Assembly: GCF_030053395.1 (NCBI RefSeq)
Contig: NZ_JASGBH010000005.1
Coordinates: 62,001-126,000, forward strand
Direction: 5' to 3'
Source: Limnohabitans lacus
GTDB lineage: Bacteria > Pseudomonadota > Gammaproteobacteria > Burkholderiales > Burkholderiaceae_C
Length of the DNA: 64,000 bases
How positions within the stretch are numbered: position 1 is the stretch's first letter; every line of letters starts with the position of its first letter. Below are positions 1-64,000 of this stretch, piece after piece. The position numbers and the translations under genes were made by a program. The notes beneath the pieces were generated by a model that was not told where the DNA came from, made no database searches, and saw only the letters and a program-made list of their open reading frames with translations.

Positions 1-1186
1 CGCGCATGGCACCCCGCTGTTTGTGTACTCGAAAGCCGCCATGCTGTCGGCCCTGGCCGCCTACCAGCGCGGCTTTGCCGGTCGCCAGGCGCAAATTTGC
101 TACGCCATGAAGGCCAACTCCAGCTTGGCCGTGCTGCAGGTGTTTGCCAATGCCGGTTGCGGTTTTGACATCGTGTCGGCGGGCGAGTTGGCCCGCGTCT
201 TGGCCGCAGGCGGTGACCCAGCCAAGGTGATTTTTTCGGGCGTGGGCAAGACCCGCGCCGAGATGCAACAGGCCCTCAAAGTGGGCATCGGCTGCTTCAA
301 CGTGGAAAGCGAAGCCGAACTCGATGTGCTGAGCGATGTGGCGGCTTCCTTGGGCCTCAAAGCCCCCGTCAGCCTGCGCGTGAACCCCAATGTGGATCCC
401 AAGACCCACCCCTACATTTCAACCGGCTTGAAAGGCAACAAATTCGGTATCGCGCACGAAGAGGCCCTGCGCGCCTACCGCCATGCGGCCAGTCTGCCCG
501 GCCTGAAGGTCGTGGGCATTGATTGCCACATTGGCTCGCAGATCACCGAGATGACGCCTTATTTAGACGCGATGGACCGTGTGCTGGACCTGGTGGCCGA
601 CATCGAAGCGGCGGGCATCCCCATCCACCACATCGACTTTGGCGGCGGTCTGGGCATCAACTACAACGGCGACACGCCGCCCGAAGCCGACGCCTTGTGG
701 GCGCAGCTGCTGGCCAAGCTGGACGCACGCGGCTACGGCCAGCGCCAGCTCATGATCGAGCCCGGCCGCTCGCTGGTGGGCAATGCAGGTGTGTGCCTGA
801 CCGAGGTGCTGTACCTCAAGCCCGGTGAGCAAAAGAATTTCTGCATCGTCGATGCGGCCATGAACGACTTGCCCCGCCCGGCCATGTACCAAGCCTTTCA
901 CCAGATCGTGCCCGTGACAGCCCAAACGGGCGAAGGCACGGTGTACGACATCGTGGGCCCCGTGTGCGAGAGCGGCGACTGGATTGGCCGTGACCGCCAG
1001 TTGCAAGTGCAAGCAGGCGACACGCTGGCCGTGCTGTCTGCGGGCGCTTACTGCATGAGCATGGCCAGCAACTACAACACCCGTGGCCGCGCCGCCGAAG
1101 TGCTGGTGGACGGCACCCAAGTCCACCTGATTCGCCAGCGGGAATCGGCGTTCGACACCTTTGCACTGGAGCAGCTGGTCGACTGA
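1..1186 (+). CDS. lysA: Diaminopimelate decarboxylase, 5' end cut by window
   Basis: PLP enzyme that decarboxylates meso-diaminopimelate to L-lysine, the last step of lysine synthesis, in the cytoplasm. The reading frame is open from base 2, where AHGTPLFVYSK is the usual N-terminal region of the family, so the true start lies upstream of the window. Visible hallmarks are the PLP-lysine segment CYAMKANS, the glycine-rich phosphate loop IDFGGGLGI, EPGRSLVG, and the active-site cysteine in GPVCESGDW that is contributed across the dimer. The C-terminus is complete. It converges on the molybdopterin oxidoreductase and shares a terminator with it. Confidence 0.96.
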   Translation, partial: AHGTPLFVYSKAAMLSALAAYQRGFAGRQAQICYAMKANSSLAVLQVFANAGCGFDIVSAGELARVLAAGGDPAKVIFSGVGKTRAEMQQALKVGIGCFNVESEAELDVLSDVAASLGLKAPVSLRVNPNVDPKTHPYISTGLKGNKFGIAHEEALRAYRHAASLPGLKVVGIDCHIGSQITEMTPYLDAMDRVLDLVADIEAAGIPIHHIDFGGGLGINYNGDTPPEADALWAQLLAKLDARGYGQRQLMIEPGRSLVGNAGVCLTEVLYLKPGEQKNFCIVDAAMNDLPRPAMYQAFHQIVPVTAQTGEGTVYDIVGPVCESGDWIGRDRQLQVQAGDTLAVLSAGAYCMSMASNYNTRGRAAEVLVDGTQVHLIRQRESAFDTFALEQLVD

Positions 1187-1210
1187 ACGGCCGTGCATTG
1201 CCAAACAAAA

Positions 1211-1236
1211 GGGGCTGAATTTTCAGCCCCTTTTTT
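1211..1236. terminator. Bidirectional terminator between lysA and the oxidoreductase
   Basis: Perfect 8-bp stem GGGGCTGA/TCAGCCCC with a 4-base loop, flanked by A-run on the left and T-run on the right. It therefore reads as a Rho-independent terminator in both directions and serves the two convergent genes. The T-run touches the stop codon of the minus-strand gene. Confidence 0.9.
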
Positions 1237-3308
1237 CATGCCGACTGGACCGATCCATCCAGCAAAGCGACCTGCACCAAGCAGTCGTAAAACACTGGGG
1301 CACGCCCCAGGTCGGTCAATTTCTGACTGGTCAGCTCATTCACATTCGTGCCGTTCAGGCCCAGCTTGCGCCACCAGATGCCCAAGCCATTGACCACCCC
1401 TGGGCGCGCCCGCTGGCTCACCCGCGCCTTGCAGTGGTAGCTGCCGCGGTCATTGAAGACACGCACCACCGCGCCATCGGCAATGCCGCGCTCGGCCGCA
1501 TCGTGGGGGTGCATCTCGAGCACCGGTTCGGTTTCGATGTCGCGCAGGCTTTTGACGTTGACAAAAGTCGAATTCAAGAAATTCCGGGCGGGTGGCGAAA
1601 TCATGGCCAGCGGGTAGCGGCCCCCAGCTTGCGGCTGTTCGTAATTGGGCACATGGTCGGGCCAGCCGTCCAGGCCTTGGTCCACCAAGCGCTGGCTGAA
1701 AAATTCACAGCGCCCCGAGGGCGTCGGGAAAGCACCTTGTGCAAAGGGCGCATCCGGTACCGGCAAAGAGGCAAAGCCGTGCTTGAGCAGCTCCTCGAAA
1801 TCCTGCGCATCGCCGATGGCGCTGCGGCAAAGGCTCTCGTCGCTTTCGGCAAAACACGGATCTTCAAAACCCATGCGCTGCGCCAAAGCCCGAAATATGT
1901 CGGTGTTGGTCCTCGCCTGCCCCACCGGCGCAATGGCCGAGCGATTGAGCAAGACATCGGTGTGGCCATAGCTGGTGTGGATGTCCCAGTGCTCCAGCTG
2001 CGTGGTGGCGGGCAAGATGAAGTCGGCATGATCGGCCGTGTCGGTCTGAAAATGCTCCAGTACCACGGTGAACAGGTCTTCACGGCCAAAGCCCTGCACC
2101 ACCTTGCCCGACTCGGGGGCCACCGCCACCGGGTTGCTGTTGTAGACGATCAGGGCTTCGATTTGGGGGCCGAAGTCGGGCGATGAAGGTCGCAGCAAAT
2201 CGTCCCCGATGGTGGACATGTTGAGGGTGCGTGGGCGCCGATCGCCCAGCAAGTCAGGCCGTTGCAAAGCGGCACGCCGCACCGGGAAATGCCCTGAACT
2301 GCTCATGAGCAAGCCGCCGCCAGGGTGGCGCCATGCGCCCGTGAGCGCAGGCAGGCAGGCCACGGCCCGCACGGCATTGCCGCCGCCGCGCACCCTTTGC
2401 ATGCCGTAGTTCAAACGGATCGCGGCAGCTGCAGTGGTGCCCCAATCACGCGCGAGCTGGCGGATCTGCTGGGCCGGCACGCCGCACACCTCTGCCGCCC
2501 GCTCCACGGGCCACTGCAGGGCCCGTGCTCGCAAGCCGTCCCAGCCCAGGGTGTAGCGGTCGATGTAGTCCTGGTCGAGCCATTGGTTCACGATCAATTC
2601 GTGCATCAAGGCCAAGGCCAAGGCCGCATCGGTGCCCGGACGCAGGGCGATGTGTTCGTGGCATTTGTCGGCTGTCTCGCTTTTGCGCGGGTCGATGCAC
2701 ACCAGCTTGGCCCCCAGGCGCTTGGCCTCTTGGGCGATGCGCCAGAAATGCAAGTTGCTGCCCACCGAATTGCTGCCCCAGATCACGATCAGTTTGGACT
2801 GGGCGAACATGCGCACCGGCATGCCCACTTTGTTGCCCAACGTCTGCGTCAGCCCCTCGGCACCGGCGGATGCGCAAATGGTGCGGTCCAGCAAGGAGGC
2901 ACCCAATTGGTGAAAAAACCGAGCAGCGATCGATTCGCCCTGCACCAAGCCCATGGTGCCTGCATAGCTGTAGGGCAAGATGGCCTGAGGATCGCGGGCT
3001 GCAATGGCTTGAAGCCGGGTGGCAATTTCAGCCAGCGCCTCATCCCAACCCACCGGCTCAAACTGACCCGAGCCTTTGGGGCCCACACGGCGCAGTGGTT
3101 GCAGCAAGCGCTCCGGGTGGTAGCTGCGCTCGGCATAGCGCGAGACCTTGGTGCACAAAACGCCATCGGTCGCGGCGTGTGCGGCATTGCCCTGCACTTT
3201 GATGGCACGGCCGTTTTCAACCGTGGTCAACAAGGCACAGGTGTCTGGGCAGTCGTGCGGACATGCGCCGCGCACCACCTGCGTGTCCACCGCCATCGCT
3301 GCATTCAT
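1236..3308 (-). CDS. Molybdopterin-dependent oxidoreductase, cytoplasmic
   Basis: About 690 residues, a full-length member of the bis-MGD (DMSO reductase / formate dehydrogenase-like) superfamily. CPHDCPDTC at residues 16-24 plus a cysteine near residue 50 (GVLCTK) make a 4Fe-4S site, followed by the molybdopterin core and a C-terminal dinucleotide-binding domain (EMHPHDAAERGI). There is no Tat or Sec leader, so it should act in the cytoplasm. The substrate cannot be read from sequence; no partner subunit genes are adjacent. The start is the ATG at 3308, about 9 bases after GGGAG. The frame stays open far upstream, antisense to the next gene, but that stretch is not coding. Confidence 0.88.
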   Translation of the reverse strand: MNAAMAVDTQVVRGACPHDCPDTCALLTTVENGRAIKVQGNAAHAATDGVLCTKVSRYAERSYHPERLLQPLRRVGPKGSGQFEPVGWDEALAEIATRLQAIAARDPQAILPYSYAGTMGLVQGESIAARFFHQLGASLLDRTICASAGAEGLTQTLGNKVGMPVRMFAQSKLIVIWGSNSVGSNLHFWRIAQEAKRLGAKLVCIDPRKSETADKCHEHIALRPGTDAALALALMHELIVNQWLDQDYIDRYTLGWDGLRARALQWPVERAAEVCGVPAQQIRQLARDWGTTAAAAIRLNYGMQRVRGGGNAVRAVACLPALTGAWRHPGGGLLMSSSGHFPVRRAALQRPDLLGDRRPRTLNMSTIGDDLLRPSSPDFGPQIEALIVYNSNPVAVAPESGKVVQGFGREDLFTVVLEHFQTDTADHADFILPATTQLEHWDIHTSYGHTDVLLNRSAIAPVGQARTNTDIFRALAQRMGFEDPCFAESDESLCRSAIGDAQDFEELLKHGFASLPVPDAPFAQGAFPTPSGRCEFFSQRLVDQGLDGWPDHVPNYEQPQAGGRYPLAMISPPARNFLNSTFVNVKSLRDIETEPVLEMHPHDAAERGIADGAVVRVFNDRGSYHCKARVSQRARPGVVNGLGIWWRKLGLNGTNVNELTSQKLTDLGRAPVFYDCLVQVALLDGSVQSA

Positions 3309-3428
3309 GAGGTCTCCCCTACAAGCTCTTGGGTCAAGATTGTGACCCACTCTGGCCGAAGAAATTCCAAGTCCCCCAAGTGCACAGGGGTGATGGCAAG
3401 TGCCATGAAGTCCCGCTAGACTGTGGTG

Positions 3429-4640
3429 ATGAAAATCATCGACGCCATCCTCCACGACGCGGCCAGCATCGCGGCCATTCGCAAAGACATCCACGCCCAC
3501 CCTGAGCTGTGCTTTGAAGAAGTGCGCACGGCCGACGTGGTGGCGCAGAAACTGATCGATTGGGGCATCCCTGTGCACCGGGGCATGGGCACCACCGGCG
3601 TGGTGGGCATCGTGCACGGCCGCGACGGCGGTGCCTGCGGACGCGGTATCGGGCTGCGTGCCGACATGGACGCGCTGCCCATGCAGGAGTTCAACACTTT
3701 TGCCCATGCCAGCCAACACCACGGCAAGATGCACGCCTGTGGCCATGACGGCCACACCGCCATGCTGCTGGCTGCGGCCAAACATTTTTCCAAACACCGT
3801 GATTTTGACGGCACCGTTTACCTGATCTTCCAGCCTGCCGAAGAAGGCGGCGGGGGCGCCCGCGAGATGATGAAGGACGGCCTGTTTGACCAGTTCCCGA
3901 TGCAAGCCGTTTTTGGCATGCACAACTGGCCCGGCGCCGAGGTCGGCACCTTTGCGGTCAGCGCAGGCCCGGTCATGGCCTCCAGCAACGAATTCAAAAT
4001 CACCATCCGCGGCAAAGGCAGCCATGCGGCCTTGCCGCACAACGGCATCGACCCTGTGCCGATCGCCTGCCAAATGGTGCAAGGGTTTCAGACCATCATC
4101 ACCCGCAACAAAAAGCCGGTGGACGCTGGCGTGATCTCGGTGACCATGATCCATGCAGGCCAAGCCACCAACGTGGTGCCCGATTCGTGCGAGCTGCAAG
4201 GCACTGTGCGCACCTTCAGCTTGGAGGTGCTCGACCTGATCGAGTCGCGCATGAAGCAGGTGGCCGAGTCGATTTGCACCGCCTTTGATGCGCAGTGCGA
4301 ATTCGAATTCGAACGCAACTACCCGCCCACCATCAACAGCGAAACCGAAGCCCAGTTTGCACGCCAGGTCATGACCGGCATCGTGGGTGAGGCCAACGTG
4401 CTGGTGCAAGAACCCACCATGGGGGCGGAAGATTTCTCCTACATGCTGCAGGCCAAACCCGGGGCGTATGTGTTCATCTCGAACGGAGATGGCGCGCACC
4501 GCGAGATGGGGCACGGCGGCGGCCCTTGCACCTTGCACAACCCCAGCTACGACTTCAACGACGAGCTGATCCCCTTGGGCGGCACCTACTGGGTCGAGTT
4601 GGCCACGCAGTGGCTGGCCGCGCCCACGCAAAAGGCATGA
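3429..4640 (+). CDS. M20 family metallo-amidohydrolase (hippurate hydrolase type)
   Basis: About 403 residues, the normal size for M20D amidohydrolases that cleave N-acyl amino acids (hippurate hydrolase, IAA-amino acid hydrolase, aminoacylase). Metal-site motifs are present: RADMDALPM, HACGHDGHT and PAEEGGGGAREM, with the second-metal histidine region near FGMHNWPG and the C-terminal GAEDFSYM. No signal peptide. Two GTG codons lie just ahead of the chosen ATG at 3429 and cannot be excluded. The stop overlaps the next start (ATGA at 4637-4640), so the two genes are translationally coupled. Exact substrate unknown. Confidence 0.9.
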   Translation: MKIIDAILHDAASIAAIRKDIHAHPELCFEEVRTADVVAQKLIDWGIPVHRGMGTTGVVGIVHGRDGGACGRGIGLRADMDALPMQEFNTFAHASQHHGKMHACGHDGHTAMLLAAAKHFSKHRDFDGTVYLIFQPAEEGGGGAREMMKDGLFDQFPMQAVFGMHNWPGAEVGTFAVSAGPVMASSNEFKITIRGKGSHAALPHNGIDPVPIACQMVQGFQTIITRNKKPVDAGVISVTMIHAGQATNVVPDSCELQGTVRTFSLEVLDLIESRMKQVAESICTAFDAQCEFEFERNYPPTINSETEAQFARQVMTGIVGEANVLVQEPTMGAEDFSYMLQAKPGAYVFISNGDGAHREMGHGGGPCTLHNPSYDFNDELIPLGGTYWVELATQWLAAPTQKA

Positions 4641-5602
4641 CCGTGGCACGCCGCATTCTGGTTTTGGGCGGCACGGGCTTTGTGGGCCGGCAAGTGTGTG
4701 AGCAATTGGCCCGTTTGGGCTGGCGCGTGACCGTGCCCACACGCCGCGCCGTGAAGGCCGCAGCCATCCAGAACTTGCCCGGTCTCACGGTGGTCGAGGC
4801 CTCGGTGCACAGCGATGCCGATCTGGCCCGACTGATGCCCGGCCACGATGCGGTGGTCAATTTGGTGGCGGTTTTGCATGGCGGCGACAAGCGTTTTGAA
4901 CAGGTGCATGTGGATTTGCCCAAGCGCATCGCCCAGGCCATGCAAGAAGCCGGCATCCGGCGCTTGGTCCACATCAGTGCCCTGGGGGCCGATGCCCAGG
5001 GGCCCTCGATGTACCAACGCAGCAAAGCGCGGGGTGAACAAGCCTTGCAACAGACGGGCCTGGACCTGACCGTCTTGCGCCCGAGCGTGATCTTTGGCGC
5101 TGAAGACCGCTTTCTCAACCTCTTTGCCGATTTGCAAGCGATCGCGCCCTTCATGCCGCTGGCGGGTGCCAACACCCCGTTCCAGCCCGTGTGGGTGGGC
5201 GATGTGGCCCGTGCGGTGCTGCGGTGCTTGCAAGATGAGCACACCACAGGGCAGACCTACGAACTGGCCGGCCCCGATGTGATGACGCTGGGCGAGTTGG
5301 TCCACAAATCAGGCCAATGGGCTGGCGTGCGCGGCGGCCTTGGCCGACCTGTGCTGCCTTTGCCCCATTGGGTGGGTTACCTGCAAGCCCTGCTGATGGA
5401 GCAGTTGCCTGGCGAGCCTTTGATGAGCCGCGACAACCTCGCTTCGATGCAAGTGCCCAACACGGCCTCAGGCAGTTTGCCCGGCTTGCAAGCGCTGGGC
5501 ATCACGGCCAGCAGTGCCGCAGGTGTGGCCCCCACTTATTTGGGCCACAAAGGCCCTCGCAGCCGCCTGGATGGCTGGCGAGCCCGCAGCGACCGGCGCT
5601 GA
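4637..5602 (+). CDS. NAD(P)-dependent epimerase-like protein, complex I NDUFA9 family
   Basis: About 321 residues. The N-terminal Rossmann motif GGTGFVGRQV and the atypical short-chain dehydrogenase fold (HISALGAD, then the FGAEDRFLNLFA region) match the NDUFA9-like subgroup found widely in proteobacteria. Bacterial members are soluble nucleotide-binding proteins of uncertain function; a link to respiratory complex I is by homology only. It overlaps the M20 gene by four bases. No recognisable catalytic YxxxK pair is kept in classical form (YQRSKARGE is the nearest), which is normal for this subgroup. Confidence 0.85.
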   Translation: MTVARRILVLGGTGFVGRQVCEQLARLGWRVTVPTRRAVKAAAIQNLPGLTVVEASVHSDADLARLMPGHDAVVNLVAVLHGGDKRFEQVHVDLPKRIAQAMQEAGIRRLVHISALGADAQGPSMYQRSKARGEQALQQTGLDLTVLRPSVIFGAEDRFLNLFADLQAIAPFMPLAGANTPFQPVWVGDVARAVLRCLQDEHTTGQTYELAGPDVMTLGELVHKSGQWAGVRGGLGRPVLPLPHWVGYLQALLMEQLPGEPLMSRDNLASMQVPNTASGSLPGLQALGITASSAAGVAPTYLGHKGPRSRLDGWRARSDRR

Positions 5603-5626
5603 TCAACGCACCTACCTGCGCACCGA

Positions 5627-6243
5627 TCAACGCGCAGAGGTGCGCCAACGGCGATGCCCTCGCCAAGCCAGCAAACTGCCCAAAATCAAGGCGTAGACGA
5701 TCACCTCGTTGAAGTTGCTTTTGGCGGCGCGCATCCACCAAAAGTGCAGCACCGCCATGGCAGCCACCGCATACACCACGCGGTGCAAAGCACGCCAGCG
5801 CACGCCACCCAGCCAACGCACGGCGCGGTTGAAAGACGTTGCCGCCATTGCACTCAGCAAGAGCCAAGCGCCCACACCCACCCAGATGAACGGTCGCTTG
5901 AACACGTCCTTGACGATCTCAGGCCAGTCCAGCCCCATGTCAAACACCAAGTAACAGCTCAGGTGCAGGCAGGCATACAGGTAAGTGAGCAAGCCCACCA
6001 TGCGGCGAAACCGCGCCAACTCGGGCCAGCCCCATTGCACGCGCAGCGGCGTGATGGCCAAGCCCAGACACAGGCCCCGCAGTGTCCAGTCGCCCGTCGC
6101 GCGGATCAGAAACTCGGCCGGATTGGCCCCCAAGCCATCGTTGGCCATCAGCCACAGCAAGTGCGCCAAAGGCCACAAGCCAATGCACAACACCGTCCAC
6201 CACGCACCGCGCGTGAGCAAGACCTTTCGCCCCCTGGTCAATC

Positions 6244-6247
<4 letters not shown>
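5627..6247 (-). CDS. msrQ: Haem-binding membrane subunit of the MsrPQ methionine sulfoxide reductase
   Basis: 206 residues, polytopic, of the ferric-reductase-like transmembrane family (former YedZ). MsrQ carries b-type haems and passes quinol electrons across the inner membrane to periplasmic MsrP, which repairs oxidised methionines in envelope proteins. Six hydrophobic segments and conserved histidines (for example [10 protein letters not shown] and WRALHRVVY) are visible. The likely start is TTG at 6247, overlapping the msrP stop as TTGA; a second TTG six bases further is possible. Its position directly after msrP supports the call. Confidence 0.92.
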
Positions 6248-7239
<992 letters not shown>

Positions 7240-7329
7240 GAATGCGTTTCCTAGACAAGATTCAGGTTCATCGCATTGTGACGGTTCGCTTCAGTCCTTG
7301 CATTCAGATGCCCATCCCACGGTGAACAC

Positions 7330-8817
7330 ATGCACCCAGCGCACGAATTATTGATCCTGCTCGTATTGATTCTTCACATCGCCTTGCCTTTGGCCGCGTG
7401 GATCATGCTGACAGGCTATCGCGACACCCCTACCCGGTTTTGGCTGACGGGCATCAGTTTGTACTGTGCGGGCGTCATCATGGCGGCGTTCAACACGGCG
7501 GCTTACAGCCACGCCAAGTTCATTCTCCAGGCCCTGCTGTTCATCGCAGCCCTCTTGTTGATGTTGGAAGCCCTGCTGCGCGACCTGAAAAAGACCGAAA
7601 GAAGTCCCCAAGTGCTTTGGTTGGCCTTGCTGGTCGGCGGCATCTACTTCAGTTTCATCGCTTTCAACGGGCTTTATCAAACCGCCGGTCTGATGAGCAT
7701 TTCAGCCATGTTCCTGGCATTTGGGCTCACAGCCATGAACATCACTCGACAATTGATTCAACGCGACCGCAGCCAAAGCATGTGGCTGATCACGCTCGCC
7801 CTGGCGCTCATGGTTTCTGGCCATGTCCTGCGCCTGTCCAAAATGGCCATGGGGGCATCACCCTCCCAATTTCAAGTGATTTCCTACACCTGGAACAGTA
7901 ATTACCTGTTTTTGACCACGGTGATCACCATGATCTTGATCTCGTTTGGCTATTGGGGTTATGTGCTGGACAAGATGGGGCAAAAAAACCAGCGCATGCA
8001 GGCCCAAAAACTGGCGGCCGAAATGTTGACCCAAGAATCTCAGGCCTTGCTCCAAGAAAGAGAGCACTTGTTGATGGTCAATGCCAGGGTTTCAGCCATC
8101 AGCAGCCTGTCCTCGTTCTCGGCCATGCTGGTGCACGACATCAGCCAACCGCTGCAAGCCTTGGAATTTGGTTTGCATGATTTGCAAAGTCAAGCGACCC
8201 CCGATCAAACGGCCGATCGTTTGTTGGAAAACATCCACGAGTTGCAACATCTGTCCAGCAAAGCTGGAGAAATGGTCAGCCACCTGCGTCAATTGATGGG
8301 CAAAGGACAAGAACAGGTCAGTGCGATCGGGCCTGACGAGTGCTTGACGGCCATTTTGCCGATCTTGAAAGGCGAAGCAAAACAGCGCGGCATCGCCCTG
8401 AACTACTGTGCCCAGCTGCCTGCCCAACCGCAGGTGATGGCCAACGCCGTCATGCTGCAACGCATTTTGTTCAACTCGGTGGGCAATGCACTGGATGCAT
8501 TCCAAGGTCTTGATCGCAAAGATCCCACCATTGACATTGAGATTCATGAACAAATGGAGGATCAGGCGCCCGGCGTGCTGTTGAAAATCATGGACAACGG
8601 ACCGGGTTTCTCCCTTGAAATGCTCTCACAACTGGACAAACCCATTCCATCCTCGAAACCCCATGGCTTGGGGCTGGGCTTGTTGCTCATGCAAAGCATG
8701 GTTCGAATGTGGGGTGGGCACACACGGATTGGCAACCGCCCGTCAACACAAGGCCCCGGCGGCCTGATCCAAATTTGGTTGCGCGCTGAGCCCATAGAAA
8801 ATTCACATAGAATTTGA
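7330..8817 (+). CDS. Seven-TM sensor histidine kinase
   Basis: 495 residues. Seven hydrophobic segments fill roughly residues 8-212, then a coiled-coil-like linker (about 215-245, with QKLAAEMLTQESQALLQERE), a HisKA dimerisation domain with the phospho-acceptor in HDISQPLQ (near residue 268) and a HATPase_c domain with an N box, DNGPGFS and GLGLGLLLM. The 7-TM sensing part has no periplasmic domain, so the stimulus is probably read in the membrane. A receiver-only response regulator follows 26 bp downstream and is the obvious partner. SD is weak (GGTG). The ligand is unknown. Confidence 0.88.
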   Translation: MHPAHELLILLVLILHIALPLAAWIMLTGYRDTPTRFWLTGISLYCAGVIMAAFNTAAYSHAKFILQALLFIAALLLMLEALLRDLKKTERSPQVLWLALLVGGIYFSFIAFNGLYQTAGLMSISAMFLAFGLTAMNITRQLIQRDRSQSMWLITLALALMVSGHVLRLSKMAMGASPSQFQVISYTWNSNYLFLTTVITMILISFGYWGYVLDKMGQKNQRMQAQKLAAEMLTQESQALLQEREHLLMVNARVSAISSLSSFSAMLVHDISQPLQALEFGLHDLQSQATPDQTADRLLENIHELQHLSSKAGEMVSHLRQLMGKGQEQVSAIGPDECLTAILPILKGEAKQRGIALNYCAQLPAQPQVMANAVMLQRILFNSVGNALDAFQGLDRKDPTIDIEIHEQMEDQAPGVLLKIMDNGPGFSLEMLSQLDKPIPSSKPHGLGLGLLLMQSMVRMWGGHTRIGNRPSTQGPGGLIQIWLRAEPIENSHRI

Positions 8818-8843
8818 ATATGTTGTTTTTATCAATTTAACCC

Positions 8844-9227
8844 ATGAGCAACCCTGTGCTCATTGATGTGATCGACGACAACCCAGACATTCGTCGCATG
8901 CTGGGTTTGGTGCTCAAAGCTCAGGGTTACCAAGTCAGAACCCATGAGAGCGCAAACGCTTTCCTGAAGAGCGAGGCAAGCTCTGAACCGAGCCTGTTGA
9001 TTCTGGATGTCAGGATGCCAGGCATGTCGGGGCTGGAGCTTTACCGCCAGCTGCTGGCCCAAGACCAGAAACACGCGGTGATTTTCATGAGCGGCGAATC
9101 CCAACCCCATGAAATCGCAGCGGCCAATTCATCTGTGCCGGTGGATTTTTTGTGGAAACCCTTCAGCACGCAGCAACTGTTGCAAGCCATCGACAAAGGC
9201 ATCCAACAACTGCGCCAGGCCCATTGA
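8844..9227 (+). CDS. Single-domain response regulator
   Basis: 127 residues, a lone receiver domain with no output domain. The acidic pair is in IDDN, the phospho-acceptor aspartate in ILDVRMPGMSG, a serine switch in FMSGES, and the conserved lysine in WKPF. The sequence resembles the receiver of FixJ/NarL-family proteins. Without a DNA-binding part it must work by protein contact or as a phosphate relay or sink. It lies directly after the 7-TM kinase gene and ends before a strong terminator. Confidence 0.9.
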   Translation: MSNPVLIDVIDDNPDIRRMLGLVLKAQGYQVRTHESANAFLKSEASSEPSLLILDVRMPGMSGLELYRQLLAQDQKHAVIFMSGESQPHEIAAANSSVPVDFLWKPFSTQQLLQAIDKGIQQLRQAH

Positions 9228-9250
9228 GGCCACCAAGAAGCAGCTTACTG

Positions 9251-9287
9251 CCATCAAAAAACCCCGCACAGCGGGGTTTTTTGATGG
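9251..9287. terminator. Bidirectional terminator
   Basis: Long perfect inverted repeat: core stem ACCCCGC/GCGGGGT with loop ACA, extended by A-run/T-run and CCATC/GATGG to 17 bp per arm. It separates the response regulator gene from the convergent ccsB gene. Confidence 0.92.
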
Positions 9288-9300
9288 GCGAAAAACACCT

Positions 9301-10617
9301 TCAAAGCGTGCCGTAACTGTGCAAGCCGCTCAGGAACATGTTCACCCCCAAGAATGCAAAGGTGGTCACCGCCAAACCCGCCAGCGCCCACCAAGCGGCC
9401 ACGGTGCCGCGCAAGCCCTTCATGAGGCGCATGTGCAGCCAGGCGGCGTAATTGAGCCACACGATCAAGGCCCAGGTTTCCTTGGGGTCCCAGCTCCAGT
9501 AGCCGCCCCAGGCCTCGGCCGCCCACAAAGCCCCCAACACGGTGGCGATCGTGAAGAAGGCGAAGCCGACCGCAATGGATTTGTACATCACGTCGTCGAG
9601 CACCTCGGGTGAGGGCAAACGCTCGGCAATGCGTCCACGCGCGGCCAAAATGCCCGCCGTGATCAGGACCGACACAGCGGCATAGACCAGCCAGTAGCTG
9701 CTGCCGGACTCGGCCACCGCACGCACCCTGAAAGCGATAGGCACAAAGCACATGGCCACGCCCAGCAGCCAGATCGGGGTCAGCTTGTGCCAACGGGTTT
9801 CATTGGCCTGCTGCTTGATCAGGTAGGCAAACGCCACCATTGCGGCCAATGCAAAGGTGCCGTAGCCAATGAAGTTGGCAGGCACATGCAGCTTCATCCA
9901 CCAGCTTTTGAGGGCCGGCACCAAGGGCTGTATGGCGTGCGCCTCACGCACCAAGGTGTACCAAAGCAAAAAGCCCACGGCCGCACTGACCACCAACATC
10001 ACGAAGGCGCCCATGGCGCGGGTTTTGTAGTGGTCTTCGTAGTACAGGTAAAAGCCCGTCGTCATCCAGCAGAACATGACGAACACTTCGTACAAGTTGC
10101 TCACCGGGATGTGGCCCACGTCGGGTCCAATCAGATAGCTTTCGTACCAACGCACCATGGTACCGATCAGCGCCAGCGCCACACCCACCCAAGCCATGCG
10201 CGAACCCAACGACTCCATCTGGTCGCCCTGGCCTGGCAAGAGCAGGCCTGCCGCATAAAAAATGGTGCTGATGAAAAACACCATGCTCATCCACAAAATG
10301 GCCGACTGGCTGGACAGGAAATACTTGAGCCAAAACACCTGCTCGGCCCGCGCCAGATCGCCTTGGTAGGAATAGATGGCCAGCAAGGACAAGGCGGCGA
10401 CCACCAGCATCAATGTGCGGGTCGATCGCCAAAACCAGGCCAAGGCCACCGCAGCGGGCACGCTGGCCACCAAAATACCTTGTTCGTACACGTCCATCGC
10501 CTGGCTGTAGCGCGCAAAGGCCCACACCATGCCCAGCACGGCCAACAGGGCAAAGCCCCAATCGGCCAAGCTTCGCTTGGCAAAATACCCAGGGTTCAAA
10601 GTCACAGTAGAGGTCAT
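9301..10617 (-). CDS. ccsB: Cytochrome c biogenesis protein CcsB (System II haem handling)
   Basis: 438 residues, polytopic, CcsA/ResC family. With ResB it exports haem and ligates it to CXXCH motifs of apo-cytochromes on the periplasmic side. The hallmark tryptophan-rich WWD-like motif is seen in WGGYWSWDPKETWALIVW near the C-terminus, plus conserved histidines in flanking loops (for example WLHMRL). Its ATG overlaps the resB stop (ATGA at 10614-10617), so the two are coupled. Confidence 0.94.
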   Translation of the reverse strand: MTSTVTLNPGYFAKRSLADWGFALLAVLGMVWAFARYSQAMDVYEQGILVASVPAAVALAWFWRSTRTLMLVVAALSLLAIYSYQGDLARAEQVFWLKYFLSSQSAILWMSMVFFISTIFYAAGLLLPGQGDQMESLGSRMAWVGVALALIGTMVRWYESYLIGPDVGHIPVSNLYEVFVMFCWMTTGFYLYYEDHYKTRAMGAFVMLVVSAAVGFLLWYTLVREAHAIQPLVPALKSWWMKLHVPANFIGYGTFALAAMVAFAYLIKQQANETRWHKLTPIWLLGVAMCFVPIAFRVRAVAESGSSYWLVYAAVSVLITAGILAARGRIAERLPSPEVLDDVMYKSIAVGFAFFTIATVLGALWAAEAWGGYWSWDPKETWALIVWLNYAAWLHMRLMKGLRGTVAAWWALAGLAVTTFAFLGVNMFLSGLHSYGTL

Positions 10618-12731
10618 GAAGTGCTCTCAGAGCGACCCAGCAATCGGGTCGCCAATTGGTCAAATTCTCGGTCAAGGTCCAGTGTCTGGCGGTTGGCCGA
10701 CAAGGCCATTTGGGCGTGTGCACCCCCACCCTTGGCAGACAGCCAGACCCACAGGCGCCGCTCGCGCACATAGAGCATCGCAAAAACGCCCAAGATCAGG
10801 AAAAAGCAGCCCAGATAAACCACGTTTTTGCCGGGGGCTCTGGCCACCTGAAACACACTGGCCTGCACCTGCTGGAAGTCCTTGAGCAAGAAGGTCATGG
10901 GTGCAGGGTAAAAAGGTGCATCGCTGAGCGCCAGCACCGACTGGGACATGAAGCCCTGTATCTTGTCTTCAGGCAAAGGTTGGGCCTTGGCCTGTTCACG
11001 CGCCACCTTGTCGAGTTCGAGCAAAGCGCCGTTCAAGATGCGGACAAACATCTCGCCAGCGCGGGCTCGCTCAGCCTCCGGAACGTTGCTTTCCAAAAAG
11101 TCCGACAAGGCCTGCAAGCCCGAAACTTGCTGCCCCTTGACCTTTTCCAGGCCCGCAAACAAGCCCAAAGCCCGCGCCGCCGAATCGGCCAGCTGACGGC
11201 TCAGGTCCGGCCGCTTGGGGTCCACCGCCTTGAGGGCGTAACGCTGCACAGCGCGCTCACGCAGGGCGGCATCTTCCAAAGCGGCACGCAAGCGGATGAA
11301 TCCGGTCAGCTCCCCGTTTTCGTCAGCAGGCGGGCGCAAGTAACGGTATGGCTCGCCTGGGTTCTCGCGCATGCCCAGCAAAAACACCGGCACGCCGTCG
11401 CCCGCGTCCACAGGCACCATGTAGTTGTTGTATTCACGCGCTTGGCCAGCGGCATCGCGCAGCTTGTAACTCACGCTCGGCCCCACATTGCGCAGCTCTT
11501 TGGTTTCGCTGGTTTTGTGGCCTGCGCCCATGCGCTGGTCGATGGCACTGCGCAAGTCCACCTTGCGCACATCCACGGCCTGCCCGGTGCTGCCGGCCAT
11601 GTTCTCCACGTTGATCACGCGCAGGCCGGTGAACTCCAGACGCATCTTGTCTTTGCCGTTGCTCAGTTCGGTGCTGCTGCCAATGACGCCTTCGACCTCA
11701 AAAGGCACGGTGGCGGCCGACATGGGCACGGCCTGAAGTTTGACGGTGGAGCCGCCATCGTCAAAGCTGGACTGGTAAATCTCAATGCCTTTGTAGCTGG
11801 CCGGGTGGTTGACTTCGACGCGGGCCTCTTGCTTGGCGCCGCTGGCATGGTCATGGATGACGATGTCGCTGGCAAACAGCTTGGGCATGCCGGTGGAGTA
11901 GTACTCGACGATGAACTTCTTCAGCTCCACCGAAAAGGGCAACTCCTGCAACAAGATGCCATCCGACTGGCTCAAGATGGCGGTGCGAGAGGCCGTGTTT
12001 TCGGCCACCATCAAATTGCCTCGGAAGGCCGGGTTGCGTTCGGACAGGCGGTGCTGCTCGGGCACATCGGCGATCAAGCCTCCGCCGTTGTAGATGGCTT
12101 TGCCGCCAAACCACATTTGGGCGCGCACCATCAAGTCGCCATCGAGCAAACCGCCCACACACACCAACACAATGGCCGAGTGCGCCGCGATGTAACCGAG
12201 CTTGTTGGCCGCGCCGGTTTTGGCCGCGATCATCCAGCCTGGGCCCTGAGGCGTGTCGCGGGACTGCAGCTTGACCTTCCAGCCACCGGTGGCCAGCAAT
12301 TGGCCCAGTCGGTGGGCCGCCGCTTCAGGCGTTTCGTTCAAAACACCTTCTGCTTTGTGGTGAAACGCCTTGAGGCTTTGCTCTCGGATGTTTTCTTTGA
12401 AGGATTTCAGGTCCGTCAGGATTTTGGGGGTGTTGCGGGCAATGCACAGGCTGGTGCTGGTGACCAAAAAAGCGAGGATCAACAAGAACCACCAGGCGCT
12501 GTAGACCGAATGCAGCTTGAGCGCGGCAAACACCTCGGCCCAAAAGGGGCCGAACTGGTTGACGTAATTGCCAGCGGGCTCGTTTTGCTTGAGCACCGTG
12601 CCAATCACCGAGGCGATGCAAATGATGGTCAGCAGCGAGATGGCGAAGCGCATCGACGACAACAACTCCATCACAGCTTGCCTGCGAGGGGAGCCGCGTT
12701 CGGATTCGGGACGGGAAGAAACGGTCGTCAT
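10614..12731 (-). CDS. resB: Cytochrome c biogenesis protein ResB
   Basis: About 705 residues. N-terminal membrane segments (after RFAISLLTIICIASVIGTVL), a large periplasmic domain and a final membrane segment near VVYLGCFFLILGVFAMLYV, as in betaproteobacterial ResB/Ccs1, the partner of CcsB in System II. I chose the ATG at 12731; a TTG seven codons upstream (12752) is also in frame, and neither has a clear SD. The order resB-ccsB, with a cytochrome c4 gene upstream on the same strand, fits a cytochrome c maturation cluster. Confidence 0.93.
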   Translation of the reverse strand: MTTVSSRPESERGSPRRQAVMELLSSMRFAISLLTIICIASVIGTVLKQNEPAGNYVNQFGPFWAEVFAALKLHSVYSAWWFLLILAFLVTSTSLCIARNTPKILTDLKSFKENIREQSLKAFHHKAEGVLNETPEAAAHRLGQLLATGGWKVKLQSRDTPQGPGWMIAAKTGAANKLGYIAAHSAIVLVCVGGLLDGDLMVRAQMWFGGKAIYNGGGLIADVPEQHRLSERNPAFRGNLMVAENTASRTAILSQSDGILLQELPFSVELKKFIVEYYSTGMPKLFASDIVIHDHASGAKQEARVEVNHPASYKGIEIYQSSFDDGGSTVKLQAVPMSAATVPFEVEGVIGSSTELSNGKDKMRLEFTGLRVINVENMAGSTGQAVDVRKVDLRSAIDQRMGAGHKTSETKELRNVGPSVSYKLRDAAGQAREYNNYMVPVDAGDGVPVFLLGMRENPGEPYRYLRPPADENGELTGFIRLRAALEDAALRERAVQRYALKAVDPKRPDLSRQLADSAARALGLFAGLEKVKGQQVSGLQALSDFLESNVPEAERARAGEMFVRILNGALLELDKVAREQAKAQPLPEDKIQGFMSQSVLALSDAPFYPAPMTFLLKDFQQVQASVFQVARAPGKNVVYLGCFFLILGVFAMLYVRERRLWVWLSAKGGGAHAQMALSANRQTLDLDREFDQLATRLLGRSESTS

Positions 12732-12773
12732 GGAGGCGCCAGAAATAAACAAAATAAGACGAGGGCCAGAAAC

Positions 12774-12800
12774 GACAAAGGCCGGAAAACCGGCCTTGTC
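12774..12800 (-). terminator. Hairpin upstream of resB, possible terminator
   Basis: Stem GACAAAGGCCGG / CCGGCCTTGTC with one bulged A and an AAAA loop. No long T-run follows on either strand, so termination is weak or it acts as an RNA structure ahead of resB. Confidence 0.4.
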
Positions 12801-12867
12801 AGTTCAAGTTCACAGCCGGGTGCCCGATTGTGACCGAGCCTCGCGCTGAAGGGCCAAAGCCCCCATC

Positions 12868-12887
12868 ACCTCAGGGGCGACCCTGAG
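12868..12887 (-). terminator. Hairpin after the cytochrome c4 gene
   Basis: Perfect 8-bp stem CCTCAGGG/CCCTGAGG with loop GCGA, about 10 bp past the cytochrome c4 stop codon. It lacks a T-run, so it may work with Rho or as an mRNA 3' end stabiliser. Confidence 0.45.
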
Positions 12888-12896
12888 GCCATGCCA

Positions 12897-13529
12897 TCAA
12901 CGCAGACCTGCCATGTAGTCGGCAACGGCCTTGATTTCGCGGTCGTTCATCTTGGCGGCCACTTGGGTCATCTGGACACTGTTCTTGCGAACGCCGTCAC
13001 GGAACTGAACCAACTGGGCAGCGGTGTAGTCCGCATGCTGACCCGACACGCGGGGGTATTGGGCAGGCATGCCGGCACCGTTGGGCGAGTGGCAGCTGGC
13101 GCAAGCAGCGATCTGACGGTCTGGGATGCCGCCACGGTAGATGCGCTCACCCAAGGCCACGGTGTCTTTGTCTTTGGCAAAGCCGGGCTTGGCTTGTTTG
13201 GAAGCGAGCCAGTAAGCGATGTTGCGCATGTCGTCATCGCTCAAGCCAGCGGCCATGCCGCTCATCACGGCATTGGCGCGCTTGCCAGATTTGAATTCGT
13301 GCAATTGCTTGATCAGGTATTCGGGGTGCTGCTGAGACAGCTTGGGGTTGACCGGTGTGGTCGAGTTGCCATCGGCGGCGTGGCAGGAGGCGCACATCGC
13401 GTAAGCGGCTTCACCTTTGGCCAGATCGGGCTTGGCAGAAGCAGGTGCAGCAGCGGGGTTGGCCAAAGCAGAACCGGCCACCAAAGCAGACACGGTGGCG
13501 GACATCAGGATAGAAACAATTGACTTCAT
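12897..13529 (-). CDS. Di-haem cytochrome c4
   Basis: About 210 residues. A Sec signal peptide (MKSIVSILMS to GSALA) leads two cytochrome c domains, each with its CXXCH: CASCHAADG and CASCHSPNG. Later methionines (AVMSGMAAGLS and NSVQMTQVAAKM) are the likely axial ligands. Cytochrome c4 carries electrons from the bc1 complex to terminal oxidases in the periplasm. The start is the ATG at 13529 because the signal peptide begins there; upstream in-frame codons are not protein-like. Its neighbours resB and ccsB would mature it. Confidence 0.93.
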   Translation of the reverse strand: MKSIVSILMSATVSALVAGSALANPAAAPASAKPDLAKGEAAYAMCASCHAADGNSTTPVNPKLSQQHPEYLIKQLHEFKSGKRANAVMSGMAAGLSDDDMRNIAYWLASKQAKPGFAKDKDTVALGERIYRGGIPDRQIAACASCHSPNGAGMPAQYPRVSGQHADYTAAQLVQFRDGVRKNSVQMTQVAAKMNDREIKAVADYMAGLR

Positions 13530-13627
13530 GGGGCGTCGTCCAATAGTTGGAAATGTGAGCGCAAAACCCAAGGATTCTACAATGAGGTCTGCGTCAGTTT
13601 CCTGACGACACAAGGTTCCCCCTACTT

Positions 13628-14377
13628 ATGAGCTCCAGCCCCCGCGTTTCCAAGCCCAAGCCCCCAAGCACCACACCCACGCCTGCCACCCCGGCCGCCG
13701 TGACCCCCATGGGCTGGATGCACACCGCACGTTTTTTGACCACCGCCGCGCAACTGCACCATTTGCCCGCGCTGGACACCCCCGAGATCGCCTTTGTGGG
13801 CCGCTCCAATGCCGGCAAATCCACCTGCATCAACACGCTGACCCAGCAAAAACAGCTGGCTTTTGCCTCCAAAAAACCGGGGCGCACCCAGCACATCAAC
13901 CTGTTTGCCCTGGGCAAGCAGGGCATCACCGACGCCGTGCTGGCCGACTTGCCCGGCTACGGGTACGCCGCTGTGGCCAAGATGGACAAACTGCGCTGGC
14001 AGCAAGTCATGGCCAACTACCTGGTCAGCCGCGAGAACCTGACGGGCATCGTCATGATGTGCGACCCACGCCATGGCCTGACCGATCTGGACGACATCTT
14101 GCTGGAAGTGATTCGCCCCCGGGTGGAGCAGGGCCTGAAATTCCTGATCATCCTGACCAAGGCCGACAAGCTCACCCGCGCCGAGCAGGCCAAGGCCCTG
14201 TCGATCGCGCGACTGCAAGCCGGCGGGGGTGAAGTCAAACTGTTCTCGGCCCTGAAAAAACAAGGGGTGGACGAGGTGGCCAAACTGCTGTGGGACTGGA
14301 CCCATCCGGTCGAAAGTGCTGCAGCCCCCGCCCCGGCAGAGCCCCCCGAAGACGAACCCGAAGCGCTGGACGAGTGA
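13628..14377 (+). CDS. engB: Ribosome biogenesis GTPase EngB/YsxC
   Basis: 249 residues. A disordered proline-rich N-terminus of about 30 residues precedes a TrmE-Era-EngA-type GTPase: G1 in GRSNAGKST, G2 region KPGRTQHIN, G3 DLPGYG, G4 TKADKL. EngB is an essential 50S assembly factor. It is divergent from the cytochrome c4 gene, a classic arrangement in Burkholderiales. The acidic C-terminal tail (PPEDEPEALDE) is an extension beyond the domain. Confidence 0.95.
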   Translation: MSSSPRVSKPKPPSTTPTPATPAAVTPMGWMHTARFLTTAAQLHHLPALDTPEIAFVGRSNAGKSTCINTLTQQKQLAFASKKPGRTQHINLFALGKQGITDAVLADLPGYGYAAVAKMDKLRWQQVMANYLVSRENLTGIVMMCDPRHGLTDLDDILLEVIRPRVEQGLKFLIILTKADKLTRAEQAKALSIARLQAGGGEVKLFSALKKQGVDEVAKLLWDWTHPVESAAAPAPAEPPEDEPEALDE

Positions 14378-14419
14378 GCTGAGTCACCCACGGCGGCTTC
14401 ATGCACATGGAGCAAGCCA

Positions 14420-15370
14420 TTGAGCCCGAACATCCAGACTTGGCAGCAAGCGCTGCCCCACGGCATCACCCTCAGCTGCCGCGCCTGCGGCGACAAGGGC
14501 CGACCCGTGCTGATGTTTTTGCACGGCTTCCCGGAAGCGGCCTTCGTGTGGGACGAACTGCTGGTGCATTTTGCCCGCCCCGAAAACGGCGGCTACCGCT
14601 GCGTGGCGCCCAATTTACGTGGCTATGAGCGGTCCAGCGCCCCGGCCGAAGTGAAAGACTACCGGGCCAAATTTCTGGTGCAAGACATCGTGGCCTTGAT
14701 CGATGCCGAATGTGACGGGCAGCCGCTGGCCGCGCTGGTCGCCCACGACTGGGGTGGTGCGGTGGCCTGGAACGTGGCCAACCAGCACCCAGATCGCATG
14801 CGTCAGCTCGTGATCATCAATTCGCCCCACCCTGCGCCCTTCCTCAAGGCCATGCAAAGCGACCCGGCGCAACAAGCGGCCAGCGCGTACATGAGCTTCT
14901 TGGTGCAGCCCCACGCCGCGGCTCAGCTCTCGGCCAATGGCTTTGCACAGTTGTTGGGTTTTTTGCGGGGCGACGACGACCAGCTCAGTGGTGCGCACAG
15001 CTTGGCCGCCAAAGCCGCGCCTTGGCTCACACCCGAGGTCGAGGAACGCTACAAGTTTGTCTGGTCACAGGGTCTTGACGGGGGCTTGAATTACTACCGC
15101 GCCTCACCGCTGCGGCCCGTCACAGCCACCGAAGATTTGATCTCGGACATGGTGCTGCCGGCCGAAATTTTGCGCATTGATGTGCCCACCTTGGTGCTGT
15201 GGGCGCAAGACGACATCGCCTTGCGGCCGTGCTTGACCGAGGGGCTGGACCAGCATGTGCCGGACCTGACTTTGGTGCCGATTGACAACGCCACGCATTG
15301 GGTGGTGCATGAGCAGCCCGCGCGGGTGATCTCAGAGATCAGCCGCTTCTTGAAGCACCCCGGTCAGTAA
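14420..15370 (+). CDS. Alpha/beta hydrolase, epoxide hydrolase-like
   Basis: 316 residues. HGFPEAAFVWDELL (oxyanion HGxP), the nucleophile elbow AHDWGGAVAW with an aspartate nucleophile, and a late His (NATHWVVHEQP) place it with epoxide hydrolases / haloalkane dehalogenases rather than esterases, which use Ser. WAQDDIAL gives the likely acid. No signal peptide. The start is TTG at 14420: GGAG at 14409-14412 stands 7 bases ahead, and no in-frame ATG lies near. Substrate unknown. Confidence 0.85.
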   Translation: MSPNIQTWQQALPHGITLSCRACGDKGRPVLMFLHGFPEAAFVWDELLVHFARPENGGYRCVAPNLRGYERSSAPAEVKDYRAKFLVQDIVALIDAECDGQPLAALVAHDWGGAVAWNVANQHPDRMRQLVIINSPHPAPFLKAMQSDPAQQAASAYMSFLVQPHAAAQLSANGFAQLLGFLRGDDDQLSGAHSLAAKAAPWLTPEVEERYKFVWSQGLDGGLNYYRASPLRPVTATEDLISDMVLPAEILRIDVPTLVLWAQDDIALRPCLTEGLDQHVPDLTLVPIDNATHWVVHEQPARVISEISRFLKHPGQ

Positions 15371-16227
15371 ACGCTCGGCTCGCCCTCGGGCCGGGTCTTG
15401 AAGCGCTTGTGGACCCAATAGTATTGGGCCGGCTCCAAGCGGATGATCTCGGCCAAGCGTTCGTTCATCCGCTCGGTGTCGGCCTTGGCGTCGTCGCTTG
15501 GGAAGTCGGACCAAGGCGGGCCCACTTCGATGTCGTAGCCTTGCGCGGTCAGCCGCGTGACCACCGGCACCACTTGAGCGCCCACCAATTTGGCCATGCG
15601 CGAGAGCGAGGGCACGGTGGCCGCGGTCACGCCCATGAAAGGCACAAAGATCGAGTCTTCGCGCCCCAGGTCCATGTCGGGCGAGAGGTGCAAACGCTCG
15701 CCCCGCTTGAGGCCGACGATGATTTTTCGGATGCCCTCGTGGCGGAAATAAGGTTTGACATGGCCCCAACGCTCACGCCCTTGGCGCACCCAGGCTTCGA
15801 GCTCGGGGTTGGTCTGGGTCACATAAATGAAGGCCACGGGCTGCTGCGCATTCATGGCCACGGCAGTGCCACCGGCATCGAGCCCGACAAAATGCGGCGC
15901 AAACAAGACCATGGGCGTTTGGGCGGACAGCACCTCGGGCGCGCCGCACCATCGCAAACGCGAACGCACCACCGCTTCAGGGGCATGCCACAACCAGGCG
16001 CGATCGATCAAAGTCTGCCCCACCAGTCGGAAGTGTTCACGGGCGAGGGCCAAGCGCTCGGCCTCGGTCAGCTCGGGCATGCACAGCCGCAAATTGGTCA
16101 GCACGATGTGGCGGCGAGAGCGCGCAAAGCACCACAGCAACCACCCCAAGCCCGCGCCCACCGCACGCACCCATGACAGCGGCCAGCCGGCCATCCCGCG
16201 CATGCAGGCAATGAAAAATGAAATCAT
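15364..16227 (-). CDS. Lipid A biosynthesis acyltransferase (LpxL/HtrB family), copy 2
   Basis: About 287 residues. One N-terminal membrane anchor, then the acyltransferase HX4D motif in APHFVGLDAGG, and SPDMDLGRE and FIPF-like FVPFMGV typical of lysophospholipid/lipid A acyltransferases. It adds a secondary acyl chain to lipid A at the inner membrane. The ATG at 16227 overlaps the stop of the upstream acyltransferase gene (ATGA), so the pair form one operon. Confidence 0.9.
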   Translation of the reverse strand: MISFFIACMRGMAGWPLSWVRAVGAGLGWLLWCFARSRRHIVLTNLRLCMPELTEAERLALAREHFRLVGQTLIDRAWLWHAPEAVVRSRLRWCGAPEVLSAQTPMVLFAPHFVGLDAGGTAVAMNAQQPVAFIYVTQTNPELEAWVRQGRERWGHVKPYFRHEGIRKIIVGLKRGERLHLSPDMDLGREDSIFVPFMGVTAATVPSLSRMAKLVGAQVVPVVTRLTAQGYDIEVGPPWSDFPSDDAKADTERMNERLAEIIRLEPAQYYWVHKRFKTRPEGEPSVY

Positions 16228-17054
16228 GAATCTTGCCGAGGCGATTTGTAGCGGGCATAGCCCCACAGGTACTGCTGCGGGCACGTCAAGATCAACTGCT
16301 CCATCGCCTGGTTGATTTGCACCACGGCCACGTCCAGATCGGCCGACAAGTCATGGCCCAGCGTCTGGGTGTGCAAACGAAAACCTCGGCCCCAGCTCAA
16401 ACGCTCGCCCCAGATCAGCACCACTTGGGCACCGGTTTGTGCTGCCAAACGGGCCGCCAAGGTCATGGTGTAGGCCGGCTTGCCGAAAAACGGGGCCCAT
16501 TGGCCCATGCCATCCGGCGGCACTTGGTCGGGCAACAAACCCACAGCATGACCCGAACGCAAAGCCTTGATCAACTGGCGCACGCCCGCCAAGGTGGTGG
16601 GCACCGCCTCCAGCCCTGGGCGGTTGCGGGCCACATCCATCACCGCGCCCAAGCCCGCGTGGCGCGAGGGTCGGTACAAAACGGTCAAAGGGCCATGGTC
16701 ACCACCAAAACGCGAAGCCAAGGCCTGCGCCGTGATTTCAAAGCAGCCCATGTGAGGGGTCAAAAACAAGACCCCCTTGCCAGCGGCATAGGCCTGGGCG
16801 GCCGCTTGGTCCTCAGCCCATTGCACCGGCGCAGGGCGGCCCAGCCACAAGCGAGGCAACTCGGCCGACATGCACCCAGCCTGCCCCACGGCACCCAGCA
16901 CGGTGCGCCAACCCAAGCCAGCCTGCTGGATGTTGTCCAGAAAACGGCGGCGGTAAGTGGGCGACAAAGCCCAAGCCAGCCAGCCACCCAGCCAGCCCAT
17001 GGCATGCAGGGCCCACAAAGGCCAGACCGAAAAGAAACGGAACCATCTCAACAT
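16224..17054 (-). CDS. Lipid A biosynthesis acyltransferase (LpxL/HtrB family), copy 1
   Basis: About 276 residues. Membrane anchor near residues 5-30, catalytic HX4E in TPHMGCFEIT, a conserved LPDQVPPDG loop and the C-terminal QYLWGYARYKSP. It is a paralogue of the next gene and probably adds the other secondary acyl chain. I chose the ATG at 17054; a TTG at 17096 would add 14 residues of unlikely sequence. No clear SD. Divergent from the DNA-binding protein gene downstream in coordinates. Confidence 0.88.
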   Translation of the reverse strand: MLRWFRFFSVWPLWALHAMGWLGGWLAWALSPTYRRRFLDNIQQAGLGWRTVLGAVGQAGCMSAELPRLWLGRPAPVQWAEDQAAAQAYAAGKGVLFLTPHMGCFEITAQALASRFGGDHGPLTVLYRPSRHAGLGAVMDVARNRPGLEAVPTTLAGVRQLIKALRSGHAVGLLPDQVPPDGMGQWAPFFGKPAYTMTLAARLAAQTGAQVVLIWGERLSWGRGFRLHTQTLGHDLSADLDVAVVQINQAMEQLILTCPQQYLWGYARYKSPRQDS

Positions 17055-17119
17055 AGGGGGTGATTTTGCCTTGAACTGGGCCACGTCTTGGGGCAACTGG
17101 GACAGGCAGCCAGAAAGGC

Positions 17120-17149
17120 CTACCGGTTTTCAACACAGCGCTACCGGTT
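17120..17149. promoter_or_regulatory. Phased direct repeats, candidate operator
   Basis: CTACCGGTT occurs at 17120-17128 and again at 17141-17149. The 21-bp period is two helical turns, so both copies lie on one DNA face. They sit in the divergent spacer between the acyltransferase operon and a MerR/excisionase-like regulator gene, a class that often binds direct repeats. Function is inferred. Confidence 0.45.
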
Positions 17150-17242
17150 CGGCACCCCCACAAACAGGCGCGCACTGCATAACATCTAAACAGGCAAATG
17201 CATCCAACACGGCATTTCCATCCACCCAGCAGAGGACACCCC

Positions 17243-17896
17243 ATGAAAAACGACAAACTCTCACCCGCTTACTTCAGCACCAGCGAGGTCGCCAAGGTGT
17301 TGGGGCTGTCCGTTGGGACCGTGCAGCGCATGGTCGAAACGGGGGTCTTCAAAGCCTTTGTGACGCAAGGCGGGCATCGCCGGATTTTGGCCAGCTCACT
17401 CGACCAGTTCTGCCAAGCGCAAGGCTTTGCCTGCCCCCAAGCCTCGCATGGAAAGCCCTTGATTTGCATCTTGCATGCCAGTGACCAAATGACCCGTGCA
17501 TTGGCGCAACTGAGCCAGTGGGGCGATGTGCGGGTCATCACGCAACCCCTGGACCTGATGGGCATGCGCCGGGACATCGGGGCTTTGTTCATCGATGCCC
17601 GCATCGCCTGGGTGCACGAGGCACCGCTGCACCTGCAAGACACCAGTGCACGGGACGCCCGCATCGTCGTCTACAACAGCGACCACCTGCCCGCGTCGAG
17701 CGCCTTGCATGCCGCCGCCCATCTGTTGACCGTGCCTGGCGATATCAGCACCGATTTGGTGTTCGGCTACCTCATGGGCAGCACCGACCGGCACCCGCTG
17801 TCGATCGCCACACGCCCCGTTTTGCCCTTGGGCGATTCGGCTCACTTGCAAAGTGCCCATGCACATCACAAGCCATCGCTCACTGTGGCCTCTTGA
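17243..17896 (+). CDS. MerR/excisionase-type helix-turn-helix protein
   Basis: 217 residues. Residues about 9-60 form an excisionase/MerR-like winged helix (FSTSEVAKVLGLSVGTVQRMVETG, with GGHRRI as the wing). The rest (about 70-190) looks like a diverged receiver fold (ICILHASDQ, ALFIDARIAW, IVVYNSD) without a clear phosphorylation triad, so it may sense something other than a phosphate. ATG at 17243 with AGAGGA ahead. Its stop codon overlaps the groESL promoter -35 box. No function can be assigned with confidence; a transcription regulator is likely. Confidence 0.75.
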   Translation: MKNDKLSPAYFSTSEVAKVLGLSVGTVQRMVETGVFKAFVTQGGHRRILASSLDQFCQAQGFACPQASHGKPLICILHASDQMTRALAQLSQWGDVRVITQPLDLMGMRRDIGALFIDARIAWVHEAPLHLQDTSARDARIVVYNSDHLPASSALHAAAHLLTVPGDISTDLVFGYLMGSTDRHPLSIATRPVLPLGDSAHLQSAHAHHKPSLTVAS

Positions 17897-17920
17897 AAAC
17901 CGCGCAAAAGGCCTTATGAT
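17893..17920 (+). promoter_or_regulatory. Sigma-70-type promoter of groESL
   Basis: -35 TTGAAA (17893-17898), a 16-bp spacer and -10 TATGAT (17915-17920). The -35 overlaps the TGA of the preceding gene, and the last base of -10 is the first base of the CIRCE element, so a bound HrcA repressor would block the start site. Confidence 0.8.
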
Positions 17921-17946
17921 TAGCACTCGATGGAGTTGAGTGCTAA
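17920..17946 (+). promoter_or_regulatory. CIRCE operator (HrcA binding site)
   Basis: TTAGCACTC, 9 bases, GAGTGCTAA: an exact match to the CIRCE inverted repeat. It controls groESL by HrcA repression, lifted on heat shock when GroEL is titrated. hrcA itself is not in the window. Confidence 0.97.
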
Positions 17947-18024
17947 CAACACCCCTCCACAGCGTTCAACGGCACCCTGTGGGTGCTTTCGTTTTAAACC
18001 CTTGTTTCAAATCCAGGAGATTCC

Positions 18025-18312
18025 ATGAAACTGCGTCCTTTGGGCGATCGCGTGATCGTCAAGCGTATCGAAAGCGAAACCAAAACAGCTTCGGGCATCG
18101 TGATCCCCGATTCCGCTGCTGAAAAGCCCGACCAAGGTGAAGTCTTGGCCGTCGGCCCTGGCAAGACCAACGACAAAGGCGAGACCAAAGCCCTGAGCGT
18201 GAAAGTCGGCGACCGCGTCTTGTTCGGCAAATACAGTGGCCAGACCGTCAAGGTCAATGGCGACGAGCTGTTGGTCATGAAAGAAGAAGACCTGTTCGCC
18301 GTTGTCGAATAA
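18025..18312 (+). CDS. groES: Co-chaperonin GroES
   Basis: 95 residues, full length. It caps the GroEL cavity as a heptamer. The N-terminal [12 protein letters not shown], the mobile loop ([15 protein letters not shown]) and GEVLAVGPG are standard. AGGAG stands 5 bases ahead of ATG. It is transcribed with groEL from the CIRCE promoter. Confidence 0.98.
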
Positions 18313-18334
18313 GTCACCCTTTTCCATTTTTTAA

Positions 18335-20002
<1,668 letters not shown>

Positions 20003-20051
20003 TGCGCCCATGACACCGATCAAGCCTCGGCTTGATCCCAGTGCCACAATC

Positions 20052-20085
20052 AACCCTGCAGGTGCCAACCTGCAGGGTTTTTTTC
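20052..20085 (+). terminator. groESL terminator
   Basis: Perfect 12-bp stem AACCCTGCAGGT/ACCTGCAGGGTT, loop GCCA, followed by a T-run. Strong Rho-independent terminator. Confidence 0.95.
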
Positions 20086-20103
20086 TGTCTGAACGGATCG
20101 CTC

Positions 20104-21081
20104 ATGAATTTTCAGCAACACCACAGCGCGATGCTGCTCAAGTACTCGGGCATCAGCTTCATTTCAGGGGCCGTGAACCACGGCTTTTTCAGCGGTGAGC
20201 GCTCGCTGTGGACCGCCGCCATCGGCATGGTGCTGTTCGTGCTCGGGGCCTGGATGGAACACCGCCTGAACGCGTCGTCCACAGACAGCCAAGCAGCGGG
20301 TTTGTTTCAAACCTTGGTACTCGGGGCCTTGCTGTCGATAGGCTTGGGCTTTTTCACCGGCGGTCTGCAACACTTTCCAGACTCACCCGCCCGCAGCGCA
20401 TGGGTGGTGCCACTGGGGTTTATGGTCTCGGTATTGGCTTTGGCGTTGAGCACGCCTGAGGCCTGGCGGCGCAGTACCACGGTGTATGTGGCCCTGGTGG
20501 GCTCCTTGGTGGCTGTGGGCAGTTATGGCGCTTGGCAATGGCTGGCGCAGCACCCTGAGTGGGCAGCGACGGGCCACGCGCATGGCGAGGCCCCGGCTGC
20601 AGAACACAGCCATGGGGAACCCACTCATGACGGACATGCGGCTACAGCTGGCCCCTCGTTCATGCTGATCACGCGCAGCATCGGGTTGACGATGGACGAC
20701 CAGATGCGCTTTACGCCTTCACAGGTGGACGTGCGCGAAGGCGAGACCATCCGCTTTGTGGTGCGCAATGCGGGCCAAACCGCCCACGAAATGGTGCTGG
20801 GCTCAGACGCCGAGATCCAAGCCCACGCCCAAGCCATGCAGCAAGGCCAAGCACATGATCAAAGCCACAGCCACGGCAGCGGCGCTGCCATCACGGTGGC
20901 GGCAGGCCAAACGGGCGAGATGGTGGTGAAGTTCGATCAAGCCCAAACCCTGCAGATGGCTTGCCTGATTCCAGGCCACTACGAGGCGGGCATGCGCGGC
21001 ACGCTGAATGTGCGCAAGGCAGGCGCAGCCTCGATGACGCCAGTGCCCGCAGCGCACGACCACAGCACGCACAAGCACTGA
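20104..21081 (+). CDS. Membrane protein with C-terminal cupredoxin domain
   Basis: About 325 residues. The first half has about five hydrophobic segments (roughly 12-142), then a His-rich linker (GHAHGEAPAAEHSHGE), then a cupredoxin-like domain from about residue 195. Type-1 copper ligands are visible: His in TAHEMVLG and the C-x4-H-x4-M pattern in ACLIPGHYEAGM. A second His-rich stretch (HDQSHSHGSG) and a His-rich tail follow. It likely binds copper on the periplasmic side, in copper handling or electron transfer. The start at 20104 follows the groESL terminator. Function not established. Confidence 0.75.
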   Translation: MNFQQHHSAMLLKYSGISFISGAVNHGFFSGERSLWTAAIGMVLFVLGAWMEHRLNASSTDSQAAGLFQTLVLGALLSIGLGFFTGGLQHFPDSPARSAWVVPLGFMVSVLALALSTPEAWRRSTTVYVALVGSLVAVGSYGAWQWLAQHPEWAATGHAHGEAPAAEHSHGEPTHDGHAATAGPSFMLITRSIGLTMDDQMRFTPSQVDVREGETIRFVVRNAGQTAHEMVLGSDAEIQAHAQAMQQGQAHDQSHSHGSGAAITVAAGQTGEMVVKFDQAQTLQMACLIPGHYEAGMRGTLNVRKAGAASMTPVPAAHDHSTHKH

Positions 21082-21108
21082 GACCTCTGGGCCCACTAGG
21101 CCCAAGCC

Positions 21109-21558
21109 TCAAGCATCGACGATGTCAAAGCTGGTGGTGATCTCGGCCGTCTTGCCCAGCATGATGCTGGCCGAGCAGTATTTGTCGTGGCTCATGGCAA
21201 TCGCCCGCTCGACCGCGCTGGCGGGCACGCCCTTGCCGGTGACGGTGAAGTGCATGTTGATTTTGGTGAAAACTTTGGGGTCGACTTCGGCACGCTCACT
21301 GCTGAGCTTGACGCTGCAGCCGCGCACATCGTGGCGACCGCGCTTCAAGATCAACACCACGTCATAAGCGGTGCAACCGCCTGTGCCGGCCAGCAAAGTT
21401 TCCATCGGGCGTGGGGCCAGGTTTTGCCCACCGTTTTCAGGCTTGACCGCATCGGGCGCGCCATCCATCGCGATGACGTGGCCGGAGCCGGTCTCGGCCA
21501 AAAAGCCCATGCCGGAGCGGGTGCCGGCAGCGCCGGTCCAAGTGACTGTGCATTCCAT
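21109..21558 (-). CDS. OsmC family protein
   Basis: 149 residues, full length. The two redox cysteines of OsmC/Ohr proteins are in GTGGCTAYDV and DKYCSASIML. Family members reduce organic or lipid hydroperoxides with thiols; the YhfA-like subgroup, which this resembles, is less well defined. SD AAGGAA precedes the ATG. Confidence 0.9.
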   Translation of the reverse strand: MECTVTWTGAAGTRSGMGFLAETGSGHVIAMDGAPDAVKPENGGQNLAPRPMETLLAGTGGCTAYDVVLILKRGRHDVRGCSVKLSSERAEVDPKVFTKINMHFTVTGKGVPASAVERAIAMSHDKYCSASIMLGKTAEITTSFDIVDA

Positions 21559-21676
21559 GATCGGTTCCTTGTGTTGCTGTGTTCACTTGATCGGGTCAAG
21601 CTTCGCGTTTGGCAGCGATCGTAAACGGAATTTCAGGGCGGGCTTTACATGATTTTTGCAATTTGAGACAGGCAAC

Positions 21677-21707
21677 TTGCTGCATTGCAACAAAACGCCG
21701 CTACAAT
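21677..21707 (+). promoter_or_regulatory. Candidate promoter upstream of ilvA
   Basis: -10 TACAAT (21702-21707) with a TTGCTG -35-like hexamer at 21677 (19-bp spacer, longer than ideal). A start site near 21714 would give an RNA of about 90 nt ending at the terminator at 21804. Confidence 0.5.
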
Positions 21708-21713
21708 TTCGCA

Positions 21714-21806
21714 CATGCGTGCTTTTTTGCATGCACCGTTTGTCTCCTCCACCCTCCGAAAAGGTGGATTTGCCCCGAACCGCAAGGCTCGGGGCATTTT
21801 TTTTGC
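21714..21806 (+). ncRNA. Candidate small RNA or terminated leader ahead of ilvA
   Basis: This occupies most of the 310-bp gene-free stretch 21559-21868. After the -10 box there is a pyrimidine-rich single-stranded tract with TCCTCC, a small hairpin TCCACC/GGTGGA (21748-21768) whose loop carries CTCC, and a Rho-independent terminator (TGCCCCGA/TCGGGGCA then eight T) at 21771-21804. Exposed anti-Shine-Dalgarno-like C-rich motifs plus an intrinsic terminator are how trans-acting sRNAs look. No leader peptide rich in branched amino acids is encoded, which argues against classical ilv attenuation. Rfam membership was not tested. Confidence 0.5.
21771..21804 (+). terminator. Intrinsic terminator of the candidate small RNA
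   Basis: 8-bp stem TGCCCCGA/TCGGGGCA with an internal CC/GG pair around a GCAA tetraloop, followed by eight T. It lies 65 bp before the ilvA start, so either the short RNA is the product or read-through is regulated. Confidence 0.85.
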
Positions 21807-21868
21807 CCCGTTATCATCAGGGTCAGTCCACACTGAATGCGGCAGCCCCATGCTGCCAACTGCACGCC

Positions 21869-23413
21869 ATGTCCAAACACCTCAAGCCCGCCGACTACCT
21901 CAAGAAAATACTCAACGCCAAGGTCTACGACGTGGCGACCGAGTCGGCCCTGGAAACCGCCAAGAACCTGTCACGCCGCCTGCACAACAAAGTGCTGCTC
22001 AAACGCGAAGACCAGCAACCGGTGTTCAGCTTCAAGCTGCGCGGCGCGTACAACAAGATGGCGCACCTGACACCCGCGCAGCTCCAAAAAGGCGTCATCT
22101 GCGCTTCAGCAGGCAATCACGCCCAAGGCGTGGCGCTCAGCGCCAGCAAACTGGGCACACGCGCCGTGATCGTGATGCCCACCACCACACCACAAGTGAA
22201 GATCGATGCGGTCAAAGGCCTGGGCGGCGACGTGGTGCTGTTTGGCGAGAGTTATTCCGATGCTTACAACCACGCCGTGCTGCTCGAGAAAAAACAAGGC
22301 CTGACATTCGTTCACCCTTTTGACGACCCGGACGTGATCGCAGGACAAGGCACGATCGCCATGGAAATGCTGCGCCAGCACCAAGGCCCCCTGGATGCGG
22401 TGTTCGTGGCCATTGGCGGCGGCGGCCTGATCAGTGGCGTGGCCAATTACATCAAGGCGGTGCGCCCCGAGGTGAAAGTGATCGGCGTGCAGATGAACGA
22501 CTCGGACGCCATGATCCAGTCGGTCAACGCCAAAAAACGCGTCACACTGCCCGACGTGGGCCTGTTCTCCGACGGCACTGCGGTGAAACTGGTGGGCGAA
22601 GAAACCTTCCGCGTTTCACGCGCCTTGGTCGATGAATACATGACGGTGGACACCGACGCAGTGTGCGCCGCCATCAAAGACGTTTTTGTGGACACGCGAT
22701 CGATCGTCGAGCCTGCAGGCGCTTTGGCTGTGGCCGCCATCAAAAAATATGTGGCCCAGCACAAGACCAAGGGCGAGACCTATGCCGCCATCTTGTGCGG
22801 CGCCAACATGAACTTTGACCGCCTGCGCTTTGTGGCCGAACGCGCCGATGTGGGCGAAGAAAAAGAAGCCCTGTTTGCCGTGACCATTCCCGAAGAGCGC
22901 GGCAGCTTCAAGCGCTTCTTGGAGCTGATTGGCAGCTTGCCCGGCGGCCCGCGCAATGTGACCGAGTTCAACTACCGCATGAGCGACACCGACAAGGCCC
23001 ATGTGTTTTTGGGCTTGTCCACCCACGGCAAAGGTGAGAGCACCAAGATCACGGGCCACTTCAACAAACAAAAATTTGCCGCCATCGACCTGACACACGA
23101 CGAGTTGGCCAAAGAGCACATCCGCCACATGGTGGGCGGTCACTCGGCCTTGTCACAAGACGAGCGCTTGCTGCGCTTTGTGTTCCCCGAGCGTCCAGGG
23201 GCTTTGCTCAAGTTTTTGAGCCTGATGCGTCCGGGCTGGAACATCAGCTTGTTCCACTACCGCAACCAAGGCGCCGACTATGGCCGCATCCTGGTGGGCC
23301 TGCAGGTGCCGCCCAAGGACGACAAAGCCTTTGCCAAATTCATGGACACGCTGGGCTATCCCTACGCAGAAGAGACGAACAATCCGGTCTACAAGATGTT
23401 TTTGCGGGCATAA
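21869..23413 (+). CDS. ilvA: Threonine ammonia-lyase, biosynthetic (threonine deaminase)
   Basis: About 514 residues. The N-terminal PLP domain has the lysine in SFKLRGAYNKM, SAGNHAQGVA and the glycine loop IGGGGLISG; the C-terminus has two ACT-like regulatory repeats (from about residues 330 and 425), as in the isoleucine-inhibited enzyme. It turns threonine into 2-oxobutanoate, the first step of isoleucine synthesis. No good SD; a GGCAGC/GCTGCC hairpin sits just before the ATG at 21869, so leader structure may affect translation. Confidence 0.95.
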   Translation: MSKHLKPADYLKKILNAKVYDVATESALETAKNLSRRLHNKVLLKREDQQPVFSFKLRGAYNKMAHLTPAQLQKGVICASAGNHAQGVALSASKLGTRAVIVMPTTTPQVKIDAVKGLGGDVVLFGESYSDAYNHAVLLEKKQGLTFVHPFDDPDVIAGQGTIAMEMLRQHQGPLDAVFVAIGGGGLISGVANYIKAVRPEVKVIGVQMNDSDAMIQSVNAKKRVTLPDVGLFSDGTAVKLVGEETFRVSRALVDEYMTVDTDAVCAAIKDVFVDTRSIVEPAGALAVAAIKKYVAQHKTKGETYAAILCGANMNFDRLRFVAERADVGEEKEALFAVTIPEERGSFKRFLELIGSLPGGPRNVTEFNYRMSDTDKAHVFLGLSTHGKGESTKITGHFNKQKFAAIDLTHDELAKEHIRHMVGGHSALSQDERLLRFVFPERPGALLKFLSLMRPGWNISLFHYRNQGADYGRILVGLQVPPKDDKAFAKFMDTLGYPYAEETNNPVYKMFLRA

Positions 23414-23439
23414 AAAAACGGGCATAAAGCCCGTTTTTT
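23412..23439. terminator. Bidirectional terminator between ilvA and the lipoprotein gene
   Basis: Stem ACGGGC/GCCCGT with loop ATAAA, an A-run on the left and T-run on the right. It serves ilvA and the convergent large lipoprotein gene. Confidence 0.9.
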
Positions 23440-23455
23440 CAAGTCATTTCGCCGA

Positions 23456-25720
23456 TCAAAACGGTGTGCCGTCCTGTTTGCGCGGCTGGTACCAGTTATA
23501 CGAGCGCATCAAGTTGCGTTGCTCTGCGTCCTTGCCCCAAAGCTCGGAATAGGTCATCCATGTGCGTGGATGAAAATCACCCAACGCATTGACCGCTACC
23601 CCAGTAGCGCAATGCGCATCTGCAAGGGATTGCCGACTGCATTTGATCTCGGCAGCACGCAAAGTAGACCGCACGCCCAATTGGTCATCCCAGCCCGTTG
23701 CATTCGTGCCTGAGATCCAGGTTTTGTTAGCGTTTTCTTCATTGCGACGACCACTGATCCAAAGCGATGTCATCGGCACAATACTGTCCGTCCATGACAG
23801 GCTATAACCCCCAGTCGCAGGAACCGGCACCGGCGATTGCGCTGCATCACATGTCGCATCCCCCGAAAAACAAGGTGTCAGCAAGTTGGAGGACTGCATC
23901 TTCAAAGCCTTGATCCCGGCCAAAGCAGCATCGGTATACCTTGGCATCACCGCTTCAGGGCCATTGGAGCCCATCAACTCTTCGACCGTCATCGGACGCG
24001 CCACAGACCATGTTTTCTGTATTTTCGTGGTCCCGTCCATGAATACATATTCAATTTCCCACATACCCATGCTGGGATATTCAGCCAATTCTGCCGAAGT
24101 CGGGGTAAATGGCTGACCCGAATCATCCAAAGGTCGCATGATTCCCACGTCCTTGATGTCAGACGGCAATCTGGTTTCAGTATCGGAAATGAATTTCTGG
24201 GCAAAAGTCAAAGACTTGCTGGTGCCCGAGCAATGGTATTTCGGACTGTTCACCCCATATGTCGTTGTTTCTGTATTTTTGGGGGTCGATACTTGGTTGT
24301 CGCTTCCAAAATTCACTTCCGAAACCTTGCAAATAGCAAGATCACGAGAAGCCCCGCCAAGCGCCGATGCCATCAGGATTTTCTTGCGCTTGGGCGTGGT
24401 GACTTTGGCATAGTTCACAACGGACTTGCCGCTTTGAATCAAATCACGCACTGAAATCAGATACTGACTTTGCACATAATCGAGCGACCGGTCACTGCGC
24501 AAGGGAAACTCGCGCTTTTGACTGTGGGAGACCACCGTCCAAGGATAAATATTCCGATCCCCGGAAAGCCCCAGAATTTCCTCACCGTTGTATGTGTACT
24601 TGGTTGTATAGAGCATGATGTTTTCCCGATTGCCCTGCTCATTCACCCATGACATTGCCACGATGGCGCGGCCCACACCATCGCCACGACGAACACCCAT
24701 CAAATCCTGAACCAAATAAGGCTTAGGCACTGGCTTGAATTCAACAGAACCTGCGTACGTGAACAAGCCTGCAAACTGGGCACTGGCACCCAAACGTTGA
24801 CCAAAATTCAAATATTGCGTCGGATCATTGTTGAGAAACACTTTTTTGCATGGCGCCGACAACACCGCACTGGCACCATCGGTTCTGACAGACGGCAAGT
24901 CCCGGTAGCATGCATTCAGATTGGCAATCAATCCCGTGTAAAGAACCGACGCATTGTCTGGCGTGAGTTCATTCGCATTGAGCGTCCCTAGCCTGACACG
25001 CTCTGCATTGGCCTCGGCAAGAGAAGAACGGGAAGTCAAGTTCACAACAGGCAATTGACTCGCAGGATTTTCCGGATCAGTCGCCACCTTGACAACAAAT
25101 TGAACGTTAGCTGTTTTGACCGTTCCATTCGCGGCATTGGACACAACAGAAATCGAATCAAGCAGTTTGTCTTGTCCCTTTCCATTCGCAACGAACGCCG
25201 AAGTAAAAATATCAGCTGAAGCCCCTACGGCGCTACTTACAGGAGAAAGCGCTGCTGAAATGATCTGCCGTTTCTCTTGCACAAGTTCCTTGGTCGGCGC
25301 AACGGCATTGGTTTGCAAAGCAGCAACAAGTCCTTCAGCTGCACCGGTCGGGGAGACGAAAGCCGCCACAGCATCAGAAAGAGGTGTGATATTTGACACA
25401 CCACTTGATGCATCCGTGTGGATGGCATGGAGCACAATTTCATCTTTAGCAAGTTTTAAGGTGTACGGGGCAACACCTTTGGTCGTCAAAGTGACACTGA
25501 AAACACCACCCTCACCCGTATTGCCGGATCCAACGACTGCGCCAGTGGCGTCATAAACCGTTATCGATCCAGCTTCAATGGGCGCCCCAACTGCGGCCGT
25601 TCCCGATATCACAACGGACTGAGCAGACGTACCAACTCCATTATTCGAGGACCCACCCCCACAAGCCACCAACACCGCCGCCGCAGGCAGCAAGACCAAT
25701 TTCATCGTTTTCTTCAACAT
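23456..25720 (-). CDS. Large lipoprotein of unknown function
   Basis: 754 residues. The signal peptide ends in a lipobox (VLVACGGGSS, Cys about residue 20), so it should be lipid-anchored. Residues about 35-95 look like a carboxypeptidase regulatory-like / Ig-like module (SGTAAVGAPIEAGSITVYDATG). The rest matches nothing I recognise; four or more cysteines in the C-terminal half (CSGTS, TPCFSGDATCDAA) could form disulfides in the periplasm or at the surface. Base composition is visibly more AT-rich than the flanking genes. It stands alone, between ilvA and gspC, with AAAGGG ahead of its ATG. Confidence 0.8.
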   Translation of the reverse strand: MLKKTMKLVLLPAAAVLVACGGGSSNNGVGTSAQSVVISGTAAVGAPIEAGSITVYDATGAVVGSGNTGEGGVFSVTLTTKGVAPYTLKLAKDEIVLHAIHTDASSGVSNITPLSDAVAAFVSPTGAAEGLVAALQTNAVAPTKELVQEKRQIISAALSPVSSAVGASADIFTSAFVANGKGQDKLLDSISVVSNAANGTVKTANVQFVVKVATDPENPASQLPVVNLTSRSSLAEANAERVRLGTLNANELTPDNASVLYTGLIANLNACYRDLPSVRTDGASAVLSAPCKKVFLNNDPTQYLNFGQRLGASAQFAGLFTYAGSVEFKPVPKPYLVQDLMGVRRGDGVGRAIVAMSWVNEQGNRENIMLYTTKYTYNGEEILGLSGDRNIYPWTVVSHSQKREFPLRSDRSLDYVQSQYLISVRDLIQSGKSVVNYAKVTTPKRKKILMASALGGASRDLAICKVSEVNFGSDNQVSTPKNTETTTYGVNSPKYHCSGTSKSLTFAQKFISDTETRLPSDIKDVGIMRPLDDSGQPFTPTSAELAEYPSMGMWEIEYVFMDGTTKIQKTWSVARPMTVEELMGSNGPEAVMPRYTDAALAGIKALKMQSSNLLTPCFSGDATCDAAQSPVPVPATGGYSLSWTDSIVPMTSLWISGRRNEENANKTWISGTNATGWDDQLGVRSTLRAAEIKCSRQSLADAHCATGVAVNALGDFHPRTWMTYSELWGKDAEQRNLMRSYNWYQPRKQDGTPF

Positions 25721-25835
25721 AACGACCCTTTAGGCGAAAAATTACTAAAAAATCATTTTGAAACTGAAAAATATTTTTGAGAAGCATTTATTCTCAGTAG
25801 TTACCCTCGAACAACGAAATTGATAAAATCAGCGC

Positions 25836-26288
25836 TTATGGTTTATTCAAGGGCGGAAGGTTGAGTGTGACCTGTGAACCAAGTGAGGCAAGCCGGGCCT
25901 GGCGGTTAGTCAACGCTTCGAGCGTCCAGCCATCAATCACCACTTGCCCCACGCGAAACGGCTTGGGCGCTTGGCCATCGATGGCCAACAGGGCGCTGCC
26001 CTCGCCGCTGGGTGCGGCAATGACCCCGAGCAACTGAATGGACTTGTCGTCCGCGCTGGGCAAGCCCTCTTTCACCCGGGTAGCGCCCAAAATGCGGGGC
26101 AGCGCGTCCGCTGACGCCCCCAAGGCTCCTTGCGGTGCATCCACCAGCGCAGTCTTCGCCAAAGATGGCCCAGACGGAAAACTCCAGATCCAATAGCCTG
26201 CGCTCAAAGCAGCAGCGAACCATATCAGGCCCGTCAGCCAAGGGGTCCATCTGGAACGCGGGGCAAGAGGTAGGCGAAAAGTGGTCAT
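25836..26288 (-). CDS. gspC: Type II secretion protein C, short form
   Basis: About 150 residues. One membrane anchor (about 14-35) and a periplasmic homology region of GspC (QLLGVIAAPSGEGSALLAIDG, then PFRVGQVVIDGWTLEAL) that contacts the secretin GspD. It stops after that region and has no PDZ or coiled-coil domain, unlike the roughly 270-residue classical GspC. It is transcribed away from the gsp operon: its ATG (26288) is only 9 bp from the first gspG start candidate. The call rests on the homology region and context. Confidence 0.82.
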   Translation of the reverse strand: MTTFRLPLAPRSRWTPWLTGLIWFAAALSAGYWIWSFPSGPSLAKTALVDAPQGALGASADALPRILGATRVKEGLPSADDKSIQLLGVIAAPSGEGSALLAIDGQAPKPFRVGQVVIDGWTLEALTNRQARLASLGSQVTLNLPPLNKP

Positions 26289-26297
26289 ACAGAGATT

Positions 26298-26747
26298 ATG
26301 ATGGATGGCATGCAAACCTCACAGTCCTCCCGCTCACGCCGTCAACGCGGCTTCACCCTGATTGAACTCATGGTCGTGCTGGCCATCATTGGCGTGTTGG
26401 CCGCCTTGATCGTGCCGAATGTTCTGGGGCGCGCCGACGATGCCCGCATCACCGCCGCGCGCACGGACGTGGGCAACCTGATGCAGGCGCTCAAGCTCTA
26501 CAAGCTGGACAACCAACGCTACCCCAGCGCCGAGCAAGGCCTCAAAGCCCTGATCGCCAAGCCCACCTCCGAGCCTGTGCCGGTCAACTGGAAATCTTAT
26601 TTGGACAAATTGCCCAACGACCCTTGGGGCCGCGCTTACCAATACATGAACCCTGGCATCAAGGGCGAGGTGGATGTGCTGTCCTTTGGCGCTGACGGTC
26701 AAGCCGGTGGCGAGGGCAACAATGCGGACATCGGCAGCTGGCAATAA
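26298..26747 (+). CDS. gspG: Major pseudopilin GspG
   Basis: 149 residues from the first ATG; ATGs at 26301 and 26310 are also possible. The prepilin leader is cleaved in RQRG|FTLIEL, followed by the hydrophobic N-helix. The C-terminal ASP-like calcium region (DPWGRAYQYMNPG, SFGADGQAGGEG) is diagnostic for GspG, the main subunit of the T2SS pseudopilus. It heads the operon running to gspF. Confidence 0.95.
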   Translation: MMDGMQTSQSSRSRRQRGFTLIELMVVLAIIGVLAALIVPNVLGRADDARITAARTDVGNLMQALKLYKLDNQRYPSAEQGLKALIAKPTSEPVPVNWKSYLDKLPNDPWGRAYQYMNPGIKGEVDVLSFGADGQAGGEGNNADIGSWQ

Positions 26748-27189
26748 GCCAGCTCAGACCTCATCCCAAGGCTTTACCCTGCTGGAACTTTTGGTGGTGG
26801 TGGCGCTGATCGCCATCGCCACAGCCGGGGTGAGCTTGTCCTTGCGTGGCAGTGCCGACAGCGCCTTGGAGCGCGACGCCACACGGCTGGCCGCCTTGAT
26901 GGAAACCGCCCGAGCCCAATCGCGCGCCAGCGGCTTGACCGTGGTGTGGCGCAACACACCGACAGGGTTTGTGTTTGAAGGCTTACCGCCTCCTGGCTTG
27001 CCGCAAAACTGGCTGAACGACAGCACACGCGCAGCCCAGCCACTGGCGGTGGTGCTGGGCCCCGAACCCTTGATCGCGCCACAAAGCATCGCCTTGGTGA
27101 GCACGCAGGGCACGAGCAGCATCTGGCTGGTCAGCGATGGCCTCAGTCCTTTTCAGGTGCAGCGCAGCCCTGGCCGGACGCCGCCATGA
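26722..27189 (+). CDS. gspH: Minor pseudopilin GspH
   Basis: 155 residues. Prepilin site SSQG|FTLLELL. The start at ATG 26722 lies 26 bp inside gspG and has GAGGG 5 bases ahead. GspH joins the pseudopilus shaft/tip. The ATGA overlap with gspI follows. Confidence 0.9.
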   Translation: MRTSAAGNKPAQTSSQGFTLLELLVVVALIAIATAGVSLSLRGSADSALERDATRLAALMETARAQSRASGLTVVWRNTPTGFVFEGLPPPGLPQNWLNDSTRAAQPLAVVLGPEPLIAPQSIALVSTQGTSSIWLVSDGLSPFQVQRSPGRTPP

Positions 27190-27545
27190 AACGCTTGTCC
27201 AAGGGCTTCACCCTGATCGAGGTGCTGGTGGCGCTGGGCATTGTGGCCGTGGCGCTGATGGCTGGCCTCCAAGCCACGGGCTCGCTCAGCCGCAACGCTG
27301 AACGGCAAAGCCTGAGCATGTTGGGCCAGATGTGCGCCGACAACGAACTGATCCGCTTGCGCCTGCGCAGGCAATTGCCCGACACGGGCAGCAGCGATGT
27401 GGAATGCCTGCAGGCCGGGCAAGCCTTGCAGGTCAATCTGAACATCAAGACCACGCCCAACCCCAACTTCCGGCGGGTGGACGCCCGGGTGCTCCAGCAA
27501 GGCGAGTTCATCTTGCAAGTGTCCACCGTGATGGGGCGCAACTGA
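27186..27545 (+). CDS. gspI: Minor pseudopilin GspI
   Basis: 119 residues. Prepilin site SKG|FTLIEVLVAL and the short GspI C-domain (QSLSMLGQMCADNELIRLRL). With GspJ and GspK it forms the pseudopilus tip that starts assembly. Overlaps gspH by four bases and gspJ by one. Confidence 0.93.
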   Translation: MKRLSKGFTLIEVLVALGIVAVALMAGLQATGSLSRNAERQSLSMLGQMCADNELIRLRLRRQLPDTGSSDVECLQAGQALQVNLNIKTTPNPNFRRVDARVLQQGEFILQVSTVMGRN

Positions 27546-28234
27546 TGCACTTCGCGCCTCAACGCCACGCGGGCTTCACCTTGATCGAGGTGCTGGTGGC
27601 CATCACCGTCATGGCGTTGATGTCGCTCATGGCTTGGCGCGGGCTGGACGGCATGCTGCGCTCGCAAAGCGGCTTGCAAAGCCGCGCCAACGAGGTGCGC
27701 ACACTGCAAGCGGGCCTGGCCCAATGGCAAACCGACCTGGACCAGATGGCCGAACTGAACAACACCCCCAGTTGGCTGTGGGATGGCAAGGTCTTGCGGC
27801 TGACGCGCCGCGCCAATGCCCAAGACGAAGCCATTCAGGTGGTCGCCTGGACCTGGCGCAGCGATGCGGGCCGGCCCGGTGGTGGCGACTGGCAGCGCTG
27901 GCAATCGGCCCCGCTGACCAGCCAAGCCGCCTGGCGTCAAGCCTGGGGCCTGGCAGAGCAGTGGAGCCAAACCCCCACCGAAAACAACCGAGCCCAACAG
28001 GTGCAGGTCCACCCTCTGTCGGGATGGCAAATTTTTGTACACCGTGGCGGCAGCTGGGCCAACCCCTTGTCCAGCGATGTGGTCACGGCAGGCAGCACCA
28101 ATGCACCCACCGCCAAACAGGGCACCCCACCCGATGGCGTGCGCTTGATCTTGAGCCTGCCCCAAGGCCCCGTCGGCACTGGTCCGCTGACGCTCGACTG
28201 GATACGGCCCACCTTGTCAGGAGGCACCCCATGA
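27545..28234 (+). CDS. gspJ: Minor pseudopilin GspJ
   Basis: 229 residues. Prepilin site HAG|FTLIEVLVAI, then the GspJ pattern (MAWRGLDGMLRSQ; VAWTWRSD). Start ATG 27545 sits in TGATG with the gspI stop. Tip pseudopilin that pairs with GspI and GspK. Confidence 0.93.
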   Translation: MHFAPQRHAGFTLIEVLVAITVMALMSLMAWRGLDGMLRSQSGLQSRANEVRTLQAGLAQWQTDLDQMAELNNTPSWLWDGKVLRLTRRANAQDEAIQVVAWTWRSDAGRPGGGDWQRWQSAPLTSQAAWRQAWGLAEQWSQTPTENNRAQQVQVHPLSGWQIFVHRGGSWANPLSSDVVTAGSTNAPTAKQGTPPDGVRLILSLPQGPVGTGPLTLDWIRPTLSGGTP

Positions 28235-28262
28235 GGCACCAAAAAGGCGCGGCATTGCTGGT
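28231..28262 (+). other. gspJ-gspK coupling site
   Basis: GGAGG at 28220-28224 and ATGA overlap at 28231-28234 couple gspK to gspJ. The first codons read MRHQKGAALLVA, the atypical GspK prepilin leader. Listed because it decides the gspK start. Confidence 0.7.
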
Positions 28263-29196
28263 GGCCATGTTGGTCATGGCCCTGGTGGCCACCTTGGCCA
28301 GCGCCGCCTTGTGGCAGCAATGGCGCCAAGTCGAGATCGAATCGGCCGAACGTGGCCGCAGCCAAACCGGCTGGATGTTGACCGGTGCACTCGATTGGTC
28401 GCGCCTGATCTTGCTCGAAGACGCCAAGTCCCAACAAAGCGGCAACGCCGACCATCTGGGTGAACCCTGGGCCTTGCCGGTGCAAGAGTCCAAACTGTCT
28501 ACCTTTTTGTCGCAAGACCAAAAATGGCAAGAGGGCGACGCCGAAGTGTTTTTGTCGGGCTACATCACCGATGCCCAATCTCGGCTCAACCTGCGCAACC
28601 TGATGGACCAAGGCACACTGTCGCTGCCTGATCTGGCTGCTTGGCGCCGCTTGTTTGAGCAATTGGGCCTGCCGCTGGAAGAGCTCAACACCATGGTCCG
28701 GCTCTTGCCTTTGGCGTTGACCAGCAACAACACGCCCGATGCCACGCCATCATCGACTGCCCCCCTCATGCCGCAGCTTACGGCGCAGCTGGTCTGGCTG
28801 GGCATGAGCTCCCAAACGGTCGCAGCCTTGGAGAACTTCGTCACCGTCTTGCCGGAGCCCACCACCATCAACCTGAACACCGCGCCCGCTGAAGTGCTGA
28901 TGGCCTGCCTGCCCGGCCTGGACATGGTCAGTGCACGGCAGCTGCTGACGCAACGCCAGCGAGCCCACTGGACCAATCTGCAGGACGTGCGGCAAATCCT
29001 CGGGCCTCTGGGCACGTTGTTGAACAACAATAGACACGGCGTTCAAAGCAGCTTTTTCGAGATCAACGGCCGCATGCGCATTGACCAAGTGATGCAACAA
29101 GAACGCGCTCTGGTCAAACGTGAAGGCAGCAACGCAGTTCGCATGCTCTGGCGTGTGCGAACACCTTTGTTGATGCCCTCTGCGCCCCTACAATGA
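28231..29196 (+). CDS. gspK: Minor pseudopilin GspK
   Basis: 321 residues, the largest pseudopilin, as expected. Prepilin site KG|AALLVAMLVMALVATLA lacks the usual Phe-Thr but this is normal in GspK. A SAM-like helix-hairpin region follows (NLNTAPAEVLMACLPGLD). GspK caps the pseudopilus. The next gene starts 7 bp later. Confidence 0.93.
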   Translation: MRHQKGAALLVAMLVMALVATLASAALWQQWRQVEIESAERGRSQTGWMLTGALDWSRLILLEDAKSQQSGNADHLGEPWALPVQESKLSTFLSQDQKWQEGDAEVFLSGYITDAQSRLNLRNLMDQGTLSLPDLAAWRRLFEQLGLPLEELNTMVRLLPLALTSNNTPDATPSSTAPLMPQLTAQLVWLGMSSQTVAALENFVTVLPEPTTINLNTAPAEVLMACLPGLDMVSARQLLTQRQRAHWTNLQDVRQILGPLGTLLNNNRHGVQSSFFEINGRMRIDQVMQQERALVKREGSNAVRMLWRVRTPLLMPSAPLQ

Positions 29197-29203
29197 ATTC
29201 CAC

Positions 29204-30427
29204 ATGCGCACACTGATTCTTCAACTGCCAATCGGACCGCCTCAGGCCAACACCCTCTACCCGCACGCCTGGGCAGAAGGCGCTTCGCAAACTTCTCCCT
29301 TGGCGCTGAAGTGGGCCAGCAGCGCATTGCTTCCCAAACTCGACCGGACATCGGAGTTGGTGGTGATGGTGCCGGCACTGGCGCTGTCCTGGCACCGCGC
29401 AGAACTGCCCCCTGGGCTGCACAAACAAAAAGCTCGGCTGCTGGCGGCCCTGCAAGGTCTGCTTGAAGAGCGTTTGCTGGACGACCCTGCCCAATTGCAC
29501 ATGGCGCTGCCCAGACAATGGAAGAACGCCCCATCGGCATGGGTCGCGGTGTGCGACAAAGCCTGGCTGCAAGCCCACCTGAGCGCACTCGAATCCGAAG
29601 GGCTGACCGTTCACCGCATCGTGCCGGAATTCAGCCCCGATACGCCTTCACTCCAAATCACAGCCACCGGTGATGCCGAGACCGGATGGCTCTGGACCTG
29701 CCAGGCCGAACGCGGCGTTTGGGGCACCCCCTTGGCGAGCGTTGACGCCTCGACATGGCCCCCTCAAGTTTTGGAAGCTGCAGACATCCAGGCCGAACCT
29801 GCCGTGGTGGCGCTGGCTTCGCAAAAATTGCAAACGCCGGCTCGTTTGATGTCGCCAGCCCAACATTGGTTGACTGCCATCGCCAGCGACTGGGATCTGG
29901 CGCAATTTGAGTTCCAGTCCGATGCACGTGCTCGCCAATGGAAAACCGTGCAACGGGTGACCAGCGATCTCTTGCAGCACCCGCAATGGCGCTGGGCACG
30001 TTGGGGCCTGGGCCTGCTGATGTGCAGCCAACTGATCGGCCTCAACGCTTGGGCTTGGAAGACCCGCGCCCATTGGCAAGCCCAACAGCAAGCTTGGTCA
30101 CAGATGTTGCGCGAGACCCTGCCTGACACCCGCGTGGTGGTCGATGCCCCCTTGCAAATGCAGCAAGCTGTGGCCCGCCTGCGCCAAAATGCCGGGGCTT
30201 TGACGCCAGGGGATCTCGAATCGATGCTCCAGGCACTCGGTGAGGCCTTGCCGCCCCAAGTGGCGGGCCCCCGCCAATGGCGCTTGAACGACGGCCAATT
30301 GCGGCTGGGCGGCTGGACACTGCCAGATACAGAACAACAAGCCATTCAAAAAGCCTTAGGCCAACAAGGCTACCAATGGCGCGCCGAAGGCGAGGAATGG
30401 TTGATGAGCCCACGAGGTACGCCATGA
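29204..30427 (+). CDS. gspL: Type II secretion protein L
   Basis: 407 residues. An actin-like cytoplasmic domain (about 1-250) that binds the GspE ATPase, a single membrane span near residue 270 (WGLGLLMCSQLIGLNAWAW) and a periplasmic ferredoxin-like domain. It overlaps gspM by four bases. Divergent in sequence, as GspL usually is; context decides. Confidence 0.88.
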   Translation: MRTLILQLPIGPPQANTLYPHAWAEGASQTSPLALKWASSALLPKLDRTSELVVMVPALALSWHRAELPPGLHKQKARLLAALQGLLEERLLDDPAQLHMALPRQWKNAPSAWVAVCDKAWLQAHLSALESEGLTVHRIVPEFSPDTPSLQITATGDAETGWLWTCQAERGVWGTPLASVDASTWPPQVLEAADIQAEPAVVALASQKLQTPARLMSPAQHWLTAIASDWDLAQFEFQSDARARQWKTVQRVTSDLLQHPQWRWARWGLGLLMCSQLIGLNAWAWKTRAHWQAQQQAWSQMLRETLPDTRVVVDAPLQMQQAVARLRQNAGALTPGDLESMLQALGEALPPQVAGPRQWRLNDGQLRLGGWTLPDTEQQAIQKALGQQGYQWRAEGEEWLMSPRGTP

Positions 30428-30951
30428 CACCGTTGATTCAAACCTTGATGCCCCCGCTCAAAGCATTCTGGCAAGCGCGCAGTTTGCGCGAACGCCGCGC
30501 TTTGCAATGGGCCGCAGTGGTCCTTGGCCTTGCCGCCGTCTGGTCAGCGGCATTGGCCCCGGCCTTGCGCACTTGGCAGGACGCCCCCGCCAAACAGACC
30601 GAGCTGGACCGCCAAACACAGCACATGCTGCAATTGCAGGCGCAAGCGCGCCAGTGGCAGGCCTCACCGGCGATCAGCCGAGCCCAGGCCATCACATGGC
30701 TGCAAGCGCACGCCAAGGATTTGGCCCCCGACGCCAAGCTCCAAGTGCAAGGCGATGTGGTGAACCTGAGTTTTCAAGCCGCACCGGCCGACGCGCTGGC
30801 CACTTGGATCGCGCAGGCCCGCGAACATGCCCATGCCCGACCTGTCCAAGCGCAAATGCAGCAAACACCCTCACCCACAAAATCGGGCGCAGCGAGCGCT
30901 GCTGCGCAGGTGATGTGGGGCGGAACCTTGCAACTGAGCCTGCCCGGATGA
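30424..30951 (+). CDS. gspM: Type II secretion protein M
   Basis: 175 residues. One N-terminal membrane span (ALQWAAVVLGLAAVWSAALAP region, about 28-46), a helical stretch (KQTELDRQTQHMLQLQAQARQWQ) and a ferredoxin-like periplasmic domain. GspM pairs with GspL in the inner-membrane platform. ATG at 30424 overlaps the gspL stop. Confidence 0.87.
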   Translation: MTPLIQTLMPPLKAFWQARSLRERRALQWAAVVLGLAAVWSAALAPALRTWQDAPAKQTELDRQTQHMLQLQAQARQWQASPAISRAQAITWLQAHAKDLAPDAKLQVQGDVVNLSFQAAPADALATWIAQAREHAHARPVQAQMQQTPSPTKSGAASAAAQVMWGGTLQLSLPG

Positions 30952-30958
30952 GCCGCCC

Positions 30959-31771
30959 ATGAAACGCACACCATTGCGCACTGCCGCGTCATCGGCCAGC
31001 CCTTGGGGCTGGGCGCTGTCGGGCGCTTTGCTGGGGGCCTTGTTGGCCAGTGCCATCTGGGCACCCTCACGCTGGCTGTCTGAGTCCTTGCGCCAAGGCA
31101 CACGACAACAGGTTCAATTGGACAGCCCGCGCGGCACAGTCTGGCAAGGCTCGGCCCAACTTACCCTCAGCGCAGGGGCTGGTAGCCGCGGCGCGCAAAC
31201 TTTGCCAGGGCGCTTGCATTGGCGCATCCAGCCGGGCCTGACCACCTGGAAGCTGGAGCTGCTCGCCGATTGCTGCATGGACCAAGCCGCACAAGCCACC
31301 GTGCGTCTGGGCTGGGCCACCCAACAAATTCAGTTGGAAGATCACCAATCGCGCTGGCCAGCTGCATTGCTGTCGGGCCTAGGGGCCCCTTGGAATACGC
31401 TTCAGGCCGAAGGACAGCTGCAGTTGCGCACCGAAAGCTTGCAATTGCAATGGGCCGACGGTCGACTGCAAATGCAGGGGTTGGCCGAATTGGATGCGCA
31501 GCGAATGTCCTCACGCCTGAGCACCTTGAAACCCATGGGCAGCTACCGCGTGCAAGTGCGTGGCACACCGCAAGGCAGCGCCACTCCCCAGGTGCTTTTG
31601 AGTACCCTGCATGGTCCGCTGCAATTGCAAGGCCAGGGCCAATGGGTAGGCCAGAGGCTCCATTTTTCTGGCGAAGCCAGTGCCGACGCTGGCACTGAAA
31701 CCGCTTTGTCCAATTTGCTGAACATCATCGGCCGCCGTCAAGGCACGCGCAGCCTGCTCACTTTGGGATGA
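30959..31771 (+). CDS. gspN: Type II secretion protein N
   Basis: 270 residues. One N-terminal anchor (WALSGALLGALLASAIWAP) and a beta-rich periplasmic part (VQLDSPRGTVWQGSAQLTLS) as in GspN. The protein is an accessory of some T2SSs. The call depends on its place between gspM and gspD and on the conserved GTVW(Q/S)G element. Confidence 0.82.
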   Translation: MKRTPLRTAASSASPWGWALSGALLGALLASAIWAPSRWLSESLRQGTRQQVQLDSPRGTVWQGSAQLTLSAGAGSRGAQTLPGRLHWRIQPGLTTWKLELLADCCMDQAAQATVRLGWATQQIQLEDHQSRWPAALLSGLGAPWNTLQAEGQLQLRTESLQLQWADGRLQMQGLAELDAQRMSSRLSTLKPMGSYRVQVRGTPQGSATPQVLLSTLHGPLQLQGQGQWVGQRLHFSGEASADAGTETALSNLLNIIGRRQGTRSLLTLG

Positions 31772-31775
31772 ACCC

Positions 31776-33884
31776 ATGCACACACTCAACACACTTTTCA
31801 GATCAGGCCGCTTGTCGGTCATGGCGCTGGCGCTGACCCTGGGCAGCTCGGGCTTGGCTTGGGCGCAAACGCCTGGGCAAAAAGCCAAAGGCAAAGAGCC
31901 CATCACGCTCAACTTTGTGAATGCCGACATCGAAGCCGTGGCCCGCACACTGGCCAGCTTGTCCGGTCACAACGTGGTGGTGGATCCGCGGGTCAAAGGC
32001 ACCCTGTCACTGTCAAGCCAAGTGGCCGTGCCGCCTGCGCAGGCCCTGCACCTGTTTGCCACCCAGCTGCGCACGCAAGGCTTTGCACTGATCGAATCTG
32101 CAGGCCTGTACACCGTGCTGCCCGAATCCGAAGCCAAGCTGCAAACCGGCACGGTTTCTGCCGGCCCAGTGGCCGCCAGCAGCGGTCAGGTGATCACGCA
32201 GATTTTTCGACTGAACCACGAAAACGCCAACAACCTCGTGCCCATCTTGCGGCCGCTGATCAGCCCCAACAACACCATCAACGTCAACCCCGGCACCAAC
32301 GCGCTGGTGGTCACCGACTACAGCGACAACCTGCAGCGCCTGGGCCGCATCATCGCAGCGCTGGATGTGGCCAACGCCACCGGCGTGGAAGTGATCCGGC
32401 TGCAACACGGCATCGCCGCCGACATGGCGGTCATGGTGCAGCGCCTGATCGACTCGGGCGCCGCAACGGGTGCCGCCGGTGTGGCCAATGCGGGGCCTGC
32501 ACAATCGGATGCAGGCTTCAAAACCACGGTGTTGGCCGAAGCCCGCACCAATGCCCTGATCGTGCGCGCCGCCAACCCGGCCAAGCTGGCCTTGACGCGC
32601 AGCCTGATCGAGCAACTGGACCAACCCAACGCCACGGGCGCCCGAGCGGCCAGCGGCAACATCCATGTGGTGTATCTGAAAAACGCCGACGCCACCAAAC
32701 TGGCCGCCACACTGCGCGCCGCCATCAGCAGCAGCGCCATGGGCGGCACCTCCGGTGGCAGCTCGGGCAGCGTGGCGAGCGGCATCAACACCCCCAGCTT
32801 GCCAGCCCCCCAGGGCGGCAACGCCACTGCCAACAGCAGTCAGCCCTCCACCGGCGGCCAGATCCAGGCCGACCCGGCCACCAACTCGCTCATCATCACC
32901 GCACCTGAGCCGCAATACCGCCAACTGCGCAGCGTGATCGACATGCTCGATCAACGCCGCGCGCAGGTCTTCGTGGAAAGCCTGATCGCCGAAGTCAGTG
33001 CCGACAAAGCTGCCGAGTTTGGCGTGCAGTGGATGAGCGGCACAGGCACGGGCAGCAACACCGTCGGCGTGATGGGCACCAACTTCTCGGTGGGTGGCAC
33101 CAATTTGCTGTCCTTGGCAGCCAACGCAGCCAAAGGCACTTACGCCGCATCCCCCGGCTTCAACATCGCCGCTGGTCAGCAACGCAACGGTGTGCTGGCC
33201 TTGGGTGCCCTGGCGCGCTTTTTACAAACCAATGGCGATGCCAACATCTTGTCCACGCCGAATTTGCTGACGCTCGACAACGAAGAAGCCAAGATCGTGA
33301 TCGGCCAAAACGTGCCCTTTGTGACCGGCCAATACACCGCGAACAACAACACCACCAATGGCGCGGTCAATCCCTTCCAGACCATCGAGCGCAAAGACGT
33401 GGGTTTGACCTTGCGTGTCAAACCCCAGATCAGCGAAAGCGGTACCGTGAAGATGCAAATCTTCCAAGAAGTCAGCAGCATCGACAGCAAAAGCTCCAGC
33501 ACCTCGGGTCTGATCACCAACAAGCGCTCCATTGAATCGAGCGTGCTGGTCGAAGACGGCTCCATCGTGGTGCTGGGCGGCTTGCTGCAAGACGACACCA
33601 GCAGCAGCCAAGAAAAAGTGCCCGGCATTGGCGACATCCCCTTCCTGGGCAATTTGTTCAAGGCCGAAACCCGCAGCCGCAAGAAAACCAACCTGATGGT
33701 GTTCCTGCGGCCGGTGGTGGTGCGCGATGGTGCGGCCACCGAAGCCCTGTCTTTGGGCCGCTACGAACAAATGCGCCTGAACCAGCTGAACAACCAGCCG
33801 GTCGCCACCCCCGCCATGCCGATCGAAGGCGCTGCCGTTTTGCCCAGCCTGACGCCTGTGGTTCCACCGGCTAACAAGCCCTGA
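31776..33884 (+). CDS. gspD: Type II secretion outer-membrane secretin GspD
   Basis: 702 residues. Signal peptide ending WAQT, an N0 domain (ITLNFVNADIEAVARTLASLSG), N1-N3 ring repeats (about 130-430, with a Ser/Gly-rich linker in N3) and the secretin barrel with VPGIGDIPFLGNLFK near residue 615. It forms the outer-membrane channel of the T2SS. No separate pilotin gene or S-domain is obvious. Confidence 0.96.
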   Translation: MHTLNTLFRSGRLSVMALALTLGSSGLAWAQTPGQKAKGKEPITLNFVNADIEAVARTLASLSGHNVVVDPRVKGTLSLSSQVAVPPAQALHLFATQLRTQGFALIESAGLYTVLPESEAKLQTGTVSAGPVAASSGQVITQIFRLNHENANNLVPILRPLISPNNTINVNPGTNALVVTDYSDNLQRLGRIIAALDVANATGVEVIRLQHGIAADMAVMVQRLIDSGAATGAAGVANAGPAQSDAGFKTTVLAEARTNALIVRAANPAKLALTRSLIEQLDQPNATGARAASGNIHVVYLKNADATKLAATLRAAISSSAMGGTSGGSSGSVASGINTPSLPAPQGGNATANSSQPSTGGQIQADPATNSLIITAPEPQYRQLRSVIDMLDQRRAQVFVESLIAEVSADKAAEFGVQWMSGTGTGSNTVGVMGTNFSVGGTNLLSLAANAAKGTYAASPGFNIAAGQQRNGVLALGALARFLQTNGDANILSTPNLLTLDNEEAKIVIGQNVPFVTGQYTANNNTTNGAVNPFQTIERKDVGLTLRVKPQISESGTVKMQIFQEVSSIDSKSSSTSGLITNKRSIESSVLVEDGSIVVLGGLLQDDTSSSQEKVPGIGDIPFLGNLFKAETRSRKKTNLMVFLRPVVVRDGAATEALSLGRYEQMRLNQLNNQPVATPAMPIEGAAVLPSLTPVVPPANKP

Positions 33885-33887
33885 GCC

Positions 33888-35300
33888 ATGCGCGCCACGC
33901 ACCCCCTGCCCTACACCTTTGCACGCAGCCACCGGCTGCTGCTGGAAGGCTCCTCACAAGGCTTGACCTTGTGGCTGTGCGACAGCAGCGAGCATTCCGC
34001 ACAGTCTGAGGTCACCCGCAAATACGGGCCCCAAGGTCTGAGCTTTCAACACACGAGCTTGTCTGACTTACAAGAACGCATTCACCTGGCCTATGCCGGA
34101 GGGCAGGCCCATGGCGCGTCCACGGCTGCCGATGTGGTCAGTGAAGTCGAGTCCGATGCCGACCTCTCGCGCATGATGCAAGAGCTGCCCGCGGTCGAAG
34201 ACTTGCTCGAAGCCAGCGACGATGCGCCCATCATCCGCATGCTCAACGCCTTGCTCACGCAGGCGGCGCGCGATGGGGCCAGCGACATCCACATCGAGCC
34301 CTACGAGCGCCACTCCAGCGTGCGCTTTCGCATCGACGGCAGCTTGCGTGAAGTGGTGCAACCCAACCGGGCGCTGCATGCCGCCTTGATTTCGCGCCTG
34401 AAAATCATGGCCGAACTCGACATCGCCGAAAAACGCCTGCCGCAAGACGGCCGCATCAGCCTGCGCTTGGGCAGCAAAGCGGTGGACGTGCGCGTCTCGA
34501 CTTTGCCCAGCGCCCATGGCGAACGCGCTGTGCTGCGTTTGCTCGACAAGAGCGAGGCACGCTTGACGCTCGAAGCCGTGGGCATGCAAGGCCGGGTCTT
34601 GCAACAAATCGAGCAACTCATCGCTCAGCCCCATGGCATCTTGCTGGTCACCGGCCCTACGGGTTCGGGCAAAACCACCTCTTTGTACGCAGCACTGCAA
34701 AGGCTGGACGCGGCGCACAACAACATCATGACCGTGGAAGACCCGATCGAGTACGAACTGTCTGGTGTGGGCCAGACCCAGGTCAACAGCAAGATCGATC
34801 TGACCTTTGCCAAGGCCTTGCGCGCCATCCTGCGCCAAGACCCCGATGTGATCATGATTGGCGAGATCCGCGACTTTGAAACCGCGCAAATCGCCATCCA
34901 GGCCTCGCTCACCGGTCACCTGGTGCTGGCCACGCTGCACACGAACGATGCGGCCAGTGCCGTCACGCGCTTGACCGACATGGGCGTGGAGCCCTTCTTG
35001 CTCAGCTCTTCGCTGCTGGGCGTGCTGGCCCAGCGCCTGGTGCGCCAGCGCTGCAAGGCCTGCGCCGGTGCAGGGTGCGACGCCTGTGGCCAGACCGGCT
35101 ATGCAGGCCGTACCGGCATTTTTGAATTGCTGGTGGCCAGCGACGAAATCCGTGCCCAGATCCACCAAGGTGCTGCCGAGTCCGAACTGCGTGCCACTGC
35201 TTTGCGACAGGGCATGGTGCTCATGCGTGACGATGGCCAACGCCTGGTGGATGCCGGCATCACCACCACCGAAGAGCTGCTGCGCGTGACACGCGACTGA
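33888..35300 (+). CDS. gspE: Type II secretion ATPase GspE
   Basis: 470 residues. N2 and C-terminal ATPase domains: Walker [12 protein letters not shown], Asp box and Walker [10 protein letters not shown], His box [11 protein letters not shown]. The zinc motif is compressed to [13 protein letters not shown] (CxxCx4CxxC) instead of the long spacing of classic GspE. It drives pseudopilus assembly from the cytoplasm through GspL. Confidence 0.96.
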
Positions 35301-35305
35301 AGCCC

Positions 35306-36133
35306 ATGCGCGCTCAAAGCCCCATCACTCGCTCAACGGCCCTGCAGGGCCTGGTGTCAGTGCTCCTTGGGGGATGGGCTTTGAGCAGCTGGGCGCAAGA
35401 TCCAGCACCAGAAACACCGCCTCCTGCGGCCAGCCCAACACCTTGGACCTACAGCCTGGGGCTTCGCAGCGACATCGCCGACTTGCGCCACCCTGGCACA
35501 CAAAAACTGCACCTCAACCTCGGCCTGCGTTATGGCCGATGGCGCATTGGATCCACCGATGGCAGCAACTGGCACCGCTTTGGCCAGGTGCTGCAAGACA
35601 GCGGCCTGGCTTATGACCTGCGACAAGACTCCAAATGGAGCTTGGCGGTCTCCGGCAGCATCATCAACCTGGACCAGAGCGGCCAATTTGACGCCATCAA
35701 AGCCGGGCGCAAAACCCTGCGCGCCAAGGCAGGCGTGGACTACCGCTTGCCCAACCGCTGGTCCGTGGGGCTGATCGCCACGCAAGATCTTTTCATGCGT
35801 GGCGATGGGACCACTTTGTCGCCCACACTCACGTACCGCCACCCCCTCAGTGAGGTCAGCACCTTGATGCTGAGCCAATCCATGACCTGGGCGAGCAGCG
35901 CCCACTGGCAGACGCAACAAGCCCTCGACCCCTTGGCCAGAACCCACCAAGGCACAGGCCTTGGGGAATATGCCGTTCAACTGGCCTACCGCCAACGCCT
36001 GTCGCACCATTGGGCTTTCTTCAGTCAGCTGGGGGCGCAACACACCTTGAGCCCTGTACACCCATCCTCTTTGAACACCATCCCCAGCTGGAACTATTCT
36101 GGCCAGTTCGGTGTGGTGTATTTCGCCCATTGA
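35306..36133 (+). CDS. MipA/OmpV-like outer-membrane protein inside the gsp operon
   Basis: 275 residues. Signal peptide ending SSWAQD, then alternating beta strands and a barrel-like pattern (LNLGLRYGRWRIGS, LAYDLRQDSKWSL, KAGVDYRLPNRWSVGLIA) and a C-terminal strand GQFGVVYFAH. This fits the MipA/OmpV (MltA-interacting scaffold) family. It lies between gspE and gspF with 5- and 6-bp gaps, so it is co-transcribed with them. No such gene belongs to the standard T2SS set; it could help fit the secretin through peptidoglycan. Confidence 0.7.
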   Translation: MRAQSPITRSTALQGLVSVLLGGWALSSWAQDPAPETPPPAASPTPWTYSLGLRSDIADLRHPGTQKLHLNLGLRYGRWRIGSTDGSNWHRFGQVLQDSGLAYDLRQDSKWSLAVSGSIINLDQSGQFDAIKAGRKTLRAKAGVDYRLPNRWSVGLIATQDLFMRGDGTTLSPTLTYRHPLSEVSTLMLSQSMTWASSAHWQTQQALDPLARTHQGTGLGEYAVQLAYRQRLSHHWAFFSQLGAQHTLSPVHPSSLNTIPSWNYSGQFGVVYFAH

Positions 36134-36139
36134 TCGCCC

Positions 36140-37375
36140 ATGCCCGCCTACCGTTTTGAAGCCCTGCAAGCCGATGGCGCCACGCGCAAAGGTGTGATCG
36201 AGGCCGACAGCCTCAAAACTGCGCGCAGCCAATTGCGCGCTCAATCCTTGGTGCCCCTGAGCGTGGAAGCCATTGCCAGTGGTTCGGCCGATCCCAACAC
36301 CGCACTGCCCTGGTGGCAGCGACCCGTGGGCCGCTCACGCGCCTTCAGCGGCAGCCAGCGTGCGGTCTGGACCCGTCAACTCGCGGGCCTGGTGGGCAGC
36401 GGCCTGCCCATAGAGAGGGCCTTGACGGCCTTGGCCGAAGAAGCCGACGACGACAAGCAGCGCCAGCTGATGGCCGCCATCCGGGCCGAAGTCAATGGCG
36501 GCAGCAGCTTGGGCCATGCGCTGGCGCAACACCCCGGTGAATTTCCGGCCATCGACCGGGCGGTGATCGCTGCCGGTGAGCAAAGTGGTCATTTGGGCAT
36601 GGTGCTGGAGCAACTGGCCAATGACCTCGAAGATCACCAAGCCTTGCGCGCCAAATTGATGGGCGCTGCGCTGTATCCGGCCATTGTTTGCCTGGTGGCG
36701 TTGGCCATCGTGATTTTTTTGGTCACCTCGGTCGTGCCGCAAGTAGCCGGCGTGTTTGCAGGCACCAAGAGACAACTGCCCATGCTCACCGTCGCCATGC
36801 TGGGGCTGAGCGATTTTGTGCGGCAATGGGGCTGGTTGATGCTGGGCTTGGCGGTGGCGGGGCTTGGGGCCTTTCGCATGGCCTTGCGCCAGAGTGCCTT
36901 TCGGCTGCGTTTTGATGCGGCGTTTTTGCGCTTGCCCCTGATCGGCCGTTTGGCGCGGGGCTACAACAGCGCCCGCTTTGCCTCCACCTTGGCCATGCTG
37001 ACAGCCGCTGGTGTGCCTATCCTCAAAGCCTTGCAGGCGGCAGCCGACACCTTGTCCAACCAGGCCTTGCGCGCCGATGCCCTCGAAGCCTTGGTGCGGG
37101 TTCGCGAAGGTGCACCTCTGGGCAATGCCTTGGCACAGCATGCGCGCTTTCCGGGGCTGCTGAGCATGTTCGCCAAGCTGGGCGAACAGACTGGCCAGTT
37201 GCCCGTGATGCTGCAACGCGCCGCACAGCAGCTGTCTTCTGAGGTGCAGCGCCGCGCCATGGCCCTGGCCACCGTGCTCGAGCCTTTGCTGATTGTGGGC
37301 ATGGGTGGTTTGGTCATGTTGATCGTGCTGGCCGTTTTGATGCCCATCATGGAGTTGAACCAATGGGTGAAATGA
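36140..37375 (+). CDS. gspF: Type II secretion inner-membrane platform protein GspF
   Basis: 411 residues. Two homologous GspF domains (about 75-195 and 275-400) with three membrane spans (near 170-190, 225-245, 380-400) and the conserved GQLP/E turns (SGHLGMVLEQLA, TGQLPVMLQRAA). It is the rotor/platform under the pseudopilus. The stop lies inside the first copy of the intergenic repeat. Confidence 0.95.
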   Translation: MPAYRFEALQADGATRKGVIEADSLKTARSQLRAQSLVPLSVEAIASGSADPNTALPWWQRPVGRSRAFSGSQRAVWTRQLAGLVGSGLPIERALTALAEEADDDKQRQLMAAIRAEVNGGSSLGHALAQHPGEFPAIDRAVIAAGEQSGHLGMVLEQLANDLEDHQALRAKLMGAALYPAIVCLVALAIVIFLVTSVVPQVAGVFAGTKRQLPMLTVAMLGLSDFVRQWGWLMLGLAVAGLGAFRMALRQSAFRLRFDAAFLRLPLIGRLARGYNSARFASTLAMLTAAGVPILKALQAAADTLSNQALRADALEALVRVREGAPLGNALAQHARFPGLLSMFAKLGEQTGQLPVMLQRAAQQLSSEVQRRAMALATVLEPLLIVGMGGLVMLIVLAVLMPIMELNQWVK

Positions 37376-37542
37376 CGCCCCCACGCTCGCCCACTGCGTG
37401 TGGCTCTCTGCCCCCCAAGGGGGCCTTCGCGCCTTGGGGCGGCCCGGCGGCGCTCAGAAGACGCCCCCACCCTCGCCCACTGCGTGTGGCTCTCTGCCCC
37501 CCAAGGGGGCCTTCGCGCCTTGGGGCGGCCCGGCGGCGCTCA
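37374..37542. repeat. Two tandem copies of an 83-bp GC-rich palindromic intergenic repeat (86-bp period)
   Basis: Copies at 37374-37456 and 37460-37542, identical except for single changes (for example CGCTC against CCCTC near the start). Each contains the inverted repeat CCCCAAGG...CCTTGGGG with the loop GGGCCTTCGCG and ends CGGCCCGGCGGCGCTCA. Similar elements are common between genes in Comamonadaceae. The first copy supplies the gspF stop codon. The hairpin may end the gsp message. Confidence 0.9.
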
Positions 37543-37565
37543 TCTTTCAACCCATGAGGTGAACC

Positions 37566-38462
37566 ATGCCCATCACACTTGAAGGCCAATTGGTCGTTGC
37601 CATTTCGTCTCGTGCCTTGTTCGACTTTGAAGAAGAAAACGAAGTCTTTGAGCAAGGCGATGACCGCGCCTACATGAAGCTGCAGCTCGACCGACTGGAA
37701 GAGCCAGCGCGGCCTGGTGTGGCGTTTTCGCTGGTCCGCAAGCTCTTGGCCTTCAACGATGCGCAAGCCCAGCGCGTGGAGGTCGTGATCCTCTCGCGCA
37801 ACGACCCGGTCTCGGGCATGCGGGTGTTCCGCTCGGCGCAGCACTACGGCCTGCCCATCCAGCGCGGCAGCTTCACACGCGGGCAATCGCCCTGGCGTTA
37901 CCTCAAGCCCCTCAACGCCAACCTGTTTTTGTCCACCCACCTGTCCGATGTGCGCGCGGCCTTGGGTGCAGGCGTTCCCGCCGCGCAGGTCTATCCGCAT
38001 TCGGCCTTGGCCTCTGAGGCGCATCCGCACGAAGTGCGCATCGCATTCGACGGAGACGCGGTCTTGTTCTCCGACGAGGCCGAGCGGGTGTTTCAGTCTG
38101 AGGGCCTGTCGGCCTTTCAAAAGCACGAAAGCGACAAAGCGGCGCAGCCCCTGCTGGCGGGGCCCTTCAAACCCTTGCTGGCGGCGCTGCACCGCTTGCA
38201 GCAAGAAGGCACACCGGCGATGCGCATCCGCACAGCGCTGGTCACCGCCCGCAGCGCACCCGCACACGAACGCGCCATTCGCACCTTGATGGACTGGAAC
38301 ATCGAAGTGGACGAAGCCATGTTTTTGGGCGGTCTGCCCAAAGGCGAGTTTTTGCGTGAATTTGAGCCCGACTTTTTCTTTGACGACCAGACCGGCCACA
38401 TCGAATCGGCCGCGCGCCATGTGCCTGCTGGCCATGTGGCCTCGGGCATCTCCAACGACTGA
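37566..38462 (+). CDS. 5'-nucleotidase (PF06189-type)
   Basis: 298 residues, full length. The family's AISSRALFDFEEEN opening, VVILSRNDP, IAFDGDAVLFSDE (HAD-like aspartates) and FFDDQ pattern are all visible. It should dephosphorylate nucleoside 5'-monophosphates in the cytoplasm. Good SD (GAGGTG) before ATG. Converges on the EamA transporter with 4 bp between stops. Confidence 0.9.
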   Translation: MPITLEGQLVVAISSRALFDFEEENEVFEQGDDRAYMKLQLDRLEEPARPGVAFSLVRKLLAFNDAQAQRVEVVILSRNDPVSGMRVFRSAQHYGLPIQRGSFTRGQSPWRYLKPLNANLFLSTHLSDVRAALGAGVPAAQVYPHSALASEAHPHEVRIAFDGDAVLFSDEAERVFQSEGLSAFQKHESDKAAQPLLAGPFKPLLAALHRLQQEGTPAMRIRTALVTARSAPAHERAIRTLMDWNIEVDEAMFLGGLPKGEFLREFEPDFFFDDQTGHIESAARHVPAGHVASGISND

Positions 38463-38466
38463 CGCT

Positions 38467-39390
38467 TCAGTCGGGCAAGGCCACGGGCCTGCGACCCTCG
38501 CGCCGGGCGATCCACACCGTGGCACCCAAGATGACAACGGCCCCCAGCCAGGTGGACTGGCTGGGCACATCGCCAAAAATCAACCAGCCCAGCAAGGACG
38601 CCCAGACCATGTCCAGAAAGCGCAGCGACTGCGTGGATGAGATGTCCACCATGGCAAAGGCACGTGTGAGGCAGTAATGCGCCAAAGACCCGAAAATGCC
38701 GGTCAAAAAGAAGCCAAACCATTGCCACAACGTCGGCATCTGCCAATGCGGCAAGGCCATGGGCAAGCTGAGCACGGTCACCGTGATGGCTTGCCACAGC
38801 ACAATCACGCCCGGCTTTTCATAACGTGTCAGCGCCTTGGTGATGAGGAAAGACGCGGCAAACACCGGCGCCGAGGCCAGCATGACCAGGTTGTACCAAC
38901 CGCCCGTGCCCGACATCTTGGGCAAGACCACCACCAACACACCGGCAAAGCCGATCAGGGCGGCGATCCAGCGGTCCCCGCGCATGGTTTCGCCCAGAAA
39001 CCATGCCGCGCCCAACATGATGAAGATCGGACCCGTGAACCCAATGGCCGTCATGTCGGCCAGTGGGATTTGCGGCAAGGCGGTGAACCACAAGATCAAA
39101 CCCAGCGTGTGCACCGCACCACGCCAGAACTGCCCTTGGATGTTGACCGGCTTGTAGGCTTGCCAGCCGTCGCGGTAGACCCAAGGCAAGATGACCACAA
39201 TGCCCATCAGGTACCGCAAAAATTGCGCTTGGTAAACATCCAGCTGCATGGACAGGCCACGCGCCACGGTGTTGAGCAACGAAAACAAAATCCCCCCGGC
39301 CACCATCCACAGCATGCCGCGCACGGCCACCGGCCAACGGCCCCATTGGCGCAGGCCACGGCGATGAAAGTGGGAGAGGATGCGGATCAC
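38467..39390 (-). CDS. EamA/DMT family transporter
   Basis: 307 residues, ten predicted membrane spans in two EamA repeats. The start is GTG at 39390; no ATG with better context is near. DMT permeases export metabolites or drugs; the substrate cannot be read from sequence. Confidence 0.85.
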   Translation of the reverse strand: MIRILSHFHRRGLRQWGRWPVAVRGMLWMVAGGILFSLLNTVARGLSMQLDVYQAQFLRYLMGIVVILPWVYRDGWQAYKPVNIQGQFWRGAVHTLGLILWFTALPQIPLADMTAIGFTGPIFIMLGAAWFLGETMRGDRWIAALIGFAGVLVVVLPKMSGTGGWYNLVMLASAPVFAASFLITKALTRYEKPGVIVLWQAITVTVLSLPMALPHWQMPTLWQWFGFFLTGIFGSLAHYCLTRAFAMVDISSTQSLRFLDMVWASLLGWLIFGDVPSQSTWLGAVVILGATVWIARREGRRPVALPD

Positions 39391-39438
39391 CGGCCGATGA
39401 TAGGCGGGGCCGGTGATGCCGTCAGTCGCTCGCGTTAC

Positions 39439-39457
39439 CCCGCCCCAGCGGGGCGGG
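39439..39457 (-). terminator. GC-rich hairpin after htpX
   Basis: 8-bp stem CCCGCCCC/GGGGCGGG with loop AGC, 3 bp past the htpX stop. No T-run; probable transcript 3'-end structure. Confidence 0.5.
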
Positions 39458-39459
39458 CC

Positions 39460-40332
39460 TCAAGCCTGATTTTGCAAAGCGGCGATGCGCTCTTCGATGG
39501 GTGGGTGGGTGCTGAACAGCTGGCCAATGCCGCCGGCAATGCCCATGGCGGCCACGCTCTTGGGCAATTCAGCCGTGTGCACACCGCCCAGACGGGCCAA
39601 GGCATTGATCATCGGCTGCTTGCGGCCCATCAACTTCGCGGCACCCGCATCGGCGCGGAATTCACGCTGGCGGCTGAACCAAGCCACCACGATGGCAGCG
39701 GCGAAGCCCAACAAGATATCGAGCACGATGGTGGTGATGTAGTAGCCCATGCCCGGGCCAGAGCTTTCCTCGTCGTTCTTGCGCAAAAAGCTGTCCACCG
39801 CGTAGCCGACCACACGCGAGAGGAACACCACGAAGGTGTTCATCACACCTTGGATCAAGGTCATGGTCACCATGTCGCCGTTGGCGATGTGGGCCACTTC
39901 GTGACCGATGACGGCTTCGATTTCTTCGTGCGTCATGTTTTGCAGCAAGCCCGTGGACACGGCCACCAGGGCCGAGTCACGGAAAGCGCCGGTGGCAAAG
40001 GCATTGGGGTCGCCTTCAAAAATACCGACTTCGGGCATGCCAATACCCGCCTTGTCGGCCAGCTTGCGCACAGTGTCCACAATCCAAGCTTCGTCGGCGT
40101 TTTGCGGTTGGTCGATCACGCGCACGCCAGAGGTCCACTTGGCCATGGGCTTGCTGATGAGCAAAGAGATGATGGCGCCACCAAAGCCCATGATCAGGGC
40201 ATAACCGAGCAAAGCGCCCAGGTTCAAGCCATTGGCCGTCAAGAAGCGGTTCACGCCCAGCAAACTGGCCACAATGCCCAGCACCACCACCACGGCGATG
40301 TTGGTCAAGACAAAGAGAAAAATACGTTTCAT
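39460..40332 (-). CDS. htpX: Membrane zinc protease HtpX
   Basis: 290 residues. Zinc motif in [12 protein letters not shown] (HExxH), the third ligand region further on, and four hydrophobic segments (two before and two after the protease core). HtpX degrades misfolded inner-membrane proteins with FtsH. ATG at 40332. Confidence 0.96.
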
Positions 40333-40399
40333 TTCAGGTTTTCCAGGACGCTCTGTTCGGTAGAGCGCTGGGCGAATGTTAGGGGCTCACCGGCCAAAA

Positions 40400-41245
40400 T
40401 CAAACGGACGGATCGATTTCCTCAGCGGCGTACGGTTTTTCTGAAGTGCGTTGCGGGCGCTTGGGCCTGAACACCGCGGTGTCGTCGTAAAACGCGGCGA
40501 CTTCGTTGGCCGCCCACCAGCCGGGCACGCCCAAAACAGGCAAAGGGCTGAAGGGCTTTTGGGCCAATTTATCGGGCGATAAATCCTGCGCCAGCCAGGC
40601 GTCCAGATCGGCTGCCTGCACCGTTTGGGGCACACGCCAGAGGTGGGCGGTGATCGACTTGTAGGGTTGCACCAATTTTTCGAGGGCCGCATGGCCGAAG
40701 GTCCACAGACGCGTGTTCGCCCATTCACTGCGCCGATCCATCAGGGCTTCTTGCCAGCGGTGCGCGGTCAACGCCGACCACACCGCATCGCTGGCCTGGA
40801 TCAGCAAGGCGTTTTCATCAAACACCGTGGCCGCATCACGCACCGGGCCGCGCACCTGGCCCACGCCAGCGCGGGCGATCTCGGTCGCCTGCAATTGGTT
40901 CAGCCGCTTTTTGGCCAGCGGGAAATGCATCCAGCACAGCGCATTGAAAAAATCGTGCAAGCCTTCTCGCGTGGGCACTTGGCCATGGGCATAGATGAAG
41001 TCTTCGTAGGCCTGGCCTTCGGGCAAGTCGGCCTGCGGCACAAAACCGACGGGGGCATGGCCCGCATTGTTCAAGGCCTGGGCTTGCGGGACACCCGCCA
41101 CCACGCGCTGCGCGATGGGCTCACCCAGCGCACGCCAACGGGCCAGCCAAGGCGCATCCCAATCGATGTCGGCCACACCCAAGGTGGTGGCCGGCTCGCA
41201 ACGGCCACCAGGGCGGTTGGGGTTCAGGCGCTCACCAGTCGCCAC
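40400..41245 (-). CDS. DUF3025 domain protein
   Basis: 281 residues, matching the DUF3025 pattern ([43 protein letters not shown]). No signal or membrane segment. Function unknown in the family. It starts with GTG at 41245, 22 bp inside the end of pyrC, so it is read from the pyrC message. Confidence 0.85.
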
Positions 41246-42261
41246 GGCAAGCTCTCGCCCGAGCGCAGGGGTTTGAGTTCGGCCTCGCCAAAGGCAAAGC
41301 TCTCGGCGGGCGTCCAGTTTTCGCGGCGCAGTGTGATGGTGCCGCTGTTGCGTGGCAAGCCATAAAAATCGGCGCCATTGAAACTGGCAAAGGCTTCGAG
41401 TTGGTCAAGTGCCCCGGCCTGGTCAAAGGCCTCGGCATACATCTCGATGGCCGCATGCGCGGTGTAGCAACCGGCGCAACCGGTGGCGTGTTCTTTCAGG
41501 TGCGCAGGGTGCGGTGCGCTGTCGGTGCCCAAGAAGAATTTGGCATGGCCACTGGTCGCAGCCTTGACCAGCGCCAAGCGGTGCGTCTCGCGCTTGAGCA
41601 CGGGCAGGCAGTAGTAATGCGGCCGAATGCCGCCGGTGAAGATGGCGTTGCGGTTGTAAAGCAGGTGGTGCGCGGTGATGGTCGCGCCCAGCAAATCGTC
41701 ACCTTCGGCCACGTACTGCGCGGCTTCTTGGGTGGTGATGTGCTCCATCACGATTTTCAAGCCCGGAAAGTCGCGGCGCATGGGCTTGAGTTGCTGCTCA
41801 ATGAACACGGCTTCGCGGTCGAACAAGTCGATGTCAGAGGAGGTGACTTCGCCGTGCACCAAGAGCAGCACACCTTCGCGCTGCATGGCTTCGAGCACGG
41901 GGTAGATGTTGCGCAAATCGGTCACGCCCGCATCGCTGTTGGTGGTAGCACCCGCCGGATAGAGCTTGCACGCCACCACACCAGCGGCCTTGGCGCGGGC
42001 GATTTCTGAGGGGGCCAGGTTGTCGGTGAGGTACAGGGTCATCAAAGGCTCAAAGCGCATGCCTTGGGGCACGGCCGCCTGGATGCGCGCTTTGTAGGCC
42101 AGCGCCTGCTCGGCCGTGGTCACGGGCGGCTTGAGGTTGGGCATGATGATGGCGCGGCCAAATTGCGCCGCCGTGTGCGGCACCACGGTGGCCAGTGCGG
42201 CCCCGTCACGCACATGCAGGTGCCAGTCGTCAGGGCGGGTGATGGTGATTTCTTGGGTCAT
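41224..42261 (-). CDS. pyrC: Dihydroorotase
   Basis: 345 residues, class II (E. coli PyrC type). Metal histidines in [10 protein letters not shown], the carboxylated lysine in CKLYPAG, and later HGEVT and TAHHLLYN. It closes the ring of carbamoyl aspartate in pyrimidine synthesis. Upstream of the DUF3025 gene in one unit. Confidence 0.96.
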
Positions 42262-42374
42262 GGTTGGATTTTCCCATGTCCAAGCGTCAATCCTTGGCGA
42301 GCGATCTCTTTAATCCAATCATTCCAGCCTATTTGATTGGTGAAACTTGCTTTTGGTCGAACCGCTGCATGGCC

Positions 42375-43454
42375 CTAACGGCGAAAAATTCGGCTGGACT
42401 CACGCACGATGATTTCAGCCTCAATCAATATGGTTGAAGGTGTTTTCTTTGACAGCAGGTCAATCATGGCTTTTGCAGCACTCGCGCCAATTTCGTAGAC
42501 TGACTGCCTCACTGTTGTCAGAGGTGGCAATGTGAAAGCCGAGTGGGGCAAATCATCAAAGCCAACAAGGGAGATGTCGTCTGGCACACGCAAACCTGCT
42601 CGGTGCAAAGCGAGCCTCGCGCCGTAAGCCATCTGATCGTTCGCTGCAATGACAGCACTGAAATTCACACGCGATTCTAGTAACTGATTCATGGCTCTGA
42701 AACCGCCAGACTCTTGGAAATCACTGTAAACCACCAAGGCATCGTCTGACGGCATATCTCGACGCGCCAACTCGGCACGGTAACCCATCAGCCTTTGTTC
42801 TGCGTCAGGATGATCAAGCGGTCCAGAAATGAACGCAACGTTCTGATGACCGAGTGCGTGCAGGTGCTTGACCGCCAGGCCTGCGCCTTCAATGTTGTCG
42901 AAATCAATGCTGAAAAGGTTGGGCGCCGAGAGTTGTCTGCCCGTCACCACAACAGGCAATTGATTGGCCATGTCAACCAATGTCTGATCCGCCAGCTTGC
43001 CCGTGAGCACGATGATGCCATCGACCTTTCGGTCCTGCAACAAGCCAAGTCGTGACCGTTCTTCTTCTTGATTCCAATGGCCACTGACAAACAGGGGTGC
43101 GTATTCAGCCTGATGCAGCACATCCTCGATGCCGCGCAGAGCCTCGCCATAAAACGGGCTGTCGATGTACTGAGTCAGCACACCGATGCTCATGGTTCGA
43201 CCACCAGCCAGACTGCGCGCGGTGGGGTCAGGCCGAAAACCCAGCTCCTCGATCACCTGACGCACCAGGGTCTGTTTGTCTTCGCTGACCTTGGCTGTGC
43301 CATTGAGGATTCGCGAAACTGTGCTGGGGGAGACCCCAGCACGCTGCGCCACCATACCCAAGGTTGCCCTGCCTTTGTAAAGAGGTTGTACTTCCGCCCC
43401 TTGGCTTGGGGCAGCGGTACTTCCATTGGCTGCCGAAGCTGGTTGTTTAAGCAT
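42375..43454 (-). CDS. LacI-family regulator of the beta-glucan locus
   Basis: 359 residues. A 30-residue leader, the LacI HTH (LGMVAQRAGVSPSTVSRILNG, about 32-52), the hinge helix with ARSLAGGR, and a periplasmic-binding-protein-like sensor domain. It lies 51 bp after the GH17 gene on the same strand, so porin-GH17-regulator look like one unit and the regulator would control itself. The palindrome TGAAAGCGCTTTCA, which fits LacI/CcpA-type sites, is found before every unit of the locus. Effector is presumably a laminari-oligosaccharide or glucose derivative (inferred). Confidence 0.9.
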   Translation of the reverse strand: MLKQPASAANGSTAAPSQGAEVQPLYKGRATLGMVAQRAGVSPSTVSRILNGTAKVSEDKQTLVRQVIEELGFRPDPTARSLAGGRTMSIGVLTQYIDSPFYGEALRGIEDVLHQAEYAPLFVSGHWNQEEERSRLGLLQDRKVDGIIVLTGKLADQTLVDMANQLPVVVTGRQLSAPNLFSIDFDNIEGAGLAVKHLHALGHQNVAFISGPLDHPDAEQRLMGYRAELARRDMPSDDALVVYSDFQESGGFRAMNQLLESRVNFSAVIAANDQMAYGARLALHRAGLRVPDDISLVGFDDLPHSAFTLPPLTTVRQSVYEIGASAAKAMIDLLSKKTPSTILIEAEIIVRESSRIFRR

Positions 43455-43505
43455 TTTTCCAAATTTACCGTTGATTTGATCAAGTCATATTAACCTGAGC
43501 ATGCA

Positions 43506-45254
43506 TCAACGGCTCCAGAAAATATCATCAATGAGGATGGGCGTCGTATCGTTGGTCCAGTTCGCCTTACCTGTCTTTTCATAACGATCAGCCAGAATGA
43601 AGGCATTGCTCACACGCCCCATTTGAAGCGCTGCAGGCGGCGAGTTAGAGCCAAAGGAAGATGCGCCGCTCTTGGTCAGTTCAGCGATCGGTATGGAAAC
43701 CGATTTCCATGTTCCATCGTTGCCATACCCATACTGTCCCGGGCTGAGCACCATCAGCACATCCCAAGCATTGAACTCAGCATCAGCACCGGTTTTGAAT
43801 CCCACTTCAATCTTGCCCTGGTACTGCGTCTTGATTTTGAAATTTAAATAACCTCCGGAAAACTGGGACAAATCGATCTCTTGCGTACCGAGTGTCCATG
43901 CCAGCCCCCATCCCCATTCTGCAGGACTGGGCGTGACTTGCCAGGCTGATGAGCCATCGCCCGAATTTTGCCCGGACACAGACTGCCCCTGCCATCCTGT
44001 CCAAGGACCCATCGTCAGCCCACTGATCCGGGTTTCGTCTGAATGGGTCATGTCCGCATAAATGGTGTAGCGCGATGTGGATACCGTCCCCTGATTAAAT
44101 GGAGCGGTGTAGTACTTGGCATTGACCTCAGCGCAAGCATTGCTCGGGTTGTTGGTGAGTGCCAGAGCAGTGCAACGTGCCGCACGATCACGATCAAACA
44201 ATCCCCAGCCATCATCGCTCGACTTCCAGCGTTCATCGAATGCCGCGAAGTAGAAGATCGTCTTGGGTCCATTGCTTTCCTGCTTCCAAGCACGCAGCCG
44301 ATCAAAGTACATCTTCTGGTTCACAGGGCTTGCCCACAAACTTTCACCGCCTGTGGCAACGGCCTTCCAACCTGTTTCGCCCACGATGACAGGCAAACGT
44401 CCATAGCCATTGGTGTCGAGATGATTGCGAACCGCTTGGTAATCGGCCTTTGCTTTGCCGATGGCTGCGTCCATCATGGCCACAGCACGCTGTGGGCCTG
44501 CCGGTGTTGCAGTCTGTTTCCAGTCCCAAAGGCCATACTTGATGTCTTCGGCAGGGTAGGTATGAAGGGATATGAAATCGATCTGATTGAAGACTGGATG
44601 AGGATCTTTCTCATTGCGTTGAGAAGCAAAAAATGCCCAATTGTCGTCGGTCGTAACAGGCTGGTTAACCTGATCGCGAACGCTGCGAAGATACACCGCC
44701 ATGTTCTGGGTGCTTTGTGGATTCCAACCGTTCCAGGACACAAGGGTTTCATTGCCAACGCTAATGGCCTTGACCACATTCGGATAAGCATTTGCCAGTG
44801 CGACAGCACGTGCGATTTCAGCGTTGTTGCGCGCCGAGTTGGCCTCATTGGTTGCAGTGTTAGTGCCGGTGGTACTGGCAATCCACACCCCCATCATCAC
44901 CTTCATGTCCAATGCTGGCGCCTGCTCGATGGCCGCGACTGTTTTTTGCGCCACTTTGGCATCAAAGACTCGCACCGCGCCAACTCCTGCATTGCTGAGT
45001 CATTCAAGATCAGAGCGAATCTGCGAAACGGGCATCGTATCTAACTCCGCCGCTAGGCCTGCCTCAGAAGTAGCCGTCCTGTATGGCGAGTATGCAACTG
45101 CCAAACGACTGGTGAAATCAGCGTCCAAACTGCGGACATTGACACCAGGCCATGGCACCTCACCACCACCACCGCAAGCCGTAAGTACCAATGCAGTCAG
45201 CCAAGCCAGAATACCCGTACAGAGGGCTGTCCATCGATTGAGTTTTGTTTTCAT
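43506..45254 (-). pseudogene. GH17 beta-1,3-glucanase lipoprotein, interrupted by an in-frame stop
   Basis: The 583-codon frame begins at ATG 45254 with a lipobox (LTACGG, Cys 27), then is cut at codon 85 by TGA (45000-45002). Reading continues in the same frame to 43506. GH17-type glutamates are ISVGNE (acid/base) and IVGETGW (nucleophile). The C-terminal 200 residues form a beta-rich module (about SGGYLNFKIKTQYQ to DDIFW). The stop stands in QIRSDLE*LSNAG, where relatives have a normal residue; one base change from CGA or TGG would do. Restart at GTG 44975 would lack the signal and the first strands. Real nonsense mutation or sequence error. Confidence 0.75.
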
Positions 45255-45277
45255 GTTGATAGATCTGTTGTGTTGCA

Positions 45278-46603
45278 TCAAAAGACGTAGACCGTGCCCA
45301 GACCGATCCAATTGCCAGAGCGTGCGATCCGAGAGTCAACCCCAGAGAAAGCGCTGTTAGAAGGCATGGACATGGGGGCCAAACCCAGACGGTCGTACTG
45401 AACAATTCCTGCCATTGCATAGACCCGCCATCCCTGACCCAACTCTTTGCCTACACCGGCCGTCATCAAGGTCAAGCCGTTGCTTTGACCACGCTCCGAT
45501 GGGTTGTTGGTGCTGGCTTTGCCCAATCGCACCAGACCTGCCGAGTAGCTCCACTCCCCCTCTTTGTGCCGCAAACCCAACGACAAGTCTTGCGACGTAG
45601 CGGCATAGCCTGGGTTGCCGACACCCCTCAAGGTCCCATTCCAGTTCACGTTGAACATGTTGTTCCACATAGCCGAAGTGGTTGTGGTCGCAGGCTGCGT
45701 GATGACCGCGTAGGCACCGCTCCACCGGTTGAATCGCACGCCTGCCGACACCTGCCAGCGCGGGTTGATGTCGTAGCGGACCATCGCCATCGCGATCGCC
45801 TGCCCAGACCCACCCAATTTGCTGTCATCTGCGCCAAACGGCGTCAGGCCTGTGAATGGGCTTTGACCCCATGCTGAGGGTGTGCCATTGCGTGAATCCT
45901 GCAACACGCCGTCCAAAGCCAAATCACCTTTGCGGTACTGGGCCCACAGCTCCATAAATCGCGGCTTGTTGATCTTGAAATCGGTATTGCCTCGGTCGTA
46001 AGTGCCCTCCAGCACCAAATCACCTGAGAAGAGGTCATAGGGTCGGCTGGTGTACCGCACAGCATTTGTCATCAAACCGTAGCCCGCACCACTGCTGGCC
46101 CACGGGTAAGCAATGCCAATGTCCGTGCCATAGGGGTAATCCGCCACACTCCATGCACGGGAGGTCATGGCACCGACTCGGATACTCCCCCACTCTTCAT
46201 GGCTGATGGCCGCATTTTTTTCGAACCACTTGATGCCTTCAACATCGGGCTTGCCATCACGCCAGCGTTGGCTCAGTAAACCGTTGAGTTTGAAGCCCTG
46301 CCCCAGATCGAAATTGGCGCCTAACCACGGCTGCATCAAAGCGACACTGGTGTTTTGTGTGCTGTAGGCTTTGCCGGGCACCATTTCATCTGCCCAAATT
46401 CTTTGTTTACCCTCAGACGGAAAGCGCTGACAGTCTGTACATTGATTACTGCTGCGCGAAGCCTCCAATTTAACGAAGCCGTTAAGGGTAAATGGCCCGA
46501 ACTCGACCGCCTGAACACCCCCCACCAAAAGAGTTGTTGTCAATCCGATAACGAGGCGCAACAGAGGTGACGCAGGAGACCGTTTCAATGTTTGTTTATT
46601 CAT
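45278..46603 (-). CDS. Outer-membrane porin-like protein of the glucan locus
   Basis: 441 residues. Signal peptide ending VQAVE, then an amphipathic barrel (FTLNGFVKLEASRSS onward) ending with the aromatic terminus GTVYVF that porins use for BAM targeting. CTDC near residue 55 could form a disulfide. First gene of the unit with GH17 and the LacI regulator; a promoter and operator lie just ahead. Likely an oligosaccharide (beta-1,3-glucan) porin; specificity is inferred from context. Confidence 0.8.
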   Translation of the reverse strand: MNKQTLKRSPASPLLRLVIGLTTTLLVGGVQAVEFGPFTLNGFVKLEASRSSNQCTDCQRFPSEGKQRIWADEMVPGKAYSTQNTSVALMQPWLGANFDLGQGFKLNGLLSQRWRDGKPDVEGIKWFEKNAAISHEEWGSIRVGAMTSRAWSVADYPYGTDIGIAYPWASSGAGYGLMTNAVRYTSRPYDLFSGDLVLEGTYDRGNTDFKINKPRFMELWAQYRKGDLALDGVLQDSRNGTPSAWGQSPFTGLTPFGADDSKLGGSGQAIAMAMVRYDINPRWQVSAGVRFNRWSGAYAVITQPATTTTSAMWNNMFNVNWNGTLRGVGNPGYAATSQDLSLGLRHKEGEWSYSAGLVRLGKASTNNPSERGQSNGLTLMTAGVGKELGQGWRVYAMAGIVQYDRLGLAPMSMPSNSAFSGVDSRIARSGNWIGLGTVYVF

Positions 46604-46618
46604 GTGAGCTCATTTTGT

Positions 46619-46632
46619 TGAAAGCGCTTTCA
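46619..46632 (-). promoter_or_regulatory. LacI-family operator before the porin gene
   Basis: Perfect palindrome TGAAAGCGCTTTCA. It sits 1 bp past the -10 box (46634-46639) on the minus strand, so a bound repressor would cover the start site. Confidence 0.85.
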
Positions 46633-46633
46633 A

Positions 46634-46662
46634 ATCTTATCAATACCAACTTTGCAAATCAA
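46634..46662 (-). promoter_or_regulatory. Promoter of the porin-GH17-lacI unit
   Basis: On the minus strand: -35 TTGATT (46662-46657), 17-bp spacer, -10 TAAGAT (46639-46634). The operator follows at once. Confidence 0.65.
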
Positions 46663-46734
46663 TCGTCTGAGCATCCGTGCTTACCCTTAATTCACTCATC
46701 ATGTTTGCAAATAATGGTTTACCCCAGCTTATTA

Positions 46735-46748
46735 TGAAAGCGCTTTCA
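46735..46748 (+). promoter_or_regulatory. LacI-family operator before the GH81 gene
   Basis: Perfect palindrome TGAAAGCGCTTTCA, overlapping a TATTAT -10-like box (46731-46736) with a TTGCAA -35-like box about 19 bp further up. It is 103 bp from the porin-side operator, so both divergent promoters can be held by one or two repressors. Confidence 0.8.
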
Positions 46749-46784
46749 TTATGATCTACCACCATACTTCTATGGAGTCTACGA

Positions 46785-49058
46785 ATGCACCGCATGGTTT
46801 GGCGATCAATAACTTTCTGTCTGATTTCTGCTTGCATCGGCTTTGCCCAAGCACAAGACGCGGTGACAGCAGGGACCGCGAAATTACTCTCCTCGCCCAA
46901 ATCTGGTGACAGATCCGCCCCATCTGCGCATGGGCGGGAAGGCGTCATGCTCACCCGTGCAGCCCCCACCAACCAGTGGTATTCGAGCCTTTTGTTCAGC
47001 AAGGACCCTCAGCCGCTTTATGCCCAGCCGCTCACGGGACGCGCTACAGCTCAGGGCTTTGAGATGGCTTTGCCCATCAAGGCTGTCGTACCCACCGAAC
47101 GCAAAGACAACGAAATTCATTACCCTCACCGCCCGGCCCTGACCGTGCGACCCATGGCCTTCGAACCCACCATCGGGCGGCTGGCCCAAGCCAGCGACTG
47201 GGCCATCGATATCGCCATGGGGCAGTCTGGTCAGCGCTTTGACCTGACCATGGCGCATGGCAGCCCCTATGTATGGGGCCACATCAGCTCGGGCAACTTG
47301 CGCATTGACACCCAAGCCCCTGGACAGCGCATGCCCCACGATGACACTCGCGTGCTGCTTCTGCAGATTGAGGGGCAACGTTATGCCGTTTTTGGACCAG
47401 AAGGCGTGCGATTCGAAGCCGTGACACCCCAACGATGGGTTGCCCACATGCCTGCTGACAAGCGTCACTTCGTCCTAAGCGCCTTGCCCGATGACAGCGC
47501 AGAAAGCCTTTCGCTGATTTCGCGGCATGCGTACGTCCGTACCAGCGACACACGAGTCAATTGGCATTACGACGCTGCTGATCAGCAGTTGCGCACTCGA
47601 TATCACATCACGCCGCAGGTCTTAGAAGGTGAAGAACAGCGCCCATTGCAAGCCCTCTACCCTCACCACTGGCATCAGAACACCAGCTTCACACAGTCAC
47701 TCGGCCCCGCATACGCCACGGTACGCGGCCCACTCAAACTCTTGGCGAGCGCCGAATTCGAAACTCGCCTGCAACACAAAGGCTTTGTGCCATGGTGGCC
47801 ATCAACCCCCTCAAGCTCGCACAGCGAAACCCTTGTGAACCTGATCAACCAAGACTTGCGTGATGCCCGTCGCAACATGCTACACATCGGCAAAGGGCCC
47901 TACTGGCAAGGAAAAGGGCTTCTGCGCACCACCAAACTTCTGGATGTGGTTCAGGTGCAAGGCAGCAAAGAACAAGAGTTGCGCCTGATTGACCTTCTCA
48001 AAGGCCGGATCGAGGAGTGGTTTGCGGGGACTGATCGACAACGCTACTTTCACCTGGATCGTTCACTGGGCACCGTGCTGGGTTACCCGGAAGAATATTT
48101 TTCGATCGAGCAGATGAATGACCACCACTTCCACTACGGCTATTGGATCCGCGCCATGGCCGAATTGGCCTTGCGTGATCCGGACTGGGCCAGCCCTGAG
48201 CGCTGGGGGGGCATGGTGCCGTGGCTGATCAAAGACATTGCCACCGCCGAGCGCGGCAGAGCGGACTTCCCTTTCTTGCGGCACTTCGATGTTTATGAAG
48301 GCCACTCCTGGGCCTCTGGCGTTGCACTTGGAGATCTGGGAAACAACCAAGAGTCATCATCAGAGGCCATCAATGCCTGGGTGGGACTGATCCTTTGGGC
48401 CGAAATCCATGGCGACACGGCGCTGCGTGATCTGGGCGTGTATTTATACAACACTGAAATCGAGGCCATTCGGCATTACTGGTTCGATGTGAATCGTCTG
48501 GTCTTCCCACCTGAATACCCGCACATTGAAACCAGCATGCTCTTCGGCGGGGGTTACAAGCACAACACTTGGTGGACCGATGAACCCCGTCAAATCAAGG
48601 GCATCAATTTGTTGCCCATCACCACGGCATCAACGTACCTGGGCCTAGACCCCAAACACACACTGCAAAGCCTGGCCACGCTACCCAAGGACACCGCCAT
48701 GTTTGAGTCTCGTGGCAAAAAAGCCAATCCCAAGGACATCTGGCAAGACCTGTTTGCGAAATACATGGCGCTGACTGATCCCGCAAAAGCCCTTTCGCAA
48801 TGGGAACGCTGGGGCTCGGTGGAACTGGGCGAATCACGCACCCACACCTTGCACTACCTGATGAGCCTGCAGTCCATGGGCACGCCGGATTTCAGCATCC
48901 ACGCCGACACACCCTTGCACGCCGTTTTCAAACGCCCTGACGGGGCACGGCACTACTTGGCCTTCAATGCCGACCGCAAAGCTCCTCGCACGGTGCGTTT
49001 CAGCAACGGCGTCACGCTCACCGCACCGCCTGGCACCCTCGCGCAAACATCGCGCTGA
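46785..49058 (+). CDS. GH81 endo-beta-1,3-glucanase
   Basis: 757 residues. Sec signal ending FAQAQ, then the GH81 catalytic region in the second half: FLRHFDVYEGHSWASG (general acid Asp) and NNQESSSEAINAW (base/nucleophilic glutamates), both GH81 hallmarks. The N-terminal half is the beta-sandwich of the family. It cuts internal beta-1,3 bonds of laminarin-type glucans. GGAG stands 7 bases before ATG. First gene of a plus-strand unit with the Ig-domain lipoprotein. Confidence 0.95.
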   Translation: MHRMVWRSITFCLISACIGFAQAQDAVTAGTAKLLSSPKSGDRSAPSAHGREGVMLTRAAPTNQWYSSLLFSKDPQPLYAQPLTGRATAQGFEMALPIKAVVPTERKDNEIHYPHRPALTVRPMAFEPTIGRLAQASDWAIDIAMGQSGQRFDLTMAHGSPYVWGHISSGNLRIDTQAPGQRMPHDDTRVLLLQIEGQRYAVFGPEGVRFEAVTPQRWVAHMPADKRHFVLSALPDDSAESLSLISRHAYVRTSDTRVNWHYDAADQQLRTRYHITPQVLEGEEQRPLQALYPHHWHQNTSFTQSLGPAYATVRGPLKLLASAEFETRLQHKGFVPWWPSTPSSSHSETLVNLINQDLRDARRNMLHIGKGPYWQGKGLLRTTKLLDVVQVQGSKEQELRLIDLLKGRIEEWFAGTDRQRYFHLDRSLGTVLGYPEEYFSIEQMNDHHFHYGYWIRAMAELALRDPDWASPERWGGMVPWLIKDIATAERGRADFPFLRHFDVYEGHSWASGVALGDLGNNQESSSEAINAWVGLILWAEIHGDTALRDLGVYLYNTEIEAIRHYWFDVNRLVFPPEYPHIETSMLFGGGYKHNTWWTDEPRQIKGINLLPITTASTYLGLDPKHTLQSLATLPKDTAMFESRGKKANPKDIWQDLFAKYMALTDPAKALSQWERWGSVELGESRTHTLHYLMSLQSMGTPDFSIHADTPLHAVFKRPDGARHYLAFNADRKAPRTVRFSNGVTLTAPPGTLAQTSR

Positions 49059-49117
49059 TTTAAGGGTAAGTCCTAGCCATTCGCTGTTGCATTCAAGATG
49101 GCACTTGCATACCATTA

Positions 49118-49144
49118 TGAAAGCGATTTCAGAAAGCGGTTTCA
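49118..49144 (+). promoter_or_regulatory. Tandem pair of LacI-family operator-like sites before the lipoprotein gene
   Basis: TGAAAGCGATTTCA (49118-49131) and AGAAAGCGGTTTCA (49131-49144), each one or two changes from the perfect palindrome elsewhere in the locus and sharing a base. Centre-to-centre distance is 13 bp. They lie 32 bp before the start codon. Confidence 0.65.
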
Positions 49145-49176
49145 TTTCATTCACCATAAGGTCTAAGGAGACAAGC

Positions 49177-50211
49177 ATGCAAGACATCCACAGCAAATTC
49201 AAACTGACTGCGACTGCCACAGCACTGGCGGTCTCGGCACTTTTGGCCGCGTGCGGCGGTGGCGGTAGTGCCTCAGCGCCAGCGGACACCACTGCGCCCA
49301 CGGTCACCATCACGGACAACGTGAGCGGCGCCACCGCCAGCGGCAACGTCACTTTCACCTTCACCTTCAGCGAAGCCGTGACAGGCTTCACGGCAGACGA
49401 CGTGACCGTGACCAATGGCACCAAGAGCACCTTCACCATGGCCAACGATGGACTGAGTGCCACCTTGGTGGTCATCCCGACCGCCAACGCGGCCGCCACC
49501 ATGACCGTGGCAGTGGCTGCCAACACCTTCAGCGACCAGGCCAGCATCAACAACACCACCACAAGCTCTGGCTCTCAGGCTTTCGACACCGTAGTCAATG
49601 CCCTGTCCTTTGCCAGTGGTTACTCAGCCATCAATCCCGCCAGCGTAGGCTATGCCTACCAAGGCTTGACCACCGAAGGCGGCGCATTCAATTGGACAGT
49701 CGCGACTCCCGGCACCTACGTCTGGGACGGTGGTGTCGACTTCTGGTGGTCAGGTGTCGCCGGCAGCGATGCCACCCCCAACTTCTTTTGGGGTGGCAAG
49801 GGCAAAGCGGATCAGGACTACATGGAAAGCTGGGTCAATGCACAGTCCAATTCGACCATCACGCTGACGGGGCAAACCGTGCTGCGGATCGCCGTCTGGG
49901 GCAACGATGAATTGGTGGGCGCCCCTCGCTTCACCCCGGTGGTGCAACTGGCTGGCAACAACGGTTGCTATGCCCGCGCCGAAGCCCCTGCGCTCACGCC
50001 CGCAGCCACCGGTGTTGCCACTTACAACGTTGCGCTGAGCACGTTCACGGTGGTAGAGAACTGCGGCACGGCAATGACCACGGCCCAATTTTTCACCAAT
50101 GCGATCGGCTCGGTGCGGGTCCGGATCTACAAGGCGAACTACTTCAACGATGGAGGCACCTACACATCGCCCAACGGCATCAACCTCGGCCCCATTTCCT
50201 TCCAGCCCTAA
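49177..50211 (+). CDS. Ig-domain lipoprotein of unknown function in the glucan regulon
   Basis: 344 residues. Lipobox LLAACGGGG (Cys about 25), a bacterial Ig-like repeat (about 38-130, DTTAPTVTITDNVSG to FSDQAS), and a C-terminal domain of about 200 residues I do not recognise. That domain is rich in aromatic residues (VDFWWSG, NFFWGGKG), which often make up carbohydrate-binding faces, and has one cysteine pair (NNGCYA, VENCGT). SD AAGGAG is strong. It has its own operator pair. Likely a surface or periplasmic beta-glucan-binding protein; not shown. Confidence 0.8.
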   Translation: MQDIHSKFKLTATATALAVSALLAACGGGGSASAPADTTAPTVTITDNVSGATASGNVTFTFTFSEAVTGFTADDVTVTNGTKSTFTMANDGLSATLVVIPTANAAATMTVAVAANTFSDQASINNTTTSSGSQAFDTVVNALSFASGYSAINPASVGYAYQGLTTEGGAFNWTVATPGTYVWDGGVDFWWSGVAGSDATPNFFWGGKGKADQDYMESWVNAQSNSTITLTGQTVLRIAVWGNDELVGAPRFTPVVQLAGNNGCYARAEAPALTPAATGVATYNVALSTFTVVENCGTAMTTAQFFTNAIGSVRVRIYKANYFNDGGTYTSPNGINLGPISFQP

Positions 50212-50249
50212 ACTGCAAAGCGCGCCAGCGCTTTGCGTGTTCAATGACA

Positions 50250-50281
50250 TGGGTCGCCCCGGGATCTTCCGGGACGACCCG
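50250..50281. terminator. Hairpin between convergent lipoprotein and GH16 genes
   Basis: GGGTCG and CGACCC arms with an inner CCCGG/CCGGG stem and a GATCTT loop; one mismatch. No T-run beyond three T. Likely shared transcript end. Confidence 0.6.
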
Positions 50282-50283
50282 TT

Positions 50284-51219
50284 TCACTGCCTTCTGTAGA
50301 CCCTGACGAAATCGACCTCCATGCTTGCAGGCAGGCGGCTGTCATCCACCCAGCCGCCCAAAGTGCCGCCTATCGCCACATTCAGCAGCAGGTATTGAGG
50401 ACGATCGAAAGGCCATTGAGCATACTGACCGTTGTGGGGGTTGGCATAGCTTTGATAGTCGGAACCGTTGACGCCAATGACAATGCGGTTTGCATCCCAA
50501 GTCATGTGATAAATGTTGAAGTCGGTGCATGCATTGGGCAAAGACCGAACAGCACTGGGACCTGAACCACCAAAAGCCCCTCGCATGTGCAAGGTGCCCA
50601 GCACTTGCTGCTTGTCGGCGTTTGAAAACCCATTTTGCTCCATGATGTCGATTTCACCGTCATCGGGCCACACGCCACCGGTGCCCAGCGTCCAAATGGC
50701 CGGCCAGGTGCCCAGGGTGCAGGGCAGCTTGGCACGGATTTCAAAGCGACCATAAGTCCAGCTGGCTTTGCCGCGTGTGATCAGCCGCGCCGAGGTGTAG
50801 TTTTGCCCGCCGAAATCCCAGGCGGTGCTCAGGCGCTGGCGACGAGCGGTGATGTGGAGCTTGCCGTCGGCCACCCGGGCGTTGTCCTCGCGATTGCGGC
50901 TGTAATACTGAAGCTCGTTATTCCACCAGCCTCGTTGGTTGTACTCCGTGTCGTAGTCCCACTTGGACGCATCGGGTAAACCGGGCACATCAAACTCATC
51001 GTTCCAGACAAGGACCCAACCGGGCAAATTGGGCACTGCCCCAGTACTGCCTGAGCTTGGGTTGTTGGGCGAGACCGGGGTTATTGGCGACCGTATGACC
51101 GGCGATGAATTTGGGGCATCCCCCCCGCCACCACACCCACACAGCGCGGCGCCTATGGCCACGCACCAAGCTGTCAGGGCGGTACTTTGAACGCGAACAC
51201 GCTGCGGTGATGTTTTCAC
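50284..51219 (-). CDS. GH16 beta-glucanase (laminarinase) lipoprotein
   Basis: 311 residues. N-terminal lipobox-like LCGCGGGG, a Pro/Ser linker, then a GH16 fold with the catalytic EIDIME in DDGEIDIMEQNG (nucleophile and acid/base Glu) and WPAIWTLG, as in bacterial laminarinases. Last gene of the minus-strand ABC unit; its ATG overlaps the ATPase stop (ATGA). Confidence 0.94.
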   Translation of the reverse strand: MKTSPQRVRVQSTALTAWCVAIGAALCGCGGGGDAPNSSPVIRSPITPVSPNNPSSGSTGAVPNLPGWVLVWNDEFDVPGLPDASKWDYDTEYNQRGWWNNELQYYSRNREDNARVADGKLHITARRQRLSTAWDFGGQNYTSARLITRGKASWTYGRFEIRAKLPCTLGTWPAIWTLGTGGVWPDDGEIDIMEQNGFSNADKQQVLGTLHMRGAFGGSGPSAVRSLPNACTDFNIYHMTWDANRIVIGVNGSDYQSYANPHNGQYAQWPFDRPQYLLLNVAIGGTLGGWVDDSRLPASMEVDFVRVYRRQ

Positions 51220-52295
51220 GTCGAAACACGCAGACCATCCACAGCAAAAACAAGGCCCCCAATCAAAGGCTGCACACCGACCACGTCGCCGATTTGTACA
51301 CTGGCCTGTTCACCCGTCAGTTTGACGGTCAGCATTTCCTTCATGACGGGGCTGCGGACGTAAAGCACGCACACATCGCCCAAGTTTTCGATGAATTCAA
51401 TGACCCCTGGTAAGCCAACACCCGGCTGTGACAGTCGCATGTCTTCAGGACGCCACCCCACGATGTCGCCGCGTTGCAGTGCGTGGACATCGCCATGCAT
51501 CGGTTGGACAGCCAAAGCACAACCGCCCTGGAAAATCATTTCGGAACTCGATACATTCCAGCGGTAAGGCAACATGTTGATTTTCGGCGATCCCAAGAAC
51601 TCCGCCACAAACCGGTTGGCCGGATTGCGGTAAAGGTCCATCGGGCGCCCCACTTGCTCAATGCGGCCTTGGTTGAAAACGGCGATGCGGTCGCCAAGGG
51701 TCATGGCTTCAGTCTGGTCGTGCGTCACATACACCATCGTTGTACCCAGATCGGCATGGAGCTTGGCCAATTCGATGCGCATTTGCACACGCAAGGCAGC
51801 ATCCAGGTTGGACAGCGGCTCGTCAAATAGAAACACCTTGGGTCTGCGCACGATGGCACGACCGATGGCCACGCGTTGACGCTGCCCCCCAGAGAGCTGT
51901 TTGGGAAAGCGGTCAAGCAGCGCGGTGAGCTGCAATTTTTCTGCAACGTCGTTGACTGCGGTTTCGCGCTCGGCCTTGCTGCGCCCCGACATGCGCAGCG
52001 CAAAGCCCATGTTCTCAGACACGGTCATGTGAGGATAAAGCGCGTAGCTTTGGAACACCATGGCGGCGCCTCGATCAGCCGCCGCAGTGTCGTTGACACG
52101 TTGCTTGTCAAAGAGGACATCACCGCCGCTGATGGTTTCCAGACCAGCCAGCATGCGCAGCATGGTGGACTTGCCACAGCCCGATGGCCCAACGAAGACC
52201 ATGAACTCCCCCTCTTCGATGCAAAGGTCAACACCAGGAATGACCAGGTTGTCGCCATAGCGCTTTTGCACTTGCCTCAATTCAATGCGAGCCAT
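51216..52295 (-). CDS. Sugar ABC importer ATPase (UgpC/MalK type)
   Basis: 359 residues. Walker A GPSGCGKST, Q-loop, signature LSGGQRQRVAIGRA, Walker B VFLFDEPLSNLD, H-loop VTHDQTEA, and the C-terminal TOBE/regulatory domain typical of CUT1 sugar importers. It powers uptake with the two permeases that are missing here. It could be shared with other importers, since MalK-type ATPases are often interchangeable. Confidence 0.95.
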   Translation of the reverse strand: MARIELRQVQKRYGDNLVIPGVDLCIEEGEFMVFVGPSGCGKSTMLRMLAGLETISGGDVLFDKQRVNDTAAADRGAAMVFQSYALYPHMTVSENMGFALRMSGRSKAERETAVNDVAEKLQLTALLDRFPKQLSGGQRQRVAIGRAIVRRPKVFLFDEPLSNLDAALRVQMRIELAKLHADLGTTMVYVTHDQTEAMTLGDRIAVFNQGRIEQVGRPMDLYRNPANRFVAEFLGSPKINMLPYRWNVSSSEMIFQGGCALAVQPMHGDVHALQRGDIVGWRPEDMRLSQPGVGLPGVIEFIENLGDVCVLYVRSPVMKEMLTVKLTGEQASVQIGDVVGVQPLIGGLVFAVDGLRVST

Positions 52296-52298
52296 GGT

Positions 52299-53636
52299 TC
52301 AGGCTTTCAAAAACTGTTGGTACCACTTGGCACTGCGCTTGGGGGTGCGTTTCAAACTGGGGTAGTCCACATGGATCAGGCCAAACCGCTTTTCATAACC
52401 ACTGGCCCACTCGAAGTTATCCATCAGGCTCCAGGCAAAGTAAGCGTCCACCGGCACACCTTGAGCCATCGCATCATGGGTTGCACGAATGTGCTCGCGC
52501 AAGTACGACTCTCGGCGCTCGTCATCGATTTGCCCATCGACCATCTCATCCTTGAATGCCGCACCGTTCTCGGTCACCCTCAGGCATTGGATTCCGTATT
52601 CTTGGTGCAGACGACAGAGCAACTCGGTCAACCCTTCGGGGTAGACCTCCCAACCCATGTCGGTGACTTCGTTGCCGGTGCTGTTCACATCCCAAGGATT
52701 CCCGCTCGAGGAAAAATTGCGTGTGTAGTAATTGACGCCCACAAAATCCATCGGCTGCGCGATGGTGGCCATATCCTCAGGGCTGAAGGTGGGCGCATCA
52801 TCGCCCAAGTGGCTCAGGACGTCTTCGGGATAACGCCCGTAGCAAAGCGGGTCCAAATACCAACGTGCATTCAAACCATCGTCGATTTTGGCTTTTTGCA
52901 AATCGGCTTCGCTGTCAGAGGCCGGGTAAATAGGCGAGAGGTTAAGCACAATGCCCAATTCCAGCTTGATACCCGCTTCGCGGATGGCTTTCACCGCCAT
53001 GCCATGGCTGAGCAGCAAGTGGTGCGACACCAGCATCGCGGTCTTGCGCGATTTCAAGCCAGGTGCAAAAACGCCAAGCTCATGACCCAAAACAGCGATC
53101 ACCCAAGGCTCGTTATGGGTGCACAAGCTTTGGGTGTAGCGTCCAAAGCGCCGCGCCACTTCCAAGGCGTAGGCCACGAAGTAGCCACATGTTTCCCGGT
53201 TGGCCCAACCACCCGCTTCTTGCAAGGCTTGGGGCATGTCCCAATGGTTGAGTGTGATGTGGACTTGAATCCCTCGTTGCAACAAACCCTGAATCAACCG
53301 CTCATAGAAGGCAAATCCCGCTTCATTCCATGCACCGCGACCATCTGGCTGAACACGCGGCCAGCTCATCGAAAAGCGGTAAGCATTGACGCCCAGCCTC
53401 GCCATCAAATCCAGGTCTTCTTCATAGCGGTGATAGTGGTCACATGCAATGCTGCCATTGCTGCCATCTGCAATGGCACCAGGTTGCTCGCAAAAGGTAT
53501 CCCATACTGAAGCGCCGCGGCCATCGGTATGCGTAGCCCCCTCAATTTGGAAAGACGAAGTAGCCACTCCCCAGGTGAAGTCGGTCGGGAAATCTTCGCG
53601 TGACAGGGTCAGATTGGGTTTGGTTTGCATGAGCAT
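52299..53636 (-). CDS. GH1 beta-glucosidase
   Basis: 445 residues. GH1 motifs: acid/base glutamate in CTHNEPW, nucleophile in VTENGAAF, and the N-terminal FTWGVATSSFQIEGA. No signal peptide, so it works in the cytoplasm, cutting imported laminari-oligosaccharides or cellobiose-like sugars to glucose. ATG at 53636 or 53630; 3 bp from the permease remnant's stop and 3 bp before the ATPase gene. Confidence 0.95.
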   Translation of the reverse strand: MLMQTKPNLTLSREDFPTDFTWGVATSSFQIEGATHTDGRGASVWDTFCEQPGAIADGSNGSIACDHYHRYEEDLDLMARLGVNAYRFSMSWPRVQPDGRGAWNEAGFAFYERLIQGLLQRGIQVHITLNHWDMPQALQEAGGWANRETCGYFVAYALEVARRFGRYTQSLCTHNEPWVIAVLGHELGVFAPGLKSRKTAMLVSHHLLLSHGMAVKAIREAGIKLELGIVLNLSPIYPASDSEADLQKAKIDDGLNARWYLDPLCYGRYPEDVLSHLGDDAPTFSPEDMATIAQPMDFVGVNYYTRNFSSSGNPWDVNSTGNEVTDMGWEVYPEGLTELLCRLHQEYGIQCLRVTENGAAFKDEMVDGQIDDERRESYLREHIRATHDAMAQGVPVDAYFAWSLMDNFEWASGYEKRFGLIHVDYPSLKRTPKRSAKWYQQFLKA

Positions 53637-53639
53637 GGC

Positions 53640-53893
53640 TTAACTCTTCACTGCGCCAGCCGTGAGGCCAGCGATCAGTCGTTTGGATGAAAAAATGAAA
53701 ATCACCAACAAGGGAAGAACAGCAACCACGGCGCCAGCCATGAGTGCTGCACCCCTTGAACAGGGTCCCAGGCGTTGAACACCAAGTACAGCGAAAAAGC
53801 AATGGGAAACAGTCCAAAGACCAGAAACAACAATACAAAGGGCAGGACAAACACATAAGGTGCCCAGTCCTGATGCCAGCGAATCGGGCTCAT
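53640..53893 (-). pseudogene. Fused remnant of two sugar ABC permease genes (MalF-like start, MalG-like end)
   Basis: The minus-strand frame from ATG 53893 reads a MalF-type N-terminus (APYVFVLPFVLLFLVFG to YLVFNAWDPVQG, 40-odd residues). In another frame, bases 53760-53640 read a MalG-type C-terminus (GAALMAGAVVAVLPLLVIF to LIAGLTAGAVKS, stop TAA). Everything between, about 1.4-1.5 kb in intact operons, is absent. The junction lies near 53745-53765. ATG overlaps the binding-protein stop (ATGA), as an intact malF gene would. Confidence 0.85.
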
Positions 53894-55137
53894 CGTTGCG
53901 CCCGCCTCTGAATCAGTCGATGTGCATCGGCCAGAGCCTGGTCAATCGCCTTCCCCTTGGTCAGCACCAAGTCGAGTTCGGCATTGACAATTTCTTCGGC
54001 AATCGGGTCATTGCGAAAAACCTTGGTCGGGGTGATTTTCTGCGCTGTCTCGCGCCATTCGGCACGCGCTTTTTGCCCACCCAGATACTCAACGGCCTGA
54101 TCAAAGTAAGCGCCAGATTGGGCCTCTTTGAGTGCAGGAAAAGCGTTGAATTTTTGGAGCGCCAATTGCTGCTGCGTTTTGTTGAGTGTGAGGTGCTGAA
54201 CCAAGTCCCAAGCGAGAGCCTTGTTGCCAGCCTTCTTGGGTATGGCATAGAACGTCCCGCCCCAGGATGTGGCCAAGCCTTCGGGCAGTCGAGTGCTGCG
54301 CCACTTGCCTGCCGATTCGGGAGCCAGCCAGTTTTGCAGGTGACCGCCCAACCAAGCGCCCATCATCTGCACCGCCACATTGCCGCGTTTGAGTGACTCC
54401 CCCCACTCATTAGACCAAGCGTTGACCTTCGCATCGAGGCCGCCCTGCCGAACTTGTTTGGCCAGTTCGAATGCGCGTTTGAACCGTGGCGAAGTGCCCA
54501 CCACCGACTGCCCTTGCTGGTTGTAGTAAATACCCTCGCCAGCCGTCAGGCCAGAGCGGATCACGATGTCTTTGATATCCCGTGCATGCGCCACCAAATA
54601 GACACCCGTACGAGCCTTGATTTGTTGGCCAGCGGCGATCAGATCCTCCCAACGCCCAGACAATTGCTTGGGTTCGACCTGCGATTTCTGCAAAATGTCT
54701 TGCCGGTAGAACATGGCCCCGGGCCCGATGTCTGTAGGTACGGCAGTTTGCTCCTGACTGCCGAACTGGCCCTGTTGCCATGCAAAAGCAACAAATTTAT
54801 CGGCGTTCAAATCAGCCCTATAAGGTTCAGCTGCGAGGTTTTCCAACCCGCCGCTTTGCGAAAAACGCCCCAGATAACCGTATTCAATGGTCATCACATC
54901 TGGCAATCCAGATGAAGCAGCCAAAGCCGTTGTCATGGCCGTGTGATGGTCTGCATATTCCCTGCCCACCACTTTGACTTGGACATTGGGATGTTTTTTT
55001 TGCCATTCGGGCAAGGCGTTCTTGATGATTTCGTCAACAGCGGGATAGGCCGACACGGTCAGCACGGTTTGCGCCAAGGCAGGCTTCACTGCGCAAAGCA
55101 ACAATCCAATCCAAACTGAGGCGATGTGTTTCTTCAT
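53890..55137 (-). CDS. Sugar ABC importer binding protein (CUT1 type)
   Basis: 415 residues. Signal peptide ending PALAQ, then a cluster-B sugar-binding protein (YPAVDEIIKNALPEWQKKHPNV; LAWDLVQHLTL). It would catch glucan oligosaccharides in the periplasm. AGGA stands ahead of ATG and the operator palindrome begins at the same spot. First gene of the operon SBP-permeases-GH1-ATPase-GH16. Confidence 0.93.
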   Translation of the reverse strand: MKKHIASVWIGLLLCAVKPALAQTVLTVSAYPAVDEIIKNALPEWQKKHPNVQVKVVGREYADHHTAMTTALAASSGLPDVMTIEYGYLGRFSQSGGLENLAAEPYRADLNADKFVAFAWQQGQFGSQEQTAVPTDIGPGAMFYRQDILQKSQVEPKQLSGRWEDLIAAGQQIKARTGVYLVAHARDIKDIVIRSGLTAGEGIYYNQQGQSVVGTSPRFKRAFELAKQVRQGGLDAKVNAWSNEWGESLKRGNVAVQMMGAWLGGHLQNWLAPESAGKWRSTRLPEGLATSWGGTFYAIPKKAGNKALAWDLVQHLTLNKTQQQLALQKFNAFPALKEAQSGAYFDQAVEYLGGQKARAEWRETAQKITPTKVFRNDPIAEEIVNAELDLVLTKGKAIDQALADAHRLIQRRAQR

Positions 55138-55147
55138 ATTGAGGTCC

Positions 55148-55161
55148 TGAAAGCGCTTTCA
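55148..55161 (-). promoter_or_regulatory. LacI-family operator before the sugar-binding protein gene
   Basis: Perfect palindrome TGAAAGCGCTTTCA, directly after a TAAAAT -10-like box on the minus strand and 10 bp from the start codon, touching the SD. Confidence 0.85.
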
Positions 55162-55281
55162 TTTTACTTTCAATAGAACCTCAACCTCTTGGTGTTATCC
55201 CTGATTTAAGACTTTTGTTGAGTCAAACGCCGACTCTCGAAGAAGCTCATGGCCAGCTGTGGCCATGCTCAACAGAAAAGA

Positions 55282-56019
55282 TCAGTGTTGCAGGATCTTG
55301 TTCAAGAAGTCCTTGGTGCGCGGCTGGCGGTTTTCGGGGTGGTTGAAGAACTCGTCTTTGGAGCAGTCTTCCAGAATGCGGCCACCCACGTCAATGAAGA
55401 TCACGCGGTTGGCCACTTTGCGGGCAAAGCCCATCTCGTGCGTGACCACCATCATGGTCATGCCTTCATGGGCCAGTTGCACCATCACGTCCAGCACCTC
55501 CCCCACCATCTCGGGGTCGAGGGCCGAGGTCGGCTCGTCAAACAACATCACCATCGGGTCCATCGACAGGGCGCGGGCAATCGCCACGCGCTGCTGTTGG
55601 CCCCCCGACAGTTGCCCCGGGAACTTGTCCTTGTGCGCCATCAGGCCCACGCGGTCGAGCATTTTCAGGCCCCGCACTTTGGCGTCGTCCAGGCTTCGGC
55701 CCAGCACCTTGACCTGCGCGATCGTCAGGTTCTCGGTGACCGACAGGTGCGGGAACAGCTCAAAGCTTTGGAACACCATGCCCACGCGCGAACGCAGCTT
55801 GGGCAAGTCGGTGTTCGGGTCGTGCAAAGCAACGCCATCGACGGTGATCTCGCCTTTCTGGAAAGGCTCCAGCGCGTTGACGGTTTTGATCAGGGTAGAC
55901 TTGCCCGAACCCGAGGGTCCGCAGACCACCACCACATCGCCTTTGTTGATGCTCACCGAGCAGTCGTTGAGCACCTGCACCGGGCCATACCACTTCGACA
56001 CATTTTTGATTTCAATCAT
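55282..56019 (-). CDS. gltL: Glutamate/aspartate-type amino acid ABC importer ATPase
   Basis: 245 residues. Walker [10 protein letters not shown], signature [14 protein letters not shown], Walker [14 protein letters not shown]-loop [12 protein letters not shown]. The order binding protein - two permeases - ATPase and the sequences match GltIJKL. Last gene of the operon. Confidence 0.93.
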
Positions 56020-56034
56020 TTCTCTTCCCCCAGT

Positions 56035-56703
56035 TCAACGCACGATGGCGATCTTGGCCTGCAAACGCTTGACGCTCCAGGACAGTGCAAAACAGATGAC
56101 GAAGTAAACCACCGCTGCCAGCAGGTAAGCCTCTTCGGTGCGGCCATAAATCTTGCCCGCATTGGTGAAGCCCTTGAGCAGGTCATAGGCACCGATGGCA
56201 TAAACCAGCGAAGTATCCTGAAACAAGATGATGGTCTGCGTCAGCAGCACCGGCAGCATGTTGCGAAAGGCCTGCGGCAAGATGATCAGGCGCATGTTTT
56301 GTGCATACGTCATGCCCATGGCTTGGCCTGCAAACACCTGGCCACGCGGGATGGACTGGATGCCCGCCCGCATGATCTCGCTGAAATAAGCCGCCTCAAA
56401 CGCGATGAAGGTGATGATGGCCGATAACTCGGCCCCGATGGGTTTGCCGATCAAAAACGGGATCAGCAGATAAAACCACAGGATCACCATGACCAGCGGC
56501 ACCGAGCGCATGCCATTGACGTAAAACGCCGCAGGGCCCATGAGTGCGGCTTTGCCCGACAGGCGCATCAGCGCCAGCAAGGTGCCAAAGAAGATGCCGC
56601 CCAAGGTGGCCACGATGGTCAGCTGCACGCTGAAGATGAAGCCGCCGACGACAAACTTTTGCAGGATGTCCCAGTTGATGAAGGAAAGGTCGAGTCCGAA
56701 CAT
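56035..56703 (-). CDS. gltK: Amino acid ABC permease 2
   Basis: About 222 residues, 5 membrane spans and the EAA loop (GIQSIPRGQVFAGQAMGMT). The start is ATG 56703 (FGLDLSFINWDIL); upstream in-frame codons are not protein-like. It pairs with gltJ to make the channel. Confidence 0.92.
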   Translation of the reverse strand: MFGLDLSFINWDILQKFVVGGFIFSVQLTIVATLGGIFFGTLLALMRLSGKAALMGPAAFYVNGMRSVPLVMVILWFYLLIPFLIGKPIGAELSAIITFIAFEAAYFSEIMRAGIQSIPRGQVFAGQAMGMTYAQNMRLIILPQAFRNMLPVLLTQTIILFQDTSLVYAIGAYDLLKGFTNAGKIYGRTEEAYLLAAVVYFVICFALSWSVKRLQAKIAIVR

Positions 56704-56704
56704 C

Positions 56705-57424
56705 TCAGTGCCCCCCGCCTGTGCTGGCCGCGACAAAGCCGGGCACACGCATCTTGAGCTCGATGAAGGCAAACACCCGGTTCACCGCAAACGCCGACAA
56801 GGCATACAAAGCGGTCACGGCCAAGTAAATCTCAATGCCGCGCGAGGTCTCTTCCTGGGCCTGCATGGCGAACATGGTCAGCTCGGCGATCGACACCGCA
56901 AAGGCCACCGAAGAGTTCTTGAGCAAGTTCATGGACTCGCTGGTCAAAGGCGGCAAGATGATGCGAAACGCCATGGGCAAGAGCACGTAACGGTAGGTCT
57001 GCCAAGTCGAAAAGCCCATGGCCATGGCCGCATAGCGCTGCCCCTTGGGCAAGGCCTGGATGCCCGCACGGAACTGCTCTGCAATGCGCGCAGAGGTGAA
57101 AAAGCCGAGCCCAAACACCACCAGCACAAAGCCGGGAACCTTTTGGAAGGCCGGAAAGATTTTGGGCACCACGAAGTACCACAAGAAAATCTGCACCAAG
57201 AGCGGAATGTTGCGAAACAGCTCCACCCACGCGTTGCCTAATTTCACCAGCACCGGACGGTCTTGCAAGGTGCGCATGGTGCCCACCACAGCGCCCACCA
57301 CCATGGCCACCAGCCACGATGAACCCGCCACGGCCAGCGTCCAGCGCCAAGCCTCGAGCATCCACTCGAGGTAGGTGCGGCCACTGCCGTCATCGGTCAG
57401 AAAAATCTGCCAATCCCATGTCAT
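56705..57424 (-). CDS. gltJ: Amino acid ABC permease 1
   Basis: About 239 residues. MTWDWQIF opening, EAA loop (GIQALPKGQRYAAMAMGFS). Start ATG 57424. One base separates its stop from the gltK start. Confidence 0.92.
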   Translation of the reverse strand: MTWDWQIFLTDDGSGRTYLEWMLEAWRWTLAVAGSSWLVAMVVGAVVGTMRTLQDRPVLVKLGNAWVELFRNIPLLVQIFLWYFVVPKIFPAFQKVPGFVLVVFGLGFFTSARIAEQFRAGIQALPKGQRYAAMAMGFSTWQTYRYVLLPMAFRIILPPLTSESMNLLKNSSVAFAVSIAELTMFAMQAQEETSRGIEIYLAVTALYALSAFAVNRVFAFIELKMRVPGFVAASTGGGH

Positions 57425-57466
57425 GTTCAAACTCCCTCCACGGGCAATTTGCTTGCCCCAATAAGA

Positions 57467-57495
57467 AACCCCGCCCAAGTTGCCTCGGCGGGGTT
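57467..57495 (-). terminator. Hairpin between gltI and gltJ
   Basis: 9-bp stem AACCCCGCC/GGCGGGGTT, followed on the minus strand by TTTCTT. Partial termination here would give more binding protein than permease. Confidence 0.65.
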
Positions 57496-57515
57496 GGCCT
57501 GGCTGAAGCTGCGAA

Positions 57516-58409
57516 TTACTTCTTGGCGTAATCTTCTGCAGGCTTGTCGTTCAGGTTCGCCCATGCGGCCTTGGTGGCATCGCTGGCTGGCAGGCCCACA
57601 CGGGTGTTCTTGGGTGGGATGGGTTGCACGAACCACTTGTCGTAGATTTTGGCCAGCTCGCCGCTCTTGGCCAAAGCGGCCACGGTGTCATCGGCCAATT
57701 TCTTGAAGTTGGGGTCGTCCTTGCGGATCATGATGGCGATCGGCTCGACGTTGAGCACTTCGCCCACGATCTTGAAGTCAGCTGGCGCCTTGGACGTTGC
57801 GATGTTGCCCGCCAGGATCTGTCCGTCCATCACAAACGCGTCAGCACGGCCCGATTCCAGCAGCAAGAAGCTGTCGGCGTGGTCCTTGCCAAAGACTTCT
57901 TTGAAGTCGATGCCATTGGCACGCTCGTGCTTGCGCAGCAGCTGGACCGAAGTGGTGCCGGTGGTGGTGGCCACGTTGCGGTCTTTCAATTGTGCAATAG
58001 AGGTGATGCCCGAATTGGCTTTTACGGCGATGCGCACTTCTTCCACATAGGTGGTCACCACAAAAGCCACGTCTTTTTGGCGTGCCGTGTTGTTGGTGGT
58101 CGAGCCGCACTCGATGTCCACAGTGCCGTTTTGCACCAATGGGATGCGGTTTTGAGAGGTCACAGACTGGAATTTCACATCCAGCTTCTTGCCCACAGCT
58201 TTTTCGGCATTGGCGATGATGCGCTGGCAAACTTCGTAGTGGTAACCGGCGTACTTGCCGTCACCCAAGGTGTAAGACAAAGCGCCCGACGAGTCACGCA
58301 CACCCATGGTGATGGTGCCCGAGGCTTTGACTTTGGCCAAAGTGTCTTCGGCTTGTGCGCCGACGCAGGCCAATGCGGCCACGGCCACAGCAATGAGTTG
58401 TTTTTTCAT
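57516..58409 (-). CDS. gltI: Glutamate/aspartate ABC importer binding protein
   Basis: 297 residues. Signal peptide ending CVGAQAE, then a cluster-F amino acid binding protein (IPLVQNGTVDIECGSTTNNT, the acidic amino acid-type ligand loop). AGGAG stands 7 bases before ATG. Confidence 0.94.
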   Translation of the reverse strand: MKKQLIAVAVAALACVGAQAEDTLAKVKASGTITMGVRDSSGALSYTLGDGKYAGYHYEVCQRIIANAEKAVGKKLDVKFQSVTSQNRIPLVQNGTVDIECGSTTNNTARQKDVAFVVTTYVEEVRIAVKANSGITSIAQLKDRNVATTTGTTSVQLLRKHERANGIDFKEVFGKDHADSFLLLESGRADAFVMDGQILAGNIATSKAPADFKIVGEVLNVEPIAIMIRKDDPNFKKLADDTVAALAKSGELAKIYDKWFVQPIPPKNTRVGLPASDATKAAWANLNDKPAEDYAKK

Positions 58410-58583
58410 GGGTTACTCCTAATGGGTCGCCAAAGGCGAGGGTTGCGTCACGCACCGTCTTGGGCCGTGACTGTCGTTTCATCCGTGACTTGCACAATCT
58501 GTGCCCGACACTTGATACGATCCTACTATAGTCAGCCCGCTGTCAGACGGCCATCAGGGTGTTCCCCATGCTGGTGCGCCGCC

Positions 58584-59522
58584 TCAAGCCGGTGCACCAG
58601 CACTGGCCTGCTTCAAAAATGCCCACAGCTCTTGCGCAGAACGTTTGGGGTTGTGCCGCAAACCGGTTTTTTCACGGTAGGCACGCACTTCCATGGTCAA
58701 GGCCAGCGTTTGCCCTGGAGGCAAGATGACCTCGGTCAAGGCCCCGGCTTGCAGCTCTTTCTTGACGGCGCTTTGCGGCAAAAAAGCAATGCCATGGCCT
58801 TCCAGCGCCATGACCTTCAGGCCTTCGGCCATGTCGGTTTCGTAAACACGGTCCAAATGGATGGGCGTGACCGCCTGCTTCAAGATCCAATCGGTCACGC
58901 CGCCCAGATACGCCCCGGGGGCATAGCCCAAATACGGCAATGGCTTGTGGGCCGCGCCGGGCAGATCCCACACCGGCTTGCCGCCAGTGGTCGCCTTGGC
59001 ATAGGGCGCGATCACTTCTTGCCCCAAGACCACCATCTCGTAGCGTTCGGTGTCGATTTGCAAGGGCTGTGATGGGTGGTGGTAGGCGATCAGCAAATCA
59101 CAACCACCTTCCATCAAACGCATGGCCGCATCGTGCACGTTCAGGGCGATCAGTCGGCTTTTGATCGGGCCAAAGCCCTCCCGCAGGCTGGCCACCCAGG
59201 CCGGGAAAAACGTGAACGCCAGCGTGTGGGGCAAAGCGAACTCGATGAAGTCCTGCCCGGCCGCGTCATGCCCGCGCAGCATGGCCCGGGTGTTTTGCAG
59301 CGACTGCAGCAACTCCAGCGCCTGGGCATACAAGGTCTCGCCCGCAGGGGTGAGGGTGGTGGGGTAAGAACTGCGGTCCACCAGGTCCACCCCCGCCCAA
59401 GCTTCGAGCGACTGGATGCGCCTGGAAAACGCCGGTTGCGTCACGTGCCGCAACTGCGCCGAGCGACTGAAACTGCGGGTCTCAGCCAGGCTCACAAAGT
59501 CTTCAAGCCATTTGGTTTCCAT
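58584..59522 (-). CDS. LysR-family regulator
   Basis: 312 residues. N-terminal winged helix (WLEDFVSLAETRSFSRSAQLRHVTQPAFSRRI) and a substrate-binding domain. It lies 174 bp upstream of gltI on the same strand; it may control the glt operon or something else. The gltI-regulator spacer holds a possible start region (ctactata-like), but I see no clear site. Confidence 0.92.
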   Translation of the reverse strand: METKWLEDFVSLAETRSFSRSAQLRHVTQPAFSRRIQSLEAWAGVDLVDRSSYPTTLTPAGETLYAQALELLQSLQNTRAMLRGHDAAGQDFIEFALPHTLAFTFFPAWVASLREGFGPIKSRLIALNVHDAAMRLMEGGCDLLIAYHHPSQPLQIDTERYEMVVLGQEVIAPYAKATTGGKPVWDLPGAAHKPLPYLGYAPGAYLGGVTDWILKQAVTPIHLDRVYETDMAEGLKVMALEGHGIAFLPQSAVKKELQAGALTEVILPPGQTLALTMEVRAYREKTGLRHNPKRSAQELWAFLKQASAGAPA

Positions 59523-59546
59523 GCAGGGATTATGGCTTCACACCCA

Positions 59547-61349
59547 TCAATCGGCCGACTGCTGCAGCGCCCACATGCTGGCGTAACGCCCTTGCAGGGC
59601 CAGCAGTGCCGCATGGTTGCCGCGCTCGATGATGCGCCCGGCCTCCATGACCAAAATCTCATGCGCATCCACCACGGTGGAGAGGCGGTGGGCAATCACC
59701 AGTGTGGTTTTGTTTTGGGACACCCCCGCCAACTCGGCCTGGATGGCCCGCTCGTTGGCCGAATCCAGTGCCGACGTCGCTTCGTCAAACACCAAGATCG
59801 GCGGGTCTTTCAGCAAGGTGCGGGCAATCGCCACGCGCTGCTTCTCGCCGCCCGACAGCTTCAGGCCCCGCTCGCCCACCGAGGTTTCATAGCCCTTGGG
59901 GGTGGACGCGATGAAATCGTGAATGCGTGCGGCCTTGGCCGCGCCTTCGATCTCTGCCTGGCTGGCGCCGGGGCGGCCATACGCGATGTTGTAGGCCACG
60001 GTGTCGTTGAACAGCACGGTGTCTTGCGGCACGATGCCCAAAGCCTGACGCACAGTGGCTTGCTGGACCTGCTTGATGTCTTGCCCCGCCATGCGGATGG
60101 TGCCTTGCTGCACATCGTAAAAACGGAACATCAAGCGTGCCAAGGTCGATTTGCCCGAACCCGAAGGGCCGACCACCGCCACGGTTTTGCCGGCGGGGAT
60201 GGTGAAGCTGATGTCCTGCAAGATGGGGCGATCGCTCTCGTAGGCAAACGAGACACGGTCGAACACCACATCGGGCGCACCGCCCAAAGCGAGCGGCAAT
60301 GCACCCGGCACATCGGCGATTTCGCGCTCCCGGTCCATCAGCGTGAACATCTTGTCCAGATCGGTCAAGCTTTGCTTGATCTCGCGGTAGAGCACGCCCA
60401 AAAAGTTCAGCGGGATGTACAACTGGATCATGAAGGCATTGATCATGACCAAGTCGCCCAAGGTCATGCGGCCATCCACCACGCCTTGGGTGGCACGCCA
60501 CAACATGGCCACCAGCGCGGTGGCAATGATCAGTTGCTGCCCGGTGTTGAGCAAACTCAAAGAGGTTTGTGCCTTCAGGCGCGAGCGGCGCAAGCGCTCC
60601 AAGCTTTCGTCGTAGCGCCGGGCTTCAAACGCTTCGTTGCCAAAATACTTGACCGTTTCGTAATTCAGCAAAGAGTCCACCGCCTTGGTGTGCGCGGCCG
60701 AATCAAACTCGTTGGCCTGCCGGCGGTATTTCGTGCGCCACTCGGTGATGCGCACCGTGAACAAGATGTACAGCGACAGAGCGGCCACCGTGATCCATGC
60801 AAACCAGACGTCGAACTTCACCGCCAAGATGGTCAGCACCAGCCCCACCTCGATCAGCGTGGGCACGATGCTGTAGAGCGAATAGGAAATCAAGGACTCG
60901 ATGCCACGCACGCCGCGCTCGATGTCGCGCGTCATGCCGCCGGTCTGCCGCGCCAAGTGAAAGCGCAAGCTCAAAGCATGCAAATGCTCAAAGGTTTGCA
61001 GCGCAATGCTGCGGGCGGCGCCCTGGGTGGCTTTGGCAAACACCAGTTCGCGCAGCTCGGTGAATGCCGAGGTCATCAAGCGCAAAGCGCCATAGCCCAG
61101 CAACAAACTGGCAGGCACCACCAAGACCAGCTTCGGGTCGCCGGGTCGGATGCTCATTGCGTCGATCAGTTCTTTGAGCAAGAGGGGCACGCTCACATTG
61201 GCCAGCTTGGCGCCGACCATGAGCGCCAGCGCGATGATCACGCGCCATTTGTATTGCCACAAATAAGGCAACAAGCGGGACAAGGTGTGCCAGTCGCCAG
61301 AACGTTGAGCCGAGGGGACCGGTGGGGAGCTTTCGCCGTGGTGGCGCAT
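59547..61349 (-). CDS. Atm1/HMT1-type ABC exporter
   Basis: 600 residues. A six-span membrane domain (about 35-310) with the Atm1-like NYETVKYFGNE and SLSLLNTGQ, then an ATPase domain: Walker [10 protein letters not shown], signature LSGGEKQRVAIART, Walker B ILVFDEATSALD. The family exports glutathione-linked or heavy-metal/Fe-S-related compounds. The start is ATG 61349; a TTG at 61358 is less likely. It diverges from a thioesterase gene. Confidence 0.92.
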   Translation of the reverse strand: MRHHGESSPPVPSAQRSGDWHTLSRLLPYLWQYKWRVIIALALMVGAKLANVSVPLLLKELIDAMSIRPGDPKLVLVVPASLLLGYGALRLMTSAFTELRELVFAKATQGAARSIALQTFEHLHALSLRFHLARQTGGMTRDIERGVRGIESLISYSLYSIVPTLIEVGLVLTILAVKFDVWFAWITVAALSLYILFTVRITEWRTKYRRQANEFDSAAHTKAVDSLLNYETVKYFGNEAFEARRYDESLERLRRSRLKAQTSLSLLNTGQQLIIATALVAMLWRATQGVVDGRMTLGDLVMINAFMIQLYIPLNFLGVLYREIKQSLTDLDKMFTLMDREREIADVPGALPLALGGAPDVVFDRVSFAYESDRPILQDISFTIPAGKTVAVVGPSGSGKSTLARLMFRFYDVQQGTIRMAGQDIKQVQQATVRQALGIVPQDTVLFNDTVAYNIAYGRPGASQAEIEGAAKAARIHDFIASTPKGYETSVGERGLKLSGGEKQRVAIARTLLKDPPILVFDEATSALDSANERAIQAELAGVSQNKTTLVIAHRLSTVVDAHEILVMEAGRIIERGNHAALLALQGRYASMWALQQSAD

Positions 61350-61389
61350 AAGGGACAATCCTGTGAATCTTCAACCTTCGATTGTGCCC

Positions 61390-61800
61390 ATGTCTGACGT
61401 CGCCCGCCCCTTCACCGTTGCCTTGCCCACAGACCAAGAGTTGGTGCTCAAAGTCATCCCCATGCCGGCCGACTGCAATGCCAGCGGTGACATCTTTGGC
61501 GGCTGGGTCATGGCGCAAGTCGACTTGGCCGGTGCGGTGTTGCCAGCGCGGCGCGTCAAGGGCCGCATCGCCACCGTGGCGGTCAACGAGTTCATCTTCA
61601 AGCAAGCGGTCAAGGTGGGCGACATCTTGTCCTTTTTTGCCCGCATCGTGAAAGTCGGCCGCACCTCGGTGACCGTGCAGGTCGAAGTGTTTGCCGAGCG
61701 CTTTGCGCTGCAAGGCCAGTACATCAAAGTGACCGAAGCCCGCCTGACCTATGTGGCCATCGACAAGCAGGGCAAGCCCTGCCCGGTGCCAGAAGCATGA
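61390..61800 (+). CDS. Acyl-CoA thioesterase, YciA-type hot-dog fold
   Basis: 136 residues. The hot-dog signature (PMPADCNASGDIFGGWVMAQVDLAG) with the catalytic Asp of YciA-like enzymes. It hydrolyses acyl-CoAs in the cytoplasm. ATG 61390; a GTG nine codons up is possible. Converges on the next thioesterase with 5 bp between stops. Confidence 0.92.
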   Translation: MSDVARPFTVALPTDQELVLKVIPMPADCNASGDIFGGWVMAQVDLAGAVLPARRVKGRIATVAVNEFIFKQAVKVGDILSFFARIVKVGRTSVTVQVEVFAERFALQGQYIKVTEARLTYVAIDKQGKPCPVPEA

Positions 61801-61805
61801 ACCAC

Positions 61806-62288
61806 TCAGGAAACGATGTAGGCCCCTGCGCCGGTGGACATCAAGGTGCCATCGGGTCCGCAAAACTCCATGCGCGATGAACCCACGCGGGAGCCCACAC
61901 GCAAGGCGTTGGCGGTGATGGTGAAGTGCTCCCCAATGCCAGGGCGCAAATAGTCCACCCGCAAGTCGATGGTGCCCAGCTTGGCAAAGCGCTCCAGGCG
62001 TTTGGCAGGTGTCTCGTCCATGTGTTTGGCCGCCAGCGCCGCCATCACGGCCGCGCTGCCGATGGCGTCCAGCACCGCGCTGATGACGCCGCCGTGGATG
62101 CGGTTGTAGGCAAAGTGGCCCACCAGTTCTGGCCGCATGTCGATGCGGGCCTCCACCCCCTCGGGCGTGACTTTGACCAGTTTCAGGCCCAAGGTTTTGT
62201 TGAAAACGATTTTTTCTTCGTAGATTTCGCGAAAGCCCTCGATGTATTCGGGCTCAAGGATGACGGGGGTGGGGGTGCGGTGGGGCAT
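61806..62288 (-). CDS. PaaI/DUF4442-type hot-dog thioesterase
   Basis: 160 residues. Hot-dog core AYNRIHGGVISAVLDAIGSAAVM with HGG (PaaI-like active-site loop). Likely an acyl-CoA or aryl-CoA thioesterase. Convergent with the YciA-type gene. Confidence 0.88.
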   Translation of the reverse strand: MPHRTPTPVILEPEYIEGFREIYEEKIVFNKTLGLKLVKVTPEGVEARIDMRPELVGHFAYNRIHGGVISAVLDAIGSAAVMAALAAKHMDETPAKRLERFAKLGTIDLRVDYLRPGIGEHFTITANALRVGSRVGSSRMEFCGPDGTLMSTGAGAYIVS

Positions 62289-62340
62289 CCGATCATTTTA
62301 TCGATGAGCGGACCAGTGCCGTCGGTGTGCATAACCGTCG

Positions 62341-62418
62341 GGGGCTTCAGCCCCAACACGGGCCTGAGCCGAAGCCGACTATGTCGGACCTGAAGTTACC
62401 GACCTGCGGGCTCAGGGC
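62341..62418. repeat. Nested inverted repeats in the spacer before enoyl-CoA hydratase's end
   Basis: GGGGCT-TC-AGCCCC (62341-62354), and CCTGAGCC (62363-62370) pairing with GGCTCAGG (62409-62416) around an inner GTCGG/CCGAC pair. This looks like a mobile or repeat-derived palindrome; variants of such elements are dispersed in this group of bacteria (from memory, not checked). Confidence 0.5.
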
Positions 62419-62419
62419 A

Positions 62420-63184
62420 TCACAGCTTGGAAAAATCAGGCTTGCGCTTTTCCATGAAAGCACCAAAGGCTTCGCGGGCAGCAGGTTCACGCAGCATGCG
62501 GCCAAAGCTTTGGCCCTCTTCGTCCATCTTGGCCAGCACTTCTTGTTGGTAGCCGCCCTTCATCAAGCGCTTGGTCTCGATCAGCGAGGACAAAGGCTTG
62601 CCCGCCAGCTTGCGGGCTTGGGCTTGGGCGTAGCCGTTCACTTCGGTCGGCGGCACCACGCGGTTGACCAAGCCGACTTCTTGCGCGGCCTCGGCAAAGA
62701 AGGGATCACCCATGAGCAAGGCTTCTGCAGCACGGTGGTAACCAAACATGCGCGGCGCCAGCACACTCGAGGCCGCTTCGGGGCACAGACCCAGATTCAC
62801 AAAGGGCATGGAAAATGCCGCGTTGTCGCCGGCATAGACCAAATCGCAATGGAAGAGCATGGTGGTACCGATGCCCACCGCAGGGCCGGCCACCGCGGCC
62901 AGCAGCGGTTTTTCAAACGTGGCGATGCCACGCAAAAATCGGAACACTGGCGACTCTTGGGTGCTGGGTGGTTGGTTCAAAAAGTCACCAATGTCATTGC
63001 CCGCACTGAAGATGCTTTCATGGCCCTGGAACAGCACCACGCGCACCGACGCATCGGCCGCGGCTTGCGCGACCGCATCGGCCATGGCCGCGTACATGGT
63101 GGAAGTGATGGAATTCTTTTTGTCCAGTCGGTTGAAGGTGATGGTCATCACCCCTGCGTCGATGTGGGTCAGGATGTCAGACAT
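62420..63184 (-). CDS. Enoyl-CoA hydratase/isomerase family protein
   Basis: 254 residues, crotonase fold. The oxyanion region FSAGNDIGDF and AVAGPAVGIGTTM are present. The second catalytic Glu position of true hydratases reads differently (PFVNLGLCPEAASS keeps a Glu near), so a hydratase or isomerase of acyl-CoA fits. Clustered with thioesterases and an acyl-CoA dehydrogenase: fatty/aryl acyl-CoA breakdown. Confidence 0.9.
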   Translation of the reverse strand: MSDILTHIDAGVMTITFNRLDKKNSITSTMYAAMADAVAQAAADASVRVVLFQGHESIFSAGNDIGDFLNQPPSTQESPVFRFLRGIATFEKPLLAAVAGPAVGIGTTMLFHCDLVYAGDNAAFSMPFVNLGLCPEAASSVLAPRMFGYHRAAEALLMGDPFFAEAAQEVGLVNRVVPPTEVNGYAQAQARKLAGKPLSSLIETKRLMKGGYQQEVLAKMDEEGQSFGRMLREPAAREAFGAFMEKRKPDFSKL

Positions 63185-63202
63185 GTTGCTCTCATTCCAA
63201 AT

Positions 63203-63225
63203 GAAAAGGCCGCCCCAAGGGCGGC
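63203..63225 (-). terminator. Terminator after the DUF2147 gene
   Basis: Minus strand: 7-bp stem GCCGCCC/GGGCGGC, loop 3, followed by TTTTCATTT. Lies 20 bp past the DUF2147 stop. Confidence 0.8.
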
Positions 63226-63247
63226 ACGGTGATGAAAAATCGCGGGC

Positions 63248-63688
63248 TCAAGGGGCCTTGACCCACAACTGGTTGCGCCAGAACGGGCCCAGAAAACCGC
63301 GCACCTGCAGTTTCGCGCCCCCCTCGACGGGCGTCAGTCGCACGCGGTACAGCTTGCCCTCTTCCGGATCGAGGATCTCTCCGCCTTCCCAATACTCGTT
63401 GCCCGCCGACTTCTTCACACCGCGGATGATCTCCATGCCGAGGATGGTCTGGCCCTTGCGGTCGTCCGCGCATTTGTCGCACTTGGCCGCAGGGTCTGCG
63501 CCCTTGCGCAGGATCTGGCTGACCTTGCCTCGCAAGACGCCACCTGCGTCTTCGATGGTGACAACACTCTTGGTCTCTCCGGTTTTGTCATCAATGGTGT
63601 GCCAACGACCCACCGGACTGTTGGCCTGAGCGGCCAAGGCCAAAAAGCCCATGCCGGCCAGCGTCATCGTGCGCAATATGTTTTTCAT
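63248..63688 (-). CDS. DUF2147 periplasmic protein
   Basis: 146 residues. Signal peptide ending AAQAN, then a DUF2147 beta-barrel-like domain (GRWHTIDDKTGETKSVVTIED; CDKCADDRKGQTILGMEI). CDKC could form a disulfide. Family function unknown. Confidence 0.88.
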   Translation of the reverse strand: MKNILRTMTLAGMGFLALAAQANSPVGRWHTIDDKTGETKSVVTIEDAGGVLRGKVSQILRKGADPAAKCDKCADDRKGQTILGMEIIRGVKKSAGNEYWEGGEILDPEEGKLYRVRLTPVEGGAKLQVRGFLGPFWRNQLWVKAP

Positions 63689-63711
63689 GGTTCAACTCCT
63701 GAAGTGCGCAA

Positions 63712-64000
63712 TCATGCCAAAGCGGCTTCGGTGTCCATCAACGCCTCGCTGCCCGCACGGATGCGGCGCATCAAGGTCGACGTCTCGGGCATCATGCGCG
63801 AGAAATAAAAACGTGCCGTCTGCAACTTGGCTTGGTAGAAGGGATCGGGCCGCTGTGCGGCCTCTTCGGCTTCGGCCAGTTTGGCCAAGGCCACTTGGGC
63901 CGAGCGCGCCCAAAAATAGCCCATCACCAAGTGACCCACCACCCGCAGGTAGTCCACCGCAGCAGCGCCCACCTCGTCGGCATTGCTCATGGCCTTCATA
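63712..64000 (-). CDS. Acyl-CoA dehydrogenase, C-terminal part, cut by window end
   Basis: Only about 95 C-terminal residues are present; the frame runs off the right edge. ALAKLAEAEEAAQRPDPFYQAK and FYFSRMMPETSTLMRRIRAG match the C-terminal extra domain of long acyl-CoA dehydrogenases (DmdC/FadE-like). The stop is at 63712-63714. Same strand and cluster as the enoyl-CoA hydratase. Confidence 0.85.
   Translation of the reverse strand, partial: MKAMSNADEVGAAAVDYLRVVGHLVMGYFWARSAQVALAKLAEAEEAAQRPDPFYQAKLQTARFYFSRMMPETSTLMRRIRAGSEALMDTEAALA

Follow-up and report, generated by a model that had tools for sequence, protein, structure and literature searches.

Results

The window analyzed here is a 64,000-nt stretch of the Limnohabitans lacus genome, and all coordinates are positions within it. 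Between 42.4 and 55.2 kb we noticed a gene cluster, newly recognized here, which its enzyme families mark as a probable β-1,3-glucan (laminarin-type) utilization locus. Its importer operon lies on the minus strand and runs from an intact gene for an SBP_bac_1 sugar-binding protein (55137 to 53890; PF01547, E value of 2.8e-25) through a short remnant (53893 to 53640) to an intact GH1 β-glucosidase gene (53636 to 52299; Pfam GH1, E value of 1.4e-156; TIGR03356 above its cutoff), an intact gene for a MalK/UgpC-type ATPase (52295 to 51216; PF00005, E value of 1.6e-33; PF08402, E value of 1.9e-6), and a GH16 glucanase gene (51219 to 50284; Pfam E value of 1.9e-15). The ATPase scores 432.7 bits against NF008653, just above the cutoff of 432. 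The GH1 enzyme is the only match of its family in the genome, and by eye it has no obvious export signal.

Beyond the operon, two open reading frames lie on the plus strand. One (48967 to 50211, with the true start probably further in) has a Big_12 Ig-like domain by Pfam and, by eye, is a probable lipoprotein; the other (46785 to 49058) is an open GH81 gene, with a clear C-terminal domain (GH81C, E value of 1.3e-45) and a weak N-terminal domain. The remaining genes are on the minus strand and encode a probable outer membrane protein (45278 to 46603), named by eye and with no Pfam match of note, a GH17 enzyme (43506 to 45254), whose frame is broken and whose Pfam score of 26.9 bits (E value of 4.8e-6) is under the cutoff of 28.2, and a LacI-family regulator (42375 to 43454; PF00356 and PF13377).

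Laminarin utilization loci in general carry GH17, GH81, GH16, and GH1 genes together with a sugar importer and a LacI-type regulator. The same combination is seen here, with several β-1,3-glucan-active families side by side (GH81, GH16, and GH1, plus GH17 below its cutoff). The locus differs from this picture in that its importer is of the ABC type, that the importer and GH17 are broken, and that the substrate is read from the enzyme families, whose known activities make laminarin or another β-1,3-glucan most likely.

The 254-bp remnant at 53640 to 53893 consists of about the first 47 codons of malF and about the last 35 codons of malG, in different frames. Translation from the MalF-type start gives MSPIRWHQDW...NAWDPVQG, continues out of frame, and stops after 63 residues, while the second frame, GAALMAGAVVAVLPLLVIFIFSSKRLIAGLTAGAVKS*, is the end of MalG. 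Comparison of the codons on both sides with those of relatives places the malF part, from the start codon to codon ~47 (AWDPVQG), at 53754 to 53893, the malG part with its stop codon at 53640 to 53747, and the deletion joint with its change of frame within 53747 to 53753, all on the minus strand. Pfam searches with the two remnant peptides separately returned no family at an E value of ≤1. The full-length proteins of the closest genome that carries the locus (G002), however, do match: its MalF is 70% identical to the remnant over 40 amino acids (E value of 2.7e-12), and its MalG is 89% identical over 38 amino acids (E value of 8.8e-13), so the permease likeness of the two ends is not due to chance. 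The initial annotation had proposed a MalF-like start joined to a MalG-like end in different frames, and had allowed that the ends might prove to be unlike permeases; translation and the G002 matches bear the proposal out. The flanks also look as it had described them, with an ATGA overlap with the binding-protein gene at 53890 to 53893 and a 3-bp gap to the GH1 start.

In the remnant, 8 nt, counted by eye, separate the malF VQG codon from the malG leucine codon. The same distance in 29 related loci is 1,486 to 1,531 bp (median, 1,520), and in G002 it is 1,523 bp, which puts the missing segment at about 1,512 to 1,515 bp and agrees with the previous estimate of 1.4 to 1.5 kb. There is no N in the window, and the joint is located inside a contig of 229,882 bp.

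The operon resembles a maltose-type (CUT1) MalEFGK2 system in its periplasmic binding protein of the SBP_bac_1 type (PF01547) and its MalK-like ATPase with a C-terminal TOBE/OB domain (PF00005 and PF08402); relatives also have the MalF and MalG permeases in the cluster. It differs in that both permease genes are reduced to the out-of-frame remnant. Of two BPD_transp_1 membrane subunits only two gene ends remain, and none of the 22 BPD_transp_1 matches of the genome lies in the importer operon, which alone cannot make a transporter. As the initial annotation had stated, the ATPase and the binding protein are left without a channel.

We compared the locus with its relatives. A binding-protein relative at an E value of ≤1e-100 was found in 31 of the 90 genomes of the genus, the own genome included. 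We examined 32 loci in 31 related genomes, of which 29 belong to the genus and make up all but one of its 30 other genomes with a binding protein at this threshold; G059, whose contig stops 55 bases past the binding-protein match, was set aside, as were the weak binding-protein matches with E values of 4.9e-22 and weaker (G015, G055, G072, G080, and G097). Three of the loci read (L090, L094, and L098) are cut by a contig end and fall outside the 29 that could be evaluated. In all 29 that reach far enough, malF and malG adjoin GH1, and in 28 of these the binding-protein gene is directly beside malF, the exception being L041, where it is several kilobases away. Coverage of the query by the malF open frame reaches 90% or more in 31 of the 32 loci, and that by the malG open frame does so in 28, the exceptions being the three cut loci and L087, whose malG matches from residue 32 only. 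G002, whose binding protein is 78% identical over the matched part, has full malF and malG genes at the same place. The permease genes are therefore present in every evaluable relative and broken here.

Some of the related loci show peculiarities of their own. In L041 (G017), a rearranged version of the locus, the binding-protein gene stands apart from malF-malG-GH1-ATPase and has a GH16 relative beside it. The binding-protein relative of L073 (G120:C570:1666-2883), from a fragmented assembly of a genus genome, has one internal TAA, perhaps an assembly error or an independent lesion. The GH16 relative at L028:4215-5043 (G046) is split into three matches in different frames, which suggests that it carries frameshifts.

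The frame of the GH17 gene starts at 45254 and meets a TGA at 45002 to 45000, codon 85 of 582; the remaining 497 codons are open. A GH17 relative (E value of ≤1e-60) was found in 13 other genomes of the genus, in every case with an open frame (581 to 665 amino acids) and leucine in the column of the stop, although these relatives are only 47 to 51% identical and G002 has none at this threshold. Since a lipoprotein-like signal, recognized by eye, precedes the stop, export would probably fail for a product restarted downstream of it. The stop thus appears to be a second lesion in the locus, which the initial annotation did not mention. A GH17 relative is present in 9 of the 32 related loci as fetched (none in the other 23), and in all 9 it adjoins a relative of the probable outer membrane protein gene, as in the window, which indicates that GH17 is part of this type of locus.

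To put the two lesions against a background, we looked at transporter domains throughout the genome. No internal stop was seen in any of the 22 BPD_transp_1 matches (20 over the cutoff) or the 80 ABC_tran matches (75 over the cutoff, one of them the ATPase of the locus), counting the matched domains only. With 0 of 102 ABC transporter domain matches interrupted, broken genes are not widespread in the assembly.

A 12-bp palindrome, GAAAGCGCTTTC, has three exact copies in the genome, all within the locus, and the reversed pattern, taken as a control, is found 0 times. The copies lie upstream of the binding-protein operon (55149 to 55160), GH81 (46736 to 46747), and the outer membrane protein and GH17 genes (46620 to 46631). 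Among the 30 related loci in which the region is visible (32 minus 2 that are cut), 25 have the palindrome at most 200 bp upstream of the binding-protein start, and an exact copy is absent in 5. Weaker sites with up to two mismatches number 11 in the window, against a mean of 3.48 in shuffled sequences, and only 1 of 100 shuffles had as many. The palindrome is probably the operator of the local LacI-type regulator, and we regard each of the three copies as a probable operator. At the level of exact matches, their confinement to the locus means that the wiring has been kept and that it points at no substitute permease; a substitute permease under the same regulator was rejected on this ground, at the exact-match level only.

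The genome was also searched for another copy of the permease genes. A 301-bp segment that includes the remnant has a single match in the 3.15-Mb assembly of 27 contigs. With the MalF and MalG of G002 as queries, no second copy was found in the genome besides the remnant, only distant permeases on contigs C22, C12, and C26 (23 to 32% identity in the longer matches and 35% in one short match). The contig C26 system, where the gene order shows a pair of permeases, a pair of ATPases, and a long protein that is probably exported, is presumably of the glycerol type. The permease pairs of C22 and C12 are 26 to 30% identical to the G002 proteins over the main matches, and each sits in a complete importer with an ATPase, a binding protein, and two permeases. 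In NCBIfam, both permeases and the binding protein of C22, and one permease and the binding protein of C12, fall near sugar transport families but below every named cutoff. An orphan permease pair elsewhere was rejected, because the pairs most like the lost one each have an ATPase and a binding protein beside them.

We further asked how fast the surviving genes have changed, in a relative-rate comparison with the intact sister G002 over the columns shared with its partly truncated genes (365 for the binding protein, 445 for GH1, and 210 for the ATPase). Mean unique changes were 17.7 here and 23.2 in G002 for the binding protein, 27.6 and 23.2 for GH1, and 7.7 and 8.8 for the ATPase. At columns invariant in the other loci, the three proteins depart at 4, 1, and 2 positions here and at 5, 2, and 2 in G002, in the same order. 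In this comparison, none of the three shows a clear speed-up. Relaxed change is not visible, which leaves three readings: a recent deletion, genes that are still in use, or an artifactual deletion.

The 70-nt flanks of the two breakpoints in G002 have no more than 6 nt in common, and this stretch is out of register with the joint. A deletion between long direct repeats was rejected on this evidence. The remnant itself contains two imperfect repeats (19 nt at 84% and 18 nt at 89%). These do not explain the joint, because both copies of each survive, which would not be so had they formed the ends of this deletion.

Discussion

We consider it likely, with a probability of roughly two in three, that a laminarin-type locus has recently lost its importer by real pseudogenization. 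A single deletion of about 1.5 kb would have removed everything between codon ~47 of malF and the last ~35 codons of malG, with the out-of-frame remnant as its result. Lacking both membrane subunits, the binding protein and the MalK-type ATPase would be unable to import oligosaccharides, and the GH1 enzyme, which is probably cytoplasmic, would be starved of its substrate. The importer lost and GH17 also stopped early, the pathway may be decaying under lost selection, in nature or in culture. What favors a real and recent loss is that two different lesions lie in one catabolic locus, that the background of broken genes is low, and that no repeat explains the joint. The recency would follow from the lack of a clear speed-up in three genes. 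Operon pseudogenes formed by internal deletion typically are clean out-of-frame fusions of two neighboring genes with intact flanks. The present remnant is of this type; all that sets it apart is the presence of another lesion in the same locus, together with the retention of the probable operators. The loss would be ordinary gene loss, a process that is well known in general; among the titles and abstract openings found in a literature search, none describes a comparable loss of permeases from the laminarin locus of a betaproteobacterium.

Both the joint and the GH17 stop are known from a single assembly, a draft in 27 contigs. A dropped segment or mixed strains could mimic the loss if intact malF and malG are in fact present, in which case the GH17 stop would be a miscalled base or a minority variant. 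Everything else in the locus (palindromes, regulator, GH81, GH16, GH1, binding protein, and ATPase) is open, and this open remainder, with its three unrelaxed genes, is equally compatible with a functioning locus and with a mistake in the assembly. We nevertheless hold such an artifact to be unlikely, since no repeat that would provoke a collapse was found at the breakpoints, the joint lies inside a long contig, and a second, different lesion occurs in the same locus while none of the 102 transporter domain matches contains a stop. The initial annotation had left lost uptake and assembly loss undecided; the GH17 lesion, the absence of stops in those matches, the long contig, and the lack of any N lean toward a real loss. 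Its account of the collapse of both permeases, the size of the deletion, and the orphaned ATPase and binding protein also stands, while the two outcomes it offered for the cell, another permease or only external hydrolysis, fare less well.

The first of these would require that the deletion is real and that uptake continues, with the binding protein and ATPase working with the permease pair of C22 or C12. Two further complete sugar importers with a MalF/MalG-type pair do exist, the flanking genes are not visibly relaxed, and in the case of MsmK one ATPase is described as serving several carbohydrates (PMC4519317). That precedent of a shared ATPase says nothing about a binding protein with a foreign permease, however, and the candidate pairs are only distantly similar, have their own binding protein and ATPase, and lack the exact palindrome, which occurs nowhere outside the locus. 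Uptake by this route is thus quite improbable. It is a long shot, too, that the locus has been rewired, so that a binding protein and an ATPase under a private laminarin regulator feed the permeases of another importer, a subunit swap that the deletion of the original pair would have fixed. Scarcely credible is that what is left of the locus is retained solely for external hydrolysis, with glucanases acting outside the inner membrane and the monomer entering by another importer, because, although the GH81 and GH16 genes are open and other sugar importers are present, GH17, one of three probable exported glucanases, is broken, the sole GH1 enzyme has no obvious signal sequence, and GH3 matches in the genome are confined to one 399-amino-acid frame, presumably the cell wall enzyme NagZ.

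If the preferred reading of a real and recent loss is correct, a laminarin pathway has been caught early in its loss, with transport and one glucanase gone and regulation and the other enzymes still present. Scoring by counts of glucanase or binding-protein genes would then call this organism a laminarin user, while import of the sugar is probably impossible.
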